Below are positions 1 through 64,000 of a stretch of DNA of 64,000 nt, one piece after another (position 1 is the first letter of the stretch; each line of letters opens with the position of its first letter). A model generated the notes under the pieces. It was not told the origin of the DNA and did not search any database. It was given only the letters and a program-made list of their open reading frames with translations. The translations under genes were made by a program, and so were the position numbers. This DNA comes from Hymenobacter profundi (GTDB lineage: Bacteria; Bacteroidota; Bacteroidia; Cytophagales; Hymenobacteraceae), in contig NZ_JAHWGL010000015.1 of assembly GCF_019334315.1 (NCBI RefSeq), forward strand, positions 1 through 64,000. Reading direction: 5' to 3'.

Positions 1-56
1 GTATAACCGTCGTTCAAACGTGAGAAGGTCCTTCGCTGTGCTCGGGATGACAGACG
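1..56. repeat. REP-A copy 1, cut by window edge
   Basis: One arm of the REP-A palindrome family is visible: GAGAAGGTCCTTCGC followed by GGGATGACAG. The same words occur in the arms at 33434-33557, 55477-55609 and 56578-56739. The inner segment CGTTCAAACG also matches the loop side of those copies. The other arm would lie upstream of this window. It sits downstream of the minus-strand glucan phosphorylase-like gene. Confidence 0.7.
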
Positions 57-78
57 CTTTTTGTTGTCTTACGGTTTA

Positions 79-1728
79 CTATTTCACCTTATATAGCTTC
101 TCGTAATACTCAGTAGCCATGCGGTTTGACCCGAACGCAGGCTCTACCTCGTGCATGGCGGTTTTCACGATTTGTAGGAATTTCTTTGGTTCCTGGTAAT
201 AGGTAGGTATAGCTTCTTGCTCTAGCACGTCGAGCAAAGCGGTAGCCTCCTGATCATCTTTCACCTTCTCCTCATTCTGCATATCAGCGTGAGGAATCAC
301 GAAGCCGTTTTCGCCGTGGCGGATAAACTCGGGAATCCAGCCGTCGGCGATGCTCAGGTTCACGGAGCCGTTCATGGCGGCCGTCATGCCGCTGGTGCCG
401 CTGGCCTCGCGGGGGTAGCGCGGGGTGTTCAGCCACAGGTCCGAACCCTTTTTCAGCGCTGCTGATAGACCCAGCTCGTAGCCCGTGAGCACTGCGCAGT
501 TTTTGAACTGGCGGGTGGTTTTGATGATGTTGTTGAAGATGCCAATGGCCCCGAAATCCTTGGGGTAGGGCTTGCCAGCCCAAATCACCTGAATGGGCTG
601 ATCCGTATTTTCAATAATGCTGCGGAACCGCTCGAAATCGCGCAGGATGAGATCAGCGCGCTTGTAGGCGGCAAAGCGGCGCGCCCATACCAGCGTCAGC
701 ACCTCAGGGTCGAAGAGGTTACCGGTCTGGTCGGCCACGATCTTGAACAGCTCCTGCTTCAGCTCTTTCTTACGCGCCAGTAAGGCCTCGTCGTTATCAG
801 CTTCTAAGGCCGCGTGCAGGGCCTTGTCGCGCCAGTAGGTGCCGTTTTGGGCGTTGGTGATGGACGTGATGGGGCAGATGCCTTCATAGTGTCCCCACAT
901 CTCGTTAGCCACGTCGCCGTGCACTTTCGATACGCCGTTGGCGATGCGTGAGAAGCGGAGGGCCGTGAGCGTATAGTTGAGCTGCCCGTTTTCGGCGCCT
1001 GCCACGCGCACTACCTCCTCGGTAGGCACGGGGCCGAAGAAGCTCATTTTGGCGAGCAGCGCCACGGGGTGCTCCTCGTTACCGGCCAGTTCGGGCGTGT
1101 GCGTCGTGAACACGAGGTGCTTCTGCACTTCTTCTAGGTTACGACCAAACTTTTCGTAGAGGTAGAACGCCAGCGGCAGGCCGTGGCCTTCGTTGAGGTG
1201 ATACACATCCACCTTACGCTCAATGATATCCAGCAGCTTGCCACCGCCTACCCCCAGCAGAATGCTCTGGGCCACGCGGGCAGCCGTGTCCGGGTCGTAG
1301 AGGTGGTGGGAGATGGTGCGCGAGAGGTAGTCGTTTTCCTCGATATCGGTGGTGAGGAAGAACATGGGCGCCGTGCCAAACGTGTCGGGCGCCAGGTAGA
1401 GGGCCTTCACATACACATCGGCATCGTGAATGGTGATGGGAAACACGATGCCCGTATCCTGCAAGAAGGAGTAGTACTTGTGGCGGAACTCAGCCTGCAT
1501 CAGCTGGTTCTGGTCGCGGGTCTGGTCGTAGTAGCCATCCGTCCAGAGGATGGCAATGCCTACCAGGTTCTGCTTCAGCTCATACACTGAGCGCATGTGC
1601 GAGCCGGCCAGAAAGCCCAGGCCGCCAGAGTAGGTTTTCAGCGCCTGATCGAGCGCGAATTCCATGGAAAAATACGCCGCCGAAGTCTCAAACTCGGGGT
1701 TGATAGGGTACATGTTCAGGTCAAATGC
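79..1728 (-). CDS. Alpha-glucan phosphorylase-like protein (GT35), PLP lysine replaced
   Basis: Short-form glucan phosphorylase family protein of 549 residues. Visible family motifs include HLNEGHG near the middle and EASGTSGM..AMNG near the C-terminus. Canonical phosphorylases cleave alpha-1,4-glucans using PLP bound to a lysine in the motif GTGNMK/GTSGMK. Here the codon at 382-384 (reverse strand ACG) makes that residue threonine, so ordinary phosphorolysis is in doubt. I chose the ATG at 1728, which gives MAFDLNMYPINPEF; an upstream in-frame start at 1770 adds a 14-residue hydrophobic leader with no family support. It lies beside two GH13 enzymes and a sugar transporter, which fits glycogen or maltodextrin metabolism. 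The family assignment is firm, the activity is not. Confidence 0.85.
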   Translation of the reverse strand, partial: AFDLNMYPINPEFETSAAYFSMEFALDQALKTYSGGLGFLAGSHMRSVYELKQNLVGIAILWTDGYYDQTRDQNQLMQAEFRHKYYSFLQDTGIVFPITIHDADVYVKALYLAPDTFGTAPMFFLTTDIEENDYLSRTISHHLYDPDTAARVAQSILLGVGGGKLLDIIERKVDVYHLNEGHGLPLAFYLYEKFGRNLEEVQKHLVFTTHTPELAGNEEHPVALLAKMSFFGPVPTEEVVRVAGAENGQLNYTLTALRFSRIANGVSKVHGDVANEMWGHYEGICPITSITNAQNGTYWRDKALHAALEADNDEALLARKKELKQELFKIVADQTGNLFDPEVLTLVWARRFAAYKRADLILRDFERFRSIIENTDQPIQVIWAGKPYPKDFGAIGIFNNIIKTTRQFKNCAVLTGYELGLSAALKKGSDLWLNTPRYPREASGTSGMTAAMNGSVNLSIADGWIPEFIRHGENGFVIPHADMQNEEKVKDDQEATALLDVLEQEAIPTYYQEPKKFLQIVKTAMHEVEPAFGSNRMATEYYEKLYKVK

Positions 1729-1812
1729 CATGAAGAGAAAGTCAAGTGAAAGGAAACAGCCGCTTACCAAGCAGGATAGTTGGCGCGGCTAATATCTACA
1801 GATTCTGCCCAA

Positions 1813-1850
1813 TAAAAAGCGGAAGCCAATCTATAGAATTGACTTCCGCT
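1813..1850 (-). terminator. Intrinsic terminator after the DUF2383 gene
   Basis: A 13-bp stem (AGCGGAAG.CAAT paired with ATTGACTTCCGCT, one mismatch) is followed on the minus strand by a T run (AAAAA at 1813-1817 on plus). It lies just downstream of the gene ending at 1877. Confidence 0.75.
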
Positions 1851-1876
1851 CACAACGGGAGAATAGCCTTCAAGGT

Positions 1877-2329
1877 TTATGGATGACTTTGGCCACCCAT
1901 GCTTTTGAGCTTATCATAGGTTTGTTGCGACGTTTGATACTGACGCTCTACGGCTTGCTGTACTGGCTGGGGCAGGTCGCCGCTCTCGAAGGCTTCTTTG
2001 TAAGCTTTCAGAGCCCATTCTTCGCCGTACACGTTGGAATCGAGGATAGCCTTTTCGTCTTTACCCGTTACGGCTGACTTCACATCCATCCAGCCACGGT
2101 AGAGCTTGCCTTTGGTGGTGGTGCTGTCCTCGCCCGCGCCGCCGTAGTTGCGGGCGAAGCCATTCAGCTCGTCGGCAAACCGCTGGCTCTGGTCGGCCAG
2201 CTGCTGGTAATAAGACTTATGTTGCGCGTCTTTGGTGTCTTCGGCGGCGGTTTTATATCCTTCGATGCGGTCGTTGACAAATTCGGTCAGCTCGTTGAGC
2301 GTACTAGAAACGTTGGAATTAGAAGCCAT
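1877..2329 (-). CDS. PA2169 family four-helix-bundle protein (DUF2383)
   Basis: A 150-residue soluble, helical protein with no signal peptide. The N-terminal pattern LNELTEFVNDRIEGYKTAA, the following DAQHKSYYQQLADQ helix and the GWMDVKSAVTGKDEKAIL segment fit the DUF2383 (PA2169) family, a ferritin-like four-helix bundle of unknown function often expressed under stress. The length matches the family. The ATG at 2329 is the only sensible start. It is followed by a terminator and is divergent from the secreted protein at 2675. The function is not known; no metal-ligand set could be verified by eye. Confidence 0.85.
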   Translation of the reverse strand: MASNSNVSSTLNELTEFVNDRIEGYKTAAEDTKDAQHKSYYQQLADQSQRFADELNGFARNYGGAGEDSTTTKGKLYRGWMDVKSAVTGKDEKAILDSNVYGEEWALKAYKEAFESGDLPQPVQQAVERQYQTSQQTYDKLKSMGGQSHP

Positions 2330-2483
2330 ACTAATCAGAAGGTTAGTAGTGAAAAAATCGAATTACACACTACTTCGCAAACGGCTGATACTACGGGTGG
2401 GTTGAGACAGCCCGCAATTTTGCACCTAATACAACCGCAGCCGATTTATGCTCTGTAGAGACGCTGAGGCAATGGTTGCTGTC

Positions 2484-2523
2484 GGTACGCTGCTTACCCT
2501 GGCATAAGGGGTAAGGCGGTACC
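2484..2523. promoter_or_regulatory. 40-bp imperfect palindrome in a divergent promoter region
   Basis: The arms begin GGTAC...CTTACCC and return GGGGTAAG..GGTACC around an 8-base loop. It lacks a T run and sits upstream of both flanking genes, so it is more likely regulatory or a decayed repeat than a terminator. Confidence 0.35.
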
Positions 2524-2543
2524 ATCAATCCGTTATTTTACAT

Positions 2544-2558
2544 TGTAAAGCGCTTGCA
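2544..2558 (+). promoter_or_regulatory. Candidate LacI-family operator
   Basis: TGTAAAGCGCTTGCA fits the AANCGNTT core typical of LacI/CcpA-type operators. A related site (TGCAAACGATTTCGC) precedes the MFS sugar transporter at 8190-8204. The two sites flank the glucan genes, so a shared MalR-like regulator is possible. No LacI-type gene is in the window. Confidence 0.35.
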
Positions 2559-2674
2559 GATAATGCCTTTCATAACAAAAGCATAACGTCCAACGGGTGA
2601 GGCCGGGAAAAATAGGCTGTAGTTTCGCGGCGCCGAATAGGCTTTTGCGCTCTTCTACCCTTCACTTCCTTTTC

Positions 2675-4120
2675 ATGCACTTCTCTTTTCGCTGGCTGGC
2701 TGCTCCTGCGCTGGCTCTCTCGTTGCTGGGCTGCGCCCAGCAAGACACCGACCCTACCCCTACCCTGCTTGCCAGCGTAACGTCGGCCAACGTGGCGGCC
2801 ACTGGCTTCCCCGAAACCTTCGAAACGGGCACTAAAACCGCCTACTCTACCGGCAGCGTCACGCTGGCCTCGGGTAGCTGGACGCTGAACGACGCCCTAC
2901 TTGGCAACACCACCGCCGACCGCAAAACCGGCAGCCAGTCGGCGCGCGTGCGCAATACCGGCTCGCTCACCATGAACTTCAACACCACTGCCGGGGTAGG
3001 CGCCGTTACGGTGCAGCACGCCGTGTATGGCACCGATGGCAGCAGCCAGTGGGAGCTGTGGGCCAGCACTAGTAGCGGCAGCTCCTACACCAAGGTAGGC
3101 AGCACCGTCACCAGTAGCAGCACCGCCCTCAGCACCGCCTCGTTTGCCGTGAACCTGAGTGGCAGCGTGCGTTTGCAGCTGCGCAAGATTTCCGGCGGCA
3201 CCAACCGTGTTAACATCGACAACATCACGGTGGAGCAGTATGGCGGCACCACTACGCCCCCGCCTACCACGGGCGGCAAGAAATTTCTGATTGATGCCTC
3301 GCACGGCGAGCTGGCCGGCAACGCCGACTGGGTGCTGGACGTGGACAACGGCGCCACACCGCGCTACCCTACCCCCGCAGCCTCGGGCATCACCAGCACC
3401 GCCGCCGAAACGTACTGGACCGGCGCTATTTCGGCCTGGGGCGTGGCCCTCGTGAAGCTGGGGCACTCTGTGGAGCAGTTGCCCACGGGTACGGGCATCA
3501 CCTACGGCAACACCTCCAACCCGCAGGACCTGGCCAACTACAATGTATTTGTGGTAGACGAACCCAATATCATCTTCACGGCGGCTGAAAAAACGGCTAT
3601 CCTGCGCTTTGTGCAGAACGGCGGAGGCTTGTTTATGATTTCGGACCACGACATCTCAGACCGCAACAACGACGGCTACGACTCGCCCGATATTTGGAAC
3701 GATCTGATGCAGAACAACTCGGTCCAAGCCAACCCATTCGGCTTCAAGGTGAACCTCGACAACATTGTGGAGGACAGTCCTAATGTGCTCAATAGCACCA
3801 CCAATCCTATTTTGCGCGGTTCGCAGGGCGCTGTGTCGCAGCTTTCTTTTCACAACGGCGCTACCATGACCCTGAGCCCTACCGCCAACAGCACCGTGCA
3901 GGGCCTGATCTGGCGCAAGAGCGTGACCCAAAACACCACCAACGTGATGGCGGCCAGCAGCACCTTCGGCACGGGCCGCGTGGTGATTATCGGCGACTCC
4001 TCACCCGCCGACGACGGCACTGGCTCGCCCGGCAACACCGTCTACGACGGTTGGCGCGAGAACGTGAGCCACGCCCGCCTGCACCTCAATGCGTCGCTGT
4101 GGTTGGCTAAGGCGCAGTAA
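2675..4120 (+). CDS. Secreted lipoprotein with N-terminal beta-sandwich and GATase-like domain
   Basis: The protein starts at the ATG at 2675, giving MHFSFRWLAAPALALSLLGC, a lipoprotein signal with lipobox LLGC; an in-frame start at 2597 would bury the signal. Residues about 40-190 look like a jelly-roll binding module (GSQSARVRNTGSLTMNF, ending VNIDNITVEQY). After a Thr/Pro linker the rest, from KKFLIDASHGELAG on, resembles class I glutamine-amidotransferase-like folds of the DUF4350 kind (VFVVDEPNIIFTAAEK, NGGGLFMISDHD, GRVVIIGDSSP). I see no classic Cys-His-Glu triad, so catalysis is not claimed. A LacI-type operator candidate lies upstream and a terminator follows at 4141. It is probably a surface protein linked to the glucan genes. 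Confidence 0.7.
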   Translation: MHFSFRWLAAPALALSLLGCAQQDTDPTPTLLASVTSANVAATGFPETFETGTKTAYSTGSVTLASGSWTLNDALLGNTTADRKTGSQSARVRNTGSLTMNFNTTAGVGAVTVQHAVYGTDGSSQWELWASTSSGSSYTKVGSTVTSSSTALSTASFAVNLSGSVRLQLRKISGGTNRVNIDNITVEQYGGTTTPPPTTGGKKFLIDASHGELAGNADWVLDVDNGATPRYPTPAASGITSTAAETYWTGAISAWGVALVKLGHSVEQLPTGTGITYGNTSNPQDLANYNVFVVDEPNIIFTAAEKTAILRFVQNGGGLFMISDHDISDRNNDGYDSPDIWNDLMQNNSVQANPFGFKVNLDNIVEDSPNVLNSTTNPILRGSQGAVSQLSFHNGATMTLSPTANSTVQGLIWRKSVTQNTTNVMAASSTFGTGRVVIIGDSSPADDGTGSPGNTVYDGWRENVSHARLHLNASLWLAKAQ

Positions 4121-4140
4121 GCTATAGCCGCTACTGTATT

Positions 4141-4177
4141 AAAAAGGAGTCCTGCCGAGTGGTAGGGCTCCTTTTTT
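4141..4177 (+). terminator. Intrinsic terminator
   Basis: AAAAAGGAG...CTCCTTTTTTT stem with a 10-13 base loop, followed by a T run. It ends the transcript of the secreted protein at 2675-4120. Confidence 0.85.
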
Positions 4178-4311
4178 TGCATCTACCTAGTAACAGATGC
4201 GTTGCTGTTGGCCATTGATAGTTGTTGGGTACCGTGAACCACAGTGGCTTTAGTGGCGCTTCTGCACACCTCTGCAGGAAGCAGTATCTTGCATTTCTTT
4301 TCCCACACTGC

Positions 4312-6189
4312 ATGAAAATTTCCCACCTACTCCTCGCCGCCCTACTCTGTGGTAGCGCTGCCCCAGTGGCCACTGCCGCCGCTGTTCCTGTGGAAGCTGT
4401 CAAAAAGGCTGCTCCCATTGCCCGCATCGACCCTACCTTTTGGTGGGTAGGGATGAAGAACCCCAAGCTGCAACTGCTGGTGCACGGCCCCGGCATTGCC
4501 GATAGCAAAGTAGCCCTGGCCGCCTACCCCGGCGTGACGATGGACGGTTTTCAGCGCCTCGAAAGCCCGAATTACCTGCTCGTCAACCTCACCATCGGCC
4601 CCGATGCCAAACCGGGTAAGCTGAAGCTGAGCTTCGATGGCAAAAGCAAAACGAAATACGAATACGAGCTGCGCGCCCGCGAAACCGACAAAGGCCGCGT
4701 GCAGGGCGTGAATAGCTCCGATTTCATCTATTTCCTGATGCCGGACCGCTTCGCCAACGGCGATACGAAGAACGACATCATCAAAACGGAGCGCGCCCGC
4801 ACCATTGCCCGCGACTCGATGTACGCCCGCCACGGCGGCGACCTGAAGGGTATTGAGCAGCATTTCGATTACCTGAAGTCGATGGGCGTGACGGCCATTT
4901 GGCCTACCCCGGTGGTGGAGAACGACATGCCCAAGGCCAGCTACCATGGCTACGCCCTCACCGACTACTACCAGGTAGACCCACGCTACGGCACCAACGA
5001 GGAGTATCGGCAGTTTGTGCGCAACGCGCACCAGAACGGCCTGAAAGTGATTCACGATGTGGTGCTCAACCACGTGGGCAGCCACAACTACCTGTTCCTC
5101 GACCAGCCGGCTAAGGACTGGTTCAACCGCTGGCCTACCTTCACGCGCAGCAACTACAACTCGCAGGCCCTCAACGACCCCTACGGCTCGAAGCGCGACC
5201 TGGACCTGTATAACCGCGGCTGGTTTGATACCACCATGCCCGACGTGAACCAGAGTAACCCGCTGGTAGCCACCTATATCATTCAGAACTTCCTGTGGTG
5301 GCTGGAGTATACGGGCCTCGATAGCTACCGCATCGATACCTACCCCTACTCCGACCCGCAGTTCCTGATGGCCTGGAACAAGGCGCTGCTGGACGAGTAC
5401 CCGCAATTGGGCATGTTTGGCGAGGCGTGGGTAGGCAGCACGGCGCAGCAGGCGTTTTTTGCCCAGAACATTTTTCAGCCGGTCGATGGGTTTAAGTCGA
5501 ACCTACCGGGTGTGCTGGACTTTCAATCGCAGGGCGCCATTTGGGATGCGCTCAAGGAAAAAGGCAACGTAGGCAAGCTCTACGACGCGTTGCAGGGCGA
5601 CTGGATGTACCAGGATGCCACCCGCAACGTGGTATTCATGGATAACCACGACATGAGCCGCATTTACTCTGTGATTGGCGAAAGCCTACCCCGCTTGAAG
5701 ATGGGCTTTGCTTGGTTGCTGACTACCCGCGGCATTCCGCAGCTCTACTATGGCACTGAGATTCTGATGAAGAACTTCTCGAACCCCGACGGTCTGGTGC
5801 GCGCCGACTTCCCCGGCGGCTGGAAAGAAGACAAGCGCAGCGCCTTCACCCAAGCCGGCCGCACGGCCCAGGAAAACGAAGCCTACGAGTACGTGCGCAC
5901 GCTGGGCACCTACCGCAAGGCGCACCCGGTGCTGCAAACCGGCAAGCTGATGCAGTTCATCCCGCAGGACAACATCTACACCTACTTCCGCTACGACGAC
6001 CAAGGCAACACGGTGATGGTGATGCTGAATAGCAATGAAGGCGAGAAGTCTGTGGACCTGACCCGCTTCGCGGAGCGGCTCAATGGCTATTCTGCCGCTT
6101 CGGATATTATGACAGGCACTACTGTGTCGGATTTGAAAGCGGTGAAAGTACCGGGCTACACGGCGCTGGTGTGGGAGTTGAAGAAATAA
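4312..6189 (+). CDS. Secreted GH13 cyclomaltodextrinase / neopullulanase (SusA-like)
   Basis: Hydrolyses alpha-1,4 links of maltodextrins, cyclodextrins or pullulan by family precedent. The ATG at 4312 opens a signal peptide (MKISHLLLAALLCGSAAP); the longer frame from 4222 hides it. Residues about 35-125 form the cyclomaltodextrinase N-terminal beta domain (DPTFWWVGMKNPKLQLLVHG). The GH13 barrel follows with DVVLNH, nucleophile D342 (SYRIDTY), acid/base E371 (MFGEAW) and D447 (FMDNHD). A C-terminal beta domain ends at ALVWELKK. The 625-residue length is typical of Bacteroidota periplasmic enzymes. Only 60 bases separate it from the amylase lipoprotein downstream, which suggests an operon. Confidence 0.92.
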   Translation: MKISHLLLAALLCGSAAPVATAAAVPVEAVKKAAPIARIDPTFWWVGMKNPKLQLLVHGPGIADSKVALAAYPGVTMDGFQRLESPNYLLVNLTIGPDAKPGKLKLSFDGKSKTKYEYELRARETDKGRVQGVNSSDFIYFLMPDRFANGDTKNDIIKTERARTIARDSMYARHGGDLKGIEQHFDYLKSMGVTAIWPTPVVENDMPKASYHGYALTDYYQVDPRYGTNEEYRQFVRNAHQNGLKVIHDVVLNHVGSHNYLFLDQPAKDWFNRWPTFTRSNYNSQALNDPYGSKRDLDLYNRGWFDTTMPDVNQSNPLVATYIIQNFLWWLEYTGLDSYRIDTYPYSDPQFLMAWNKALLDEYPQLGMFGEAWVGSTAQQAFFAQNIFQPVDGFKSNLPGVLDFQSQGAIWDALKEKGNVGKLYDALQGDWMYQDATRNVVFMDNHDMSRIYSVIGESLPRLKMGFAWLLTTRGIPQLYYGTEILMKNFSNPDGLVRADFPGGWKEDKRSAFTQAGRTAQENEAYEYVRTLGTYRKAHPVLQTGKLMQFIPQDNIYTYFRYDDQGNTVMVMLNSNEGEKSVDLTRFAERLNGYSAASDIMTGTTVSDLKAVKVPGYTALVWELKK

Positions 6190-6249
6190 GAACGGATGCC
6201 GCAAAAGTAGAACCGCATTCTTTGACGCCACCTAATGCCCCTCACCCGT

Positions 6250-8094
6250 ATGAAAACTATCCTGCCAGCCGTAGCCGTTGCGCTTAGCCTGGCCGCCTGT
6301 TCCGCTTCCCAATCGCCCCAAGCTACTGTACCTGCCGTGCCGAATACCACTTCCTTAGCCAACGACCCCAATACCACCGCAGAAACGCCCCAGGACCACA
6401 AGCTCATCATCTACCAGATGATGACGCGCCTGTTTGGCAATAAGAATACCACCAACAAATTCTATGGCTCGGTGGAGGAAAACGGGGTAGGCAAGTTCAA
6501 CGACATCACCAACCCGGCCCTGCAAGCCATTAAGCAGCTAGGCGTAACGCACGTGTGGTACACCGGCGTATTGGAGCACGCCACCATGACCGACTACACC
6601 CGCTACGGCATCCCCCTAGACGATGCCGACGTGGTGAAGGGTAGGGCCGGCTCGCCCTACGCTATCCGCGACTACTACGACGTGGCGCCCGACCTGGCTG
6701 TGAATGTACCCCGGCGCATGCAGGAGTTTGAAGCCCTGGTGCAGCGCACCCACCAAAACGGTCTGAAGGTGCTCATCGACTTCATCCCGAACCACGTAGC
6801 ACGCAGCTACAAGTCGGATGTGCGGCCGGCGGGGGTAGTAGACCTGGGCGAGCACGACGACAAAACGCAGGCTTTTAGCCCCAGCAACAACTTCTACTAC
6901 ATTCCGGGTCAGGCGTTTCGGGTACCGGCGGGCTACAATCCGCTGGGCGAGCTGAAAGGCCCCGGCGAGGATAAGAAGTACCAGGAAGTGCCCGCCAAAG
7001 CCACTGGTAACGACGTGTTTTCGGCCACACCGACCATCGACGACTGGTTTGAAACCATCAAGCTGAACTACGGCGTCGACTATGCCAACAACCGCCAAAC
7101 GCACTTCGAGCCCATTCCGGATACGTGGATGAAAATGCGCGATATTCTGCTGTATTGGGCTAAAAAAGACGTGGATGGCTTCCGTTGCGACATGGCCGAG
7201 ATGGTGCCGGTGGAGTTCTGGGGCTGGGTGATTCCAGAGGTGAAGAAGGTAAAGCCCGACATCATCTTCGCCGCCGAGATTTACAATCCCAAACAGTACC
7301 AGCACTACATCGAAGCGGGCAAGTTTGACTACCTCTACGACAAGGTAGGGCTCTACGACGGCTTGCGCCGCCTGATGTCTGGCCAGGGCACCACCGACGA
7401 CATCACGCACGTGTGGCGGGAGGAAAGCCGCGGCTTTGCCGGCAACATGCTGCGCTTCCTGGAAAACCACGACGAGCAACGCATTGCCGCTAAGGAGTTT
7501 GCCGGCAACCCCCGCGCCGCTATTCCGGCCATGACCGTTACAGCTACCCTCGCCAACGGCCCCGTGATGCTCTACATGGGTCAGGAGGTAGGCGAACCGG
7601 GCCGCGGCGCCAGCGGCTTCAGCTCCGACGACGGCCGCACCACCATCTTCGACTACTGGGGCGTGCCCGAACACCAGAAGTGGATGAACGGCGGCAAGTT
7701 CGACGGTGGTCAGCTCAGTGAAAGCCAGCGCCAGCTACGCGGCTTCTACCAGCGCCTGCTCACGCTCACCAACCAGAGCGACGCCATTCGGCGGGGCCAT
7801 TTCTACGAGTTGCAGCAGGCCAACCAAAGCAGCCCCGGCTACAACCCGCAGCAGCTCTACGCCTACCTGCGCTACACCGATAAGCAGAAGCTGCTGATTG
7901 TCGTCAACTTCAGCTCTAGCCAGAGCGCCCAAACGCAGGTACAGATTCCGGCGGCCGCCATGCAGGCGATGGGCCTGGAGGACAGCAACTCCTACACCTA
8001 CACCGACCTGCTCAACCAAGCGCCCCCCATCGACAATCTGAAGCTGACCGTAGCTCCGCAGAGCGCCTGCATCCTCGAAATAAAAGCGAAATAA
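6250..8094 (+). CDS. Alpha-amylase family lipoprotein (GH13)
   Basis: Alpha-glucan hydrolase anchored as a lipoprotein. I start at the ATG at 6250 (MKTILPAVAVALSLAAC, lipobox LAAC) rather than five codons upstream. The catalytic residues are visible: nucleophile D314 in DGFRCDMAE, acid/base E343 in FAAEIY, and D408 in LENHDEQR. DFIPNHV is GH13 region I. A C-terminal all-beta domain ends with the protein at ILEIKAK. At 614 residues it fits full-length amylases. It is probably co-transcribed with the cyclomaltodextrinase upstream; a strong terminator follows at 8119. It would trim starch or maltodextrin at the cell envelope before uptake by the MFS transporter downstream. Confidence 0.9.
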   Translation: MKTILPAVAVALSLAACSASQSPQATVPAVPNTTSLANDPNTTAETPQDHKLIIYQMMTRLFGNKNTTNKFYGSVEENGVGKFNDITNPALQAIKQLGVTHVWYTGVLEHATMTDYTRYGIPLDDADVVKGRAGSPYAIRDYYDVAPDLAVNVPRRMQEFEALVQRTHQNGLKVLIDFIPNHVARSYKSDVRPAGVVDLGEHDDKTQAFSPSNNFYYIPGQAFRVPAGYNPLGELKGPGEDKKYQEVPAKATGNDVFSATPTIDDWFETIKLNYGVDYANNRQTHFEPIPDTWMKMRDILLYWAKKDVDGFRCDMAEMVPVEFWGWVIPEVKKVKPDIIFAAEIYNPKQYQHYIEAGKFDYLYDKVGLYDGLRRLMSGQGTTDDITHVWREESRGFAGNMLRFLENHDEQRIAAKEFAGNPRAAIPAMTVTATLANGPVMLYMGQEVGEPGRGASGFSSDDGRTTIFDYWGVPEHQKWMNGGKFDGGQLSESQRQLRGFYQRLLTLTNQSDAIRRGHFYELQQANQSSPGYNPQQLYAYLRYTDKQKLLIVVNFSSSQSAQTQVQIPAAAMQAMGLEDSNSYTYTDLLNQAPPIDNLKLTVAPQSACILEIKAK

Positions 8095-8118
8095 TAGCTT
8101 GCTGCGCCCGTAAACCGT

Positions 8119-8159
8119 ATGCCGGCTTCCTGTTTCAATGGCAGGAAGCCGGCATTTTT
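8119..8159 (+). terminator. Intrinsic terminator after the amylase operon
   Basis: Perfect 14-bp stem ATGCCGGCTTCCTG / CAGGAAGCCGGCAT with a short loop, followed by TTTTT. It separates the GH13 pair from the MFS gene. Confidence 0.85.
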
Positions 8160-8189
8160 GCGTAAAGTGTGTACCTTCAAAGTTGCGTT

Positions 8190-8204
8190 TGCAAACGATT
8201 TCGC
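8190..8204 (+). promoter_or_regulatory. Candidate LacI-family operator upstream of MFS transporter
   Basis: TGCAAACGATTTCGC matches the AANCGNTT operator core and resembles the site at 2544-2558. It lies 27 bases before the MFS start at 8231, a position suited to repression. It overlaps a second small palindrome, GCGTTTGCAAACG. Confidence 0.35.
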
Positions 8205-8230
8205 GCGACTTTTCAACCCGTTCAATTTTT

Positions 8231-9649
8231 ATGGCAGGTAGCACCGTGGCGGCCCCTTCCGCTACCCACAACAAACCCCGACTCTCCTTCTGGCAAATCT
8301 GGAACATGAGCTTCGGCTTCCTGGGCATTCAGTGCGGCTTTGCGCTGCAAAACGCCAACATGAGCCGAATTTTCGAAACCATGGGCGCCAACCCCGACGA
8401 CCTGGCCTTTCTGTGGCTGGCGGCCCCCATCACGGGGTTGCTGGTGCAGCCGGTTATCGGTTACGTCTCCGACCGCACCTGGAGCCCGCGCTGGGGTAGG
8501 CGCCGGCCCTTCTTTCTGATTGGGGCCGTGCTGGCCTCGCTTTCTTTGCTGGTGATGCCCAACGTATCGGCGCTGTGGATGGCTGCGGGTATGCTGTGGA
8601 TTATGGATTCCAGCATGAACATTTCCATGGAGCCGTTCCGGGCCTTGGTAGGCGACTTGCTACCTTCGGAGCAGCGCACGGCCGGATTTGCGTTTCAAAC
8701 GTTTCTGATTGGTATTGGGGCCATTATCGGCTCGTCCCTACCCTGGGTGATGACGCATTGGTTCAACGTATCGAACGCGCCGGTGCCGGGCCACATTGCG
8801 CCGTCGTTGAAGTACGCCTTCTACATTGGCGGCGGCATCTTCCTGCTAGCTGTGCTCTGGACGGTGTTCAACACCAAAGAATATCCACCAGAAAACCTGG
8901 CCGAATTTGAGGAAGAGAAGCGGCGCACGGCGGGCTTTGCCAACGGCTTCCGCGAATCGTTCATGGGCATTTTCAACATGCCCCGCACCATGCAGCAATT
9001 GGCCCTGGTGCAGTTTTTTACGTGGTTCGGGCTCTACGCCATGTGGATTTACACCACACCGGCCGTCACTAGCCACATCTACCACACCACCGATACCAGC
9101 TCCAAGCTTTACAACGAAGGCGCCGACTGGGTAGGCATTTGCTTCTCGGTGTATAGCGGCGTTTCGGCCATTTTTGCCCTGTTACTACCTGTGGTGGCGC
9201 GGGCTACCAGCCGTCGCTTTACGCACATGATTTGCTTGCTGGCTGGCGGCGCTGGCCTGATTTCCATCTTCTTCATTCAGAACCCTACCCTGCTCATTCT
9301 GTCGATGGTAGGCGTGGGCATTGGCTGGGCCAGTATTCTGTCGATGCCCTACGCCATGCTGGCCGGGGCGCTGCCCGCCAACCGCATGGGGTACTACATG
9401 GGCGTGTTCAACTTCTTTATTGTGATTCCGCAGAGCATTGCGGGCCTAGTGTTGGGGCCGCTCACCAAGCACTTGTTTCACGGCGAAACGGTGTATACGC
9501 TGGCGCTGGGCGGCGCATCGCTGCTCATTGCCGGCTTGCTGTCGTTGCGCGTAGATGATGCTGATGACGTGCGCGCCGTAGGCGCGGAACCCGTAACCCT
9601 ACCCGCCACCGCCTATGAAGCCCCGGTAGAATTGGACCCACGCACGTAA
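8231..9649 (+). CDS. MFS sugar transporter, SLC45/maltose type
   Basis: Inner-membrane transporter of 472 residues with about 12 hydrophobic helices. The start is the ATG at 8231 (MAGSTVAAPSATHN); an earlier in-frame start at 8138 crosses the upstream operator and has no support. The motif DRTWSPRWGRRRPFFLIGAV between helices 2 and 3 is the signature of the SLC45/sucrose-maltose branch of the MFS. Such carriers are commonly next to amylases and move maltose or glucose with protons. Its position after two GH13 enzymes supports maltose or maltodextrin uptake; the exact substrate is inferred. It ends before an exceptionally long perfect hairpin at 9673. Confidence 0.88.
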   Translation: MAGSTVAAPSATHNKPRLSFWQIWNMSFGFLGIQCGFALQNANMSRIFETMGANPDDLAFLWLAAPITGLLVQPVIGYVSDRTWSPRWGRRRPFFLIGAVLASLSLLVMPNVSALWMAAGMLWIMDSSMNISMEPFRALVGDLLPSEQRTAGFAFQTFLIGIGAIIGSSLPWVMTHWFNVSNAPVPGHIAPSLKYAFYIGGGIFLLAVLWTVFNTKEYPPENLAEFEEEKRRTAGFANGFRESFMGIFNMPRTMQQLALVQFFTWFGLYAMWIYTTPAVTSHIYHTTDTSSKLYNEGADWVGICFSVYSGVSAIFALLLPVVARATSRRFTHMICLLAGGAGLISIFFIQNPTLLILSMVGVGIGWASILSMPYAMLAGALPANRMGYYMGVFNFFIVIPQSIAGLVLGPLTKHLFHGETVYTLALGGASLLIAGLLSLRVDDADDVRAVGAEPVTLPATAYEAPVELDPRT

Positions 9650-9672
9650 CTCGGTCGCCTCAAACAACTGTT

Positions 9673-9731
9673 GAGCACGGAAAAGGGCCCGGTCTTTCAA
9701 TAGCTGAAAGACCGGGCCCTTTTCCGTGCTC
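9673..9731 (+). terminator. Long perfect-stem terminator
   Basis: A 27-bp perfect inverted repeat, beginning GAGCACGGAAAAGGGCCCGG and returning to CCGGGCCCTTTTCCGTGCTC, with a five-base loop. It ends the MFS transcript. The stem is far longer than termination needs, similar to 12911-12964 and 35836-35888. Confidence 0.8.
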
Positions 9732-9822
9732 TTGCCCTTGCAGCCCTACGGGGTAGGATGTGTCTGTTTAGCTCGTATCTTCCGACACGTTTTTACAGCA
9801 ATTCATCTTTATTTTTTCCTAC

Positions 9823-12800
9823 ATGATTCGGAAACAGCTTTGGCTATTGGGCCTGGGTACTACGCTGGCTATGCAGCCCGCCGTGGCTCAGAAGAAAACG
9901 CCCGTCACGACTCCCAAACCGCCTACTGTGAAAGCGCCCGCCAAAGCTACTGCTGGCGGCGCCAAGCTGGTAGAGAAAGTGACCCGCAAAGGCAATGAGC
10001 TGGTAATTCCCTACGAGAAGTATGTGCTGCCCAACGGCCTCACGGTGGTAGTAGCCGAAGATCATTCTGACCCGCTGGTGCACGTAGACGTGACCTATCA
10101 CGTGGGCTCGGCGCGGGAGCAAATTGGCAAGTCGGGCTTTGCGCACTTCTTCGAGCACATGATGTTCCAGGGCTCCGACCACGTGGGCGACGAGCAGCAT
10201 TTCAAAACCGTAACGGCCGCCGGCGGTACCCTCAACGGCTCTACCAACCGCGACCGGACCAATTACTACGAAACCGTACCCAGCAATCAGCTCGAAACCG
10301 CGCTGTGGCTGGAAGCCGACCGCATGGGCTTCCTGCTGGATGCCGTGACGCAAAAGAAGTTTGAAGTACAGCGCGCTACCGTAAAAAATGAGCGTGGCCA
10401 GAACTATGACAACCGCCCCTACGGCCTGGCCCAGGAGCAGATTGCCAAAACGCTCTACCCCTATGGTCACCCCTATAGCTGGCTCACCATTGGCTACCTC
10501 GAAGACCTGGACCGCTCGGACGTAAACGACCTGAAGAACTTCTTTCTGCGCTGGTATGGCCCCAACAACGCTACCCTCACGGTAGGTGGCGACGTGAAAG
10601 CTGCCGAAGTAGTGAAGCTAGCTGAGAAGTATTTCGGCCCCATCAAGCGTGGCCCCGAGGTGAAGGAGCAGAGCTTGCCCGCTCCCGTGCTCAACCAGGA
10701 CCGCTACGTGAGCTACGAGGACAACGTGCGCTTCCCGATGCTGCAAATGGTGTTCCCCACCGTGCCCCACGGTCACCCCGATGAGGTAGCGCTGGATGCC
10801 ATGGCCGAGATTATCGGGGGTGGCAAAACGTCGCTGATATACAAGAACTTAGTGAAAGCACAGAAAGCCGTGCAGGCGCAAGCCTACCAGAGCAACTCGG
10901 AGCTGGCCGGCGAGTTTGTGATGCTAGCCATCAGCTACCCCGGCAAAGGGCTGGACAGCACGCAGGCAGTGTTCCGCAAAACCCTGACGGAGTTTGAGAA
11001 AACCGGTGTGACCGACGAGCAGGTGGCCCGTTTCAAGGCCAGCACCGAAGCCAACGTAGTGAACAGCCTGAGCAGCGTAGCCGGCAAGGTGAGCCAGCTG
11101 GCCGCCTACCAGACCTACGAGGGTAACCCCAACCAGCTGCCCGTGGAAATGCGCCGCCTGCGTGCTCTCACCAAAGCCGATGTGCAGCGCGTGTACGACA
11201 AGTATATCCGCGGCAAGCACGCTGTGATTCTGAGTGTGTTGCCGAAAGGCCAGATGGCCCTGGCCGCTGGCAAAGACAACTACACCGTGTCGCAGGCGGG
11301 CTACAAAGCGCCCAACTACGGGTACGAGGGCCTGAAATACGTGAAGGCCACCGACACCTTCGACCGCAACAAGCAGCCGGCCTCCGGTGCCAACCCCGTG
11401 GTGAAGGTGCCCACTATCTGGCAGGATCAGTTTGACAATGGCCTGCGTCTGATCGGCACCAAAAACACGGAAATCCCGACGGTGACCATGCTGATGACCA
11501 TCCGGGGCGGACACCGCCTGGAGCAGCAGAACCGCAACAAAGCCGGGGTAGCAGCCCTCACGGCCCAAATGTTGAATGAAGGCTCGGAGAAGTATACCAG
11601 CGAGGAATTTTCGGCTGCCCTCGACCGCCTGGGTAGCACCGTGAGCGTATATTCTGGCGACGACAATACTACTGTGTACGTGCAGTCGCTCACCAAAAAC
11701 TTGCCCGCTACTATGGCCCTGCTGGAGCAGCGCCTGCTGCACCCGCGCTTCGACCAGGCTGATTTTGACCGCTTGAAAAAGCAGACGCTGGAGGGCATTG
11801 CCAACCAGACCACCCAGCCCGTAGTCATTGCCAACAACGCTTATTCACGCCTACTCTACAGCCCCGGCGATATTATGTCGGTGCCGGTGAGCGGCACCAC
11901 GGCCACCGTCTCGGAGCTGACGCTGGACGACGTGAAGCAGTTTTATCAGCAGAACTACGCGCCCAACGTAAGCTACGTGACGGCCGTGGGTGATGTGGAC
12001 GAAGCCACCGTGGAAAAGTCATTGGCCTTCCTAAAAACCTGGCCGCGCAAAGGCGTAACCATTCCGCCCGGCGAAAGAACCCAACAGCCCGACAAAACCC
12101 GCATCTATTTCATCAATAAAGATGGCGCGGCGCAATCGGAAATTCGGGTGGGCTACCTCACCCCCCTCACCTACGACGCCACCGGCGACTACTACCGCGC
12201 CTACCTGGCCAACTACCTGCTGGGCGGCGCCTTCAACTCGCGCATCAACCTGAATCTGCGCGAGGACAAGGGCTACACCTACGGCGCCCGCTCGGGCTTC
12301 CAGGGCACGCGTTACATTGGCCCCTACACGGCCTCGGCCGGCGTGCGCGCCGATGCCACGGCGGCTTCGGTGAAGGAGTTCATGAAGGAAATCACCAATT
12401 ACCGCAACGGTATTACCGACGAGGAGCTGGCCTTCCTGCAATCCTCGGTAGGCCAGAGCGACGCCCTGCGCTATGAAACCGGCCAGCAGAAAGCCGGCTT
12501 CTTGTCGCGCCTGGTAGAGTACGATCTGGCGCCCGACTACGTGACCAAGCAGAGCGAAATCCTGAAGAACCTGACCAAGGAGGATGTGCTGGCCTCGGCC
12601 CAGAAATACCTACCCGCCGATAAGATGTACATCGTAGTGGTAGGTGACCGGACGAAGGCTTTCCCTGGTCTGGCTGAGCTGGGCTACGACGTGGTAGAGC
12701 TGGACGCCAACGGCCAGCGCGTGACTCCCACTGCTACCCCCGCCCCCACCGCCGAAGCTCCGGCCACTACCGCACCGGCCGTCGATACGGACATCACCGT

Positions 12801-12900
12801 GAAAGAAGGTCGGCGCAAAGCCAAAGCCAAGGACGAGAAAGGCCGCAAGGTCAAAGTGAAGCACAAAGCCGGCGACGAGAAAACAGACGCCGGGCAATAA
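9823..12900 (+). CDS. M16 family zinc metalloprotease, two-domain, periplasmic
   Basis: A fused double M16 peptidase of 1025 residues. A Sec signal (MIRKQLWLLGLGTTLAMQ) directs it to the periplasm. The inverted zinc motif H108-F-F-E111-H112 lies in the first M16 domain (about 60-480); the distal glutamate would be about 80 residues on. The second half (about 530-960) keeps the fold but has no HxxEH, as is usual for the partner subunit. The last roughly 60 residues are a Thr/Ala/Pro linker and a lysine-rich tail (RRKAKAKDEKGRKVK), which is unusual and could bind envelope polyanions. It is flanked by strong terminators on both sides, so it is likely monocistronic. Confidence 0.92.
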   Translation: MIRKQLWLLGLGTTLAMQPAVAQKKTPVTTPKPPTVKAPAKATAGGAKLVEKVTRKGNELVIPYEKYVLPNGLTVVVAEDHSDPLVHVDVTYHVGSAREQIGKSGFAHFFEHMMFQGSDHVGDEQHFKTVTAAGGTLNGSTNRDRTNYYETVPSNQLETALWLEADRMGFLLDAVTQKKFEVQRATVKNERGQNYDNRPYGLAQEQIAKTLYPYGHPYSWLTIGYLEDLDRSDVNDLKNFFLRWYGPNNATLTVGGDVKAAEVVKLAEKYFGPIKRGPEVKEQSLPAPVLNQDRYVSYEDNVRFPMLQMVFPTVPHGHPDEVALDAMAEIIGGGKTSLIYKNLVKAQKAVQAQAYQSNSELAGEFVMLAISYPGKGLDSTQAVFRKTLTEFEKTGVTDEQVARFKASTEANVVNSLSSVAGKVSQLAAYQTYEGNPNQLPVEMRRLRALTKADVQRVYDKYIRGKHAVILSVLPKGQMALAAGKDNYTVSQAGYKAPNYGYEGLKYVKATDTFDRNKQPASGANPVVKVPTIWQDQFDNGLRLIGTKNTEIPTVTMLMTIRGGHRLEQQNRNKAGVAALTAQMLNEGSEKYTSEEFSAALDRLGSTVSVYSGDDNTTVYVQSLTKNLPATMALLEQRLLHPRFDQADFDRLKKQTLEGIANQTTQPVVIANNAYSRLLYSPGDIMSVPVSGTTATVSELTLDDVKQFYQQNYAPNVSYVTAVGDVDEATVEKSLAFLKTWPRKGVTIPPGERTQQPDKTRIYFINKDGAAQSEIRVGYLTPLTYDATGDYYRAYLANYLLGGAFNSRINLNLREDKGYTYGARSGFQGTRYIGPYTASAGVRADATAASVKEFMKEITNYRNGITDEELAFLQSSVGQSDALRYETGQQKAGFLSRLVEYDLAPDYVTKQSEILKNLTKEDVLASAQKYLPADKMYIVVVGDRTKAFPGLAELGYDVVELDANGQRVTPTATPAPTAEAPATTAPAVDTDITVKEGRRKAKAKDEKGRKVKVKHKAGDEKTDAGQ

Positions 12901-12910
12901 ATTGCCTGTG

Positions 12911-12964
12911 GTTGCAAACGAAAGCGCCCGGTTTCCAAGGAAGCCGGGCGCTTTCGTTTGCAAC
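12911..12964 (+). terminator. Intrinsic terminator after M16 gene
   Basis: A perfect 21-bp stem starting GTTGCAAACGAAAGCGCCCG and returning CGGGCGCTTTCGTTTGCAAC, with a 12-base loop, 10 bases after the M16 stop codon. Confidence 0.85.
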
Positions 12965-13017
12965 TCGCTTGTCCCTTTCAGCGGCTGGATGACAACATAG
13001 CATCAACCAATATCTCG

Positions 13018-13025
13018 TAGCTTTG
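13018..13025 (+). promoter_or_regulatory. TAnnTTTG promoter box for GT2 gene
   Basis: TAGCTTTG matches the Bacteroidota -7 consensus TAnnTTTG, about 69 bases before the chosen start at 13094. No clear -33 TTG box is seen. Confidence 0.4.
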
Positions 13026-13093
13026 ACGCTAAAGCGGCGCTTGACTGCTCGTCTGCTATATCTGTTCTGCCTTTCTTTATTTTGCGCGGTGTT

Positions 13094-14086
13094 ATGAAGA
13101 TTTCTATTGTTATACCTGCCTACAACGAAGAGGAAAACCTGCCGGAGGTAGCGGCTCGCATCAAGGAAAACCTAACGGGCCGATACGAGCGGGAGTTGAT
13201 TTTTGTGGACGACGGCAGCCGCGACGATACCCAACAAGTTCTACGCGAGTTGCACAGCCAGGACCCTGAGATTCACTACGTAGCTCTTTCTCGCAATTTC
13301 GGGCACCAAAGTGCGTTGCGTGCCGGTCTGGACTATGCCACCGGTGACTGTATCATCTCCCTGGACGCTGATATGCAGCACCCCCCCCAGCTATTGCCCG
13401 AGCTAATTGGGCATTGGTTGGCCGGATATGATATTGTATATACTCAACGAGAAGATGACGAGAAGCTGTCGTGGTTTAAACGGAGCACGTCGAATGCTTT
13501 CTACGGCCTGATGAACTCGTTGTCGAGCGTGAGCTTCGAGCCGGGTACGGCCGACTACCGCCTCATTGACCGGCGCGTAGCCGACGTAGTGCGTAACAGC
13601 CCCGATGTGGAGCTTTTTCTGCGTGGCTTTATTCACTGGGTAGGATTTCGGCGGAAGAAGGTAGCGTACACGCCGGCGGCCCGCTTCCGGGGCAAAACAA
13701 AGTACACCCTACACAAGATGGTAAAGCTGGCCCTCAACGGGGTGACCTCCTTTAGCGTTCGGCCCTTGCACCTTGCTACTCTGGCCGGGGCAGTAGTATC
13801 AGCCTTGGCTTTCAGCTATGCCTTCTATGCCCTGTACATTTTGCTATTCACGGATGACGCTGTGCCGGGTTGGACCTCTACCCTCGTGAGCGTGTTATTT
13901 ATCGGTGGCATCCAACTTCTGGTGCTAGGCATCATGGGTGAATACTTAGGGCGCTTGTTTGTGCAGTCGAAGCAACGCCCGCCTTATCTCGTGAGCGAGA
14001 CGGATGGTGGTTTACCTGTACCTCCCCCTCGTGGCTCTGTAACGCCTGACACGACGCCCCGTTCTCCGCACTCTACCCCTATTTAG
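13094..14086 (+). CDS. GT2 polyprenyl-phosphate glycosyltransferase (GtrB/DPM-like)
   Basis: Transfers a sugar from a nucleotide donor to a polyprenyl phosphate lipid at the inner leaflet, by family precedent. The N-terminal GT-A domain has the ISIVIPAYNEEENLPE start and the metal-binding D91-A-D93 in DADMQHPP. Two C-terminal transmembrane helices (around 230-290) and GIMGEYLGRLFVQSKQRPPY are characteristic of the GtrB/dolichol-phosphate mannosyltransferase branch. The ATG at 13094 (MKISIVIP) is preferred over one four codons upstream. It lies at one edge of the GT-C/lipoprotein cassette; a second such enzyme lies at the other edge (19581), so each could feed a lipid-linked sugar to a GT-C partner. 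It ends at 14086; the next 230 bases are AT-rich and empty. Confidence 0.9.
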   Translation: MKISIVIPAYNEEENLPEVAARIKENLTGRYERELIFVDDGSRDDTQQVLRELHSQDPEIHYVALSRNFGHQSALRAGLDYATGDCIISLDADMQHPPQLLPELIGHWLAGYDIVYTQREDDEKLSWFKRSTSNAFYGLMNSLSSVSFEPGTADYRLIDRRVADVVRNSPDVELFLRGFIHWVGFRRKKVAYTPAARFRGKTKYTLHKMVKLALNGVTSFSVRPLHLATLAGAVVSALAFSYAFYALYILLFTDDAVPGWTSTLVSVLFIGGIQLLVLGIMGEYLGRLFVQSKQRPPYLVSETDGGLPVPPPRGSVTPDTTPRSPHSTPI

Positions 14087-14315
14087 TTTTGGAGCTCAGA
14101 AAGCAACGTATTCATTGAAACAACTATGTGTATATTGCAACTAGTTGAAATTAAAGCATTAACACCTTTTAAAGAGTGAATTTCACGACTTAAATGAGGT
14201 AAAAGCTTATTCAATCACAAGTATCTGTATTTGCTTGTATTATGACGCAATAAGACTTGCTTACTTCCTAAGCCCCCATATTTTTACTAGTAGACTCGTT
14301 GCTCAACGTACACCT

Positions 14316-14861
14316 CTACTCTACAGATTTGTCATTCCGCAATGTCACATCGTCCAAGAAAATGGCTTTGTCGCCGCCAGTGCGCCATAAGTAGATCGAA
14401 AGCCGATTAGTGTCATCTGCTTCTGCTGGTATCGTAAGTTCTCTCGATACATTTACCCAACGACCATATTCCCCCTTTACTTCCTGTTGCAGATTAATTC
14501 CTTCCCAAAGCATATTTCCCGGTTTTGCGCCCTGGTTGGAAATAGAAATCACTAGTGTAGCTTGTGCCTGTGCATCGGGCACAAAGACCCATGCATTGAC
14601 TTTCATTTTGCTAATGCGTGTATCGTGCAGATCACCTAGTGTGGAGCGGTAGGTAAGGCTATACTCATGTTGTGGATCAACCTTCGTTGAATACAGTCCA
14701 GAATGAGATTGTTCCCGACTCAGTAAATCACTTTGTGAGGCAGGAAGCCAGCCGTAAAGTGTTTCAAAGCTGGTAGTCATGAGTGTGCTCTCATCAACAA
14801 CTGCTTTATCACTGCATCCCACCAAAGCAAATAATACTGCGCAGAAGAAAAAACGTTTCAT
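14316..14861 (-). CDS. Small jelly-roll lipoprotein, cassette paralog 1
   Basis: A 181-residue lipoprotein with signal MKRFFFCAVLFALVGC (lipobox LVGC). The remainder is predicted all-beta. It shares with 14924-15514 and 17260-17811 the order SFETLYGW, HSGLYS, YSLTYR..LG.L, KVNAWVFVP, then SIYLWR.GGDKAIFLDDVTL, a carbohydrate-binding-module-like jelly roll. The function is unknown. It is last in a minus-strand cassette that alternates GT-C membrane glycosyltransferases with these lipoproteins, 62 bases after paralog 2. GC content is visibly lower than in the flanking regions. A role as outer envelope acceptor, chaperone or binding partner of the glycan is inference only. Confidence 0.75.
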   Translation of the reverse strand: MKRFFFCAVLFALVGCSDKAVVDESTLMTTSFETLYGWLPASQSDLLSREQSHSGLYSTKVDPQHEYSLTYRSTLGDLHDTRISKMKVNAWVFVPDAQAQATLVISISNQGAKPGNMLWEGINLQQEVKGEYGRWVNVSRELTIPAEADDTNRLSIYLWRTGGDKAIFLDDVTLRNDKSVE

Positions 14862-14923
14862 AAGGTGAAAATAGAAGCAGAGGGAGCTTGTTGATGTAAT
14901 TGTATTTGATACGTAGAGCTGGC

Positions 14924-15514
14924 TTACCAGAGTTCCGTCAGAGTAATGTCATCCATGTACACTGGCTGCTTCGCGTAGCCTAACCATAGATATACTACTA
15001 ACTCACTATCGGCGTGAATATCAGCGGGTAAGTCTATGCTGCGACTTACCTTCTTCCATTTTTGAAAATGAATTGGGCTACTATTCGCTAAGTACACGTT
15101 TTTGGTAAAGACAGGGTGTTCTCGGTCGTTTGGAGGAGTGATGGCTACTACAATCATGGCATCATCAGCAGACCTTGGCACCCATACCCAAGCGCTGATT
15201 GTGAGGCGTCGTGGTCGGTGTTTGACTAGCGTTCCTAACGGCACTCGATACGTAGGCGAATAGGGCTCTGCAATGTTAACCCGGACAGCATAGTGCCCAG
15301 TATGTGCTTTCTCCGTCACTATTGTAGCTGGTCGCTCACCGTGCCAACCTCCTAGCTCCTCGAAGCTATTGTGCATCAACTCACGCTCCTCCAATTTCTG
15401 GCGGCCATCTTTAGGCTGACAGCTTATCAGCAGCATTACTGCTGCGAGTAATCCTATTAGCCTGTTAGTAGTGTAGTAATTTATTTGGCCGGTCATTTTT
15501 CTAAGCGTCTGCAT
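14924..15514 (-). CDS. Small jelly-roll lipoprotein, cassette paralog 2
   Basis: A 196-residue lipoprotein; hydrophobic segment LIGLLAAVMLLISC ends in lipobox LISC. Two ATGs fit (15514 and 15496); I list the first. The domain follows the paralog pattern: NSFEELGGWHG, HTGHYAVRV, YSPTYRVPLGTL, ISAWVWVP, ending VYLWLGYAKQPVYMDDITL. Only 10 bases separate its start from the stop of the GT-C gene upstream, so the two are almost certainly co-translated. I do not recognise a named family beyond a CBM-like fold. It probably works outside the inner membrane with the GT-C partner. Confidence 0.78.
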   Translation of the reverse strand: MQTLRKMTGQINYYTTNRLIGLLAAVMLLISCQPKDGRQKLEERELMHNSFEELGGWHGERPATIVTEKAHTGHYAVRVNIAEPYSPTYRVPLGTLVKHRPRRLTISAWVWVPRSADDAMIVVAITPPNDREHPVFTKNVYLANSSPIHFQKWKKVSRSIDLPADIHADSELVVYLWLGYAKQPVYMDDITLTELW

Positions 15515-15524
15515 CTATATACTG

Positions 15525-17102
15525 CTACCACGAACGGCTCATATCGCGGCGACGCAGTACAACACCCGGCCGCCTAGCTACTATTGTAAATTCCTGCGCC
15601 AGACCAGCATGGATAGGCGCCAGCTGCGCGTAGGTTTCCGGGCGCATGATCAGGTATTCCAGACTATCGGCGCTCATCGGATTTAGAAAGTCAGCAGGCG
15701 ACAGCGCGCTCGGATCACTTGGCTTCCATGCAATGCCGCGGCGGTCGAAGTAAATCTGCGGGGTATTAACGGCTTCTTCTAGAATGAGTACTCGGGCAGT
15801 AGGTGATACTCCTGCTTGCTTCAATTCAGCTGCTCCACCCCGCATCCAGATATGTGAGTAGTAGAGAGAAAAGGGTGGGTAGTTATCACTCATGCGCCGA
15901 TTAAAGCGCTTATAGCCAGACACTACAAAAAAAATCCCCAGTATTCCCAACCCGATTGATGTAGCATAGCGCATTCGTCCTACGTAGCGCCCTATATTCA
16001 GTAAGGCGACTACTAGTAGTAATACTGTCGGTGGTCCGAAGGAGCAAATCATATGATAGTCGTGTCCCCCAAGGCCGCCACCCATCACTTGTACAAATAG
16101 GTAGGCAATACCAATGGATAGTAGCAACAGCAAAGTGAGAGGTAAGTAGCGCCGTAAAGTTGGTCGTATGAAGACAAACAGTAGTACGATACAAACCGCT
16201 AGTGTAAAATAGTGTACGCGAGTGAGATACTCCGTCAACCAGTCCCTACGTATTGACTGTACGATAGCATGCCAGGCATCCGGGTCAGCAACTGGGTTGG
16301 GGTTGGCAATAAATTGCCATGACTGATAGGTAGTATTTAAGTGTTGATTATGTAGAAAAAAGAAGCCGATAAGTCCTACGCCACTTACTGCCCATATAAC
16401 TAGTTCCAAGCGCTGCCGCTGCTGTAGTAGCTGCATATCTACAAAAGCCCATAGCATAGTGATGCCGACTACCGCCCCAAAATGCAGTGCCGTAGTTGTT
16501 TTAATTAAGCCCGCCAAAACAAGTAGGCTCAATGCTATGCGCAAGTCTGGAAAGCGTCGTTGCTCAAAAAAGCGCAGCCAGTAATAATAACCGATGAAGC
16601 TTAGGCTCAAACTAAACGGATCGGGCACGAAGTTGCCCGCATAAAATGCATATGTGGGCGAAGCGAATAGGAAAGCAGCCGGTAGTAGTCCAGCAACAAA
16701 ATGCCCGGTCCGATCATAAATTATGCGGAATAGGTAAAAGAAGCCGACCGTTACCATTAGCACATCCAGCGTGCGAAAGCAGGCACTGATGGCATCGCGA
16801 CCAAATATAACTCCGCCCAATGCCGCTAGATAGGCCGGTAGTGGAAACTCTACCCCTGTTACACCATCAATAGATGTTAGGCTGGAAGTACGTGGCGTTA
16901 AAAAATGAAAGCCGTAGTCGTAGAAATTGATGGCCAGCGCTAGCCTGTCTGACTGCGCCCATGTATGAATTCCGGTAGGCAGTTCATGCAGGTAAGGACC
17001 GTAGAAAAGGGCACTAGTTGCCAGCAATAAAACAGCGGCGGCTATATGATATGGATGCTTTAGCGCCGCTTTATTGGCAGCGGTAAAGGAAGTAAAGGCC
17101 AA
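15525..17102 (-). CDS. GT-C membrane glycosyltransferase (GT39/ArnT-like), copy 1
   Basis: A 525-residue polytopic protein with about 11-12 hydrophobic helices and a C-terminal soluble domain. After the first helix, HTWAQSDRLALAINFYDYG carries an acidic residue where GT-C enzymes keep their catalytic Asp. TGVEFPLPAYLAALGG and GGHDYHMI are shared with copy 2 at 17859, and both end in a domain with GGAAELKQAGV and LEYLIMR. Such enzymes use polyprenyl-phosphate sugars at the periplasmic face. The two GT2 enzymes bracketing the cassette could make that donor. A TAnnTTTG promoter box precedes it at 17132; paralog lipoprotein 2 follows after 10 bases. The acceptor is unknown. Confidence 0.8.
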   Translation of the reverse strand: MAFTSFTAANKAALKHPYHIAAAVLLLATSALFYGPYLHELPTGIHTWAQSDRLALAINFYDYGFHFLTPRTSSLTSIDGVTGVEFPLPAYLAALGGVIFGRDAISACFRTLDVLMVTVGFFYLFRIIYDRTGHFVAGLLPAAFLFASPTYAFYAGNFVPDPFSLSLSFIGYYYWLRFFEQRRFPDLRIALSLLVLAGLIKTTTALHFGAVVGITMLWAFVDMQLLQQRQRLELVIWAVSGVGLIGFFFLHNQHLNTTYQSWQFIANPNPVADPDAWHAIVQSIRRDWLTEYLTRVHYFTLAVCIVLLFVFIRPTLRRYLPLTLLLLLSIGIAYLFVQVMGGGLGGHDYHMICSFGPPTVLLLVVALLNIGRYVGRMRYATSIGLGILGIFFVVSGYKRFNRRMSDNYPPFSLYYSHIWMRGGAAELKQAGVSPTARVLILEEAVNTPQIYFDRRGIAWKPSDPSALSPADFLNPMSADSLEYLIMRPETYAQLAPIHAGLAQEFTIVARRPGVVLRRRDMSRSW

Positions 17103-17131
17103 AGCGGAAAGGTTATGTTAGAAGGTATCTG

Positions 17132-17139
17132 CAAAAATA
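17132..17139 (-). promoter_or_regulatory. TAnnTTTG promoter box for GT-C copy 1
   Basis: On the minus strand TATTTTTG matches the Bacteroidota -7 element, 30 bases before the start at 17102. It lies in the 157-base gap between the two GT-C/lipoprotein units, suggesting each can be transcribed separately. Confidence 0.45.
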
Positions 17140-17259
17140 ACGATGTAGAACTAGCGTTGAAGCTATATCCTGAAAGCAGGTTTAGAGCCTTATAAACTAA
17201 GCATCATCCCAAGCAGACGACAAAGAGCAGAGAAATATTCAGCATCAAGTAGTTTAGCA

Positions 17260-17811
17260 CTACTCTTCTTCGCTGATTATCAGATCATCTAAGTACAATG
17301 AATTATCGTTGCCATTCCGCTGCCAGAGGTATAGCTTTAATACATCATCTGATGTGAGTTGCGGACTCATCATCACTTTTTGATCCAAGTGTTGCCAGCT
17401 TTTATAACCTTTTACTGTATTAGCCAACTGAATACCCTCCCAAGATACAACGCCTTTGGAGTTAACAGCAGTTATCACTAATGTAATATTATTGGTCTCT
17501 TCCGGCACCCATACCCAAGCTTGCACTCGCAACTTTCGTGGCTTGGTGAGGCTAAGTTGGTCAAACGGTGCCGAAAAGGTTAGACTATAGTCAACGCCTG
17601 GACCAGCTTTCAGAGAAAACTGTCCGCTATGGGCCCTTTCTTGCGTTAAAGAAGCAGGATACTCTCCACCACTCCACCTCTGCAGGTCGTCAAAGTCTTG
17701 GTGTATCCATTCTTTCTGACCAGAGCCTACCGGTGGCACGTTGGCCGCACGCTTACAGCCAGCAAGTAGGCCCAGTAATCCTAGCATCAGAAGGCAATAC
17801 GACGTAGACAT
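17260..17811 (-). CDS. Small jelly-roll lipoprotein, cassette paralog 3
   Basis: I start at the ATG at 17811, which gives MSTSYCLLMLGLLGLLAGC with lipobox LAGC; a GTG at 17865 would overlap the previous gene and bury the signal. The 183-residue product repeats the paralog pattern: DFDDLQRWSGG, HSGQFSLK, YSLTFSAPFDQL, VQAWVWVP, LYLWQRNGNDNSLYLDDL. It follows GT-C copy 2 by 47 bases, so the cassette is built of GT-C plus lipoprotein units. The function is unknown. Confidence 0.75.
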   Translation of the reverse strand: MSTSYCLLMLGLLGLLAGCKRAANVPPVGSGQKEWIHQDFDDLQRWSGGEYPASLTQERAHSGQFSLKAGPGVDYSLTFSAPFDQLSLTKPRKLRVQAWVWVPEETNNITLVITAVNSKGVVSWEGIQLANTVKGYKSWQHLDQKVMMSPQLTSDDVLKLYLWQRNGNDNSLYLDDLIISEEE

Positions 17812-17858
17812 ATTAAAGCTGATGTTGTATAAAACCAGGGATAAAAAGAACTGAAATT

Positions 17859-19454
17859 TCACCACTTCACCGGCCGTTGCAAGGGTTGTAAGATGGCGCT
17901 TTGATCTTCTATATTCACCTCCCGGAACGGCGTCAATAAGGCTGGGTTTTGCTGCTTTATCTGGTCTAGCAGATCCCGACGCATAATTAAGTATTCTAAG
18001 CGACGGCCAGCCATTAAGCGCAATACTGTATCCGCCGTAATTTTGCCGATATCAGGGTTCCATACAATACCAGGTCGGTTGAAGTGGATAAGCGCTAGAT
18101 TGGATGGGCCTTCCCCCATCACCAAAATAAAAGACGACTCCGGCACACCCAGCTTTCGTAGCTTTTCTGCCCCACCCAATTCCCATCTATACACGTAGCC
18201 CTCACTGTAAGGACTGTACGGCTCGTGCATACGAGCCCGGTGGTGGCGTAGTCCTGCCACCGTGGGAGCTACAGTTGCCACTAGCAGCAAGACTGTGATA
18301 AGCAAGCGTCCTCGTTCTCCGCTAATTCTGCATAGGATCCACAATGCGCTGCACAACACCATCATCAGCAGCGGAAATAGAGGCGCAATGATGTAGTAGT
18401 CATGTGGCACTAGCTGGATACCCAGCAGTAGATACATGATAGTGATACCGAGCAACGTTACTCCAAATAACGCCAGCAGTGGTAGGTAGGCAGAAGCATG
18501 CCGCCATTGCACTATGGCATAAACGACCAGCAGCCCCCAGCTAATTTTCAGCAAGGCATAATCGACGTGAGTGAAATATTCCGATATCCAACCAATCCAT
18601 ATTTTCGTCCATATGGCTCGGTGAGCGGGCCAACTACTGATAGGTAGCGTTGTATTCAGAAATAATCCGCTGCCGTACGCCTTATTCAGGTGCTCGTGGT
18701 ACAGAAAGTAACCTATCAAGGCCAGCACCACTAACATTATCATTCCCAGGAACTGCACCTTCTGCCGGGCAGTGAACAAGGTAGGCCAGAAGTAGGAAAT
18801 TAATACGATGACGCCGGTGAACGCGAAGAAATATACGCCGGAGGTGACCTTCACCAGCATAGCTAGTCCCGCTAGGACCGTGGCTACTATCAGATGTCGA
18901 AACTGCCGGTCGCGGTAGTAAAAACGCCAATAGTGATAAATAGCTACGAATAAAAGAGAGGCGCTGAATGGGTCGGGCGTGTAATTACCGGAGTAGTAAA
19001 TAAATATGGGTGACCCTAGCAGAAACGCTGCTGGCACTAGGCTAGCCACGAAATTGCCCGTGCTTTCATACATCAACCGAAATAGGTAATAGAAACCAAC
19101 TACCATCATCGCCAGATCCAAGCAACGGAAGGCCACTGTGATATGCTGCCGCCCCACCAACAGCCCAAACAAGCTGGCTATATAAGCTTGTAATGGCAAT
19201 TCGGTCCCAGTTACCCGGTCTACCGTTACCAAGGATAGCGTGCGTGGGTGAAAGAAATCAAATTGGTAATCGTAATATCCTAGCGCCAGCGCTAAACGGT
19301 CTGACTGTGCCCATTCGTGTAAGCCACGAGGAAGCCAACTTAGATATGGTGCGTTAAATACCAGTGCAAGCCCGATAAAGAGACATACAGCAATGCTTTG
19401 ATATAACTTTTCTTTTCGTAAGGAGTCTGTTCTCTCAGATAATAACATGTACAT
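17859..19454 (-). CDS. GT-C membrane glycosyltransferase (GT39/ArnT-like), copy 2
   Basis: A 531-residue polytopic protein, clearly paralogous to 15525-17102 over its length. Shared landmarks are HEWAQSDRLALALGYYDYQ after helix 1, TGTELPLQAYIASLFGLL, the central HDYYII and the C-terminal soluble part GGAEKLRKLGV...LEYLIMRRDLL. The Asp in AQSD is the likely catalytic base of the GT-C fold. The conserved but diverged sequences suggest different acceptors or sugars. It is the promoter-proximal gene of the minus-strand cassette (TAnnTTTG box at 19471) and is divergent from the GT2 at 19581. Its last codons (..VKW stop) lie in a GGTGAAGTGGTGAA motif also seen in REP-E elements. Confidence 0.8.
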   Translation of the reverse strand: MYMLLSERTDSLRKEKLYQSIAVCLFIGLALVFNAPYLSWLPRGLHEWAQSDRLALALGYYDYQFDFFHPRTLSLVTVDRVTGTELPLQAYIASLFGLLVGRQHITVAFRCLDLAMMVVGFYYLFRLMYESTGNFVASLVPAAFLLGSPIFIYYSGNYTPDPFSASLLFVAIYHYWRFYYRDRQFRHLIVATVLAGLAMLVKVTSGVYFFAFTGVIVLISYFWPTLFTARQKVQFLGMIMLVVLALIGYFLYHEHLNKAYGSGLFLNTTLPISSWPAHRAIWTKIWIGWISEYFTHVDYALLKISWGLLVVYAIVQWRHASAYLPLLALFGVTLLGITIMYLLLGIQLVPHDYYIIAPLFPLLMMVLCSALWILCRISGERGRLLITVLLLVATVAPTVAGLRHHRARMHEPYSPYSEGYVYRWELGGAEKLRKLGVPESSFILVMGEGPSNLALIHFNRPGIVWNPDIGKITADTVLRLMAGRRLEYLIMRRDLLDQIKQQNPALLTPFREVNIEDQSAILQPLQRPVKW

Positions 19455-19470
19455 AAATGTTGCGTCGAAA

Positions 19471-19478
19471 CAAATATA
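19471..19478 (-). promoter_or_regulatory. TAnnTTTG promoter box for the GT-C cassette
   Basis: On the minus strand TATATTTG matches the -7 consensus, 17 bases before the GT-C start at 19454. Confidence 0.5.
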
Positions 19479-19543
19479 GGTCGATTAGCGAACTACAGGC
19501 AGTGGCTTTCAAGTAGAACCGAGTAGGAGCTTTTGCATCCTCC

Positions 19544-19551
19544 TATCTTTG
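19544..19551 (+). promoter_or_regulatory. TAnnTTTG promoter box for GT2 gene
   Basis: TATCTTTG matches the Bacteroidota -7 consensus 30 bases before the ATG at 19581. With the minus-strand box at 19471-19478 it makes a compact divergent promoter. Confidence 0.5.
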
Positions 19552-19580
19552 TGATCTATACTTGGTAAGCTTGCTCCCTC

Positions 19581-20564
19581 ATGAACCTATCGATTATCAT
19601 CCCTATCTATAATGAGGAAGACAACATCCAGATACTTTACGACCGGCTGAATGGCGTACTAGCTTCACTTGGCCGTTCCTACGAACTCATCTTTGTCAAC
19701 GACGGCTCCCGCGACCAGTCGCTGCGCCTGATTAAGGTTCTTACGGAGCGCGACACGCGCGTACGCTACATTGATTTCAGCCGCAACTTTGGGCACCAGA
19801 TTGCCGTCACGGCCGGATTGGACTTGTCGCAGGGCGAAGCGGTAGTCATTATCGACGCCGATTTGCAGGACCCGCCGGAGCTGATTCCCCAGCTCTACCA
19901 CAAAATGCACGAAGGCTACGAGGTAGTATATGCCCGCCGCCGCTCGCGCCAGGGCGAAAGCGCCGCCAAGAAGTTCACGGCCAAACTGTTTTATCGTATT
20001 CTGACCAGCATCACCAACATTTCCATTCCTGTGGATACCGGTGATTTTCGCATTGTATCCCGTAAGGTAGTGGATGCGCTCAAGCAGATGCCGGAGCAAA
20101 ACAAGTTTATCCGTGGGCAGATTTCTTGGATTGGCTACCGCCAGACCTACCTCGAATACGACCGGGCCGAGCGGGCCGGTGGTGCCACTGGCTACACCTA
20201 TAGCAAGATGATTCGGCTGGCGCTGGACGGCATCACGGGCTTCTCCGATGCGCCGCTTAAGTTTGCGACCATCAGCGGGTTTGTAGTATCGGGCATTGCC
20301 TTTGTGGTCGTCCTCTACACGCTATACGAGCGGTTTATAGTGCACGACTACCAACCAGGCTGGGCTTCGCTGATGGTAAGTATCCTGTTTCTGGGTGGCG
20401 TGCAGCTAATTGCTGTCGGGCTTATTGGTGAGTATTTGTCGCGGTTGTCGGCCAACGTGCGCCAGCGCCCGCTTTACATTATTTCCGATACCAATATTCC
20501 GGTTACCAACGTTGCTCCTGCCGCTAGTCCTGCTACGCATCCGGGTCCTGTTTTTCCAACGTAG
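19581..20564 (+). CDS. GT2 polyprenyl-phosphate glycosyltransferase (GtrB-like)
   Basis: A 327-residue inner-membrane enzyme that should load a sugar onto polyprenyl phosphate. The GT-A domain begins LSIIIPIYNEEDNIQ and carries D92-A-D94 in DADLQDPPE. SRNFGHQIAVTAGLD and GDFRIVSRKV are typical of the GtrB group. Two C-terminal helices (about 230-300) and LIGEYLSRLSANVRQRPLYI complete the family layout. It is a paralog of 13094-14086, at the other edge of the GT-C/lipoprotein cassette and divergently transcribed from it. No GtrA-like flippase is seen in the window. Confidence 0.9.
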   Translation: MNLSIIIPIYNEEDNIQILYDRLNGVLASLGRSYELIFVNDGSRDQSLRLIKVLTERDTRVRYIDFSRNFGHQIAVTAGLDLSQGEAVVIIDADLQDPPELIPQLYHKMHEGYEVVYARRRSRQGESAAKKFTAKLFYRILTSITNISIPVDTGDFRIVSRKVVDALKQMPEQNKFIRGQISWIGYRQTYLEYDRAERAGGATGYTYSKMIRLALDGITGFSDAPLKFATISGFVVSGIAFVVVLYTLYERFIVHDYQPGWASLMVSILFLGGVQLIAVGLIGEYLSRLSANVRQRPLYIISDTNIPVTNVAPAASPATHPGPVFPT

Positions 20565-20583
20565 CCAGTGGCTTTGGTCCGCT

Positions 20584-22020
20584 TTATTTTAACTCCTGTA
20601 CCAGCCGCTCCAACTCGGCCAGTGTGGTTTCGCGGAAGCTAAGCGGCTCGCTGCTATGGCGCCCGGTGGTGATTTCCCGTACCGCCACATAGGGCGTGCC
20701 GCTCATATAGCGGATACCTAGTAGCACGGCCTTTTTGTTGGCAGGCACGTCCACAAAGTCGTAACCTGTGTCGGTGGGCTGGCCTAGCACAATGGTAGCC
20801 GCATCGTGTAGTACCAGCCGTACGCTGGTGTGCGTGTCGGGCTCTACGGCCGCCGTGAGGGTAGTAACGGCTTCGGCCGCGGGGCGCGGGCGGGCAGCCG
20901 CTACCCACCCCAGTTGCCCTACCCGAAATGCCTGTCGATCAGCGGCCGGTGCTTCTTCGTCAGCTACCGATGGTGTTGGCGAATCAGTTGAGTCGGCGCG
21001 GACCAGTAGGTCAGACGTTTCGGGTAGGGTGAAGCGGATGGGCACCAGCACTTTCACCTTCACAAAACGGCCTTCGCGCTGGCCGGGCGTCCAGCGGCCC
21101 GAGCTTTGCCGCACTACCCGCAGGGCCTCCACATAGAAGCTGCTACCCAAGCTGCGCAGTACCTTAGGCGTTAGCACCCGCCCTGCTTCGTCAATCACCG
21201 CCGATACGTAAACAGTGCCTTGCGTGTGGCTATCGGCCGCTGCGGCGGGGTAGCGCACGAGTTTGTTCAGGGCAGCCGGGCCACTCTCATACGCGGGCAT
21301 GGGTTGCGCCTCTGGGTATATTTGGTTGTCTACTACTGCTTCCGGGCCAGCTGCCACCCACCGGATAGGTTGCCGGCGCCCGCTCCGCCCATAATATAGC
21401 GGCATTCCCGATCGGGCAGAAGCCGGAAGCTCCACCTGCACGGCGCGGCCCTCGGCTAGGCGCAGGGACTGGCCGTTGCCCGTGGCCCGCACCAATACTG
21501 CGCCACCCGGTATAAGCAGTTGGTCATCATTGGTTTCGGACACAATGTTGGAGAGCAGTACATCAGCCAGCCCGTAGCACTCTTTCAGTTCCACAAACAC
21601 AGGGCCGGTTACGGGCTCCCCACGCGCGTCGACCAACGTGCCCGCCGGAATGCGTACAACGGTGCCTTCCCTACCCCGCACTTCGGCCAGTTGGGTAGGG
21701 TCTATCTTATGGTACTCGCTGGCTTTCAGGGTGAGGTCGTAGAGACGCGCTTCGGCGGGTGGCGGCGCGGTGGTGTCGCGGGGCACTATGGCGCGGCGCG
21801 CGGCTCCTGGCCGGATGAGCGGAGCATTGGCTTGGGTAGGGCGCTCTACTCGGTGCCAGGTTAGGGTATCGAGGCGGCGGGGTGTGGGGGCAGGCAGTGT
21901 GTCAACAGGTGATTCGGTTTCAGTGTCTGCTACCTCTGTATGAGCGGGCGTGTCGGACTGACAGCTGTAGAATAGGAAAGAAGCTAGGCCGCTGAGCAGC
22001 AAAAGGCGAAGGGTACGCAT
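20584..22020 (-). CDS. Lipoprotein with TonB C-terminal-like domain
   Basis: A 478-residue lipoprotein; MRTLRLLLLSGLASFLFYSC ends in a lipobox. A proline/threonine-rich stretch leads into a beta domain (TVVRIPAGTLVDARGEPVTG), common in Bacteroidota envelope proteins. Around residues 250-330 lies a TonB_C-like domain (YPAAAADSHTQGTVYVSAVI, then GRVLTPKVLRSLG and WTPGQREGRFVKVKVLVP). TonB_C domains normally carry energy to outer-membrane receptors, but a lipid-anchored version without an N-terminal helix cannot couple to ExbBD in the usual way. The C-terminal 120 residues are unassigned. It is divergent from blaI and M56-POTRA, and the shared upstream region holds the BlaI operator candidate. 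Confidence 0.75.
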   Translation of the reverse strand: MRTLRLLLLSGLASFLFYSCQSDTPAHTEVADTETESPVDTLPAPTPRRLDTLTWHRVERPTQANAPLIRPGAARRAIVPRDTTAPPPAEARLYDLTLKASEYHKIDPTQLAEVRGREGTVVRIPAGTLVDARGEPVTGPVFVELKECYGLADVLLSNIVSETNDDQLLIPGGAVLVRATGNGQSLRLAEGRAVQVELPASARSGMPLYYGRSGRRQPIRWVAAGPEAVVDNQIYPEAQPMPAYESGPAALNKLVRYPAAAADSHTQGTVYVSAVIDEAGRVLTPKVLRSLGSSFYVEALRVVRQSSGRWTPGQREGRFVKVKVLVPIRFTLPETSDLLVRADSTDSPTPSVADEEAPAADRQAFRVGQLGWVAAARPRPAAEAVTTLTAAVEPDTHTSVRLVLHDAATIVLGQPTDTGYDFVDVPANKKAVLLGIRYMSGTPYVAVREITTGRHSSEPLSFRETTLAELERLVQELK

Positions 22021-22223
22021 CGGACAAAATAACGGCTTCAGCAGCTATTCTGGTACAAATAGGGCGAAAGCATCAGCAATGGTACTAGGGTGGACGGTAT
22101 GTACATCGGTTATCGATAAAATCTCCCTTCGCCTAAGCAGTTATTTATACCGCAATTGTCTTTATATCAGTCATTTAAAATATTTACTAAAACATATTTT
22201 AAATTTTGAACACCGAATCAACT

Positions 22224-22257
22224 TATAAATACGTTATTAAACGTATAAATACGTTAT
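22224..22257 (+). promoter_or_regulatory. Candidate BlaI operator
   Basis: Two 14-base direct repeats TATAAATACGTTAT start exactly 20 bases apart (22224 and 22244), two helical turns. They overlap a perfect palindrome AACGTATAAATACGTT (22240-22255). The site ends 9 bases before the BlaI start codon, so binding would repress blaI and the M56 gene; it could also influence the divergent TonB-C lipoprotein. Confidence 0.6.
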
Positions 22258-22266
22258 ACTTACAAC

Positions 22267-22659
22267 ATGGAAGAGCTAACTAAAACGGAGGAGCGCATTA
22301 TGCATGTGCTCTGGAAGCTGAAACGGGCTTTCGTTAAAGACATTATTCAGCATTTAGACGAAGATCCTGCGCCACCTTACACCACCATTTCTTCGGTGGT
22401 GCGCATTCTGGAGCGCAAGGGCTATGTGAGTTTTAAGGCTTACGGCAAGACGTATGAGTACTCGCCTGTCATCAGCAAGCTGGAATACCGTGCGGCTTCT
22501 CTTAAGCGTATGCTGACACAGTATTTCGACAATTCGCCATCGGCACTAGTGTCTTTTATGGTAGAGGAAGAAAGTCTGAGCCCTGAGGAGGTGCAGCGCC
22601 TCCGCCAACTGCTGGACCAGGCTTCCCCCGATACAGCCCCTACCGATGATGCCCACTAG
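22267..22659 (+). CDS. BlaI/MecI/CopY family transcriptional repressor
   Basis: A 130-residue winged-helix repressor. The N-terminal half has the family layout LTKTEERIMHVLWKLKRAFV (helices 1-2) and YTTISSVVRILERKGYVSF (recognition helix and wing). The C-terminal dimer domain contains ALVSFMVEEESLS, the region where BlaI-type repressors are cut by their antirepressor protease. The gene overlaps the M56 gene by 14 bases, so the two are translationally coupled. A palindromic operator candidate lies directly upstream, so autoregulation is likely. Its regulon and signal are unknown, though the POTRA sensor of its partner points to the cell envelope. Confidence 0.93.
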   Translation: MEELTKTEERIMHVLWKLKRAFVKDIIQHLDEDPAPPYTTISSVVRILERKGYVSFKAYGKTYEYSPVISKLEYRAASLKRMLTQYFDNSPSALVSFMVEEESLSPEEVQRLRQLLDQASPDTAPTDDAH

Positions 22660-24109
22660 CCTGCTGCTCTATCTGGCCGAGGTTAGCTTCGGCACAGTGG
22701 TCTTCGCGCTGCTTTACCAACTGGTATTTGCCCGGCTGCCCACTTTCCGCTGGAACCGTTGGTACTTGCTGGTTAGCCTGGCTGCCAGCTTTGCGCTGCC
22801 GTTGCTGGTCGGATTTGCTTCTCGGATGACCCCTACCACTGGTAGTGCCTCAAGCGGCCCGCTGCCTGCCCTACCCCTACAGTGGACGCTGGCAGCCACC
22901 TCCACCTCTCCACTTCTTGATACTCCTGATTATCTGCATAGCCTGGGGTGGGTGGTACTGGCAGTATACGCTGCTGGCGTCTGCTACCAGGTATGGCGTA
23001 CGAGCCGCAGTTTGCGGCAACTGCATACGCTGGTGACTTCGCACGACAGCATTCGTCTGCCGACGGGCCGCCTGGTGCAGTTGCCTACGCAGACGTTACC
23101 AGCATTTTCCTTTGGGCCGTTCATTTTTCTTTCGTCGCTGCATAAGTCGCTTAGTGAGACAGAGCGGCAGCTGTTACTCCGGCACGAACAAGTGCATGTG
23201 CGCCAGCACCACACGTTGGATCTGCTGGGCTATGAGGTGGCCGGTTGGCTACTCTGGTTCAACCCAGCTGTGCGCTACCTAGGTCGGCAGGTGCGGCAGG
23301 TGCACGAATATCTGGCCGATGCCACTGTAGCACATCTACCCGGCATCGGGATTCGCCACTACGGCAACCTACTACTAAAGCTAGTGACTCAGCAGCCTCC
23401 CTTCCGCCTGACGCATACTTTTTCTTCTTCCATTTTAACGCAACGTATTCTTATGCTCACCACCTCTGTTCCTACCCGCTGGCAAAAACTTCGTTTTTTG
23501 CTTGTTGTCCCTGTGACCGCTATGGCATGGGCTGTTACTTCCTACGCGGGCTCTCCCTTGCCGCCTACCTCACCCTCGACAGAAACCGCTTCGTCTTCGC
23601 CTACGACCGCACAAACAGGCCCTACCATCCAGCATATTACATGGCGGGGCAATAAAGTGGTATCGTCAGCGCGCCTTACGCAGGCGCTGGGACTGGCACC
23701 CGGCGCCGCGTACGACTCGGTAGCCCTCGGCCAGCGTCTGCAATCCAATGTCACGTCGCTATACATGGACCAGGGTTATTGGTTTTTTTCAGTTGAGCCT
23801 AGCGTCGTTCCGCAGCCGAATGGCACCGTGGATTTGGTTTTTACTATTTCGGAGGGAAAGACGGCCCGACTAGGAAAGATTACGCTACAGGATACACGTA
23901 CCCCTGCGGTATCTACCGCACCACTGCTGGCTCAATTGCCTCTGCGCACCGGGGACTTATTTAGCCGCAAGAAACTTTTTGAAAGTCAGAAACTGCTGGC
24001 CGAGGCTAGTCAAAACCCTGCGGCATCTGTACTTGTGAATCCCATACCCGTAATGCAGCCTAATGGACCAGCAACAGTAAATATAGAATTTGTGTTGCAG
24101 CCGAAGTAA
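22646..24109 (+). CDS. M56 (BlaR1-like) antirepressor protease fused to BamA-type POTRA domains
   Basis: A 487-residue inner-membrane zinc protease. Helices TM1 (about 4-28) and TM2 (33-52) are followed by TM3 (around 92-112), the cytosolic zinc site H180-E-Q-V-H184 with third ligand E221 in HEYLAD, and TM4 (about 288-308). In BlaR1 the periplasmic C-terminus is a penicillin-binding sensor. Here it is instead two POTRA-like repeats, about 329-408 (ITWRGNKVVSS..L, SLYMDQGYWFFSVEPS, TISEGKTARLGKITLQD) and 409-487 (PLRTGDLFSRKKLFESQKLL, VNPIP, VNIEFVLQPK). These closely follow the last POTRA domains of Bacteroidota BamA as I remember them. By inference it senses outer-membrane protein assembly and releases BlaI by cleavage. 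Start 22646 or 22649. Confidence 0.85.
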   Translation: MMPTSLLLYLAEVSFGTVVFALLYQLVFARLPTFRWNRWYLLVSLAASFALPLLVGFASRMTPTTGSASSGPLPALPLQWTLAATSTSPLLDTPDYLHSLGWVVLAVYAAGVCYQVWRTSRSLRQLHTLVTSHDSIRLPTGRLVQLPTQTLPAFSFGPFIFLSSLHKSLSETERQLLLRHEQVHVRQHHTLDLLGYEVAGWLLWFNPAVRYLGRQVRQVHEYLADATVAHLPGIGIRHYGNLLLKLVTQQPPFRLTHTFSSSILTQRILMLTTSVPTRWQKLRFLLVVPVTAMAWAVTSYAGSPLPPTSPSTETASSSPTTAQTGPTIQHITWRGNKVVSSARLTQALGLAPGAAYDSVALGQRLQSNVTSLYMDQGYWFFSVEPSVVPQPNGTVDLVFTISEGKTARLGKITLQDTRTPAVSTAPLLAQLPLRTGDLFSRKKLFESQKLLAEASQNPAASVLVNPIPVMQPNGPATVNIEFVLQPK

Positions 24110-24218
24110 GCGCTCCTGAAAAGACTACCCGGCCGCTTTGTGCGTTAAGGTCGGCAGGCTGGCTTCTTGCGCTATGGTAGCGTAAGTCTGCGCTCGTCTG
24201 CCGATCTTTATACCCACT

Positions 24219-25205
24219 ATGCTTCTACGTTTTTCTTTGTGGCTGTTGTTGGGCACGCTGCTCACTGCCTGCCAGCCCGATCTGGATTCTGGGCCGTTGC
24301 TCGATTTTGTGGGGGGCTCACGCTACACTGCTTACACGCGCATTATCAACACGCCAGCCGATACACTGACGTATAAAATATTCGCAGCCACGACCAAAGC
24401 ACAGAACGGAGACACAGCAGACGCGCCCAATCTGACGAAGATGCGTGTTACGGTGACGTATAATCCACGCTTAAATCCTGTTGACTACATTGGCCTATCA
24501 ATTTCAGACCATTACAACACAGGCGATACGCTGGTCGTATTTGAGCGGAGTATGAAGCGGAAAACGTTCGCTTTTCAAAACACTTTCAGTACGCGCTCTA
24601 CAAGCGGCCACGAAACTTGGCGATTTGAGTCTACAGATGAAGATGGTAATAAAAGCACCACCAGCTTTCGGGTTACGCTCCGCAATGCCGACTCTACGCT
24701 TGCCTACCATCGCTACACGGTAGGTTTGCAGGCACCACGCACGCCCACTAGCCGTTCCTACTTGGCATTGCTACCGGGCCTGACATTTCCGCGCTACATA
24801 GGTTTTAGAGCTGATTCTACTGGGGTTGCCTATTCAGATGTGTACGGACTGATTGATTTGATTTATGTGCCTCGCGCTGATAATGCAGCTGTACTAGCTT
24901 CGCCCTCAGCAGAGCTAGTACCGTTAAGTGCTTTATGGCCTAAAGGCAGTTCCACGCGCCGCATCACGCTCTTGCGCTCAACAAGCTTAAACGCCAGCAC
25001 CTTTGCCGCCGCTGCCTCCACAGCCGACTTGACGGCAGCATATAACAATAGTACCAGCCCCATTAACCCCCAAACCGAAACCTTGAAGAAAGGCGGCGTG
25101 TATGCTTTCCGAACGCAGGAAGACAAGTTTGGGCTTATTTATGTGGAAAATTTGACTACCACGCCTATTCCATCGGCTAAGTTGCAAGTACACATTATGA
25201 GGTAG
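24219..25205 (+). CDS. Hypothetical lipoprotein downstream of M56-POTRA
   Basis: A 328-residue lipoprotein; MLLRFSLWLLLGTLLTAC ends in lipobox LTAC. The rest is rich in Thr, Ser and Arg and appears all-beta, with segments like MRVTVTYNPRLNPVDYIG and WRFESTDEDGNKSTTSFRV that recall immunoglobulin-like folds. I recognise no family. It lies 109 bases after the M56-POTRA gene on the same strand, with no terminator between them and one after it (25228), so it may be in the BlaI operon and act as an envelope effector or sensor partner. That role is inferred from position only. Confidence 0.7.
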   Translation: MLLRFSLWLLLGTLLTACQPDLDSGPLLDFVGGSRYTAYTRIINTPADTLTYKIFAATTKAQNGDTADAPNLTKMRVTVTYNPRLNPVDYIGLSISDHYNTGDTLVVFERSMKRKTFAFQNTFSTRSTSGHETWRFESTDEDGNKSTTSFRVTLRNADSTLAYHRYTVGLQAPRTPTSRSYLALLPGLTFPRYIGFRADSTGVAYSDVYGLIDLIYVPRADNAAVLASPSAELVPLSALWPKGSSTRRITLLRSTSLNASTFAAAASTADLTAAYNNSTSPINPQTETLKKGGVYAFRTQEDKFGLIYVENLTTTPIPSAKLQVHIMR

Positions 25206-25227
25206 TAAACTAGCTAGACTCGATACT

Positions 25228-25264
25228 AAAAAACGCCGCTACGATGTTCGTAGCGGCGTTTTTA
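25228..25264. terminator. Bidirectional intrinsic terminator
   Basis: AAAAACGCCGCTACGA / TCGTAGCGGCGTTTTT with a 4-5 base loop lies between convergent genes (24219-25205 plus, 25294-26814 minus). A-run on one side and T-run on the other allow use in both directions. Confidence 0.85.
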
Positions 25265-25293
25265 TGTTGACAACGCTTACCCTAGTCCTATCC

Positions 25294-26814
25294 TTAAAAA
25301 GTCGTTCCGATGGTAAGGGAAGTCGTAAAGCGGTTGGAATCGATGCTTACTACTGGCTGATCACCTGCATTGAGTACATAAGGTGAGTAGTAGTTATTAG
25401 CCGACTTGTACACACCCGCTATATCCAGGAAAAAGTTTTGCTGCCGCAGACCCAAGCCCACCGTATAGTAATTCTGGGTGCGGTCGAAGTCGTTGGCACG
25501 ATAAGGGTCGCCGTAGCGGGCATAGCCCAGTCGGAACCGGAAAGCCTCGTAGCGTGCCTCACCCCCAAAGCGGAGGTTCACAGTAGAGCGGTACAGGTCG
25601 CTGATGTATTGGTTCGTGCTGGAGTAGTCGTACCCAGGAGCCGTCCCATTAGCAGTAGCATTATCACGGAAGCGCGGTTGAGAATAATCCACATATTCTA
25701 CGTCGCCCGTTAGGAAGCCGTACTTACCTAGCAATATTGCTACCCCTCCATTTGCCCGGAAGGGAGTAGTTAGGCTATAGGAGAATTGTTGGCTGCCCGT
25801 TTGCGCATCACCTCCATTAATTGTCTCGACTATTTGCCCTGCGTCGTCTCGTGTATATCTAGGTGGGGTGAAAGTAGAGCTTAGCTGTGTGCTATACGTG
25901 TCCGTTAGTCGGAACCAAGTAGGTGTTTGCACCGAAGCACCGATGCGTATTCTATCTGTAGCACGATAGATGGCTCCGATACGAGCATTGAATCCCGTTC
26001 CACGTGTTTGCAAGTAGTCACGTAAATACACATTCACATCACTGGTTGTCTCATAGAAATCGCGCGTCATCTCATAGCGCGTGCCCACAACACCAATGGC
26101 GCCGCCTATGTACAGCTTGTCGCGGTAGCTAGCCCCGTACGCAAAATCGTACTGCGACTGCGAACCAGTAGTTAGCATACTCTCCCGCTGCGTGATAGGT
26201 CCGTTGCGAGGGATGGTAGATACTTCGTTGCCGCCCTCCAGATTATTCAAATAGCCACCATAAGCCAGCGCGTCTAAGTCAACGTAGGCATTGTTGGCGT
26301 ATTGGTCATCTATTTCCTGGTTGTCAATGCGTGGCTCCCGCAAACGCTGAAATAACGACTGCTGGTCACCAACCGTACCGGAATAAACAGAATTCTGGTT
26401 GAAGTCATTGATGCGCGTAACGCCTATACCGAAAGAGCCTGCACGCCAATCCGATGTGTTGTCACTATCGGGACGGCGGTTAGTAAAAATCAATCCTACG
26501 TTTCCAATATGTAAGCTATTACGGGAATCGGTAAGGCTACCACTCCCCTGCAAGGCACTACTCGTATTGCCAACACCAAAGCCCGGCGTGAAACTCACCT
26601 CCGAACGTTGGAACAAACCCAGGCCAGCCGGGTTGCTGCTCAAGTTACCAACGTCTGCACCTAGCGCCACGTTGGCCCCACCGATTCCGAGCGTACGGGC
26701 TCCGCCGCCAAACTGTAGTTGAGAATACCGCAAAGCATCTAGCTCACTTTGGGCAAAAGCGTGGCTGGCCCAGCCCACAAGGGCCAAGCCTAGCCAATAT
26801 TTCATGTTTTTCAT
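25294..26814 (-). CDS. Outer-membrane transport protein, OmpP1/FadL/TodX-like
   Basis: A 506-residue outer-membrane beta-barrel. Signal peptide MKNMKYWLGLALVGWASHAF is followed by the FadL-type start LGIGGANVALGADVGNLSSN then PAGLGL, the plug motif of the family. The later sequence alternates hydrophobic and polar residues as in barrel strands and ends with an aromatic, SLTIGTTF. In Bacteroidota such proteins are often annotated as hemin receptor or toluene/fatty-acid channel; the substrate cannot be told here. It follows the Gly/Tyr-rich lipoprotein gene by 49 bases on the same strand and may be co-transcribed with it. Confidence 0.8.
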   Translation of the reverse strand: MKNMKYWLGLALVGWASHAFAQSELDALRYSQLQFGGGARTLGIGGANVALGADVGNLSSNPAGLGLFQRSEVSFTPGFGVGNTSSALQGSGSLTDSRNSLHIGNVGLIFTNRRPDSDNTSDWRAGSFGIGVTRINDFNQNSVYSGTVGDQQSLFQRLREPRIDNQEIDDQYANNAYVDLDALAYGGYLNNLEGGNEVSTIPRNGPITQRESMLTTGSQSQYDFAYGASYRDKLYIGGAIGVVGTRYEMTRDFYETTSDVNVYLRDYLQTRGTGFNARIGAIYRATDRIRIGASVQTPTWFRLTDTYSTQLSSTFTPPRYTRDDAGQIVETINGGDAQTGSQQFSYSLTTPFRANGGVAILLGKYGFLTGDVEYVDYSQPRFRDNATANGTAPGYDYSSTNQYISDLYRSTVNLRFGGEARYEAFRFRLGYARYGDPYRANDFDRTQNYYTVGLGLRQQNFFLDIAGVYKSANNYYSPYVLNAGDQPVVSIDSNRFTTSLTIGTTF

Positions 26815-26863
26815 TCAGGAAAGAAAGGAAAATGAGACATCTACGAGCATAAGCCCGGATGCA

Positions 26864-28075
26864 TTAGCGGACGCGTCCACGGCTGCCACCGCCACCACCG
26901 CCTACTGAGCTACCGCTGGACGAACCACCGAAGGAGCTGCGTGAGGGCGAAGGCTGGCTGTACGAACGCGAGGGTTGCTGCTGCTCGTACGAACGAGTGG
27001 GCTGGCTGTATACTTGGCGCTGCGTTGCTTGACCATCGCCACTGAATAGCCGGTTACGACGGGGCTGTGCTACATTGCCCTGGTTGCTGTATCCTTGGCT
27101 GCCAGCATCGACACTGCGCCACCGGCGCCCGCCCGAGCGGGTATCCAAGTTGGGCTGATCGGCGGGCACGTTCACAGCATTCTGGCGCTGGGGATTACCA
27201 GCGGCACCACCGCTTACAACCCGACCACGGCTCCAACCACCGTTGCTACCATTCACGACTGCACCACCCGAACCATTAGACAAGACCGCGTTGCCACCTG
27301 AGCGGCCACCACGTATACCAGTATTGGGAGCCGACGACAACGCGGCGGCACTCCGCTCGCGACGTGGCTGGTAGTTGACGCGGCTACGCGTATCGCCGGC
27401 ATAGCCATAATTCCCGCCGTAGTAAGGAGAGCCATATCCTAGACCACCATAGCCTAAACCGTAGCCATATCCTAAGCCCGGTCCATAGCCATAACCTAGT
27501 CCGCCGTAACCCAAGCCACCATAACCACCATAAAAGGGGTCATATAAACCACCGTAGCCTAAGCCGCCATAGCCCAAGCCATACGGCCGATAGAGAGAGC
27601 CAAAGCCCAATCCTAAACCAATACTCAGGCCCGAGCCGTAGTAAGGCGAGTAGAAAGGGCTGTAAAGCGAGCCAAAGCCGTAGGGGCTATAACCACCATA
27701 CCAAAAGGGGTCGGTATAGGCAAGGCTGGAGTAGCCCAGACCGCTGTATGTAGAGCTATTGAAACGACGCAGACGAGAGGCATAGCCATAATCGTCGTCG
27801 TAGTATTCTGTAGTTCCGGTAGCGTCCTGCATGGTGCCGTCACCGGAGTACTCGGGGTTCACATCGCCCGATACGGCGTAGCCACCGCTGGTTTGCTGTT
27901 GCCCGTAGCGGGCATCCAGCGCCTCCTGGGCGGCAGGGGTCAGTGTAGTTTTATCCTTTGAGGTATAGTACACTCCATCGTCTTCGGTAGAGGTAGTAAG
28001 GGCCGATGTGCCCGCGCACCCGCCGAGTGCTAGTGCACTCAGGGCAGATAAAATGAAGGTGGAATATTTTTTCAT
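26864..28075 (-). CDS. Gly/Tyr/Leu-repeat low-complexity lipoprotein
   Basis: A 403-residue lipoprotein with signal MKKYSTFILSALSALALGGC. Residues about 115-235 are an extreme low-complexity tract dominated by G, Y and L, with repeated GLGYGGLGYG units and PYYG/PFY variants. The C-terminal part is Arg/Ser/Gly/Gln-rich (RGGRSGGN, QQPSRSYSQPSPSRSS) and ends in a poly-Gly stretch and RGRVR. No catalytic family is recognisable. The composition resembles structural, adhesive or phase-separating proteins, which is inference. The following FadL-like barrel gene may share its transcript; a 199-base divergent region separates it from proS. Confidence 0.75.
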   Translation of the reverse strand: MKKYSTFILSALSALALGGCAGTSALTTSTEDDGVYYTSKDKTTLTPAAQEALDARYGQQQTSGGYAVSGDVNPEYSGDGTMQDATGTTEYYDDDYGYASRLRRFNSSTYSGLGYSSLAYTDPFWYGGYSPYGFGSLYSPFYSPYYGSGLSIGLGLGFGSLYRPYGLGYGGLGYGGLYDPFYGGYGGLGYGGLGYGYGPGLGYGYGLGYGGLGYGSPYYGGNYGYAGDTRSRVNYQPRRERSAAALSSAPNTGIRGGRSGGNAVLSNGSGGAVVNGSNGGWSRGRVVSGGAAGNPQRQNAVNVPADQPNLDTRSGGRRWRSVDAGSQGYSNQGNVAQPRRNRLFSGDGQATQRQVYSQPTRSYEQQQPSRSYSQPSPSRSSFGGSSSGSSVGGGGGGSRGRVR

Positions 28076-28274
28076 GGCTAAGTAGAGAAAGAGAGATACA
28101 GAAGAAGAAGCAGGCGAAGGTGGAGTGCATTTACTACCCGCTTCACCTAATCGGGAGGAATGCTTCGTTTTAATAACGTAATTTGAGGCCGAAACGGTGC
28201 CCTATTGGTAGACAAATGTTCTACCACTATTTCGGACTTTTTTTGCACTTCTACTTTCAAAGATACTCCAAAAC

Positions 28275-29750
28275 ATGAGCAAAAGTTTGCCGAAGCGCAG
28301 CGAAGATTACTCTTTATGGTACAATGAGTTAGTAAAGCGCGCAGGCCTGGCCGAAAATGCCGCCGTACGGGGTTGCATGGTCATCAAGCCATATGGCTAT
28401 GCTATCTGGGAAAAAATGCAGCAAACGCTGGACGGTATGTTTAAGCGCACCGGCCACCAGAATGCTTATTTTCCGCTGTTTGTCCCTAAAAGCCTGTTCG
28501 AGGCGGAAGAGAAAAACGCGGAAGGTTTCGCCAAGGAATGCGCCGTGGTGACGCACTACCGGCTCCAAACAGACCCCGAAAGACCCGGCAAGTTGCGCGT
28601 AGACCCCAACGCCAAGCTGGAAGAAGAGTTGGTGGTGCGCCCTACCTCCGAGGCCATCATCTGGAGCACGTATAAAAATTGGATTCAGAGCTACCGCGAC
28701 CTGCCGCTGCTCATCAACCAGTGGGCCAACGTGGTGCGCTGGGAAATGCGTACGCGTTTGTTTTTGCGCACAGCGGAGTTTTTGTGGCAGGAAGGCCACA
28801 CCGCACACGCCACCGCCGAAGAAGCCCTGGCCGAAACCCGCCAGATGCTAGACGTATACGCCGAGTTTGCCGAGGAATGGATGGCCCTACCCGTGGTGAA
28901 AGGCGTAAAGTCGGAGAACGAGCGATTTGCCGGTGCCCTAGAAACCTACTGCATCGAGGCCTTGATGCAGGATGGTAAGGCCTTACAAGCCGGTACCTCG
29001 CACTTCCTGGGGCAGAACTTTGCCAAGGCGTTCGACGTGCAGTTTCAAACCAAGGAAGGCACACTGGAGCACGTATGGGGCACCAGCTGGGGCGTGAGCA
29101 CTCGCCTGATGGGCGCATTGGTGATGGCGCACTCCGATGACGAAGGCTTGATACTACCTCCCAAGCTGGCGCCTATCCAAGTGGTGATTGTGCCCATCTA
29201 CAAAACTGGTCAGCTAGATGAGCTGCTGGAGCGCATCCGCCCCATGCAGCAGGGCTTGCTGGAACGTGGTATCTCGGTGAAGGTAGACGACCGCGACACC
29301 GAGCGGCCCGGCTTTAAGTTTGCCGAGTGGGAAATGAAGGGCGTGCCTGTACGCTTGGCAGTGGGTATGCGCGATCTGGACGCCGGCACCGTAGAAGTAG
29401 CCCGCCGCGACACCAAGGAGAAAATGAACCTACCCCTGGCCGACATCGTGCAGAGCGTAGACCAATTGCTCCAGGATATCCAGACCAATATCTACAACAA
29501 GGCTATGCGTTACCGCGAGCAGCACACCACGCGCGTAACCACCTACGAGGAGTTCAAGCGGGTGCTCGATACCACTGCCGGCTTCGTGCTGGCCCCCTGG
29601 GACGGCACCCCCGAAACGGAGGAGCGCATCAAGGAGGAAACCAAAGCCACCATCCGCTGCCTAGCCCTCAACGAGCCCGATGAAGACGGGATAGACATGC
29701 TGACGGGCAAGCCCTCGGCACGCTACGCCTACTTTGCGCGGGCGTATTGA
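28275..29750 (+). CDS. proS: Prolyl-tRNA synthetase, archaeal/eukaryotic-type
   Basis: Class II aminoacyl-tRNA synthetase charging tRNA-Pro, cytosolic, 491 residues. It begins [20 protein letters not shown] and has class II motifs around [36 protein letters not shown] and [20 protein letters not shown]. The anticodon-binding domain follows ([12 protein letters not shown]) and the C-terminal zinc-domain-like extension ends in aromatic YFARAY, as in the ProS type 3 family common in Bacteroidota. No YbaK editing insertion is present, consistent with this type. A terminator follows at 29775. Confidence 0.95.
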
Positions 29751-29774
29751 TGCACTGCCGGTTACTGCTAAGTT

Positions 29775-29825
29775 AGGAGTTGTGTGCCCGTAGATTTTTC
29801 TAGTGGGCGCGCAACTCCTTTTTTG
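29775..29825 (+). terminator. Intrinsic terminator after proS
   Basis: AGGAGTTG.GTGCCC pairs with GGGC.CGCAACTCCT around a 14-base loop, followed by TTTTTT. It separates proS from the membrane GT gene. Confidence 0.75.
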
Positions 29826-29865
29826 TTACTCACCCTTACGCTTTTGGCCTTCAGAACCTCCTATT

Positions 29866-31764
29866 ATGCCTACTACCACTGCTCCGCGCTTTTTTTCTCG
29901 GCTGCTTAATCCGTGGCTACTAGCTTCTATAGTTATTCAATTAGTACTGGTTCTATACGGGTTCCGCACGCTCATCTTCCATCCTACCCAGTATCTAATT
30001 GTTACCCACTTCGATGGCATCAAAAGTTATTTCTCTATCGCGTCGTTTCTACGCCAGCCTCTGAGCGATGGGATGCTAGTGCGCGGACACAACTACCCGT
30101 TTGGGGAGTTCATGTACTACACTGACAGCACGCCCTTAGTAACGGAATTGCTGCATGTGCTGGTACGGGTGTTTCCTACCTTAGAGCCCTACGGATTGTA
30201 CATCTACGATCTGCTTGTGCTGAGCGGGCTGGTCGTAAGTACCTTACTGCTACACAGCATTCTGCGACGCCTTGGCGTGATACCCTGGCTGACACTGCTC
30301 CTGGCGGTGGCCCTACCCTGGTTAGGACCCCAAACCCCACGCCTGTATGTAGGGCATATGAGTCTTTCCTACACGCCAGCCATACTCTTCACATTATGGA
30401 TATTGCTGCGCTTGTACACTAGTTGGACGCAGGGCCGACCCGTGTGGCGTTGGTTTGTGGGGCTGGCCCTGGCAATTTTTATTATTTCTTACCTGCACTT
30501 CTATTATTTGGCTATTCTGGGCTTGTTTGCGAGTCTGTTTTTCCTGTGCTGGCTTATCCGGGAGTATCGCCAAAACCACCCCTGGCTCCAATTACTCCTT
30601 TATAGTAGCACTACGCTGCTGGCTACGCTTCTCGTTACCTGGGGCTCACTGGCGCTGCTAGATCCACGTTACAGCCTGCGACCGGAGGGAGCCAATGGTT
30701 ACGATTGGATTGATTGGAAGCTGCAATTCGGGGCCTTTTTCCGGGCGTATGATTTCGACAAAGTTCGTTTCCTGTTCGAGCGAACAGCGGCAGTGCCCTA
30801 CGAGTCATCAGCCTACCTGGGCGCTTTTGTTTTGTATGGCTTAGTTATAGTAGGTGTTTTATATTTTCTGAAGCGCCTACCAGCTTATCCCGAAAAAAGG
30901 GAAAACCATCAGTTTCTGCTCCTGCTACTCGTGGCAAGCCTACCAATGGTGCTTATTGCCTTAGGCGAAAAATATGAGTTAGACAACGGCGCGTATATCA
31001 TACACAACTACCTGAATCCTTTTCTCTTACTACACAAAATAACCGAGCGGGTTACGCAGTTCAGAACCTTAGCGCGCTTCGTGTGGCCGTTTTGGTGGGC
31101 TCTGGTACTAGGGTGTAGCTGGTATTTTTCGCATTGGTGGCAGCACCCTAAAATGCGCTGGGTGTTAGGTATCCTGTGTTTGTTGTTGATTAAGGATACG
31201 CGTGATGCTGTGTCTGGCTATTCTAAAGAAACGCAGCGCCCGAATATACTCGCGCCCGCTCTGGGGGATCCAATGCAACAACTGGCCGGCTGGCTTGACG
31301 GCCGAAAGTACCAGGCCATCCTACCCCTCCCCTACTATCATGTAGGCAGTGAAGGAGACTACAGCTTCACGGTCGATCCGGATGACCCACACTCCAATAA
31401 CGCCTACCAGTTATCAATGCTCACAAATCTACCCCTTATGTCGAATAAATCCGCCCGTACCGTTTCGCACCAAGCAGAGCTACTGTACACCATCTTCCGG
31501 CCCGAGGGTATGGCACCCGAGTTGCGCGCCAAGCTCGACCAGCGACCCATACTCGTTTACTTAGACTCAGCGTATTATGATGGACGCAATAACTACTACC
31601 CCGAAACGCTCCAGAACCGTCCTACAATGCTGACTGTGTTTGACCAAAGCCGCTCGTTTGTTCAAGACCATCACCTGCGCCTATTACGTCATCACGACGG
31701 CAGATCCTTGTATGAGTGGTATCCAAACGCACCAATATATCCAACAACACAACCAGCTCAGTGA
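29866..31764 (+). CDS. Polytopic GT-C-like membrane protein
   Basis: A 632-residue inner-membrane protein with about 11-12 hydrophobic helices and a soluble C-terminal domain of roughly 170 residues. I start at the ATG at 29866 (MPTTTAPRFFSRLL). The first periplasmic loop (THFDGIKSYFSIASFLRQP, then LVRGHNYPFGEFMYYTDSTP) is reminiscent of GT-C enzymes and holds acidic residues. It is not closely similar to the two cassette GT-C proteins. Bacteroidota carry many such proteins of unknown specificity, possibly modifying lipid-linked glycans or lipoproteins. It appears to be a single-gene unit: a terminator precedes it and 148 empty bases follow. Confidence 0.65.
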   Translation: MPTTTAPRFFSRLLNPWLLASIVIQLVLVLYGFRTLIFHPTQYLIVTHFDGIKSYFSIASFLRQPLSDGMLVRGHNYPFGEFMYYTDSTPLVTELLHVLVRVFPTLEPYGLYIYDLLVLSGLVVSTLLLHSILRRLGVIPWLTLLLAVALPWLGPQTPRLYVGHMSLSYTPAILFTLWILLRLYTSWTQGRPVWRWFVGLALAIFIISYLHFYYLAILGLFASLFFLCWLIREYRQNHPWLQLLLYSSTTLLATLLVTWGSLALLDPRYSLRPEGANGYDWIDWKLQFGAFFRAYDFDKVRFLFERTAAVPYESSAYLGAFVLYGLVIVGVLYFLKRLPAYPEKRENHQFLLLLLVASLPMVLIALGEKYELDNGAYIIHNYLNPFLLLHKITERVTQFRTLARFVWPFWWALVLGCSWYFSHWWQHPKMRWVLGILCLLLIKDTRDAVSGYSKETQRPNILAPALGDPMQQLAGWLDGRKYQAILPLPYYHVGSEGDYSFTVDPDDPHSNNAYQLSMLTNLPLMSNKSARTVSHQAELLYTIFRPEGMAPELRAKLDQRPILVYLDSAYYDGRNNYYPETLQNRPTMLTVFDQSRSFVQDHHLRLLRHHDGRSLYEWYPNAPIYPTTQPAQ

Positions 31765-31912
31765 GATTTTCACTCGCTTTAAGCTGCTAGATTGTTGTGT
31801 TATCGTCTTTTATAATCTATTCATTTGTTTACAGTTAGCTTGATGAGCAATAGATTATCAAAGCGTTGTTTTCTACGTATCTTTCCTTGTCACCCTTCTA
31901 TACTTTTCTACC

Positions 31913-32377
31913 ATGGACTGGCTCACGATTGCTACCCTTCTACTGTTCGGCTTGCTGTTTGTGGCGGCCGAGGTCATTTTTATTCCGGGTACCACGTTTG
32001 TGGGCTTTGTGGGCTTCGTGCTCCTAGCGGCAGGCATCTGGTTCAGCTACCGCGACTTGGGCACGCCCATCAGCCATTTCATTTTGGGCGGTGCGGTGTT
32101 TCTCACAGCTGTGCTGGTGTATGTTGGGTTGAAGCCTAAAAACCTGAACAAATTCGCCCTCACGGAGGTGCACGACAATTACGTGCACGATGCCCGCCGA
32201 CCCGATGTGCAGCCTGGTACTACTGGTCGTACCATCTCGGCACTACGGCCGGCCGGCACGGTGCTGTTTGAGAACGACCGGCGCGAGGCCACTACCCGCG
32301 GCGAGTTTATTGCGGCTGGCACACCGGTGCGAGTACTGCGCATCGAGCAAAACCGCATTGTGGTGGAACAAGCCTGA
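31913..32377 (+). CDS. NfeD-like membrane protein
   Basis: A 154-residue membrane protein. Two or three N-terminal helices (LTIATLLLFGLLFVAAEVIF onward) precede a small OB-fold domain (PGTTGRTISALRPAGTVLFE, FIAAGTPVRVLRIEQNRIVV), the NfeD C-terminal signature. NfeD proteins pair with flotillins in bacterial membrane microdomains, and floA follows after 66 bases, supporting the assignment. No serine protease domain is present, so this is the short form. Confidence 0.92.
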   Translation: MDWLTIATLLLFGLLFVAAEVIFIPGTTFVGFVGFVLLAAGIWFSYRDLGTPISHFILGGAVFLTAVLVYVGLKPKNLNKFALTEVHDNYVHDARRPDVQPGTTGRTISALRPAGTVLFENDRREATTRGEFIAAGTPVRVLRIEQNRIVVEQA

Positions 32378-32443
32378 GCGGCCGTGTCAGTTTTTAGTTG
32401 TTAGTTACATAGCCCTTCGATTTCACTCCCTTTATCCTACCCC

Positions 32444-33412
32444 ATGGATTTTCCGATTCTACCGATTGCCGTGGCGGCCATTGTGCTGCTGGTGCTATTG
32501 TACTTCTTCCCGATTAATCTCTGGATAACAGCCATTTTCTCCGGTGTCCGCATCAGTCTGTTGCAACTCGTATTTATGCGTGTCCGCAAGGTGCCGCCGT
32601 CGCTGATTGTTAATTCTCTGATTACATCTTCCAAAGCGGGCCTGCAAATCACGCCCAACGAGTTGGAAACGCACTACTTAGCTGGTGGCAACGTGCCTAA
32701 AGTTATTAAAGCCTTGATTTCTGCCGACAAGGCCAACATCCCGCTCGATTTCAAGCAAGCCACTGCCATCGACTTGGCTGGCCGTGATGTATTCGAAGCC
32801 GTCACAACCTCCGTCAACCCAAAAGTAATCAGCACCCCCAACGTGGCCGCCGTTGCCCAAGATGGCATTCAGCTTATTGCTAAAGCCCTCGTAACGGTGC
32901 GCGCCAACATCACGCAACTGGTAGGCGGCGCCGGTGAGGAAACTATTCTGGCCAGGGTAGGCGAAGGCATCGTCACCAGCATTGGCTCGTCGCTCTCACA
33001 CAAAGAAGTACTCGAGAACCCCGATAAAATATCGAAGTTGGTGTTGCAAAAGGGTTTAGATGCAGGTACCGCCTTCGAAATCCTGAGCATCGACATTGCA
33101 GATATCGACATCGGAGAGAACATTGGAGCCAAGCTGCAAACCGATCAGGCATCTGCCGACCTCAAGGTAGCCGAAGCCCGTGCCGAGGAGCGTCGCGCCA
33201 TGGCTGTGGCTATGGAGCAAGAATTTCGTGCTAAAACCCAGGAAGCTAAGGCCCGGGTAGTCGATGCCGAAGCCGAAATACCAAAGGCCATGGCCGAGGC
33301 TTTCCGCTCTGGCAACCTGGGCATTATGGACTACTATAAAATGCGCAACATCCAGTCCGACACCGATATGCGCGACTCTATCGCCAATCCCGACGGACCA
33401 AAGTCTAGCTAA
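32444..33412 (+). CDS. floA: Flotillin-like protein FloA
   Basis: A 322-residue membrane-microdomain scaffold protein. An N-terminal membrane hairpin ([20 protein letters not shown]) precedes the SPFH-type domain with family-specific stretches [38 protein letters not shown] and [16 protein letters not shown]-like [17 protein letters not shown]. The C-terminal coiled-coil region is rich in EA/KA repeats ([20 protein letters not shown]). Length and order match the FloA/UPF0365 family. It forms an operon with the NfeD gene. Downstream lies the REP-A2 palindrome, which may end its transcript. Confidence 0.96.
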
Positions 33413-33433
33413 TGATAAGCTTATAAAGTAGCT

Positions 33434-33557
33434 CGCCTCCTGCCTGTCATCCTGAACGCAGTGAAGGACCTTCTCACGCAAGAACGACCGTCATAAAAAC
33501 GACTCGTTTCAACGTGAGAAGGTCCTTCACTGCGTTCAGGATGACAGGCAGGAGGCG
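33434..33557. repeat. REP-A copy 2, perfect 45-bp inverted repeat
   Basis: Arms 33434-33478 and 33513-33557 are exact reverse complements over 45 bases around a 34-base loop. The core words are GTCATCCTGAACGCAGTGAA and GGACCTTCTCACG; the loop contains AAGAACGAC and ACGACTCGTT, shared with copy 4. It sits between convergent floA and ompA-like genes and may double as a terminator. Confidence 0.9.
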
Positions 33558-33575
33558 TGTTACTCTACTACCCTC

Positions 33576-35618
33576 TTACTTCTTCGTAACCCGGAATTCT
33601 ACACGGCGGTTAAGCTTGCGGGACTCCTCTTCATCGTTGCTGGCAATGGGCTTGGTATCGCCATAGCCTTCGGTGGTGATGCGGCTACCCACAATGCCCT
33701 TCGATACCAGGTACTTCTTCACTTCGTTTACGCGGTCCTGGCTCAGCTTCAGGTTCAGTGCTGGGTCGCCCTGGTTGTCGGTATGACCCTCTACTTTGAT
33801 TTCCACTTCCGGATAATCCTTCAGAATGCGTACTAAACGCAGCAACTCGGGGTAGGAATTTTCGCGCAGGAAGTACTTACTCTGCGCGAAGAAGATATTG
33901 TTGAGCTTGATGGTAGAACCTACCGCAAAAGGCACCAGAAATAAATCCTGCGTCACTTCGGAGTAGTTCTGCCGGTCGGTCACGTCCAGGTTGTCGCTTT
34001 CTGCCAGATAGTTAGTAGCCTCGGCGCGGTAGCCATACTGTACACCAGAGGGTAGTACAATGGTGTAAGAACCATCCTGTGGATTCACTTCGGCTACCCC
34101 TAGCTCCTCACCAGTAAGCAGGTTTTCATAGTGAATAACGGCACCAACAGGCTTTTTGGTCACAGCATCCAGCACTTGTCCACGCACCAGCGTTACGGTT
34201 TCGGGCTTGAAGCGGGGCGTAAGGGCAATACGGAAAATATCCTTGGAACCGCCCGTACCATTGCGAGCTGAAACCAGATAGGCATCCTCGCCAGCCGCCG
34301 ATACTGTATAGTAAGCGTCGAAGTCAGGAGAGTTAACGTTCGGGCCCAGGTTACGTGGCTGGCTCCACTTGGTCCAGCTATCATCCAGACGCTTGCTGTA
34401 GAAGATGTCGCTCTTGCCAAAGCCACCATGGCCTTCTGAGGCAAAGTAGAGCGTCTTGCCATCGGCAGCCAGGAAGGGGGCAAACTCGGCTTTCTTCGTG
34501 TTCACCGTAGGACCCAGGTTGCGTGGGCGGCTCCACGCTTTTCCATCTTCGTTCAGAAAGCTGACGTAAATATCCTGACTCCCCTGACCATCCTTACGCT
34601 GCACGGCCATCAGCATCACCTTGCCCGACGTGCCCAGGCAGTAATCCACATTTTCGGGGTCGTCGTTGTAATAATCCTCAATTACCACCGGCACGGGCTT
34701 GCTCCAGCCCGTTACGGTGCGGCGCGTGGTGCTAGGCCCCTTCGGCTCCAACGTACCATCAGGGCGGTATACGCCAATTACCAGCAACTGCTGCCCGTTG
34801 GCCGATACGGCCGCTACCCCATTGGGGTCTTTGGGGGTATTTACAGGCCCGCCCAGGTTCTTAGCTGGGTTCCAGGCTTTAGTAGTAGCATTGTTGAGGG
34901 TAGCATACCATACGTCCTGCGCATCGCTGGTGCCGCCGGTGTTCTGGGGGCTCTCCTGCCGGGCAAAATAGAGCGTACGACCATCAGGCGAAATAATAGG
35001 GTGCGTATCGACGTACTTAGAGTTGACGTTTGGGCCTAAGTTCACCATAGTAGAGTCGAACTTGGCCGCGTTGGGGTCGGCTTTGAACTGCTGCTTCACC
35101 ATGGTTTCGGCCACGTCGGCAATACCAATGGCGTCAATCTGGTTTACCCCATTCACCTCCTTGGTATTCATCGTAACCACTACCCCGATGGTGCGGTAGG
35201 TGCCTGGCGAAAACGTCACCTGCAAGGAGCGAAAAGCTTCGCCCAGCGTGCCGGGCTTGTTGTTTTCGTACACCTGGTGCCGGCCACCGCGCGTATCGAC
35301 CAACTCAATTTTGGTAACCGACCCCGGATTGAAGTTTTCCACGACCGTCACCTGCTTAGCTACCAAAGACTTCGAGAATTTCACCTCAATGAATTCGTCT
35401 TTCCCTTCTTTTTTGGGAATCCAGGCTTCATTACTGATCTGACCGAGCGGTAGCGCATTGGGCTCGCCCAGCACTTTGTCGGGAGAGAAGGCCTCTTTGC
35501 CGCTCGATTTCTGCGACGACACAGCTACTACCTTCGAAGCCCACACAGCGTGCTGTGCTTGTGCTACGCTACCAATTCCTATCACTAACCCCAAGGAAAG
35601 AAAGAGTTTCCTCATCAT
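33576..35618 (-). CDS. OmpA family protein with PD40 beta-propeller
   Basis: A 681-residue envelope protein. The start at 35618 gives MMRKLFLSLGLVIGIGSVAQ, a Sec signal; the open frame extends to 35891 but without support. An N-terminal discoidin-like domain (about 20-150) is followed by TolB/PD40 propeller blades (HPIISPDGRTLYFARQE, FAPFLAADGKTLYFASEGHG), a carboxypeptidase-regulatory-like beta domain (RGQVLDAVTKKPVGAVIHYE) and a C-terminal OmpA peptidoglycan-binding domain (VEGHTDNQGDPALN, SKGIVGSRITTEGYGDTKPI, LNRRVEFRV). This layout is common in Bacteroidota, including in type IX secretion and gliding loci, but no PorL/M/N genes are nearby. Peptidoglycan tethering is the most secure inference. 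Confidence 0.9.
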   Translation of the reverse strand: MMRKLFLSLGLVIGIGSVAQAQHAVWASKVVAVSSQKSSGKEAFSPDKVLGEPNALPLGQISNEAWIPKKEGKDEFIEVKFSKSLVAKQVTVVENFNPGSVTKIELVDTRGGRHQVYENNKPGTLGEAFRSLQVTFSPGTYRTIGVVVTMNTKEVNGVNQIDAIGIADVAETMVKQQFKADPNAAKFDSTMVNLGPNVNSKYVDTHPIISPDGRTLYFARQESPQNTGGTSDAQDVWYATLNNATTKAWNPAKNLGGPVNTPKDPNGVAAVSANGQQLLVIGVYRPDGTLEPKGPSTTRRTVTGWSKPVPVVIEDYYNDDPENVDYCLGTSGKVMLMAVQRKDGQGSQDIYVSFLNEDGKAWSRPRNLGPTVNTKKAEFAPFLAADGKTLYFASEGHGGFGKSDIFYSKRLDDSWTKWSQPRNLGPNVNSPDFDAYYTVSAAGEDAYLVSARNGTGGSKDIFRIALTPRFKPETVTLVRGQVLDAVTKKPVGAVIHYENLLTGEELGVAEVNPQDGSYTIVLPSGVQYGYRAEATNYLAESDNLDVTDRQNYSEVTQDLFLVPFAVGSTIKLNNIFFAQSKYFLRENSYPELLRLVRILKDYPEVEIKVEGHTDNQGDPALNLKLSQDRVNEVKKYLVSKGIVGSRITTEGYGDTKPIASNDEEESRKLNRRVEFRVTKK

Positions 35619-35835
35619 TCTTGTACTAAATCTGCGAATAAAGATGTATCGACCTGCCGACGTATCACCCCAACAACTCACCTGACCCAACAGATACCCC
35701 CACGGGCTGGGTAGTAGTTCCGGCGCTCCGCGAAAGCCGCGCCAAATTATTACCAAGCACGTAGTTAAATGGTTATTTTTTGAATAAAACCTAGAATAGG
35801 CCTCCCACCAACTGCATCTGTTGCTAAGGTTACAG

Positions 35836-35888
35836 GCAAATGATAAAAGCCCGGCCGCAACAAATGCGGCCGGGCTTTTATCATTTGC
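35836..35888. terminator. Intrinsic terminator with perfect 24-bp stem
   Basis: GCAAATGATAAAAGCCCGGC... returns exactly as ...GCCGGGCTTTTATCATTTGC over 24 bases with a 5-base loop. It lies 12 bases below the stop codon of the minus-strand lipoprotein at 35901. The 35619-35835 stretch between it and the OmpA-like start shows no gene. Confidence 0.85.
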
Positions 35889-35900
35889 CATGGCCCTACG

Positions 35901-36728
35901 TTAGGGTTGCAGCGTGAATGTGCGCGTAACCGAATTGAACGGGCCTGGTATCAGGTTTCCGCTGTTATCAACCAGTTCCAGCTTCACGGTGTTCTGCCCC
36001 ATTGGCAGGCCTTCCATGGTGTAAGGCAGCCATTCCGTCAGCAGGAACTCGGAGCCGTTGATGGTGGCCCGCACCTTATTGCCCTCCGGCGACAGAGTCG
36101 TATTCACCAGGTAGAAATCCAGCATCACCTTTTTGGTGTCGTTGCCAGAGTACGTGTCTTTCGGGCGGCTATAGAACATGTGCGCCGCCGACAAATCGGC
36201 GTTTAGTGGCTGCACAGGCGCCGAACCTACGTTGATAACGCGTAGGTCATAGGCCCCGCGGTGCTTCAGGCTTTCGTGGTAAGAGCGCGAAAGAAACGAC
36301 AATACAACGTGCTGACCATCTGCTATGTTCTTGGTGAACTCCGTAGTATAGTGCGCCGTGTAGGGCTGGTTATCTACGATGTTGTGAATATGTTGTCCTT
36401 TTTCTGAAACGGCCATTTCGTTGCCGGTCATGCCGCTGCTCATCTTCGTGAGCACAAAGTTGGTCAGGTCGTAATCGAATGCTACAGCGCCGGAAGGTGA
36501 TGTAGAGCCCGAAGGGGGCGTTTTCAGGCGCAATTGTGCTTCGGGGTATTTCGGGGAGTCGTCGAACGGAGTTAGGCGGATGCCGTTTTTCTCCATCGCC
36601 GCCATGGTCGGGGAAGTAACCGTTTCGGCCGTGCTCTGCGAAGTACCCTCCGTTTGCTGGCGAGTCGTGTCGCAGGCGCCCAATGCGAGTAACAGGGAAC
36701 CGCCTAGTAGAAAAGCAGATGCTTTCAT
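35901..36728 (-). CDS. Lipoprotein with DUF4399-like beta domain
   Basis: A 275-residue lipoprotein. The ATG at 36728 gives MKASAFLLGGSLLLALGAC (lipobox LGAC); the open frame to 36836 only adds an implausible charged leader. The sequence is mostly beta, with GQHIHNIVDNQPYTAHY and YRPK-like segments (HMFYSRPKDTYSGNDTKKV) then an Ig-like end (EGLPMGQNTVKLELVDNSGN). The histidine-containing GQHIHN stretch recalls DUF4399-type proteins; some Hymenobacter homologs are named phosphopeptide-binding. The function is not known. It has its own terminator and is divergent from the oxygenase gene at 36864. Confidence 0.6.
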   Translation of the reverse strand: MKASAFLLGGSLLLALGACDTTRQQTEGTSQSTAETVTSPTMAAMEKNGIRLTPFDDSPKYPEAQLRLKTPPSGSTSPSGAVAFDYDLTNFVLTKMSSGMTGNEMAVSEKGQHIHNIVDNQPYTAHYTTEFTKNIADGQHVVLSFLSRSYHESLKHRGAYDLRVINVGSAPVQPLNADLSAAHMFYSRPKDTYSGNDTKKVMLDFYLVNTTLSPEGNKVRATINGSEFLLTEWLPYTMEGLPMGQNTVKLELVDNSGNLIPGPFNSVTRTFTLQP

Positions 36729-36863
36729 AGGTGAAATGGTAAGGATATTGAAAACTACCGAATCGTATATCCGGCTGCGCCCCACCCCGGGACGACGTGC
36801 GATTTTTTTGAGTACTTTGCGAAAGTACGTAACCATTGCTCAAAAGTATATCAATTTTCCGCT

Positions 36864-37841
36864 ATGGACCCAACATTGCTGGAAGAAATTCCATCGCTCG
36901 ACCTGGCTGATTTCCGTTCCGGCGACCCGGAGCGCAAGGCCCGCTTCGTGCAGCAGCTCGGCGAAGCCTACCAAAACATCGGCTTCGTTGCGCTCAAAAA
37001 CCATGGCCTGACCGACGAACAGACCACCAAGCTGTACAACGACGTACAAGCTTTCTTTTCACTTCCCGACGAGGTGAAGCAACGCTACGAGAAGCCTGAA
37101 CTGGCCGGACAGCGGGGCTACATCGGCAAAGGCAAAGAGCACGCTAAGGGCCGCAACACCGGCGACCTGAAGGAATTTTTCCACGTGGGCCAAGAGGTGG
37201 ACGACCCTACCGACCCGGTAGCGCAGGAGTATCCCGACAATATCTGGCCTGCTGAAGTTCCCGGCTTTGCCCAGCACACCACAGCCGCCTATAAAACGCT
37301 GGAAGCAGCGGGCAAAGATGTACTGCGTGCCATTGCGCTCTACCTGGAGCTGCCCGAGAACTACTTCGACGACAAAGTAAAGAACGGCAACAGCATCCTG
37401 CGCCAGATTCACTACTTCCCCATCGAAAACCCCGACGCGGTACCCGCTGATGCGGTGCGCGCCGCCGAACACGGCGACATCAACCTGATTACTTTGCTGA
37501 TGGGCGCCTCGGCCGACGGCCTGCAAGTGCTACGCCGCGATGGGAAGTGGATTCCTATCACGGCCCTACCCGACCAGATTGTGGTGAACGTGGGCGACAT
37601 GCTCCAGCGCCTCACCAACGGCGTGCTCCGTAGCACCATCCACCGCGTGGTGAACCCGCCCCGCGAGAAGATGAACTCCTCACGCTACTCGGTGCCTTTC
37701 TTTATGCACCCGCGCTCTGAAATGAGCCTGGCTGCGCTGGAAAGCTGCGTTACGCCAGAAAACCCCAAGCAGCAACCCGACGTGACGGCTGGTGAATTCC
37801 TGAACGAACGCCTGATTGAGCTGGGCCTGAAGAAGAAGTAA
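36864..37841 (+). CDS. Isopenicillin N synthase-like 2OG-Fe(II) oxygenase
   Basis: A 325-residue cytosolic non-haem iron oxygenase. The N-terminal DIOX_N region (PSLDLADFRSGDPERKARFV, then GFVALKNHGL) precedes the double-stranded beta-helix core with iron ligands H203-x-D205 (AEHGDINLITLL) and H260 (STIHRVVN), and R274 (RYSVPFF) that should bind 2-oxoglutarate. The length is standard. Neighbours give no pathway, so the substrate is unknown. Despite the family name there is no sign of beta-lactam synthesis genes here. It is followed by a terminator at 37868. Confidence 0.92.
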   Translation: MDPTLLEEIPSLDLADFRSGDPERKARFVQQLGEAYQNIGFVALKNHGLTDEQTTKLYNDVQAFFSLPDEVKQRYEKPELAGQRGYIGKGKEHAKGRNTGDLKEFFHVGQEVDDPTDPVAQEYPDNIWPAEVPGFAQHTTAAYKTLEAAGKDVLRAIALYLELPENYFDDKVKNGNSILRQIHYFPIENPDAVPADAVRAAEHGDINLITLLMGASADGLQVLRRDGKWIPITALPDQIVVNVGDMLQRLTNGVLRSTIHRVVNPPREKMNSSRYSVPFFMHPRSEMSLAALESCVTPENPKQQPDVTAGEFLNERLIELGLKKK

Positions 37842-37867
37842 ACCCTTCAGGTTAGCAGAGTAGTATA

Positions 37868-37917
37868 GTTGCCAGTGAGCAGAGGATTACCCGCCTACTC
37901 ACTGGCAACTCTTTTTT
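37868..37917 (+). terminator. Intrinsic terminator after the oxygenase gene
   Basis: Perfect 12-bp stem GTTGCCAGTGAG / CTCACTGGCAAC with an 18-base loop, then TCTTTTTT. Confidence 0.85.
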
Positions 37918-37985
37918 GGGTCCGGATAACTTTTCCTACCCCTATCCGAATACTGCACCACGTGTAACGCATAACCGGCACTGCA

Positions 37986-39206
37986 TTGGAAGAGGTTCAG
38001 CTGGCACCGCCCCCACGCCGTGGCCAACGCACCCGGCGGGTACGGGGCCTTATTTTTCTGAAGGATGTAGCCGCCCTCAGCCTGTCGTCGTTTGGCGGGC
38101 CGCAGGCGCACATTGCCATGATGATGCGCCTGCTGGTGGAGAAACGCCGCTACCTTACCACCGCCGAACTGCTGGAAATATCGGCACTGTGCCAGATTTT
38201 GCCGGGTCCGGCCTCTACGCAGACTATTACGGCCATCGGATTTCGGCTAGGAGGCCCCAACCTCGCCTACCTCACGGCTTTGCTCTGGGTATTACCTTCG
38301 GTAGTCATCATGACCGTGGCCGGCATCAGCATCAGTTATCTGGACAAGAGCTTGGTCGCCAGATTAATGCAGTATATCCAGCCCGTGGCGGTAGGGTTTG
38401 TTTTTTACTCGGCCTATAAGATTGGCCGCAAGGTAGTCCAAACCAAAACTTCCACGGCCCTGATTGTAGCATCTGCGCTGATAGCCTATTTCTTTCAGTT
38501 GCCGTGGGTACTACCTCTGCTTTTACTTATTGGCGGGCTCATTACCACCTTTCGTTACCGTAACCTACCCCAGCAAGAAAAAAAGCCGCTGCAAATTGAG
38601 TGGGCCAACGGGATTCTGTGGCTAGCAGTCCTGCTGGTAGCGGCTGTCGTAGGCTCGTATACCAAGCTACTACCTGTGCGGCTGTTCGAAAATTTCTACC
38701 GCAACAGCAGCTTGGTTTTTGGCGGTGGACAGGTGCTGGCACCGCTTTTCTACGCCGAATTTGTGGAGTTTAAGCACTATTTGAGTGGTCCTGAGTTTCT
38801 TTCGGGTTACGGCCTGACGCAGGCGCTACCTGGCCCCAACTTTTCGCTGGCTGCTTACATTGGTGCTCTGGCTATGCGCACCGGAGGCTATGGCTTGAGT
38901 GGGCAGTTACTAGGAGCAGCTGTAGGAGCCGTAGGTATTTTCCTTCCCGGCACTCTACTGATTTTCTTTGCCATCCGCTTCTGGGACCACCTGAAACAGT
39001 ACCGCGTGGTACAGGCCTCACTAGAGGGTATCAATGCTGTAGCGGCGGGTCTGGTGTGGGCGGCAGCCTTGTTGCTCTATCATCCCCTACCCGATACCAC
39101 CATTAACATTGTGCTGGTAGTAGCGACTTTTTTAGTGCTGCTTTGGGAGAAGATACCATCCTACGTACTTGTAGGCGTTGCGCTGGTAGCAGGTGTTCTC
39201 TTTTGA
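37986..39206 (+). CDS. Chromate transporter family protein (ChrA-like), TTG start
   Basis: A 406-residue inner-membrane protein with two homologous halves of about six helices each. The ChrA signatures are LSLSSFGGPQAHIAMM and QILPGPASTQT in the first half, and LVFGGGQVLAPLFYAEFV and LTQALPGPNFSLAAYIG in the second. The family exports chromate or related oxyanions. The start appears to be TTG at 37986: a stop codon lies in frame at 37965-37967 and no ATG or GTG precedes the first conserved motif. It stands alone between terminators at 37868 and 39410; metal specificity is not shown by the neighbours. Confidence 0.9.
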   Translation: MEEVQLAPPPRRGQRTRRVRGLIFLKDVAALSLSSFGGPQAHIAMMMRLLVEKRRYLTTAELLEISALCQILPGPASTQTITAIGFRLGGPNLAYLTALLWVLPSVVIMTVAGISISYLDKSLVARLMQYIQPVAVGFVFYSAYKIGRKVVQTKTSTALIVASALIAYFFQLPWVLPLLLLIGGLITTFRYRNLPQQEKKPLQIEWANGILWLAVLLVAAVVGSYTKLLPVRLFENFYRNSSLVFGGGQVLAPLFYAEFVEFKHYLSGPEFLSGYGLTQALPGPNFSLAAYIGALAMRTGGYGLSGQLLGAAVGAVGIFLPGTLLIFFAIRFWDHLKQYRVVQASLEGINAVAAGLVWAAALLLYHPLPDTTINIVLVVATFLVLLWEKIPSYVLVGVALVAGVLF

Positions 39207-39409
39207 AGTAGCAGATGCCTAGACTCAAAGCTATTTCGTCCAACTCAATGTAGCCACGCCTATCACAGTAGCACCTATTCCTGCTAAATACTCTATTGAT
39301 AAAAAGCTATTTGAGTTAATTCCGAGTATCGTTGGATCTATGTTTATAGAAGTAAAAGCGCTACAAGCAGGTAGATACTATCAGCTTGCATGAAATCCTC
39401 CTAGATATG

Positions 39410-39461
39410 AAAAAAACTTCCGCTTGCTGCCACATAATGCGGTAGTAAGCGGAAGTTTTTA
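39410..39461. terminator. Bidirectional terminator between chrA-like and rmlA
   Basis: AAAAACTTCCGCTT / AAGCGGAAGTTTTT flank a structured 21-base loop between convergent genes. The rest of 39207-39480 holds no gene. Confidence 0.85.
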
Positions 39462-39480
39462 CTTCACACAGGGCGCAGGA

Positions 39481-40347
39481 CTACAGTAGCTCTGGCAGGT
39501 TAAGCAAGTAGTCGCCGTAGCCGCTCTTGCGCAACGGAGTAGCAATAGTACGCAGTTGTTCAGCATCGATAAAACCTTGGCGATAAGCTACCTCTTCGAT
39601 AGCGCCCACCTTCAGGCCTTGGCGTTGCTCAATCACACGTACAAACTCGCCTGCCTGCATCAAGCTCTCGAAGGTGCCCGTGTCGAGCCAAGCGGTGCCG
39701 CGGCCCAGGATACCTACCTGTAGCTTACCGCGCCGCAGGTACTCTTGGTTCACATCGGTGATTTCGTACTCACCACGAGGACTAGGCTCCAGGTTTTTGG
39801 CGATTTCCACTACGTCGTTGTCGTAGAAATAGAGGCCAGGCACGGCGTAGTTGCTCTTTGGATTGGCTGGCTTTTCCTCAATGCTGAGGGCCTTTTTGTT
39901 TTCGTCGAACTCTACCACTCCGTAGCGCTCGGGGTCGTGCACGTGATAGGCATACACCACGCCGCCATCGGGGCTATTGTTCGATTTCAACAGCTCTTCC
40001 ATGCCTTCACCATAGAAGATATTATCGCCTAGTACCAAGGCTACCTTGTCATCCCCGATAAAATCAGCCCCCAGCACAAACGCCTGCGCTAATCCGTTGG
40101 GCACCTCCTGCACCACGTACTCGAAACGGCAGCCAATGCTCTGGCCGTCGCCGAGCAATTTTTTGAACTGGGCCTGGTCGTGAGGCGTGGTGATAATCAG
40201 AATTTCCCGAATTCCGGCCATCATTAGCACCGACAAGGGGTAGTAAATCATGGGCTTATCATACACTGGCATCAGCTGTTTGGAAACAGCCAGCGTGAGC
40301 GGGTGCAGACGAGTGCCGGAGCCGCCGGCGAGGATAATGCCTTTCAT
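39481..40347 (-). CDS. rfbA: Glucose-1-phosphate thymidylyltransferase
   Basis: Makes dTDP-glucose from glucose-1-phosphate and dTTP, the first step of dTDP-sugar synthesis. I start at the ATG at 40347: [20 protein letters not shown] is the nucleotide-binding start of RmlA, and the extra 21 residues of the longer frame are REP-C1 sequence. Further family landmarks are [30 protein letters not shown] and [20 protein letters not shown]. The length of 288 residues is normal. It is the last gene of the minus-strand sugar operon. RmlC and RmlD are absent from the window, so the final dTDP-sugar is not certain. Confidence 0.95.
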
Positions 40348-40352
40348 AGTAG

Positions 40353-40457
40353 GTAGGGGCGCCTTGCAGGCGCTCATTGTTACTGGTGTTGTTGATAAAT
40401 CATTGGTCATCGTTCAACGATTTCGTGCAACGACGTGCGCGTGCAACGCGTCCCTAC
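40353..40457. repeat. REP-C copy 1
   Basis: Imperfect 21-bp terminal inverted repeats, 40353-40373 (GTAGGGGCGCCTTGCAGGCG...) and 40437-40457 (revcomp GTAGGGACGCGTTGCACGCG...), 3 mismatches. The interior has CGTTCAACGA. It lies between the epimerase and rfbA; the epimerase stop codon TAG (40454-40456) is inside the right arm. Confidence 0.8.
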
Positions 40458-41461
40458 GACCGTTCTGCAATAAACTCTTGGTGCGTTCTAAACCACGCTA
40501 ACGTCTGCTGCAAACCTTCTCGAATACGAATCTTTGGATCATAACCGAGTAACGTTTGGGCTTTGCTGATGTCGGCCAGCGAATCGCGGATGTCGCCGAT
40601 GCGGTCGGGGCCATACTCAGGAGTAATATTGGAGCCAGCTTCTTCCTTCAGAATGTTGAATAGATCATTCAAGGAAGTGCGGTCGGCTACAGCAATATTA
40701 TAGACCTGGTTTACAGCCTCTTTATTATCGACCAGCGCAGCCTTGATATTGGCCTGCACACAGTTTTCCACAAAAGTGAAGTCGCGGGTTTGGCCACCGT
40801 CGCCATTCATGCGGGGTGGACGAGCCTCCAATACGGCATCAATAAACAGCGGAATTACGGCGGCATACGCTCCGTTGGGGTCCTGGCGTGGGCCGAAGAT
40901 GTTGAAGTAGCGCAAGCCTATCAGCTCCATTCCGTAGGTTTTGCCAAATACATCAGCGTACAGCTCGTTCACGTATTTAGTGACGGCGTAAGGCGAGAGG
41001 GGCTTACCGATGCGGTCTTCTATCTTGGGTAGGGCCTTATGGTCCCCATAAGTCGACGACGACGCCGCGTACACAAAGCGCTTCACATTAGCCTCTTTGG
41101 CAGCTACCAGCATATTCACAAAGCCACCCACGTTCACGTCGTTGCTCGTGATGGGGTCGTTAATAGAGCGCGGTACCGAACCAAGCGCTGCCTGGTGGAG
41201 CACTATATCAATACCCTGGCAGGCGTCGCGGCAGGTTTCTGGGTCGCGAATATCGCCTTCAATGACACGCAAAGCAGGATTATCCTGAAACAGCGCCACA
41301 TTCTTACGGAAGCCGTTAGAGAAATTATCCAGCACACGCACCTCTTTGGCGCCGTACTTTAGTAAGTATTCTACCAGATTGGAGCCGATAAACCCAGCGC
41401 CACCTGTTACGAGGAAGGCCAGAGTATCGAGCGGCTGGGTATGGAAAGGAGTTTCGTACAT
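40454..41461 (-). CDS. NAD-dependent UDP-sugar 4-epimerase (WbpP/TviC-like)
   Basis: A 335-residue extended SDR enzyme that probably interconverts UDP-GlcNAc and UDP-GalNAc or their uronic acids. The start at 41461 gives MYETPFHTQPLD followed by FLVTGGAGFIGSNLVEYLL, the NAD site; the longer frame is REP-C2 sequence. The active-site AASSSTYGDH and YAVTKYVNELYADVF give Ser/Tyr-x3-Lys. GLRYFNIFGPRQDPNGAYAA is typical of the WbpP/Gne branch. It lies near a UDP-HexNAc-type dehydrogenase (43875) and WbpD-like acetyltransferase, fitting an amino-uronic acid pathway. Its stop codon is supplied by REP-C1. Confidence 0.88.
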   Translation of the reverse strand: MYETPFHTQPLDTLAFLVTGGAGFIGSNLVEYLLKYGAKEVRVLDNFSNGFRKNVALFQDNPALRVIEGDIRDPETCRDACQGIDIVLHQAALGSVPRSINDPITSNDVNVGGFVNMLVAAKEANVKRFVYAASSSTYGDHKALPKIEDRIGKPLSPYAVTKYVNELYADVFGKTYGMELIGLRYFNIFGPRQDPNGAYAAVIPLFIDAVLEARPPRMNGDGGQTRDFTFVENCVQANIKAALVDNKEAVNQVYNIAVADRTSLNDLFNILKEEAGSNITPEYGPDRIGDIRDSLADISKAQTLLGYDPKIRIREGLQQTLAWFRTHQEFIAERS

Positions 41462-41467
41462 AAGGTC

Positions 41468-41562
41468 GTAGAGGCGCCTTGCGGGCGCCCGTCGTTGAAC
41501 GATAAGGTAGGCGTCGCTCAACGAAAATCGTTCAACGACGGGCGCCCGCAAGGTGCCCCTAC
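41468..41562. repeat. REP-C copy 2
   Basis: 34-bp inverted arms, 41468-41501 and 41529-41562, with 2 mismatches (GTAG.GGC.CCTTGCGGGCGC, then CCGTCGTTGAACG). It lies between rfbB and the epimerase. The rfbB stop TAG (41559-41561) is the TAG of the arm terminus GTAGGGG. Confidence 0.9.
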
Positions 41563-42611
41563 CGCGTATACTGCTTCAGGTAGTAGTCCTGGTATGCGCC
41601 GCTGGTCACATGGTCGAGCCATTCCTGGTTTTCGAGGTACCAGTCCACCGTTTGGCTCAGGCCCTGCTCAAACGTTACAGAAGGTTTCCAGCCCAGCTCA
41701 TTCATAATTTTGGAGCTGTCGATGGCGTAGCGCAGGTCGTGGCCAGCACGGTCGGTTACGAAGGTGATGAGCTGGCGCGATGTGCCCTGCGGCTTGCCGG
41801 TTTTCTCATCCAGCGTGTCGCAGAGTAGATTGATCAGCTCGATGTTTTGCCACTCGTTCACGCCTCCAATGTTGTAGGTTTCGCCTACCTTCCCTTGGTG
41901 GAATACGGCGTCGATGGCAGTGGCGTGATCTTTCACGAATAGCCAGTCGCGTACGTTTTCGCCTTTGCCGTACACAGGCACCGGCTGCCCGGTACGGATG
42001 CGATGGATAGCCAGCGGAATCAGCTTCTCGGGGAAATGGTTGGGGCCATAGTTGTTGGAGCAGTTGCTCAGCTTCACCGGCATATGGTAGGTGTGGTGCC
42101 AAGCCCGCACAAAGTGGTCCGACGACGCCTTGCTGGCTGAGTAAGGCGAGCGAGGGTCGTAAGATGTCTCTTCGGTGAACATCTCCGGACCCATTTCCAG
42201 CGAACCGTACACCTCGTCGGTGCTCACGTGGTAGAACACGTTGCCTTCGTAGCCTTTCGGTTTCCAGAGATTTTTGGCCGCGTTTAGCAAATGCACTGTA
42301 CCCAACACATTGGTTTTCACGAAGGCCAGCGGGTCGGTGATGCTGCGGTCTACGTGCGACTCAGCGGCGAGGTGAATCACGGCATCAGGCTCCTCGGTAG
42401 CAAACAGATGGTCTACAAAAGCTTGGTCCGTGATGTCGCCTTTCACTAGGCGATAATTGGGTTTGTCCTCAATATCGCGCAGGTTTTCCAGATTGCCAGC
42501 GTAGGTTAACGCGTCCAGGTTCAGAATCTGATACTCTGGGTACTTGTTTACGAACAGCCGTACTACGTGCGACCCAATGAATCCAGCTCCGCCGGTGATA
42601 ATAATCTTCAT
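41559..42611 (-). CDS. rfbB: dTDP-glucose 4,6-dehydratase
   Basis: Converts dTDP-glucose to dTDP-4-keto-6-deoxyglucose; extended SDR, 350 residues. The ATG at 42611 opens MKIIITGGAGFIGSHVVRLF. Other landmarks: HLAAESHVDRSITDPLAFV, HVSTDEVYGSLE, then YSASKASSDHFVRAWHHTY (active Tyr-x3-Lys) and NNYGPNHFPEKLIPLAI. These are diagnostic of RmlB. It works directly with rfbA two genes downstream. The last codons before the TAG stop border or enter REP-C2, so the C-terminal few residues may have been altered by the repeat. Confidence 0.96.
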   Translation of the reverse strand: MKIIITGGAGFIGSHVVRLFVNKYPEYQILNLDALTYAGNLENLRDIEDKPNYRLVKGDITDQAFVDHLFATEEPDAVIHLAAESHVDRSITDPLAFVKTNVLGTVHLLNAAKNLWKPKGYEGNVFYHVSTDEVYGSLEMGPEMFTEETSYDPRSPYSASKASSDHFVRAWHHTYHMPVKLSNCSNNYGPNHFPEKLIPLAIHRIRTGQPVPVYGKGENVRDWLFVKDHATAIDAVFHQGKVGETYNIGGVNEWQNIELINLLCDTLDEKTGKPQGTSRQLITFVTDRAGHDLRYAIDSSKIMNELGWKPSVTFEQGLSQTVDWYLENQEWLDHVTSGAYQDYYLKQYTR

Positions 42612-42719
42612 GTACTTGATATACTGATTTTTGATGTGTTGATATGCTACTTCATTTGATATACTCCTGGCCGATTCTTCGTGTATAAACGACAATCAGC
42701 GCATGAGCACATTAACAAA

Positions 42720-43742
42720 TCAACCCATTAAGCTTTGCTGCCATTTCCACGAGCTAGCCAGGGCCTCAGCTAGAGTAGCAGTGGTTTGGAACCCCAGCTC
42801 GTTAGTGGCTTTCGTTACATCGGCGTAAATGGCAGGCACGTCGCCGGCACGGGCGGGGCCAATGGTGTAGTTCAGCTTCACGCCAGTAGCCTCTTCAAAC
42901 GTCTTCACCACCTCCAGCACAGAGTTGCCGCGGCCGGTACCCACGTTAAAGGTTTCCACGTTGTCGCTGGTGCCATCCAGCAAGCGTTGCACAGCTACCA
43001 CGTGCGCCTTAGCTAGGTCCACCACATGCACATAGTCGCGGATGTTGGTGCCGTCGGGCGTGTCGTAGGTGTCGCCAAAAATCGTGAGCTTCTCGCGGAT
43101 GCCGGCAGCGGTTTGGGTGATGAATGGCACCAGATTGTTGGGCACGCCCAGCGGCAGCTCGCCTATCTTAGCCGACTCGTGCGCACCGATGGGGTTGAAG
43201 TAACGCAACAGAATGGTGCGCAACGTGCTACCCGGCGCAGCCGCTGTATCGGTCAAGATGTCTTCGCAGATTTTCTTGGTATTGCCGTAGGGAGAGTTAG
43301 CAGGCTTGCGGGGCGTTTGCTCTGTCACGGGCAGCTCGTCGGGCACACCATACACGGTGCAAGACGACGAAAACACCAGGTTGCTGAGCCCAAACTCGGC
43401 CATCACCTGCAGCAGCGTCACCAGGGAGCCCACGTTGTTGTGGTAGTAGGCCAAAGGCTTCTGCACCGACTCGCCTACAGCTTTGAACGCCGCAAAGTGA
43501 ATAATGCCTTGCATATCCTTCTCCCGGTTGAATACATCGCGCAGAGCGGCAGCATCGCCACAGTCGATGCGGTAGCTGGGAATGGCTACCCCTAGAATCG
43601 ACTGGATGCCATCCAGCACCGACTCTTGCGAATTGCTAAAGTCATCGACGATAATCGGCTGATAGCCGGCATTGTACAACTCTACTACCGCATGCGAGCC
43701 AATGTAGCCCGCGCCGCCCGTTACGAGTATTTTGGTGCGCAT
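42720..43742 (-). CDS. galE: UDP-glucose 4-epimerase
   Basis: Interconverts UDP-glucose and UDP-galactose; 340 residues. Landmarks are ILVTGGAGYIGSHAVVELYN, IHFAAFKAVGESVQKPLAYY, VFSSSCTVYG, then SPYGNTKKICEDIL (Tyr-x3-Lys) and LLRYFNPIGAHESAKIGE. These fit GalE rather than the WbpP branch. It is inside the minus-strand sugar operon between the UDP-sugar dehydrogenase and rfbB, with about 110-130 bases on each side; the upstream gap holds REP-E1. Confidence 0.95.
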   Translation of the reverse strand: MRTKILVTGGAGYIGSHAVVELYNAGYQPIIVDDFSNSQESVLDGIQSILGVAIPSYRIDCGDAAALRDVFNREKDMQGIIHFAAFKAVGESVQKPLAYYHNNVGSLVTLLQVMAEFGLSNLVFSSSCTVYGVPDELPVTEQTPRKPANSPYGNTKKICEDILTDTAAAPGSTLRTILLRYFNPIGAHESAKIGELPLGVPNNLVPFITQTAAGIREKLTIFGDTYDTPDGTNIRDYVHVVDLAKAHVVAVQRLLDGTSDNVETFNVGTGRGNSVLEVVKTFEEATGVKLNYTIGPARAGDVPAIYADVTKATNELGFQTTATLAEALASSWKWQQSLMG

Positions 43743-43746
43743 ATAA

Positions 43747-43876
43747 TGGTGAAATGGTGAGTGGTGAAATGGTGCGTTTGATGTTTCAGTGAGTATACTC
43801 TGTTGGCAAGACTAGCCGTTTAACTTACATAAGTAAAACGTTAAACTCACCTTTTCACTACTCACTATCTCACCTT
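43747..43876. repeat. REP-E copy, GGTGAAATGGTGAG inverted repeat
   Basis: Left arm GGTGAAATGGTGAGTGGTGA (43749 on) and right arm, reading on the minus strand AAGGTGAGATAGTGAGTAGT, are imperfect reverse complements. An inner palindrome GTTTAAC..GTTAAAC lies between. It fills most of the gap between galE and the UDP-sugar dehydrogenase. The same word forms the outer arms of REP-A4. Confidence 0.65.
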
Positions 43877-45170
43877 AAAGGCTCCAGTAAGTGAGTTCCT
43901 GAATTTTATTGCGGTAGAGGCCTTTGATGTCGACCAGCACAGCGTTGTCGGCGGTGATGGACTGGAAATAGGCTTCGTCTTTGGCGAGGTAGGGGGTGTG
44001 GCTAACGGCCACAATCACGCCGTCGTAGTCCTGGCGTACCTCGGCTTCGGGTGTGAGGCGGAAGCCGTATTCGTGGTTCAGCTCTTCGGAGTCGGCGTGC
44101 GGGTCTACGATGTCTACGTTCACCGAGAAGTTTTTCAACTCCTGAATGACGTCGGCTACCTTGGAGTTGCGGATGTCTTCCACGTTTTCCTTGAAGGTAG
44201 CGCCCATCACCAGCACCCGGCTTTTCGACACGTCCTTGCCCTGCTTGATCATCATCTGCACGGTTTTGCGCGCGATGTAAGCGCCCATCGTATCGTTGGT
44301 GGTGCGGCCGCTCAGGATAACCTTGGCATCGTAGCCCAGCTCTTTGGCCTTGTAGGTCAGGTAGTACGGGTCCACGCCGATGCAATGGCCGCCCACCAGG
44401 CCGGGGAAGAACTTCAGAAAGTTCCACTTGGTGCCGGCCGCTTCCAGCACCTCGTAGGTGTTGATGTTCATGCGGTCGAAAATCATCGACAGCTCGTTCA
44501 TCAGCGCAATATTCACGTCGCGCTGGGTGTTTTCGATGATTTTGGCGGCCTCGGCTACCTTGATGCTGCTAGCGCGGTGCACACCGGCAGTTACCACCAG
44601 CTCATAGAGCTTGGCAATGGTATCCAACGATTCCGCGTCGCAGCCTGATACCACCTTCACGATACGGGCCAGGGTGTGCTCCTTGTCGCCGGGGTTGATG
44701 CGCTCAGGCGAGTAGCCTACCTTGAAATCCTGCGGAAACGATAGTCCCGACAGCTTCTCCATCACCGGAATGCAATCCTCCTCGGTGCAGCCAGGGTACA
44801 CGGTGCTTTCAAACACCACATAATCACCCTTTTTCAGCACTTTTCCTACTGAGGTAGAAGCGCCCAGCAGGGGCTTGAGGTCGGGTTGGGCGTGCTCGTC
44901 AATGGGGGTAGGCACGGCCACGATGAAGAAGCGAGCCTCGCGCAACACATCCAGCGAATCGGTGAAGGTGATGTCGCAGCCCTCAAAATCCTGCGTCTCC
45001 AACTCCCCACTGGGGTCGATGCCGTTGCGCATCATCTCCACGCGACCGGCATTGATATCAAAACCAATTACACTGAGCTTGCGGGCAAACTCCAGCGCGA
45101 TGGGCAACCCTACGTAGCCGAGGCCTATAACGGCCAGCTTAGCTTCTTTACGGAGTAGTTCGTCGTACAC
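43875..45170 (-). CDS. UDP-N-acetyl-hexosamine 6-dehydrogenase (WbpO/TviB-like)
   Basis: Four-electron oxidation of a UDP-sugar to the uronic acid using NAD; 431 residues. The N-terminal Rossmann motif is LAVIGLGYVGLPIALEFARK; GYSPERINPGDKEHTLARIV and the active-site GGHCIGVDPYYLTYKAKELG with C263 identify the UDP-GlcNAc/GalNAc dehydrogenase group. VLVMGATFKENVEDIRNSK starts the C-terminal UDP-binding domain. The start codon is GTG. It precedes galE in the operon and follows the WbpD-like acetyltransferase by 24 bases, suggesting a diacetylated amino-uronic acid product, which is inference. Confidence 0.93.
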   Translation of the reverse strand: MYDELLRKEAKLAVIGLGYVGLPIALEFARKLSVIGFDINAGRVEMMRNGIDPSGELETQDFEGCDITFTDSLDVLREARFFIVAVPTPIDEHAQPDLKPLLGASTSVGKVLKKGDYVVFESTVYPGCTEEDCIPVMEKLSGLSFPQDFKVGYSPERINPGDKEHTLARIVKVVSGCDAESLDTIAKLYELVVTAGVHRASSIKVAEAAKIIENTQRDVNIALMNELSMIFDRMNINTYEVLEAAGTKWNFLKFFPGLVGGHCIGVDPYYLTYKAKELGYDAKVILSGRTTNDTMGAYIARKTVQMMIKQGKDVSKSRVLVMGATFKENVEDIRNSKVADVIQELKNFSVNVDIVDPHADSEELNHEYGFRLTPEAEVRQDYDGVIVAVSHTPYLAKDEAYFQSITADNAVLVDIKGLYRNKIQELTYWSL

Positions 45171-45194
45171 TCTTGAGGAATATTAAGTAGTGAA

Positions 45195-45800
45195 TTAGTC
45201 GGAATAGTCTTCGGCCCAAACTTCCGTTTTGGCCTCATTCAACTCATAGCCCTGAAAAGACTCGGGGCACCGGGCAAAACCGCTTTGATCAAAATACAAC
45301 TGGTGGCCGTGGGCACTCATCCAACCGTGTTGCCGGGCCGGATTGCCATATACCAGAGCAAACGCAGGCACATTGTGCGTGACGACGCTTCCCGCGCCCA
45401 CAAACGCATAGCGGCCCAATCGCAAGCCGCATACAATGGTGCTATTAGCACCTACCGTTACGCCGCGCTCCAGCACGGTGGGTAGGTAGTGGGACTCGCC
45501 GCGGCGGGGCACAGCGCTCCGCGGATTTTTGACGTTGGTGAACACCACCGATGGTCCCAGAAACACGTCGTCGGCGCACTGCACGCCGGCGTAGAGGCTC
45601 ACGTTGTTCTGCACCTTCACGTTGCGTCCCAGCGTCACGCCATCGGCAACAAACACGTTTTGGCCCAGGCTACAGGCCTCGCCCAGCACTGCCCCGGCCG
45701 ATATATGCGTGAAGTGCCAGATGCGGCAGCCGGCGCCCACGCGACACCCGTCGTCGAGGACGGCGGTAGGGTGGGCGTAGTAGTCAGGCTGATCGATCAT
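45195..45800 (-). CDS. Acyltransferase of left-handed beta-helix type (WbpD/WlbB-like)
   Basis: Likely N-acetyltransferase acting on a UDP-3-amino-sugar uronic acid. The 201 residues show hexapeptide repeats (VGAGCRIWHFTHISAGAVLG, GVTLGRNVKVQNNVSLYAGV, VFLGPSVVFTNVKNPRS) and the acetyl-CoA site region YAFVGAGSVVTHNVPAFALV ending YGNPARQHGWM. These match WbpD. It would act after the UDP-HexNAc dehydrogenase 24 bases downstream plus an oxidase and aminotransferase (WbpB, WbpE types) that are not in the window. It is the first gene of the operon as seen here. Confidence 0.9.
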   Translation of the reverse strand: MIDQPDYYAHPTAVLDDGCRVGAGCRIWHFTHISAGAVLGEACSLGQNVFVADGVTLGRNVKVQNNVSLYAGVQCADDVFLGPSVVFTNVKNPRSAVPRRGESHYLPTVLERGVTVGANSTIVCGLRLGRYAFVGAGSVVTHNVPAFALVYGNPARQHGWMSAHGHQLYFDQSGFARCPESFQGYELNEAKTEVWAEDYSD

Positions 45801-45860
45801 GCCAGGGGAAAGAGAAGCGCAGGATAGCAGGCGGCAAAGGTAGCGGTTTTCGTGGGCCGC

Positions 45861-46745
45861 TCAGCACAAACCGGGCCACGTGGCTGGTGCTACGGCACTC
45901 ACAAATCGGTCTTTACCGAACAAATCGGCGTGTACGTGGGCTTGTTGATAGGCTACGGCGGCCAGCGCGGCGGCCACGGCGTGCATATACTGCTCGTTGC
46001 CTTCTACATACAACATGCCGCCGGGACGGAGCAGTTGGCACCCTACCTCGGCCAGACGGTGGTAGAATAGCAGCGGGTCATGGTCGGGAACGAACAGGGC
46101 TGTGGCGGGCTCATGCGCCAGCACGTTGGGCCGCATCAAGGTTTTCTCTTTCTCCAATACATAGGGCGGATTGCTGACCAGCACATCCAGAGAATGCGCT
46201 TCTACTTTCGGCAAATTATGCAGGATATCTACTTGCTGAAAGTCAATAGCAGCTTGATAGGTAGCGGCATTCTGACGCGCTACGGCCAGGGCTTCCGCCG
46301 AAATATCTACCGCCGTGAGGTAGGCGCCGGGCAAATGCTGGCTGAGTGCCACAGGAATGCAGCCGCTACCCGTGCCCACATCCAGAATCCGCAAACCCGG
46401 CTGCCGCTGATGAGCCCGGATGATGAGTTGGACCAACTCCTCGGTCTCGGGGCGCGGAATGAGGGTAGCGGGCGTCACGGCCAACTCCAGATCGTAGAAA
46501 TGCGCCTGGCCCAGCACGTACTGCACAGGCTCGTGGCGGAGCAGGCGGGCCAGTAGGGTAGGCACTTGCTCGGCCACAGCGGCGGGTACTGGCGACTCAG
46601 CTTGCATTCGGCGCTGCAAGGGGCTAAGGTGCAGCAGGCTTTCTACCACCAGCGCGGCCATAGCCTCGGCTTCGGGCGCGGGATACAGGGCCGCAAGTTG
46701 GGCCGTGAGGTCGAGGGTGAGTTGACGGACGGTGGGAGTAGGCAC
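45861..46745 (-). CDS. prmC: Peptide chain release factor N5-glutamine methyltransferase
   Basis: Methylates the GGQ glutamine of release factors with SAM; 294 residues, cytosolic. The N-terminal helical domain (QYVLGQAHFYDLELAVTPAT) precedes the SAM-binding Rossmann fold with ILDVGTGSGCIPVALS and the catalytic NPPY motif at N192-Y195. The start codon is GTG at 46745; no ATG upstream fits. It is divergent from ribD, an arrangement I consider ordinary for the group. Confidence 0.95.
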   Translation of the reverse strand: MPTPTVRQLTLDLTAQLAALYPAPEAEAMAALVVESLLHLSPLQRRMQAESPVPAAVAEQVPTLLARLLRHEPVQYVLGQAHFYDLELAVTPATLIPRPETEELVQLIIRAHQRQPGLRILDVGTGSGCIPVALSQHLPGAYLTAVDISAEALAVARQNAATYQAAIDFQQVDILHNLPKVEAHSLDVLVSNPPYVLEKEKTLMRPNVLAHEPATALFVPDHDPLLFYHRLAEVGCQLLRPGGMLYVEGNEQYMHAVAAALAAVAYQQAHVHADLFGKDRFVSAVAPATWPGLC

Positions 46746-46888
46746 AGGCAGAATACGCAGTGGGACGAGCGCAAATATCTGAAATCAAACCGGGAGGCCA
46801 CCAAGCTCAACGGTAGCATCTCCGGCCGGATCTGCCTACCTTGCTTCTGTTCTCCCCGCCCTGTTTGCCACTACCCACCCTGTTGCTC

Positions 46889-47968
46889 ATGACCACTCAG
46901 GCAGTATCTGCTACTTCTCCACCTTTCACAGACTTTGACCACCTGATGATGCGCCGGGCGCTGGACTTGGCGCGCCTGGGCACCGGCTACACCCGCCCAA
47001 ACCCGCTGGTGGGCTGCGTTATCACCCACAACGGCCGCATTATTGGCGAGGGTTGGCACCGGCAATACGGCGGGCCGCACGCCGAGGTAAATGCGGTGGC
47101 CTCCGTTACGGAGCCACACTTGCTCCCACAGAGCCGCGCCTACGTCACGCTGGAACCCTGCTCGCATTTTGGCAAAACGCCGCCCTGCGCCGATTTGCTC
47201 ATTGCCAAAGGCATTCCGGAGGTAGTGATTTGCAACCTCGACCCTAATCCGCTGGTAGCGGGCAAGGGCGTGGCCAAGCTGGAGGCAGCCGGCATCCACG
47301 TTAGCGCGGGCTTGCTAGCCGAGCAAGGGCGCCGACTGAACCGGCGTTTCTTCACGTTTCAGGAGCAGAAACGGCCTTATGTGGTGCTGAAATGGGCCGA
47401 AACGGCCGATGGCTTCCTGGCCGGGCGCTTTCACCAACCGGTGCAAATCAGCGGGGAGCTGGCGGGTCTGGCCGTGCACCAGTGGCGGGCCGAGGAGCAG
47501 GCCATTTTGGTAGGCACACGCACAGCTTTGCACGACAACCCCCGGCTAAACGTGCGGCACTGGCCCGGCCAAGACCCGTTGCGCATTGTCATCGACAAAA
47601 ACCTGAGCTTACCTCCTACCCACCATCTACTTGACTGTCAGCAGTCTACCCTGGTGTATACCTACCGCCACCGCGACACGCGAGGCAACCTCGGCTACGT
47701 GACGCTTTCCGAGGCCGACGACCTGTTTCCGCAGATTATGCAGAACCTGTACCAGCGCAACGTGCAGTCGGTGCTGGTGGAGGGCGGCCCCACGGTGCTG
47801 GAATCGTTGTTGCAGGATGGCCTGTGGGACGAAATCCGGGTAATACGCAGTCCGAAGCAGTTGGGAGCCGGCGTGGCGGCTCCGCGCCTGGGTTTTGTGG
47901 GGCTGCACGAGCAATTTTGGCTGGGCGACGATGAAGTGTTCGTTTATTTGCGAGAGCCAAATGCCTGA
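46889..47968 (+). CDS. ribD: Bifunctional riboflavin deaminase/reductase
   Basis: Catalyses deamination of the diaminopyrimidine intermediate and reduction of its ribose in riboflavin synthesis. I start at the ATG at 46889 (MTTQAVSATSPPF). The N-terminal deaminase has zinc ligands H64 (HAEV, with catalytic E66), C91 (EPCSHFGKTPPC) and C100, and begins GTGYTRPNPLVGCVI. The C-terminal reductase half contains RPYVVLKWAETADGFLAG and VLVEGGPTVLESLL. The 359-residue length is normal. No other rib genes are adjacent. Confidence 0.96.
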   Translation: MTTQAVSATSPPFTDFDHLMMRRALDLARLGTGYTRPNPLVGCVITHNGRIIGEGWHRQYGGPHAEVNAVASVTEPHLLPQSRAYVTLEPCSHFGKTPPCADLLIAKGIPEVVICNLDPNPLVAGKGVAKLEAAGIHVSAGLLAEQGRRLNRRFFTFQEQKRPYVVLKWAETADGFLAGRFHQPVQISGELAGLAVHQWRAEEQAILVGTRTALHDNPRLNVRHWPGQDPLRIVIDKNLSLPPTHHLLDCQQSTLVYTYRHRDTRGNLGYVTLSEADDLFPQIMQNLYQRNVQSVLVEGGPTVLESLLQDGLWDEIRVIRSPKQLGAGVAAPRLGFVGLHEQFWLGDDEVFVYLREPNA

Positions 47969-47974
47969 ACGTTG

Positions 47975-48004
47975 TTTCTCGCATAGGCGCTGAGGTTCGC
48001 AGAG
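47975..48004 (+). repeat. REP-D copy 1
   Basis: TTTCTCGCATAGGCGCTGAG followed by GTTCGCAGAG, directly after ribD. It aligns with 57342-57375 (TTTCTCGCAGAGG...GCAGAGGCTCGCAGAG). This CGCAGAG-type repeat is widely scattered in bacterial genomes. Confidence 0.6.
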
Positions 48005-48055
48005 CATAGTCAGCCTGCCTATCCATTCACAATTCAACACTTAACACTTCCAACT

Positions 48056-48538
48056 GTGGCTGAAGAACTTCACCTTGATACTACCCTCAGCAAAGCGGAG
48101 CAATACCGCCAACTCCTACCCCAAATCGAAGCCCTAACTACTGGCGAGCCGGACCTGACTGCCAACCTCGCCAACACGGCCGCCGCCCTGCGCCAGGCCT
48201 TCGGGTTTTTCTGGGTGGGGTTCTACCTAGTCAAAGGCGACGAGCTGGTGCTGGGGCCGTTTCAGGGGCCCATTGCTTGCACGCGCATCCGGCGCGGCAA
48301 GGGCGTGTGCGGCAGTAGCTGGGCCGAAGCCAAAACACTACTGGTGCCCGACGTGGAGCAGTTTCCCGGCCACATCGCGTGCAGTTCCGATTCTAAATCC
48401 GAAATCGTAGTGCCCATACTGAAAGACGGCCACGTAGTAGCCGTGCTCGACGTGGACAGCGACCAGCTTAACGACTTCGATCAAGACGACCAACAGGCGC
48501 TGGAGCAGCTGATGCAGCTGGCAGCTGGGTGGTTTTAA
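48056..48538 (+). CDS. msrC: Free methionine-(R)-sulfoxide reductase (GAF domain)
   Basis: Reduces free Met-R-sulfoxide using thioredoxin; 160 residues, one GAF domain. The three cysteines C75, C85 and C109 have the spacing (10 and 24) of the catalytic and resolving cysteines in characterised fRMsr enzymes. They lie in GPIACTRIRRGKGVCGSSWA and VEQFPGHIACSSDSKSEIVV. DGHVVAVLDVDSDQLNDFD completes the GAF core. It starts with GTG. A half REP-B element begins two bases after the stop codon. Confidence 0.93.
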   Translation: MAEELHLDTTLSKAEQYRQLLPQIEALTTGEPDLTANLANTAAALRQAFGFFWVGFYLVKGDELVLGPFQGPIACTRIRRGKGVCGSSWAEAKTLLVPDVEQFPGHIACSSDSKSEIVVPILKDGHVVAVLDVDSDQLNDFDQDDQQALEQLMQLAAGWF

Positions 48539-48540
48539 TC

Positions 48541-48570
48541 TGTCATTCCGAGCACAGCGAGGAATCTGGG
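48541..48570 (+). repeat. REP-B half element
   Basis: TGTCATTCCGAGCACAGCGA followed by GGAATCT, the same words as the arms of the full REP-B element at 50627-50743. The second arm is missing. Confidence 0.55.
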
Positions 48571-48624
48571 TGAACTGTCGGTGTACTTTCTAGCAGAGGT
48601 TTATCGTATTCTGAAAGAAAACGT

Positions 48625-49558
48625 ATGCGTCGTGTCCTTCTACTACTCCTTATTCCGACTCTCGCCTGCGCGCAAGCACCTAGCATAGTCACAGGCACGG
48701 TGCAAGCAGCTGGTACCGCTGAAAAGATACCGTTTGCCGTAGTCGAAATCCCTACTCGCCACCTTGGCGTGCAGGCCGACCAGGAGGGTTATCTTTCGCT
48801 TTCCTTACCTTTTGGCCTCACCTCATCCGACTCGCTGACTGTCTCGGCGCTGGGCTACCAGCGGCGGCGCGTGGCCATGTCGGCCGCTTCGCGAATTATG
48901 TTGCAGCCCCTACCCATTACCCTGCGCGAGGTAGTGGTGCACGGCACCAAGGCGGCACCAGTGGTACTGGGACCGCAGGAGAAAGTTGGAAGCAGTGGTG
49001 GCTTTGGGCAAAGTGGACTGACTACAGGTAAGGGCACAGGCTGGCAGGTTGCTCGCTTTTTTGCGCAGCCGCCCACTGGCCAACTGACAGCAGTACGGTT
49101 TTACGTGAAGCCCAGTACTACCAGTCATTGCGCCCGCCAGCTATTGCAAGCGCCCTTCCGGGTGCGTGTATGCTGCGGATGGTCCTGCCGGCGCACCGGG
49201 CACCGACCTGCTTACGGAAACCGTCATGTCTACTGCGCAGAAGCCGGGGTGGCTGACTGTAGACCTCACTTCTTTCAATCTTCCGACCGCGACTGCTGGC
49301 TTCTTTGTGGCTATGGAATGGCTGCACACCGATGACCGCTACCTCTGCCAGACCACGGAGGTGAACCCTGCTACCAAGGAGCGTAAAGTAACCACGCACT
49401 ACGGGCAGAGTTTGGGCGGCTACCATCGAGAAAAGGCTCAAGAAGCCGCTTGGTACCTGAGTACTGGCTACCCATGGCAGCAAATACGTCCTCTCGTGGC
49501 GCCCGGCAAACGCCTTGTGTTCAATGAGCCAGCCATTCAATCCGTTATTCAGCCCTAA
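48625..49558 (+). pseudogene. Frameshifted carboxypeptidase-regulatory-like envelope protein
   Basis: Two overlapping frames make one protein. The first starts at 48625 with a signal peptide (MRRVLLLLLIPTLACAQAP) and a CarboxypepD_reg-like domain (VTGTVQAAGTAEKIPFAVVE). It runs coherently to APFRVRV near 49167 and then turns to Cys/Arg/His-rich noise. The +1 frame continues sensibly as YAADGPAGAPGTDLL, then GWLTVDLTSFNLPTATAGFF and VFNEPAIQS to 49558. One missing base near 49165-49170 explains it. It may be a real null allele or a sequencing error. The intact form would be about 310 residues, a secreted Bacteroidota protein of unknown function. Confidence 0.8.
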
Positions 49559-49560
49559 TA

Positions 49561-49603
49561 ACAAAAGCGCCACAGCCTCCTGAAGAAGCTGCGGCGCTTT
49601 TGT
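49561..49603 (+). terminator. Intrinsic terminator
   Basis: ACAAAAGCGCC.CAGC pairs with GCTG.GGCGCTTTTGT around the loop; it lies right after the frameshifted gene and before the convergent psd gene. Confidence 0.8.
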
Positions 49604-49691
49604 TACACAGATAAAGCTACTGTGGATAATAAGTTGCTAGCATACGAAGCAGTAGAGATGCTTCAACAGGCTCAGCATGGCGTTCTACGCG

Positions 49692-50375
49692 TTAGCTAAA
49701 CAAGCCCGGCTGCGCTACCTTCAATTGCGCAATGACCGTTTGGCCGCCTTTCACCTTTTCGCCCAGCCCTACCTTCAGCTCCGTATCCAGCGGCACGAAG
49801 ATGTCGACGCGGGAGCCGAACTTGATGAAGCCGAACTCCTCGCCCTGGTTTACCTCATCGCCTTCGTTCACGTACCATACAATGCGGCGGGCCATGGCGC
49901 CCGCAATCTGCCGGAACAGCACAAACGGTCCGGCATCGGACTCTACCACCACGGTGGTACGCTCGTTTTTGGTGCTGCTCTTGGGGTGCCACGCCACCAA
50001 GTAGTTGCCGGGGTGGTAGCGGAAGTAGCGCACGATGCCCGAAATAGGATTGCGGGTGATGTGCACGTTGATGGGCGACATGAAAATGCTGATTTGCTTG
50101 CGCATGTCGTCGAAGTACTCGCCCTCGTGCACGTCCTCAATCACCACTACCTTGCCGTCGGCGGGAGCAATGAGTAGGTCTTCGTGGGTGAGCAAGTTGC
50201 GGAAGGGGCTGCGGAAGAATTGCAGCAGCAACAGGAATACAATAACGGAGATACCCGCAAAAATCTGGTTGAACAGCAGGTGACGCTCGTTCACGCGGAA
50301 GAGCAACAGGTTGACGGCCAGCAAGGCCAACAAGGTGAAGAATAGTATGCGTCGTCCTTCTTTGTGAATCTTCAT
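49692..50375 (-). CDS. psd: Phosphatidylserine decarboxylase family protein
   Basis: Makes phosphatidylethanolamine in the inner membrane. The 227 residues include two N-terminal helices (ILFFTLLALLAVNLLLF and IFAGISVIVFLLLLQFF), then the core with LIAPADGKVVVIEDVHEGEY and MSPINVHITRNPISG. The self-cleavage site is G187-S188 in IKFGSRVDIFVP, which yields the pyruvoyl group. The size fits the short archaeal-type PSD common in Bacteroidota. CdsA, the CDP-diacylglycerol synthase upstream in the pathway, is encoded about 2 kb away on the same strand. Confidence 0.94.
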   Translation of the reverse strand: MKIHKEGRRILFFTLLALLAVNLLLFRVNERHLLFNQIFAGISVIVFLLLLQFFRSPFRNLLTHEDLLIAPADGKVVVIEDVHEGEYFDDMRKQISIFMSPINVHITRNPISGIVRYFRYHPGNYLVAWHPKSSTKNERTTVVVESDAGPFVLFRQIAGAMARRIVWYVNEGDEVNQGEEFGFIKFGSRVDIFVPLDTELKVGLGEKVKGGQTVIAQLKVAQPGLFS

Positions 50376-50504
50376 ATCATCGCAGATTTTGCAGATTGGC
50401 CTGATTTCGCAGCGTCGGCGTCAGTAGACCAATAAAGGCGGGCAGCGGGTGTTTTGGGTGGAAAACGAGAGAATGAGGCAAAATAGGCTAAATCCTTCAC
50501 AAAG

Positions 50505-50532
50505 ATAGCCCGACCGAAGTGGTCCGGGCTAT
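50505..50532 (-). terminator. Weak hairpin downstream of gdhA
   Basis: ATAGCCCG / CGGGCTAT stem with a 12-base loop, read on the minus strand, followed by CTTTG only. It may end the gdhA transcript or be a decayed repeat. Confidence 0.45.
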
Positions 50533-50626
50533 TCTTACACACAAATATAAACGTGTGGCTATAGGGACGGCGGCGCGTCGTCGAAGGTTGCGTCTCTATT
50601 CGTAGAGGCTACTCAAGCAAGAAAAC

Positions 50627-50743
50627 TTAAAACCAGAACGTCATTCCGAACTGGTCGAGGAATCTCGCGCGCTGACAAAAGATAGTATCCTACCTCAGCA
50701 CGCGAGATTCCTCGACTAGTTCGGAATGACGTTCTGGTTTTAA
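50627..50743. repeat. REP-B inverted repeat, 43-bp arms
   Basis: Arms 50627-50669 and 50701-50743 are reverse complements with one mismatch. The core is CGTCATTCCGAACTGGTCGA followed by GGAATCTCGCG. The loop contains AGATAGTATC, a word also found in the loop of REP-A3. It ends 12 bases below the gdhA stop codon and may act as its terminator. Confidence 0.9.
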
Positions 50744-50754
50744 ACGGCTATACC

Positions 50755-52044
50755 TTAGTACGCGCCGCGGAATTTATACGTTTGCGCTACCTTGTCAATG
50801 GCTACCACGTAGGCTGCAATACGCATGGGTACTTCGTGCTTCTGCGCCACGGCGTATACTTTTTCGAAGGCTTCGGTCATGATGCGGCTGGCGCGTTCAA
50901 TCACCATCTGCTCGCTCCACTTGTAGCCCTGGCGGTTCTGAATCCACTCGAAGTAGGAAACCGTGACGCCGCCGGAGTTGGCCAGAATATCGGGTACTAC
51001 CAAGATTCCTTTCTCATTGATAATGGGGTCGGCGGAGGCGGAAGTAGGGCCGTTGGCGCCTTCCACAATCAACTTGGCCTTGATATCGTGGGCGTTGTGC
51101 TCGGTGATGACGTCCTCTACGGCGGCAGGCACCAGCATATCTACATCCGAAATTAGCAAGTCATCGGGGTCCATAGGGGTAGCGCCCGTGAAGCCTGCCA
51201 AACGACCATTGTGCGCGTTTTTGTAGGCAATGGCCTCGTCGATGTCGATGCCGTCTTCATTCCAATAGGCGCCGCTGATGTCGCTTACACCTTTGATTTT
51301 CACGCCTTTCTCGTTGAGCAGCTTCGCGGCCCACGAGCCAACGTTGCCGAAACCCTGCACAACGGCGGTGGTGTTTTCGGGCTTCATGCCCAGCTTACTC
51401 AGTGCTGCAACAGCCGATACCATTACGCCACGGCCGGTGGCCTCTACCCTACCCAACGAGCCACCCAGCACCAGGGGCTTGCCCGTAACCACGGCCGGCG
51501 AGGTTTTGCCGGAGGTCTTGGAGTATTCGTCCATCAGCCAAGCCATTTCGCGGGGGCCAGTGCCCATATCGGGGGCTGGAATGTCTTTATCGGGGCCGAA
51601 AACGTCTTTCAGGGCCAGCGTGTAGCCGCGGGTGAGGCGCTCGATTTCGCCGGCGCTCATGGTAGTCGGGTCGCAGATGATACCGCCTTTGGCACCACCA
51701 TACGGAATGTCTACCACGGCGCATTTCCAGGTCATCCAGGCGGCCAGGGCCTTCACCTCATCAAGGTGCACGTGCATGTCGTAGCGGATGCCGCCTTTGC
51801 TGGGACCCAGAATGGTGTTGTGCACCACGCGGTAGCCTTCAAACACGCGCACCTGTCCGTTATCCATCGTGACAGGGATACTGACAATCACCTGCTTATC
51901 AGGCGCTTTCAGCACGTTATAAGTTTGTTCGTCGAGCCCGAGGATATTGGCCGCTACGTTGAAGCGCGACATCATGGACTCAAGCGGATTTTCGCGGTCC
52001 ACAATCGGGGCCGGCTCTTTGTACACCGTGGTCAGAACTGCCAT
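50755..52044 (-). CDS. gdhA: Glu/Leu/Phe/Val dehydrogenase (glutamate dehydrogenase)
   Basis: Oxidative deamination of glutamate to 2-oxoglutarate with NAD(P); 429 residues, hexameric family. The ATG at 52044 gives MAVLTTVYKEPAPIVDREN; the open frame to 52236 runs through the cdsA terminator and has no support. Landmarks are GPSKGGIRYDMHVHLDEVKA, the catalytic-lysine stretch MTWKCAVVDIPYGGAKGGI, AVVQGFGNVGSWAAKLLNEK (NAD fold) and LIVEGANGPTSASADPIIN. REP-B lies immediately downstream. Confidence 0.95.
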   Translation of the reverse strand: MAVLTTVYKEPAPIVDRENPLESMMSRFNVAANILGLDEQTYNVLKAPDKQVIVSIPVTMDNGQVRVFEGYRVVHNTILGPSKGGIRYDMHVHLDEVKALAAWMTWKCAVVDIPYGGAKGGIICDPTTMSAGEIERLTRGYTLALKDVFGPDKDIPAPDMGTGPREMAWLMDEYSKTSGKTSPAVVTGKPLVLGGSLGRVEATGRGVMVSAVAALSKLGMKPENTTAVVQGFGNVGSWAAKLLNEKGVKIKGVSDISGAYWNEDGIDIDEAIAYKNAHNGRLAGFTGATPMDPDDLLISDVDMLVPAAVEDVITEHNAHDIKAKLIVEGANGPTSASADPIINEKGILVVPDILANSGGVTVSYFEWIQNRQGYKWSEQMVIERASRIMTEAFEKVYAVAQKHEVPMRIAAYVVAIDKVAQTYKFRGAY

Positions 52045-52165
52045 GGGGGGTGGGGAAAAAGGGTGGGTGGGTAGGAAAACGTGACGCCTCGTTGCTGGGG
52101 GCTGAGACGACACGGGGCAACAATAAGGCCGCAAAGGTAGCGGAATGATGAAGCTGTAAAAGAGA

Positions 52166-52220
52166 TACGCAAAGTGCCGCCCGAACTGGCTGCAAACCAT
52201 TTCGGGCGGCACTTTGCGTA
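52166..52220 (-). terminator. Perfect 20-bp stem terminator after cdsA
   Basis: TACGCAAAGTGCCGCCCGAA and TTCGGGCGGCACTTTGCGTA are exact reverse complements with a 15-base loop, 8 bases beyond the cdsA stop codon on the minus strand. Confidence 0.8.
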
Positions 52221-52228
52221 ATACGGTC

Positions 52229-53119
52229 TTACCCAAATAGTAGCTGCACTACTACTAATACGGGTACCACGAATAAGAAGGCATCGAACCGGTCAAGTAG
52301 GCCGCCGTGGCCGGGCATAATGCGGCCGGAATCCTTCACATCCACGCTGCGCTTGAGCATGGACTCGGCCAAATCACCCAGCGGCCCGAATATGGCTACC
52401 ACGGCGGCGGCCACCAGGCGAGTAGGCAGCGGCATTTCGGGTAGCAGAAAGCCCAGCGCCCAGCCCATACCCAGTGTCAGCAGAAAGCCACCAATGGCGC
52501 CCTCCCATGTTTTGCCGGGCGAAATACTGGGCGCCAGTTTGTGCTTGCCAAAGGTCTTGCCAGCCGCGTATGCGCCAATATCGGAGCACCACACCAGCAG
52601 CAACAGGCCGAAGATGCGACGGTAATCGTAGCCCTTATCGCTGAAGGCCAATACGTTCAGCAGGCTCATGGGTAGGCTCACGTAGAGCAAACCCAGTAGG
52701 GCTACCCCTACGTTGGCAAACGGGGCTAACTCATTCTTACGCGGCCACGAATACATCTCACGTAGAATCAGAATGGTAGGCAGCAGTATAGCTAATCCTA
52801 ATAGAACGTTTTGCGCAACTTTTCCTATCTGGATAGCCAGAATTATATCTCTTACGTTCCCATCAGCATGAGATGCGGTGTAATGATGTGCATCAGCTAC
52901 TAAGTAGATAGCACCAAAGAGCATCAAGCTGATACCACCGCCCAACAGCGCCGCCGGCTTGTAGCCCGCTTTGCGCATCATGCGGTAAAATTCCCACAGC
53001 ATCCGCATTTGCACCAGCCCGAAGAACATGGCAAACGTCCAGGCGCTGTACCAGATGCTGAACAGCAATGCCACGGCCCCCAACACACCGTACAGGATGC
53101 GTTGCGTGAGGTTGGACAT
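52229..53119 (-). CDS. cdsA: Phosphatidate cytidylyltransferase
   Basis: Makes CDP-diacylglycerol in the inner membrane. I start at the ATG at 53119 (MSNLTQRILYGVLGAVALLF); an upstream in-frame TTG at 53167 would add 16 residues. The 296-residue protein has about 7-8 helices and ends with the family signature: GKTFGKHKLAPSISPGKTWE, LGDLAESMLKRSVDVKDSG and PGHGGLLDRFDAFLFV, containing the acidic metal-binding residues. It lies downstream of the CAAX protease gene on the same strand, with a terminator after it. Confidence 0.96.
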   Translation of the reverse strand: MSNLTQRILYGVLGAVALLFSIWYSAWTFAMFFGLVQMRMLWEFYRMMRKAGYKPAALLGGGISLMLFGAIYLVADAHHYTASHADGNVRDIILAIQIGKVAQNVLLGLAILLPTILILREMYSWPRKNELAPFANVGVALLGLLYVSLPMSLLNVLAFSDKGYDYRRIFGLLLLVWCSDIGAYAAGKTFGKHKLAPSISPGKTWEGAIGGFLLTLGMGWALGFLLPEMPLPTRLVAAAVVAIFGPLGDLAESMLKRSVDVKDSGRIMPGHGGLLDRFDAFLFVVPVLVVVQLLFG

Positions 53120-53255
53120 CGGTTTTTTGCCGGTGGGGTTGGTGGGAGAAGGGGTAGCGTCGGCCAAGGGTAGGGAGAGGTAAGGGAGAGAATAGCCGTC
53201 GGCTAAGCAAGAATAATGCGCGAGAATAGCGCGTAACGAATATCCGGAAGATGTA

Positions 53256-54302
53256 CTAGTCGCGGAATCGGCCTACGTCTACGCCATCGCGGCCCAGAGT
53301 GCGGGCGGCGGGAACAACGGCAGTTTCCGGCGCGCTAGCCGCTACGCCCTTGCCCCCCAGCGTACGCAGTTGGGTAGGGCCGGTTTCGGTGGTGAGGTGC
53401 TCGTGTAGCCAGTACAGTAGGCCTGCTGTGACGAGCAGGGAAGACAGCACCCAGGGCCAGGGCATGGCCTCGTTAGCATCAGGATCCAGCTCGGGGCTCA
53501 CCCACTGGTTTTGCTGCCAGTAGAGTAGGAGTAGCTGGGTGAAGTTTTGGGTGAAGTGCGCCGCCATAGGCACCAGAATATTGCCGCTCCACTCATACAA
53601 ATACCCCAGAAGCAGCCCCAGCACAAAGCGAGGCACGAACCCAAAGAACTGCAAGTGAATGGCACTGAAGATGAAGGCCGCCGCCCACACGCCCACGTGC
53701 CGCGATGCGAAACTCTGCACCAAATTGCGCTGTATCACCCCTCGAAATACCAGTTCCTCGCTGATGGCCGGCACTATGGCAATAACCAGCACGCCTATCC
53801 AGAAGCGCAGCGGCGAGTTGAAATTGGTGAGGGCTTTGGTGAGGGCCTGCGCCTGATCTTCCTTCTCCTTTGCCCATACCTCTACGCCGTGCAGCGCATC
53901 GGGCAGGTGCACCTGGGCATTCCAGGCAATGAGGGTCGTCATGAGGGGTAGGCTGGCAATGACCAGTAGTGCGGCCATCAGCAGCCACACGCCGGGCACC
54001 GGGCGGCGCGGGGCAAAGTACTCGGCGACATGATACCCGGTGAGCTTCACTAGCGCCAGCGCTGCCCCCGCAAAGCTCAGAAAGAGCACCAACCCTTGCG
54101 CAAACATCGACAGTGCCCACCCTTGGGGGTAGCGCTCTGGCTGCTGCATCACGTTGCCGATCTGTTGAAAGTTGATGCCAAACGCCAGGTTGCTGACCGA
54201 GGCAATGAAAAACCACGCCACGCAGAAGCCCACAAACAGTAAGACTACCAGCAGAATCAGGTTGGCAATGGGCGGCAAACGGTTGGGTAGGAAACCTTTC
54301 AT
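53256..54302 (-). CDS. CPBP family intramembrane metalloprotease (CAAX/Abi)
   Basis: A 348-residue protein with about 8 helices. The diagnostic motif E182-E183-x3-R187 (EELVFRGVIQRNL) is followed by the histidine motif FIFSAIHLQFFGFVPRFVLG and the late AAHFTQNF, the metal-binding set of CAAX-prenyl protease-like enzymes. In bacteria these act in bacteriocin immunity, protein maturation or unknown roles. A Pro/Ala/Arg-rich cytosolic tail of about 40 residues ends the protein. REP-C3 lies directly upstream of its start; cdsA follows. Confidence 0.92.
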   Translation of the reverse strand: MKGFLPNRLPPIANLILLVVLLFVGFCVAWFFIASVSNLAFGINFQQIGNVMQQPERYPQGWALSMFAQGLVLFLSFAGAALALVKLTGYHVAEYFAPRRPVPGVWLLMAALLVIASLPLMTTLIAWNAQVHLPDALHGVEVWAKEKEDQAQALTKALTNFNSPLRFWIGVLVIAIVPAISEELVFRGVIQRNLVQSFASRHVGVWAAAFIFSAIHLQFFGFVPRFVLGLLLGYLYEWSGNILVPMAAHFTQNFTQLLLLYWQQNQWVSPELDPDANEAMPWPWVLSSLLVTAGLLYWLHEHLTTETGPTQLRTLGGKGVAASAPETAVVPAARTLGRDGVDVGRFRD

Positions 54303-54324
54303 AGCAGTTGGGGGTCTGGAAGTC

Positions 54325-54428
54325 GTAGGGGTGCCGTGCAGGCACCCGTCGTTGAACGTTTTTTAGTGCACGACGGTGGCCACTTTGCCTCCATCGCGCA
54401 ACGATAGGCGCCTGCAAGGTGCCCCTAC
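54325..54428. repeat. REP-C copy 3
   Basis: Left arm starts GTAGGGGTGCCGTGCAGGCA then CCCGTCGTTGAACG; right arm on the minus strand reads GTAGGGGCACCTTGCAGGCG. Arms are imperfect. It lies in the divergent region between the CAAX protease and dusB, so here it is upstream of both genes. Confidence 0.8.
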
Positions 54429-54444
54429 AATCCTAATAGTCGTA

Positions 54445-54452
54445 AATTTGCG
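54445..54452 (+). promoter_or_regulatory. TAnnTTTG promoter box for dusB
   Basis: TAAATTTG matches the Bacteroidota -7 consensus, 22 bases before the GTG start at 54474 and 17 bases after REP-C3. Confidence 0.5.
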
Positions 54453-54473
54453 CAAAATCCTGTTATAGCTGCC

Positions 54474-55463
54474 GTGGTACACATTCGCGACCTTGCCCTT
54501 CCTGACTTTCCCTTACTGCTCGCCCCCATGGAGGACGTATCGGACCCGCCATTCCGGGCCGTGTGCAAAGCCAATGGGGCCGATTTGATGTATACGGAGT
54601 TTATCTCGTCGGAAGGTCTGATACGCGACGCGGCCAAGAGCCGGCAGAAGCTGGACGTGTTCGATTATGAGCGGCCTATTGGCATTCAGCTCTTTGGCTC
54701 CGATGTGGATACCATGGGCGAGTGTGCCCGCATCAGCACCCACGCCGGCCCCGATCTCATCGACATCAACTACGGCTGCCCCGTGAAGCAGGTAGCCTGC
54801 CGCGGTGCCGGCGCCGCCCTGCTCCGCGACATTCCCAAGATGGTGGAAATGACGGCGGCCGTGGTGCGCAACACACCCCTACCCGTGACGGTGAAAACCC
54901 GCCTGGGCTGGGACGACACTACCAAGAACGTGGAGGACGTGGCCGAGCGCCTACAGGACATTGGCATTGAAGCCCTCACCATCCACGGCCGCACCCGCGT
55001 GCAGATGTATAAGGGTGAGGCTGATTGGGAGTTGATCGGCAAAATCAAGAATAACCCGCGCATTAAGATTCCCATCTTCGGCAACGGCGACATCGACTCG
55101 CCCCAAAAAGCTGTGGAGTACAAAAACCGCTACGGCGTGGACGGCGTGATGATTGGCCGCGCCAGCATCGGCTACCCCTGGATTTTCCGCGAAATCAAGC
55201 ACTACATTGCCACCGGCGAGTTGATGGCGCCGCCTACCGTGGAGGAGCGCGTGGCCATGTGCCGCATGCACTTCGAGAAAAGCCTGGAATGGAAAGGCCA
55301 ACGCGCCGGCATCTTTGAAATGCGCCGCCACTACGCCCAGTATTTCCGCGGCCTGGAAGGTGCCAAGCAGTGGCGCACCCGCCTAGTAGACACCAACGAG
55401 CCCGACGAAGTACGCGCCATCATGGACGAAATCATTGCCGCCGAGCCGGTTTTGGTGGGGTAG
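54474..55463 (+). CDS. dusB: tRNA-dihydrouridine synthase
   Basis: Flavoenzyme reducing uridines in the tRNA D-loop; 329 residues, cytosolic. The TIM barrel begins FPLLLAPMEDVSDPPFRAVC. The catalytic cysteine C102 is in INYGCPVKQVACRGAGAALL, followed by VTVKTRLGWDD and LTIHGRTRVQMYKGEADW. GVMIGRASIGYPWIFREI precedes the C-terminal helical domain. The start is GTG. The sequence is of the DusB type. REP-A3 starts 14 bases after the stop codon. Confidence 0.95.
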   Translation: MVHIRDLALPDFPLLLAPMEDVSDPPFRAVCKANGADLMYTEFISSEGLIRDAAKSRQKLDVFDYERPIGIQLFGSDVDTMGECARISTHAGPDLIDINYGCPVKQVACRGAGAALLRDIPKMVEMTAAVVRNTPLPVTVKTRLGWDDTTKNVEDVAERLQDIGIEALTIHGRTRVQMYKGEADWELIGKIKNNPRIKIPIFGNGDIDSPQKAVEYKNRYGVDGVMIGRASIGYPWIFREIKHYIATGELMAPPTVEERVAMCRMHFEKSLEWKGQRAGIFEMRRHYAQYFRGLEGAKQWRTRLVDTNEPDEVRAIMDEIIAAEPVLVG

Positions 55464-55476
55464 TATTTTTCGCTTC

Positions 55477-55609
55477 TGTCATCCTGAGCGCAACGCAGTG
55501 GAGCGAAGGACCTTATTACGTGGAACGACTTGCAGCAGATAGTATCTACTGCCTGCTTATTCTACTGTTATAAGGTCCTTCGCTCCACTGCGTTGCGCTC
55601 AGGATGACA
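55477..55609. repeat. REP-A copy 3, perfect 40-bp inverted repeat
   Basis: Arms 55477-55516 and 55570-55609 are exact reverse complements over 40 bases: TGTCATCCTGAGCGCAACGC, then AGTGGAGCGAAGGACCTTAT. The loop holds AGATAGTATC. It fills the gap between dusB and the EamA gene on the same strand, ending 14 bases before the EamA start, so it could terminate dusB or hairpin the EamA leader. Confidence 0.9.
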
Positions 55610-55623
55610 CTCTTTCCCTGTAT

Positions 55624-56580
55624 ATGCCCTCCCCTACCCCACCCGCCACCATAGCCGCCCCGGCCCCACCTGCTACCCAATCGCCGGAGCCGCCTATTCC
55701 GCTTTCGGCGTGGGTACTGTTGCTGGTGCTGGCCGCTATTTGGGGCACCTCCTTTATCTTGATGAAGAAGGGCTTAGCGGTGTTTTCGCCGCTAGAGCTG
55801 GGTGCTACGCGCGTGACGGTGGCTGCGCTCCTGCTCCTACCCTTTGCGCTGCGGCATGTGGGCAAGGTAGAGAAGTCGCGCTTCAAGTGGTTGCTGCTGA
55901 GCGGTGTGGTAGGCACGCTCATTCCCGCTTTCCTGTTTGCCTACGCCGAAACGCGGCTGGCTTCGGGGCTGGCGGGTGTGCTCAATGCCCTCACGGCGGT
56001 GTTCACGCTGGTAGTGGGCGCGCTGTTTTTTGGGCAGCGCCTCACGGGGCTGCGGGTGCTGGGCATCGGGCTGGGCCTAGCGGGCACGGTGGTGCTGATG
56101 GTGCTAGGTGGCAGCGGTGGCGCGGCTACTCCGGCCGGGGAGGGCAATGCGTGGTATGGACTTTATATCGTGCTGGCTACCATTGGCTATGGGGTGAGCG
56201 TCAACGTGATCAAGCACCATTTGCAAGGCATTCCGCCGGTGGCCGTTACGGGTTTGCTGCTGCTGTTCATCGGTGGGCCTGCCGTGGTATTTCTACTACT
56301 GGGCACCGATTTTCTGCATAAGTTAGCTACGGCACCAGGTGCCTGGACTGCCTTTGGCTATATCGCTCTACTTGCTACCCTCAGCACGGCCGTAGCGATG
56401 GTGCTGTTCAACAAGCTCATCCACCAATCCACGGCGCTCTTCGCGTCTTCGAATACCTATCTGATACCCGTTGTAGCGCTAGGTTGGGGCGTGCTCGATG
56501 GCGAGTCGTTCAACCTGTGGCACGTGCTGGGCATGGTGATTATTCTGGTGAGCGTGGCGATTATCCACCGGGCGAGGTGA
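55624..56580 (+). CDS. EamA/DMT family transporter
   Basis: A 318-residue inner-membrane carrier with ten helices in two EamA repeats. The first repeat starts LLVLAAIWGTSFILMKKGLA and includes ETRLASGLAGVLNALTAVFT; the second contains YGLYIVLATIGYGVSVNVIK and LFASSNTYLIPVVALGWGVL. Members export amino acids, metabolites or other small molecules; the substrate is not inferable. The leader is a Pro/Ala-rich cytosolic tail. Its TGA stop is the first three bases of the outer arm of REP-A4. Confidence 0.9.
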   Translation: MPSPTPPATIAAPAPPATQSPEPPIPLSAWVLLLVLAAIWGTSFILMKKGLAVFSPLELGATRVTVAALLLLPFALRHVGKVEKSRFKWLLLSGVVGTLIPAFLFAYAETRLASGLAGVLNALTAVFTLVVGALFFGQRLTGLRVLGIGLGLAGTVVLMVLGGSGGAATPAGEGNAWYGLYIVLATIGYGVSVNVIKHHLQGIPPVAVTGLLLLFIGGPAVVFLLLGTDFLHKLATAPGAWTAFGYIALLATLSTAVAMVLFNKLIHQSTALFASSNTYLIPVVALGWGVLDGESFNLWHVLGMVIILVSVAIIHRAR

Positions 56581-56739
56581 AATGGTGAAGTTGTGAGTTT
56601 GTGAATACGATTGTCATCCTGAGCGGAGCGAAGGACCTTATCACGCAAGAACGACAGACGTACCAACGACTCGTTCAACGGGCATAAGGTCCTTCGCTCC
56701 GCTCAGGATGACACGCGTATTCACCACTTCACCATTTCA
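56578..56739. repeat. REP-A copy 4 nested in REP-E arms, beside the RAYT
   Basis: Inner arms 56612-56641 and 56684-56713 are exact reverse complements over 30 bases (TGTCATCCTGAGCGGAGCGA, then AGGACCTTAT). Outer arms 56578-56591 and 56726-56739 (TGAAATGGTGAAGT) are also exact, giving a nested hairpin of about 160 bases. Both flanking genes, EamA (plus) and the RAYT (minus), end inside it: each TGA stop codon lies in or next to an arm. Confidence 0.9.
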
Positions 56740-57329
56740 TAAACATACGGCCAGTCGTGGAAGCGCGGGGGGAGGCGCAAACGCTGGGCGTGGTGCTGCA
56801 CATAGGCGAGGATGCGGGTCAGTTCATCAGCGTCCTGCACAGGGTATTCGTAAGAACCGATTTGCCAGAAATCAGCCTCGGGTGGGAGCTGATGGCGCAG
56901 GTGGCGGCGGCACTGGGTCGCGGTACGCTGGTGTAGCAGCTTCAGGCTCTTATATATCGACAGACCACTGCCCGCCGGTAGGTGCAGCACGGCGTGCACG
57001 TGGTTGGGCAGCACCACAAAAGCCAGCGCCCAAAAACCTTGCTCCTCCAGCATTAGCAGCTCGCCGGCTACTATTTCGGCTAGCTTTTCCTTTTCCAGGT
57101 AGGTAGGGCCTACCTCCGCACGGTCCAGCTCGGCATCAAGCTGCGCGAAGAAGCGCTTCTGGGCGCGTTGGTGAGCGAGCTGCTGCTGTTCGTCGGTGAG
57201 GCCGCCGGCGCGGGACAACTCCATATTCGTCTGCAAATCAGCGTGTAGCTGGCGGCCCATGGCGTGGCACAGGGAGCCAGCCAGGCGAAAGGTGACGAAA
57301 AGCGTTTCGCCGGGAGGTAGGGCGTTCAT
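56721..57329 (-). CDS. REP-associated Y1 (HUH) transposase, RAYT-type
   Basis: A 202-residue single-strand DNA endonuclease-like protein of the IS200/REP type. N-terminal LPPGETLFVTFRLAGSL is the typical first strand. The HUH motif is H110-V-H112 in VVLPNHVHAVLHLP. The later EYPVQDADELTRILAYVQ contains Y176, the likely catalytic tyrosine, in the position of the RAYT YIHxNP motif; the usual NPVKAGL tail is replaced by HHAQRLRLP. I use the ATG at 57329; a GTG two codons upstream is possible. Its last codons lie in REP-A4 and REP-D2 follows its 5' end. It is the likely mobiliser of one or more REP families here. Confidence 0.85.
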   Translation of the reverse strand: MNALPPGETLFVTFRLAGSLCHAMGRQLHADLQTNMELSRAGGLTDEQQQLAHQRAQKRFFAQLDAELDRAEVGPTYLEKEKLAEIVAGELLMLEEQGFWALAFVVLPNHVHAVLHLPAGSGLSIYKSLKLLHQRTATQCRRHLRHQLPPEADFWQIGSYEYPVQDADELTRILAYVQHHAQRLRLPPRFHDWPYVYEMVKW

Positions 57330-57341
57330 GTGCACGGATGA

Positions 57342-57375
57342 TTTCTCGCAGAGGTAGGCGCAGAGGCTCGCAGAG
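57342..57375 (+). repeat. REP-D copy 2
   Basis: TTTCTCGCAGAGGTAGGCGC followed by AGAGGCTCGCAGAG, between the RAYT start and the helicase stop. It aligns with 47975-48004 in the same orientation. Confidence 0.6.
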
Positions 57376-57381
57376 TTCGTG

Positions 57382-60300
57382 CTAGTTTTTCCTCAGCACG
57401 CCATTTACCTCCACCAATTCGCCTTGGGTCAGCAGGTGCTGCACGGCCCCATCTACTTGCTGGCGCATCTCATCCGATAACCGATTGAAGCCGAGCAGGC
57501 GCACGGTAGGCAGGTACACGGCTTCGCGGGGTAGGGCGAAGCTATGCGCGATGATGGTGCATATGGCATGGGCCAGCTCTTCTGGGGCAAGCAACGACAG
57601 CTTACGGGAAATGGCGGGCAGGTTGCTCCGGTCGCGCAGAGGTGGCGTTTGCATGGTGTTTTCCCACAGAAAGTCGCCCTGCTGGCGCAGGTGATGCAGG
57701 TTAGCGGCCAGCGTGGCAGCGGCCCTACCCGCTTTGCGCATACGGGCGCCTACCTGCGTGGCGCCGCTGGCCTGGGCCAGCCGCCGCGTGGCCTCGTCCA
57801 CGTGAATCGGGCTTTCGATGCGTACCACCTGCGCCAACCAGTTAGCCAGTTGGCCCAGACTGTGCTGGTGCAACTCGCGGTGCCCAACGGCGGCAGGCAA
57901 CTGCGCCACCTGGTACGGAACAGCCAGAACGGAAGGCCCCAACTCTTCGCGCTCAATAGTGACGGGCGTTGTGGTTTCTTTGGTCAGCGGCACCTCTTCC
58001 GGCTCGCTGGGTTCATCAAGGGTAGGCTGGTGGCGGGCTTTCTCGATGGCAGCTACTACGCGCTCCAATGCTCGTTGCGGGTTGCGAAACCAGTCGGTGC
58101 TCCAAATGCGGTGCAGGCGCCAGCCCATAGCCTCTAGCACTTGCTGGCGTAGCCGGTCCCGGTCGCGGGCCGAGCGGGCAGCGTGATACATAGCCCCATC
58201 GCACACAATACCTAGTAGGTAGCGGTTGGGCTGGTCGGGGTCCACTACAGCTAGGTCGAGGTAGAAACCTGCGCTACCAAGCTGCGGACGCACTTGATAG
58301 CCTCGCGCCGTGAGAGCACGATGCACCGCCTCCTCGAAGGGTGCTTCTAGCGCAAGGCCGGTTTCCTTGCTGGGGTTGAGGTGGCCGTGCTGGGCGAAGT
58401 GGAGAAACGTCTTGAGCGCCGCTATGCCTTTCGCCTGCGTGCGGCTGAGGTTGAGGTCGTCGGCCGTGAGATTGGTGAAGATTTCGCAGCGCTGTTTGGC
58501 GCGGGTAATCAGCACATTGAGGCGTCGCTCACCCCCTTCGCCATTCAGAGGGCCAAAGTTCATGGCGAGGTAGCCTTCCTTGGTACGGCCGTAGCCCAGG
58601 CTAATCAGGATAACGTCGCGTTCGTCGCCCTGCACGTTTTCCAGGTTCTTCACGAAAAAGGGTTCATACGGATGTCCGCTGAAAAACCCCTCGGTTTCGG
58701 GGTGCTGGTGGCGCAATGCTTCCAACGCATCCTGAATGGCCTGGCGCTGGGCCACGCTGAAGGCGACGACACCCAACGTGAGCTGGGGTGTGGTGCGGGC
58801 GTGGTGCAGCACGGCGGCGGCTACGGCCGCGGCTTCCCGCGGATTCGTGCGCGTAGTACCTCGCTCGTAGTACGTTGTGGATAAGTAGTGGTAGACCAAG
58901 CCCAACTTGCCTTTGTCGCTAAGGCTCGGAAAAACCACCAGCTTATCGTCGTAGAACAAGTGGTTGGAGGCCGCAATCAGTGACTCATGCCGGCTGCGGT
59001 AGTGCCAGCGCAGCATCTGCTCGGGCATTTGGCGGGCCTTGCACAGGTCTATAATGCTCTGAATATCAGCCGTCACATTATCCTCGTCGGATTCTTCACC
59101 AGCGTTGGTGAGCGAGTCGAAGAACGAGGTAGGCGGCAGCTGCTTCGAGTCGCCGACTACTACCAGCTGCCGCCCGCGGGCAATGGCGCCCAGCGCCTCC
59201 ACCGGCTTCACCTGGCTGGCCTCATCGAACACCACTATATCAAACTCCACCGCGCCCGGTGGCAGAAAGCTAGCCACCGACAGCGGCGACATCATAAACA
59301 CCGGTTTGATGGCCTGCACAGCCTGCCCGGCCCGCTCCATTAGCTGGCGCAGGGGTAGGTGGCGGGCTTTTTTGGCAAACTCGTTTTTGAGCACCAACAT
59401 CTGCCCCCCGGCTTGCTGATGGGGCAACTGCTCGTAGTGCCGGCGCACGGCCCGCACCCGATGGTGGTAGAGCGAGTCGCGGTCGGCCTGGCGGAAGCGG
59501 GCGGCTACCTCCTCGTGCCCGGCCCGCTCGAACTGCCGTAGGGCGGGGTGTTGCTCGTAGGCACTTTTTTGCAGGTATTCCAACCACGTTTGGCGCACTG
59601 CCGCTGCTAGTAGCTGCCCCGCCTCAGGCCAGTTTTCGGCTGCATGCAGCAGCTCAGGTAGTTGCTCGGCTTCCACGGCGGCGGCTACGTTGTTCCATTC
59701 CGCCGTGAGCTGCAAAGCCGGTAGATCGGCCGCCCAGGCGGCTAGTGTGCGTAGTTGATCGTCAAAGGGCTGAAATTGCAGCCGCCCAGCGGGGCCGAAG
59801 CGGCGCACTTCATCCAACTGCAAGCCATCAACCACTGCTTGCACGGCGCTACGCTGCTGCACCAGGGCCGCTTCCACTTTCTGCGTAAGCGGCCCGAGGC
59901 TTTCTTGGTTCGACTCCGCCGGCGTCGAACCGGCAGTCAGGTAGGCTAGCAACGCGGGCGGCAACTCCTTGCGCGTAATACGCTGGTGCGTCAAGGTCAA
60001 GTACTCCTGCACCTTGCGCAGGGTACGCCAATCGGAATGCTGTCCCTGCCACATCGACCCAAACAGCGTTTGAAGTAGTGGCTCCGCTTCCGCCAGTGTT
60101 TGCGCGTGGCGGGCAGCTTCGCGAATGGCGTCCAGCGCGGCTACTACGTCGGCGGCCTCGGTGGGTAGGGGCGCTTGCCATAGGCTTTGCAGCCGCTTGC
60201 GGGCGTGGCGGTAGTCACTGTTCAGAAATTTCCACCACTTGTCTCCGTATTGGAGTAGGGCTGCCCGCTCGGCTAGCAGCTCTTGCTGCCAAGCTTCGGG

Positions 60301-62130
60301 GAGTAGCTGGGCATCATATTGCTGATGTAGCTGGTGCTGCTTCTCGCCGACCTGAAATGCGGCTGCCAAGCGGCTGTACTGCTTGCCCCAGGCAGGATCG
60401 GCCACGGCGGCCTCGGCAAGTGGTGGGGCAAGTTGCGAGTGGCGGGCACTGGGCAGCAGCGCTTCGGCAATGGCGCGGTCGGGGGGGGCGGGTAGGCCCA
60501 GGTGGTGCGCCAGGGCTTCGGCGGCGGTTTGCAGAGCCGTTACGGCCGCGTGCGCGGCGTGCAGGTGGGCTGTTAGCGCCGTTTGGTCGGGGGGCAGTAG
60601 CAATGTCAACGCGCTACCCCAAAAGAGTAGCTGTTTAGGCGCGCCGATTTTTTGCAGCGTGGCCTGTAGCCGGGCGGCTAGGGCCTCAGCGTGGGCGGCG
60701 TCGGCATCGGTCCAAGTAATGAGTTGGGTGAAGGGTAGGCGGAGCAGCGCTGCACTTCCCTGCTCCTCTTGCAGGCTCAGCAGCTCGCCGGTTACCTGCT
60801 GCGCGGTGCGCCGACTCCGGCCAATGGGCGTGTTCACGGTCAGGGCGTAGTCGCTGAGCTGTTGGCGGTAGCGCGGCAACTGCGCCATTTGGTCTTCCAC
60901 ATGGGCGTCCGTAGTAGGTCGGCCTAGCGCCAGCGTCGCTTTCAGCTCGTTGTGCAGCGTCTTTTTATTGGCTTTGTGGCTGTGTAGCTCCAGGCAGGCC
61001 ACGCCTAGCCCCAGGCCATCCAGGCGACGCTTTACAACTTCCAGCGCGGCCATTTTTTCGGCTACAAACAGCACTTTCTTACCTGCCCCAATGGCCTCGG
61101 CCAGCAGGTTGGCAATGGTCTGCGACTTGCCCGTGCCGGGCGGCCCCTGAATCACAAGGTTGCGGCCCTCGTGCACGGTCAGCAGCGCCAGCAGCTGCGA
61201 GGAGTCGACATCGAGCACCTGGTGCAGCTCGGCGGCCGGACTCTCGGTATCCAGAAAAGCGGTTTCGCCGAGGGTAGGTGCCGGGTCGCGGAAGCCTTCT
61301 GAACCGAGCAGCGCCTCAATGGCCGAGTGGTCGAGTAGGGAGGCATTGGCCGGCCAAGTGGCCGGGTCTAAGTCGCGGTAGAGCATGAGCTTCCCAAAGG
61401 AGAAGAAACCTAGCGCAATATCATTAGAATCTACTTGCCAGCGACTTAGGGACGCTACAGCCTCCTGCACAGCAGTATAATATTCGTTCAAACCGCCTTC
61501 GCCCTCTGGTTCGGGTAGGGGCAGCCCCAGGCCGAAGGTGGCTTTCAGCTTGGCTTGCAACGACAGGTTGCCTTCCACCTCCGCCCCGGTATAGCGCAGC
61601 CTAAACCGCTCGGCCACAGTGCCCCGCTCCAGCAGCACCGGCACCAGCACCAGCGGCGCCCGGCGCGCCTCCTCGCTGCCAGCCGATTCGTACCACGTGA
61701 GGCTACCCAGGGCCAGGTACAGGATATTCACGCCCTGCTCTTCCAGGCTGGTGCGGGCTGTGTAATAGGTGTTGAGCAAGCGCGCTTCCAGCTTTGCCAG
61801 CGGCTCGGCAGTTTGGAGCTTGTTATCGGAAAGCGCTGTTGTGGATATGGTAACCAGCGGTTCCCTTTCAGCATCAAATGCGGCAGTAGTTGCCGCATTT
61901 GATGCTGTATCTTCTTGCCTATGGAATGGAGTAGAATCGGCCAGAAAGTACATGGCCTTGCCTTGGCGTACCAACACGTTGTACACTGCCACCGACTGCT
62001 CGCGTACCACCTGTACGCCCCGCGCTTTGGCTACCCGGAAGTTGAGCAGCGGATTGTGCAAGCTCAGGTCGAGCAGCTCCTCGCGGGAGGCGTGGAGCCG
62101 TTTAGCCAGAGAAAAGTCAGCGGACGACAC
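57382..62130 (-). CDS. DUF4011 superfamily I helicase with Vsr-like nuclease domain and DUF3320
   Basis: A 1582-residue multidomain protein. The N-terminal DUF4011 starts at REELLDLSLHNPLLNFRVAK. Helicase core: Walker A at about 328-336 (QGPPGTGKS, K335), Walker B D969-E970-A-S in VVFDEASQVKPVEALG, GDSKQLPPTSFFD, and late motifs VQGDERDVILISLGYG and LNVLITRAKQRCEIF. Residues about 1255-1375 are an MTES_1575/Vsr-like PD-(D/E)xK domain (FYLDLAVVDP, SARDRDRLRQQVLEAMGWRL, IWSTDWF). A C-terminal DUF3320-like domain ends it. In this nuclease family I expect IECDG; here it is IVCDG (D1311), so the catalytic Glu is Val. The layout resembles helicase-nuclease defence proteins. The APC gene ends 15 bases upstream. 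Confidence 0.88.
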   Translation of the reverse strand: MSSADFSLAKRLHASREELLDLSLHNPLLNFRVAKARGVQVVREQSVAVYNVLVRQGKAMYFLADSTPFHRQEDTASNAATTAAFDAEREPLVTISTTALSDNKLQTAEPLAKLEARLLNTYYTARTSLEEQGVNILYLALGSLTWYESAGSEEARRAPLVLVPVLLERGTVAERFRLRYTGAEVEGNLSLQAKLKATFGLGLPLPEPEGEGGLNEYYTAVQEAVASLSRWQVDSNDIALGFFSFGKLMLYRDLDPATWPANASLLDHSAIEALLGSEGFRDPAPTLGETAFLDTESPAAELHQVLDVDSSQLLALLTVHEGRNLVIQGPPGTGKSQTIANLLAEAIGAGKKVLFVAEKMAALEVVKRRLDGLGLGVACLELHSHKANKKTLHNELKATLALGRPTTDAHVEDQMAQLPRYRQQLSDYALTVNTPIGRSRRTAQQVTGELLSLQEEQGSAALLRLPFTQLITWTDADAAHAEALAARLQATLQKIGAPKQLLFWGSALTLLLPPDQTALTAHLHAAHAAVTALQTAAEALAHHLGLPAPPDRAIAEALLPSARHSQLAPPLAEAAVADPAWGKQYSRLAAAFQVGEKQHQLHQQYDAQLLPEAWQQELLAERAALLQYGDKWWKFLNSDYRHARKRLQSLWQAPLPTEAADVVAALDAIREAARHAQTLAEAEPLLQTLFGSMWQGQHSDWRTLRKVQEYLTLTHQRITRKELPPALLAYLTAGSTPAESNQESLGPLTQKVEAALVQQRSAVQAVVDGLQLDEVRRFGPAGRLQFQPFDDQLRTLAAWAADLPALQLTAEWNNVAAAVEAEQLPELLHAAENWPEAGQLLAAAVRQTWLEYLQKSAYEQHPALRQFERAGHEEVAARFRQADRDSLYHHRVRAVRRHYEQLPHQQAGGQMLVLKNEFAKKARHLPLRQLMERAGQAVQAIKPVFMMSPLSVASFLPPGAVEFDIVVFDEASQVKPVEALGAIARGRQLVVVGDSKQLPPTSFFDSLTNAGEESDEDNVTADIQSIIDLCKARQMPEQMLRWHYRSRHESLIAASNHLFYDDKLVVFPSLSDKGKLGLVYHYLSTTYYERGTTRTNPREAAAVAAAVLHHARTTPQLTLGVVAFSVAQRQAIQDALEALRHQHPETEGFFSGHPYEPFFVKNLENVQGDERDVILISLGYGRTKEGYLAMNFGPLNGEGGERRLNVLITRAKQRCEIFTNLTADDLNLSRTQAKGIAALKTFLHFAQHGHLNPSKETGLALEAPFEEAVHRALTARGYQVRPQLGSAGFYLDLAVVDPDQPNRYLLGIVCDGAMYHAARSARDRDRLRQQVLEAMGWRLHRIWSTDWFRNPQRALERVVAAIEKARHQPTLDEPSEPEEVPLTKETTTPVTIEREELGPSVLAVPYQVAQLPAAVGHRELHQHSLGQLANWLAQVVRIESPIHVDEATRRLAQASGATQVGARMRKAGRAAATLAANLHHLRQQGDFLWENTMQTPPLRDRSNLPAISRKLSLLAPEELAHAICTIIAHSFALPREAVYLPTVRLLGFNRLSDEMRQQVDGAVQHLLTQGELVEVNGVLRKN

Positions 62131-62145
62131 GATAGAGGCGCCGGG

Positions 62146-63936
62146 CTACCCTACCCGCGTGTTCAGTTTACTGTGCTTGTTGCTGTAGCCGAAGTAGATA
62201 GCCAACCCGATAATCAGCCAGCCAAAGAACAGCATCCAGTTGCTGATGCCGAGCTGGGTCATCAAATACAAGTTGGTGAGCAGCCCTAGCACCGGCAGCA
62301 GCGACAGGCGTTTAGTGAAGGAAACCACCGTCAGCCCCACGCAGAACAGCAGGAATACAACCATGGGAATCTGGTGGCGGAACTGCTCGTACTCGCCGCT
62401 GGTTACGGCACCCCAAAACTCGTTGATAGCCGCTTGGTTGTACTGCCACAGGCCCACGGCGGCGGCCAGCAAAATCAGCCCCACGGCATAGCGTCCACTG
62501 AGGTAGGGCACCTTAAAGCGAGCATCGGATTGGCCGTGCGGGTCGATGATGAGGATACCGCCGCACACCAGCGCAAATGCGAACAGCGTACCGATACTGG
62601 TCAGGTCAATCACCAGATCCATGTTGAGCAGCAGGGCCGGCACGCCCACAAACAAACCCGTGACGATGGTGCTGAACGAGGGCGTGTGAAACTTAGGGTG
62701 CACCCGCGCAAACACCGGCGGCAGCAGCCCGTCGCGGCTCATGGTCAGCCAAATACGCGGCTGCCCGATTTGAAACACCAGCAGCACGGAGGTCATGGCA
62801 AACACCGCCGACACGGCCACCACGCCCGCCAGCCAGTCTACGCCTACCTGCTTGAACACGAAGGAGAGCGGGTCGCCTACCCCTAGCTCGGTGTAGCTCA
62901 CCATGCCGGTGAGCACCAGCGTAATCACCACGTAGAGAATGGTGCAAATCACTAGGGCGTAGATCATGGCGCGGGGCAGGTCGCGCTGGGGGTTCTTGCA
63001 CTCCTCGGCAGTAGTGCTGATAGCATCGAAACCAATGTAGGCGAAGAACACAGCCGACACACCTTTCAGCACGCCGCCGATGCCGTTGGGCGCGAAGGGC
63101 GTCCAGTTGGCGGTTTTTACATAAAACGCGCCTACCACAATTACTACCCCTACCACGGCCAGCTTCAACAATACCAATAAGTTAGAAGCCGTTTTTGATT
63201 CCTTGATGCCGATGTACACCAACGCTGTCACGAGCACCGTGATGATGAAGGCGGGCAGGTCGCAGACCAGCTTGAAATCGCCGAACAAGGTAGGCGCGGT
63301 GCTCCAGATACGGTAGGCTTCCTGCTGGGCCGCAGTGGCTTCGGTGAGCGGCCGGCCGGCCAGCATCAGGTCTAGCACGGCGTGGTAGCCGGCATAGGCA
63401 CTTTGGGTTCCTAAGGTCAGATAATCAGGAATATGCAGTCCTACGCCATCCAGCAAACCCGTAAAGTAATCAGACCACGAAATGGCTACTACAATGTTAC
63501 CCACGGCGTATTCCATGATCAAGGCCCAGCCAATAATCCAGGCGGCCAGCTCCCCAAACGAGGCGTAGGCGTAGGTATAGGCCGAGCCCGATACCGGAAT
63601 GGTAGCCGCAAACTGCGCGTAGCACAGCGCCGAAAACGCGCAGGCAATGGCGGTGAACACGAACAGCAGCGACACGGCCGGGCCGCCGTCGTGCGAGGCG
63701 TTGCCGATGGTGCTAAAGATACCAGCGCCAATAACGGCGGCAATACCCAGGGCCGTGAGGTCGCGCACGGAGAGGTGGCGCTCTAAGTGGCCTTCCTGCT
63801 CGCCGCCTACCCCAGCGTGGGCATCGGCAGGCGGGTTTGACTGAAGTTGGGCAATACTTTTGCGCCGGAACAGGCCGGCAGTGCGCGTTGGAGGTAGCGG
63901 AGTAGGCAATGCGGTAGAATCGGTTTTGGAGGGCAA
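62146..63936 (-). CDS. APC superfamily amino-acid permease
   Basis: An inner-membrane permease of about 596 residues with 12-14 helices. The cytosolic leader ends in HLSVRDLTALGIAAVIGAGI, the first APC helix with its GAGIF motif. IGFDAISTTAEECKNPQRDL is the conserved loop of the cationic amino acid transporter (CAT) branch, and QIGQPRIWLTMSRDGLLPP follows. The substrate is presumably a cationic or general amino acid. The start is uncertain: 63936 is TTG, and the frame stays open through the window edge, so the true start may lie outside. The DUF4011 helicase starts 15 bases after its stop codon. Confidence 0.9.
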   Translation of the reverse strand: MPSKTDSTALPTPLPPTRTAGLFRRKSIAQLQSNPPADAHAGVGGEQEGHLERHLSVRDLTALGIAAVIGAGIFSTIGNASHDGGPAVSLLFVFTAIACAFSALCYAQFAATIPVSGSAYTYAYASFGELAAWIIGWALIMEYAVGNIVVAISWSDYFTGLLDGVGLHIPDYLTLGTQSAYAGYHAVLDLMLAGRPLTEATAAQQEAYRIWSTAPTLFGDFKLVCDLPAFIITVLVTALVYIGIKESKTASNLLVLLKLAVVGVVIVVGAFYVKTANWTPFAPNGIGGVLKGVSAVFFAYIGFDAISTTAEECKNPQRDLPRAMIYALVICTILYVVITLVLTGMVSYTELGVGDPLSFVFKQVGVDWLAGVVAVSAVFAMTSVLLVFQIGQPRIWLTMSRDGLLPPVFARVHPKFHTPSFSTIVTGLFVGVPALLLNMDLVIDLTSIGTLFAFALVCGGILIIDPHGQSDARFKVPYLSGRYAVGLILLAAAVGLWQYNQAAINEFWGAVTSGEYEQFRHQIPMVVFLLFCVGLTVVSFTKRLSLLPVLGLLTNLYLMTQLGISNWMLFFGWLIIGLAIYFGYSNKHSKLNTRVG

Positions 63937-64000
63937 AAGATACTGAATAAATGCGGCGGACGCGGCGCGACAGCCCAGACCAGATTGATCCTCAAGACAA

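Follow-up and report, generated by a model that had tools for sequence, protein, structure and literature searches.

A BlaR1-type M56 protease of Hymenobacter with a BamA-type POTRA pair as its putative sensor

Hymenobacter profundi was found to encode a two-gene module consisting of a BlaI repressor and an M56 metalloprotease that ends in two POTRA domains of the BamA type. Our explanation, which as a whole we hold to be fairly probable, is that these proteins form a proteolytic switch of the BlaR1/BlaI type with a swapped POTRA sensor, the ligand of which would most likely come from outer-membrane-protein assembly. The module lies in the window, a stretch of 64,000 nucleotides from a genome of 5.24 Mb in 220 contigs; among named relatives, Hymenobacter citatus is the closest at this place (protein 81% identical). 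The original prediction, made from the sequence of the window alone, had placed a BlaI ORF and an M56 ORF here; both were there, on the same strand and overlapping by 14 bases. The features are as follows.

22220..22235, no strand assigned: candidate operator dyad 1, AACTTATAAATACGTT; exact match to the dyad pattern, with exact matches in the whole own genome at the module promoter alone (here and at 22240)
22240..22255, no strand assigned: candidate operator dyad 2, AACGTATAAATACGTT; 20 bp from dyad 1, the tandem pattern occurring once in the window and 0 times in 100 shuffles
22254..22261, + strand: candidate -7 promoter box, which overlaps dyad 2 at its end; the window matches weakly, most relatives have TAnnTTTG
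22267..22659, + strand: blaI, winged-helix repressor, 130 aa; Penicillinase_R at E 8.4e-31, alignment to MecI 1okr at E 1.5e-10
22646..24109, + strand: M56-POTRA protease gene, 487 aa; Pfam, AlphaFold2 model and structure matches
22652..22723, + strand: predicted membrane helix 1, residues 3-26; model helix in the BlaR1-aligned region
22745..22828, + strand: predicted membrane helix 2, residues 34-61; model
22931..23041, + strand: predicted membrane helix 3, residues 96-132; model
23183..23197, + strand: zinc motif HEQVH, residues 180-184; aligned to HEXXH of BlaR1
23306..23320, + strand: EYLAD, residues 221-225; counterpart of BlaR1 E242xxxD246 by alignment
23408..23422, + strand: LTHTF, residues 255-259; aligned with the self-cleavage loop of BlaR1
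23477..23545, + strand: predicted membrane helix 4, residues 278-300; model, followed by a low-confidence linker to about residue 323
23621..23857, + strand: POTRA a, residues 326-404, BamA POTRA4-like; Pfam POTRA at full length (1-79 of 79), profile and structure
23858..24106, + strand: POTRA b, residues 405-487, BamA POTRA5-like; profile and model, ending where the BamA barrel would begin

The N-terminal half of the M56 protein was found to resemble BlaR1. Pfam matched Peptidase_M56 with 52.8 bits (cut-off 31), and among the NCBIfam models the N-terminal part fell weakly on BlaR1 (E 2.4e-05, below the model cut-off). A profile of 17 N-terminal halves searched against the PDB at E 0.01 gave BlaR1 alone (8exp, E 8e-10, residues 9-300), with an alignment that takes in the HEXXH motif, the ExxxD motif and the LxHxF self-cleavage loop. 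Published work on BlaR1 describes its membrane topology with the zinc site on the cytoplasmic side, the zinc-dependent cut of BlaI and self-cleavage, the residues concerned being E242xxxD246 and, in the self-cleavage loop, LSHS-F284 with the cut before F284 (PMC9834060). Residues H180, E181, H184, E221 and D225 were invariant in all 22 aligned fusion proteins, the one in the window included, and H180-E-x-x-H184 with E221 was also invariant in a set of 15 (15/15). The self-cleavage loop was conserved among the 22 fusions at L255 (100%), H257 (86%) and F259 (95%). An AlphaFold2 model built from 22 sequences, of moderate overall confidence (pLDDT 77.1, pTM 0.51), contained four long N-terminal helices (3-26, 34-61, 96-132, 278-300), and its M56 half matched the BlaR1 structure 8exs with Z 16.8 at 3.8 A over 225 residues (within residues 6-265). 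Judged by sequence and model, the M56 protein is a BlaR1-type antirepressor with a new, predicted sensor. The homology of both M56 and BlaI would also suit a beta-lactam sensor like BlaR1 itself; however, Pfam matched a penicillin-binding domain in none of the 22 fusions, for which reason beta-lactam sensing was rejected, and we give it hardly any credence at all.

The C-terminal half was found to be a POTRA pair. Pfam matched POTRA with 59.3 bits (cut-off 21.3), and at E 0.001 both M56 and POTRA were matched in 22/22 aligned fusion proteins, the window protein among them, and TonB_C in none of the 22. Residues 325-415 also fell on the BamA models of NCBIfam (E 1e-13, below the cut-offs of those models). 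In the AlphaFold2 model residues 327-486 form two beta-alpha-alpha-beta-beta units, with a pLDDT of 79-92 in most ten-residue blocks and 71 in the lowest two. When Foldseek matches were re-compared, the pair matched the BamA part of 5efr with Z 18.1 (2.5 A, 158 residues), followed by F. johnsoniae BamAD 9n2f (Z 16.8), E. coli POTRA4-5 3q6b (16.3) and TamA (12.7). A profile of the fusion POTRAs matched Bacteroidota BamA at E 1e-36 to 1e-38, and on the BamA of the own genome it scored 150 bits at residues 290-448 (POTRA4-5) versus at most 8.7 bits on the other POTRAs. The C-terminal outer-membrane beta-barrel of BamA is absent; nothing follows POTRA b in the window protein, of which residue 487 is the last. 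The original prediction had read from this protein the BlaR1 zinc site, four membrane helices and two POTRA-like repeats in place of a penicillin-binding or TonB_C domain, and had ascribed several short phrases to the last POTRA domains of BamA. Each of these points was borne out, the phrases aligning with POTRA4-5 of the own BamA, and the fold comparison and POTRA profile search that it had proposed as checks agreed with it.

To compare the two kinds of POTRA pair, 22 fusions and 20 BamA sequences were aligned, and positions were called conserved at a limit of 85%. It was found that 26 positions were conserved and identical in both, with 20 of them in the POTRA4-like half (the I-W-GN, GY-FF and EG core), and 20 positions were conserved in fusions only or conserved differently. 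Another 31 were conserved in BamA only, with 21 of them in the POTRA5-like half; fusions have another majority residue at 14 of these 21, including the HV..R helix, and the same residue, at less than 85%, at the remaining 7. The mean column entropy (1.13 in POTRA a, 1.55 in POTRA b) agreed with this. Because of the 14 replacements, simple docking of a partner that recognises POTRA5 of BamA is doubtful, and the alignment is evidence, not proof, against it. The suggestion in the original prediction that the POTRA array samples unfolded outer-membrane proteins or a Bam partner is therefore weakened in its simplest form, with 7 of the positions partly kept. BamD contacts BamA near POTRA5 and also near POTRA1 (PMC11592675). 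In F. johnsoniae POTRA4-5 is bound by BamP (PMC12611786), and an OmpC mutant that stalls was held at POTRA3-5 and BamD (PMC10945584). As these proteins contact POTRA regions, a ligand from outer-membrane-protein assembly is a reasonable assumption, and we regard the sensing of that assembly as plausible.

The same replacements would also suit a switch built in the same way that reads a signal from elsewhere, be it a dedicated periplasmic partner, a peptide or envelope redox, with the POTRA pair merely a docking module. We consider this rather unlikely. The POTRA4-like half keeps the BamA core at 20 of the 26 common positions, and the pair matches POTRA4-5 of its own BamA and no other POTRA. 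The periplasmic part of the window protein contains no cysteine, by which direct thiol sensing is disfavoured.

The partner gene encodes a BlaI-family repressor, the Penicillinase_R winged-helix domain being matched over profile positions 1-115 of 115, and the BlaI of the window is 69-96% identical to those of 16 relatives. BlaI is cut between N101 and F102 (PMC9834060), and the known cut position aligns with F97-M98 of the window BlaI as read from the printed alignment with MecI 1okr. The survey of M56-POTRA fusions and their BlaI linkage, which had likewise been proposed, gave 23 loci, in 22 of which blaI adjoins the fusion gene; the exception (L077) starts at a contig end. Two loci (L073 and L074) have blaI 3' of the protease gene instead of 5'. 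In an overlapping genome set blaI was adjacent in 16/17, the exception being the broken copy of G016.

Next to the module, a conserved operator-like pattern was found. We examined the promoter of the first gene at 24 loci, namely in the window, at 22 of the 23 fusion loci and at a further locus cut off before the POTRA region (L078). All 24 contain at least two dyads of 16 bp spaced exactly 20 bp apart, and 17 contain three. To be selected, a dyad had to begin with AA, finish with TT and show no more than 4 mismatches in 10; the consensus is AACTGAT/AACGTAT and its complement. In 16 of the 22 blaI-first promoters TAnnTTTG, which we take to be the Bacteroidota -7 promoter box, stands 4 nt 5' of the blaI ATG; the window's own promoter lacks it. 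From this arrangement, BlaI would bind the dyads and repress the module, and autoregulation of the module appears probable.

We also determined how widely the fusion occurs. The family set comprised 150 genomes, 66 of the same genus (own genome included) and 84 from other genera; among the matches listed, the fusion was present in at least 18/66 same-genus genomes (15 intact and 3 broken copies) and in 0/84 of the others. In a sample of 395 genomes from the phylum, with three candidates scored per genome, a full-length match was found in 2, both of this genus, plus one broken copy. Finally, 84,980 species genomes were scanned with two peptide patterns, so relatives lacking these patterns would be missed, and 80 of 179 relatives were kept. 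A profile assigned the POTRA half to 23 of the 80, and 56 were other M56 proteins without it; L078 was the remaining one. The 23 fusion loci came from Hymenobacter (19), a Catalimonadaceae genome (1), a Flammeovirgaceae MAG (1) and one Cytophagales MAG (2); the copy of L075 is broken, and that of L076 breaks off within the POTRA part. Two more M56 proteins, picked for closer inspection by the reach of their alignments (L281, to residue 390, and L282, to 350), have no POTRA. The distribution is patchy, with copies in a minority of the sampled genomes of the genus and some of them broken, and the circuit therefore looks dispensable.

Both halves of the fusion proteins formed one group in unrooted trees. 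The POTRA-half tree (42 rows) separated the fusions from BamA with support 100/99, and the M56-half tree had support 100/100 for the fusions; its 55 rows were 18 fusions (one from the window, the rest from 17 of the 23 loci) together with 37 other M56 proteins (34 of the 56, plus 3 of 4 own paralogues). This grouping is consistent with one fusion event, the halves having stayed together since. A recent POTRA copy from Hymenobacter BamA was considered and rejected, as fusion and BamA POTRAs are split by the 100/99 branch and have long stems. Because relatives share the architecture, chance or a sequencing chimera is excluded as its source. The 3 broken copies among 18 in the genus would fit a chance fusion, a mis-assembly or a decaying gene without function, but the active site and the POTRA core are conserved across several families, each half forms one group and the dyads are conserved, which makes such an origin very improbable. 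Among 60 other M56 proteins TonB_C was found in 44, and Por_Secre_tail, M23, Plug and GldM domains also occur; this variety of periplasmic modules would be in keeping with a signal other than outer-membrane assembly.

Further targets were sought with the tandem pattern, allowing at most 3 mismatches, in 28 genomes arranged in sets of 18 and 11 with one genome (G053) common to both. The module's own promoter was recovered in 16/18 genomes of the first set and 8/11 of the second, and G053 had no tandem site, nor had G090 and G016, two of the three genomes whose copy is broken. With a reversed pattern as control there were 4 sites in the first set (one each in G092 and G151, two in G152) and 2 in the second. 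Fourteen other tandem sites were of a different, AACTAA type; at the three inspected, a blaI paralogue was the next gene (L179, L180) or the second next (L181). One AT-rich site in G151 was of neither type. Outside the module promoter there were 2 tandem sites of the module type, in H. polaris and Hymenobacter sp. IS2118. The former precedes a thioredoxin-like gene (L174) whose product has an apparent signal peptide and is matched by Pfam as AhpC-TSA/Redoxin. The latter, downstream of an M56-POTRA gene, precedes the gene of a protein that shares 45% identity with this product. The H. polaris gene is interrupted by an in-frame TAG. Homologues of this protein were found in 9 of 19 genomes, with dyads before 2 of the 14, and the window's own genome had none at E 1e-30. 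The thioredoxin-like gene is a lead to a second target that emerged in hindsight, not from a test designed in advance. As the sole second target found, it also speaks for a signal other than outer-membrane assembly. Because tandem sites of the module type were confined to the module and two thioredoxin-like genes, no bam, chaperone or periplasmic protease gene has a site at this stringency.

Single dyads were searched for as well. The own genome contained 5 dyads with one mismatch besides the two exact ones, and the reversed control also gave 5; the three inspected were all inside ORFs. Exact single dyads occurred in 9/12 other genomes, with five sites away from the module (G092, G150 twice, G151 and G153), that of G092 lying between the ends of two genes. 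A combined promoter-plus-dyad pattern gave 33 matches in 18 genomes versus 17 for the reversed control. These were the module promoter, AACTAA-type sites and other single ones, two of which had AACCG/CGGTT arms; in the own genome there were three matches, none at the module.

The restriction of tandem sites of the module type to the module promoter in most genomes searched could also mean that the M56-POTRA protein is itself the effector, which clips or sequesters BAM-related proteins, with BlaI merely holding its level low. The absence of a conserved third gene next to the pair would agree with this. The flanking genes vary, with a TatD-like gene at 9 loci, a trp operon at 6, a context seen in the window and H. 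citatus, and contexts that occur singly (the TatD and trp neighbours were named from reading of the sequences, not by family search); a conserved third operon gene was rejected, as gene contexts differ between fusion loci. We find an effector role improbable: the zinc site of BlaR1 is cytoplasmic (PMC9834060), which with the same topology would put periplasmic substrates out of its reach, and the link to BlaI is retained despite the reversed gene order.

We therefore return to the switch with a POTRA sensor and a ligand from outer-membrane-protein assembly, for which we infer repression, topology, cleavage of BlaI, ligand and response to outer-membrane assembly along the following lines. BlaI would bind as dimers to the two tandem dyads that cover the blaI promoter, and so keep its own operon repressed. 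The M56 protein would be an inner-membrane protein, its zinc site on the cytoplasmic side and the BamA-related POTRA4-POTRA5 pair in the periplasm. The ligand of the pair would most probably be a client of outer-membrane-protein assembly, or a partner in it, that is rich in beta-strands. On binding, the helices would shift as in BlaR1 and the self-cleavage loop would leave the active site, after which the active protease would cut BlaI near F97-M98. The operon would then be derepressed and, in some species, the thioredoxin-like protein induced. The one-step envelope-stress circuit of the original prediction stands in part: BlaI linkage, a BlaR1-type protease with a POTRA4-5 sensor and the operator-like dyads at the promoter of the module favour it, but the regulon found is narrower, consisting of this promoter and a thioredoxin-like gene in two species.

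The cell may use a spare part of its outer-membrane-building machine as a gauge of the condition of the outer membrane. A bolder version, which we put forward tentatively and with somewhat more doubt than belief, is that the BamA-type POTRA4-5 part acts as a decoy that catches stalled outer-membrane proteins or freed BAM partners. One proteolytic step would then lift BlaI from the sensor operon and from envelope folding or redox helpers, and the M56 proteins of the phylum, with their TonB_C, Plug, GldM or POTRA ends, would be sensors that mimic parts of trans-envelope machines. Switches of the BlaR1 type are known for sensing antibiotics, and in this module the BlaR1 chassis bears a piece copied from the machine that assembles the outer membrane. 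Should the POTRA pair report outer-membrane-protein assembly, the module would be a pathway that answers envelope stress in one step, in a phylum with a BAM complex unlike that of E. coli. It would also offer a general rule that can be tested, namely that the M56 sensors of Bacteroidota take over domains of the machines that they monitor. As the chassis is modular, ligand, protease and promoter can each be tested separately.

The original prediction knew of no described system of this kind, and among the open-access papers listed, judged mainly by title and start of the abstract, we found no description of an M56-POTRA system, which is not proof of absence. In a paper on Bacteroidota BAM (PMC12578637), what looked like mentions of M56 and BlaI came from a catalogue number and from the name of an author, Goodrich-Blair; in PMC12204202 the BlaI mention was likewise an author name, and PMC7316895 gave no passage on the interface.

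The system is a variant of the BlaR1-BlaI kind, with the stress circuit as a reasonable hypothesis. With BlaR1/MecR1-BlaI/MecI of Staphylococcus and Bacillus it shares the repressor, the four-helix M56 metalloprotease with HEXXH, ExxxD and LxHxF loop, and a C-terminal sensor across the membrane (the topology here being assigned by analogy). It differs from them in the sensor, which is of the BamA POTRA4-5 type instead of a penicillin-binding domain, and the targets found here are not beta-lactamases. The M56-TonB_C proteins of Bacteroidota are alike in phylum, M56 domain and mostly adjacent BlaI, whereas here POTRA takes the place of TonB_C and the fusions form a separate tree group. To POTRA4-POTRA5 of BamA the sensor is similar in sequence and predicted fold, but the fusion has no barrel, carries its membrane helices at the other end and has replaced most of the positions specific to BamA in the POTRA5 half. 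In Proteobacteria, DegS-RseA-sigmaE is an anti-sigma cascade, a proteolytic pathway that reports outer-membrane protein assembly. If our guess of the ligand is right, the module of Hymenobacter would be alike in role alone; the proteins are unrelated, and the cascade would here be replaced by one-step cleavage of a repressor.

Next to the module of blaI and its M56-POTRA protease gene (window 22267-24109) lie two genes:

20584-22020, minus strand, TonB_C-domain protein, divergent from blaI
24219-25205, plus strand, protein without a Pfam match, downstream of the module

Of the 23 M56-POTRA fusion loci compared, the one of H. citatus alone again has these flanking genes next to the module. Within the module, conservation was much higher for BlaI than for its protease, with identities to the window's proteins of 69-96% for BlaI (16 relatives) and 44-81% for the M56-POTRA protease (14 relatives). 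The presumed -7 box (within window 22254-22267 and at the equivalent place in relatives) ends 4 nt upstream of the blaI ATG in 16 of 22 promoters. Given this gap, the blaI mRNA would be leaderless or nearly so. L074 has the protease gene ahead of blaI, and its presumed -7 box was found 23 nt upstream of the ATG.

The M56-POTRA gene is broken in three copies, those of L050 (genome G090), L051/L075 (H. siberiensis) and L052 (genome G016). The broken copy of H. siberiensis retains its three promoter dyads; the tandem operator was also looked for in the genomes G090 and G016, and none was found there. Hymenobacter sp. IS2118 carries two M56-POTRA/BlaI modules (L062 and L063) on separate contigs, one of them divergent.

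In the genomes searched, tandem sites of the module type were seen outside the module's own promoter only 5' of two thioredoxin-like genes:

L062, 7730-7765, Hymenobacter sp. IS2118, tandem dyads 5' of a thioredoxin-like gene
L174, 3205-3240, H. polaris, tandem dyads 5' of a thioredoxin-like gene

The H. polaris thioredoxin-like gene contains an in-frame TAG. Tandem dyads with 20-bp spacing also adjoin other blaI paralogues, at L179, L180 and L181, with the sequence AACTAAT...ATTAGTT, which is related to but distinct from that of the module. As these paralogues adjoin related but different dyads, the operator sequences suggest that members of the BlaI family follow a specificity code.

Additionally, domain matches were determined for 60 other M56 proteins, 56 from loci L079-L134 and four from the window's own genome. 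In that genome two M56 genes (L004 and L005) are adjacent on one short contig (C81). TonB_C was matched in 44 of the 60 proteins and Por_Secre_tail in 14, followed by M23 peptidase and Plug (six each) and GldM (two). Judged from these matches, M56 proteins with such domains could possibly be sensors assembled from parts of other envelope machines.
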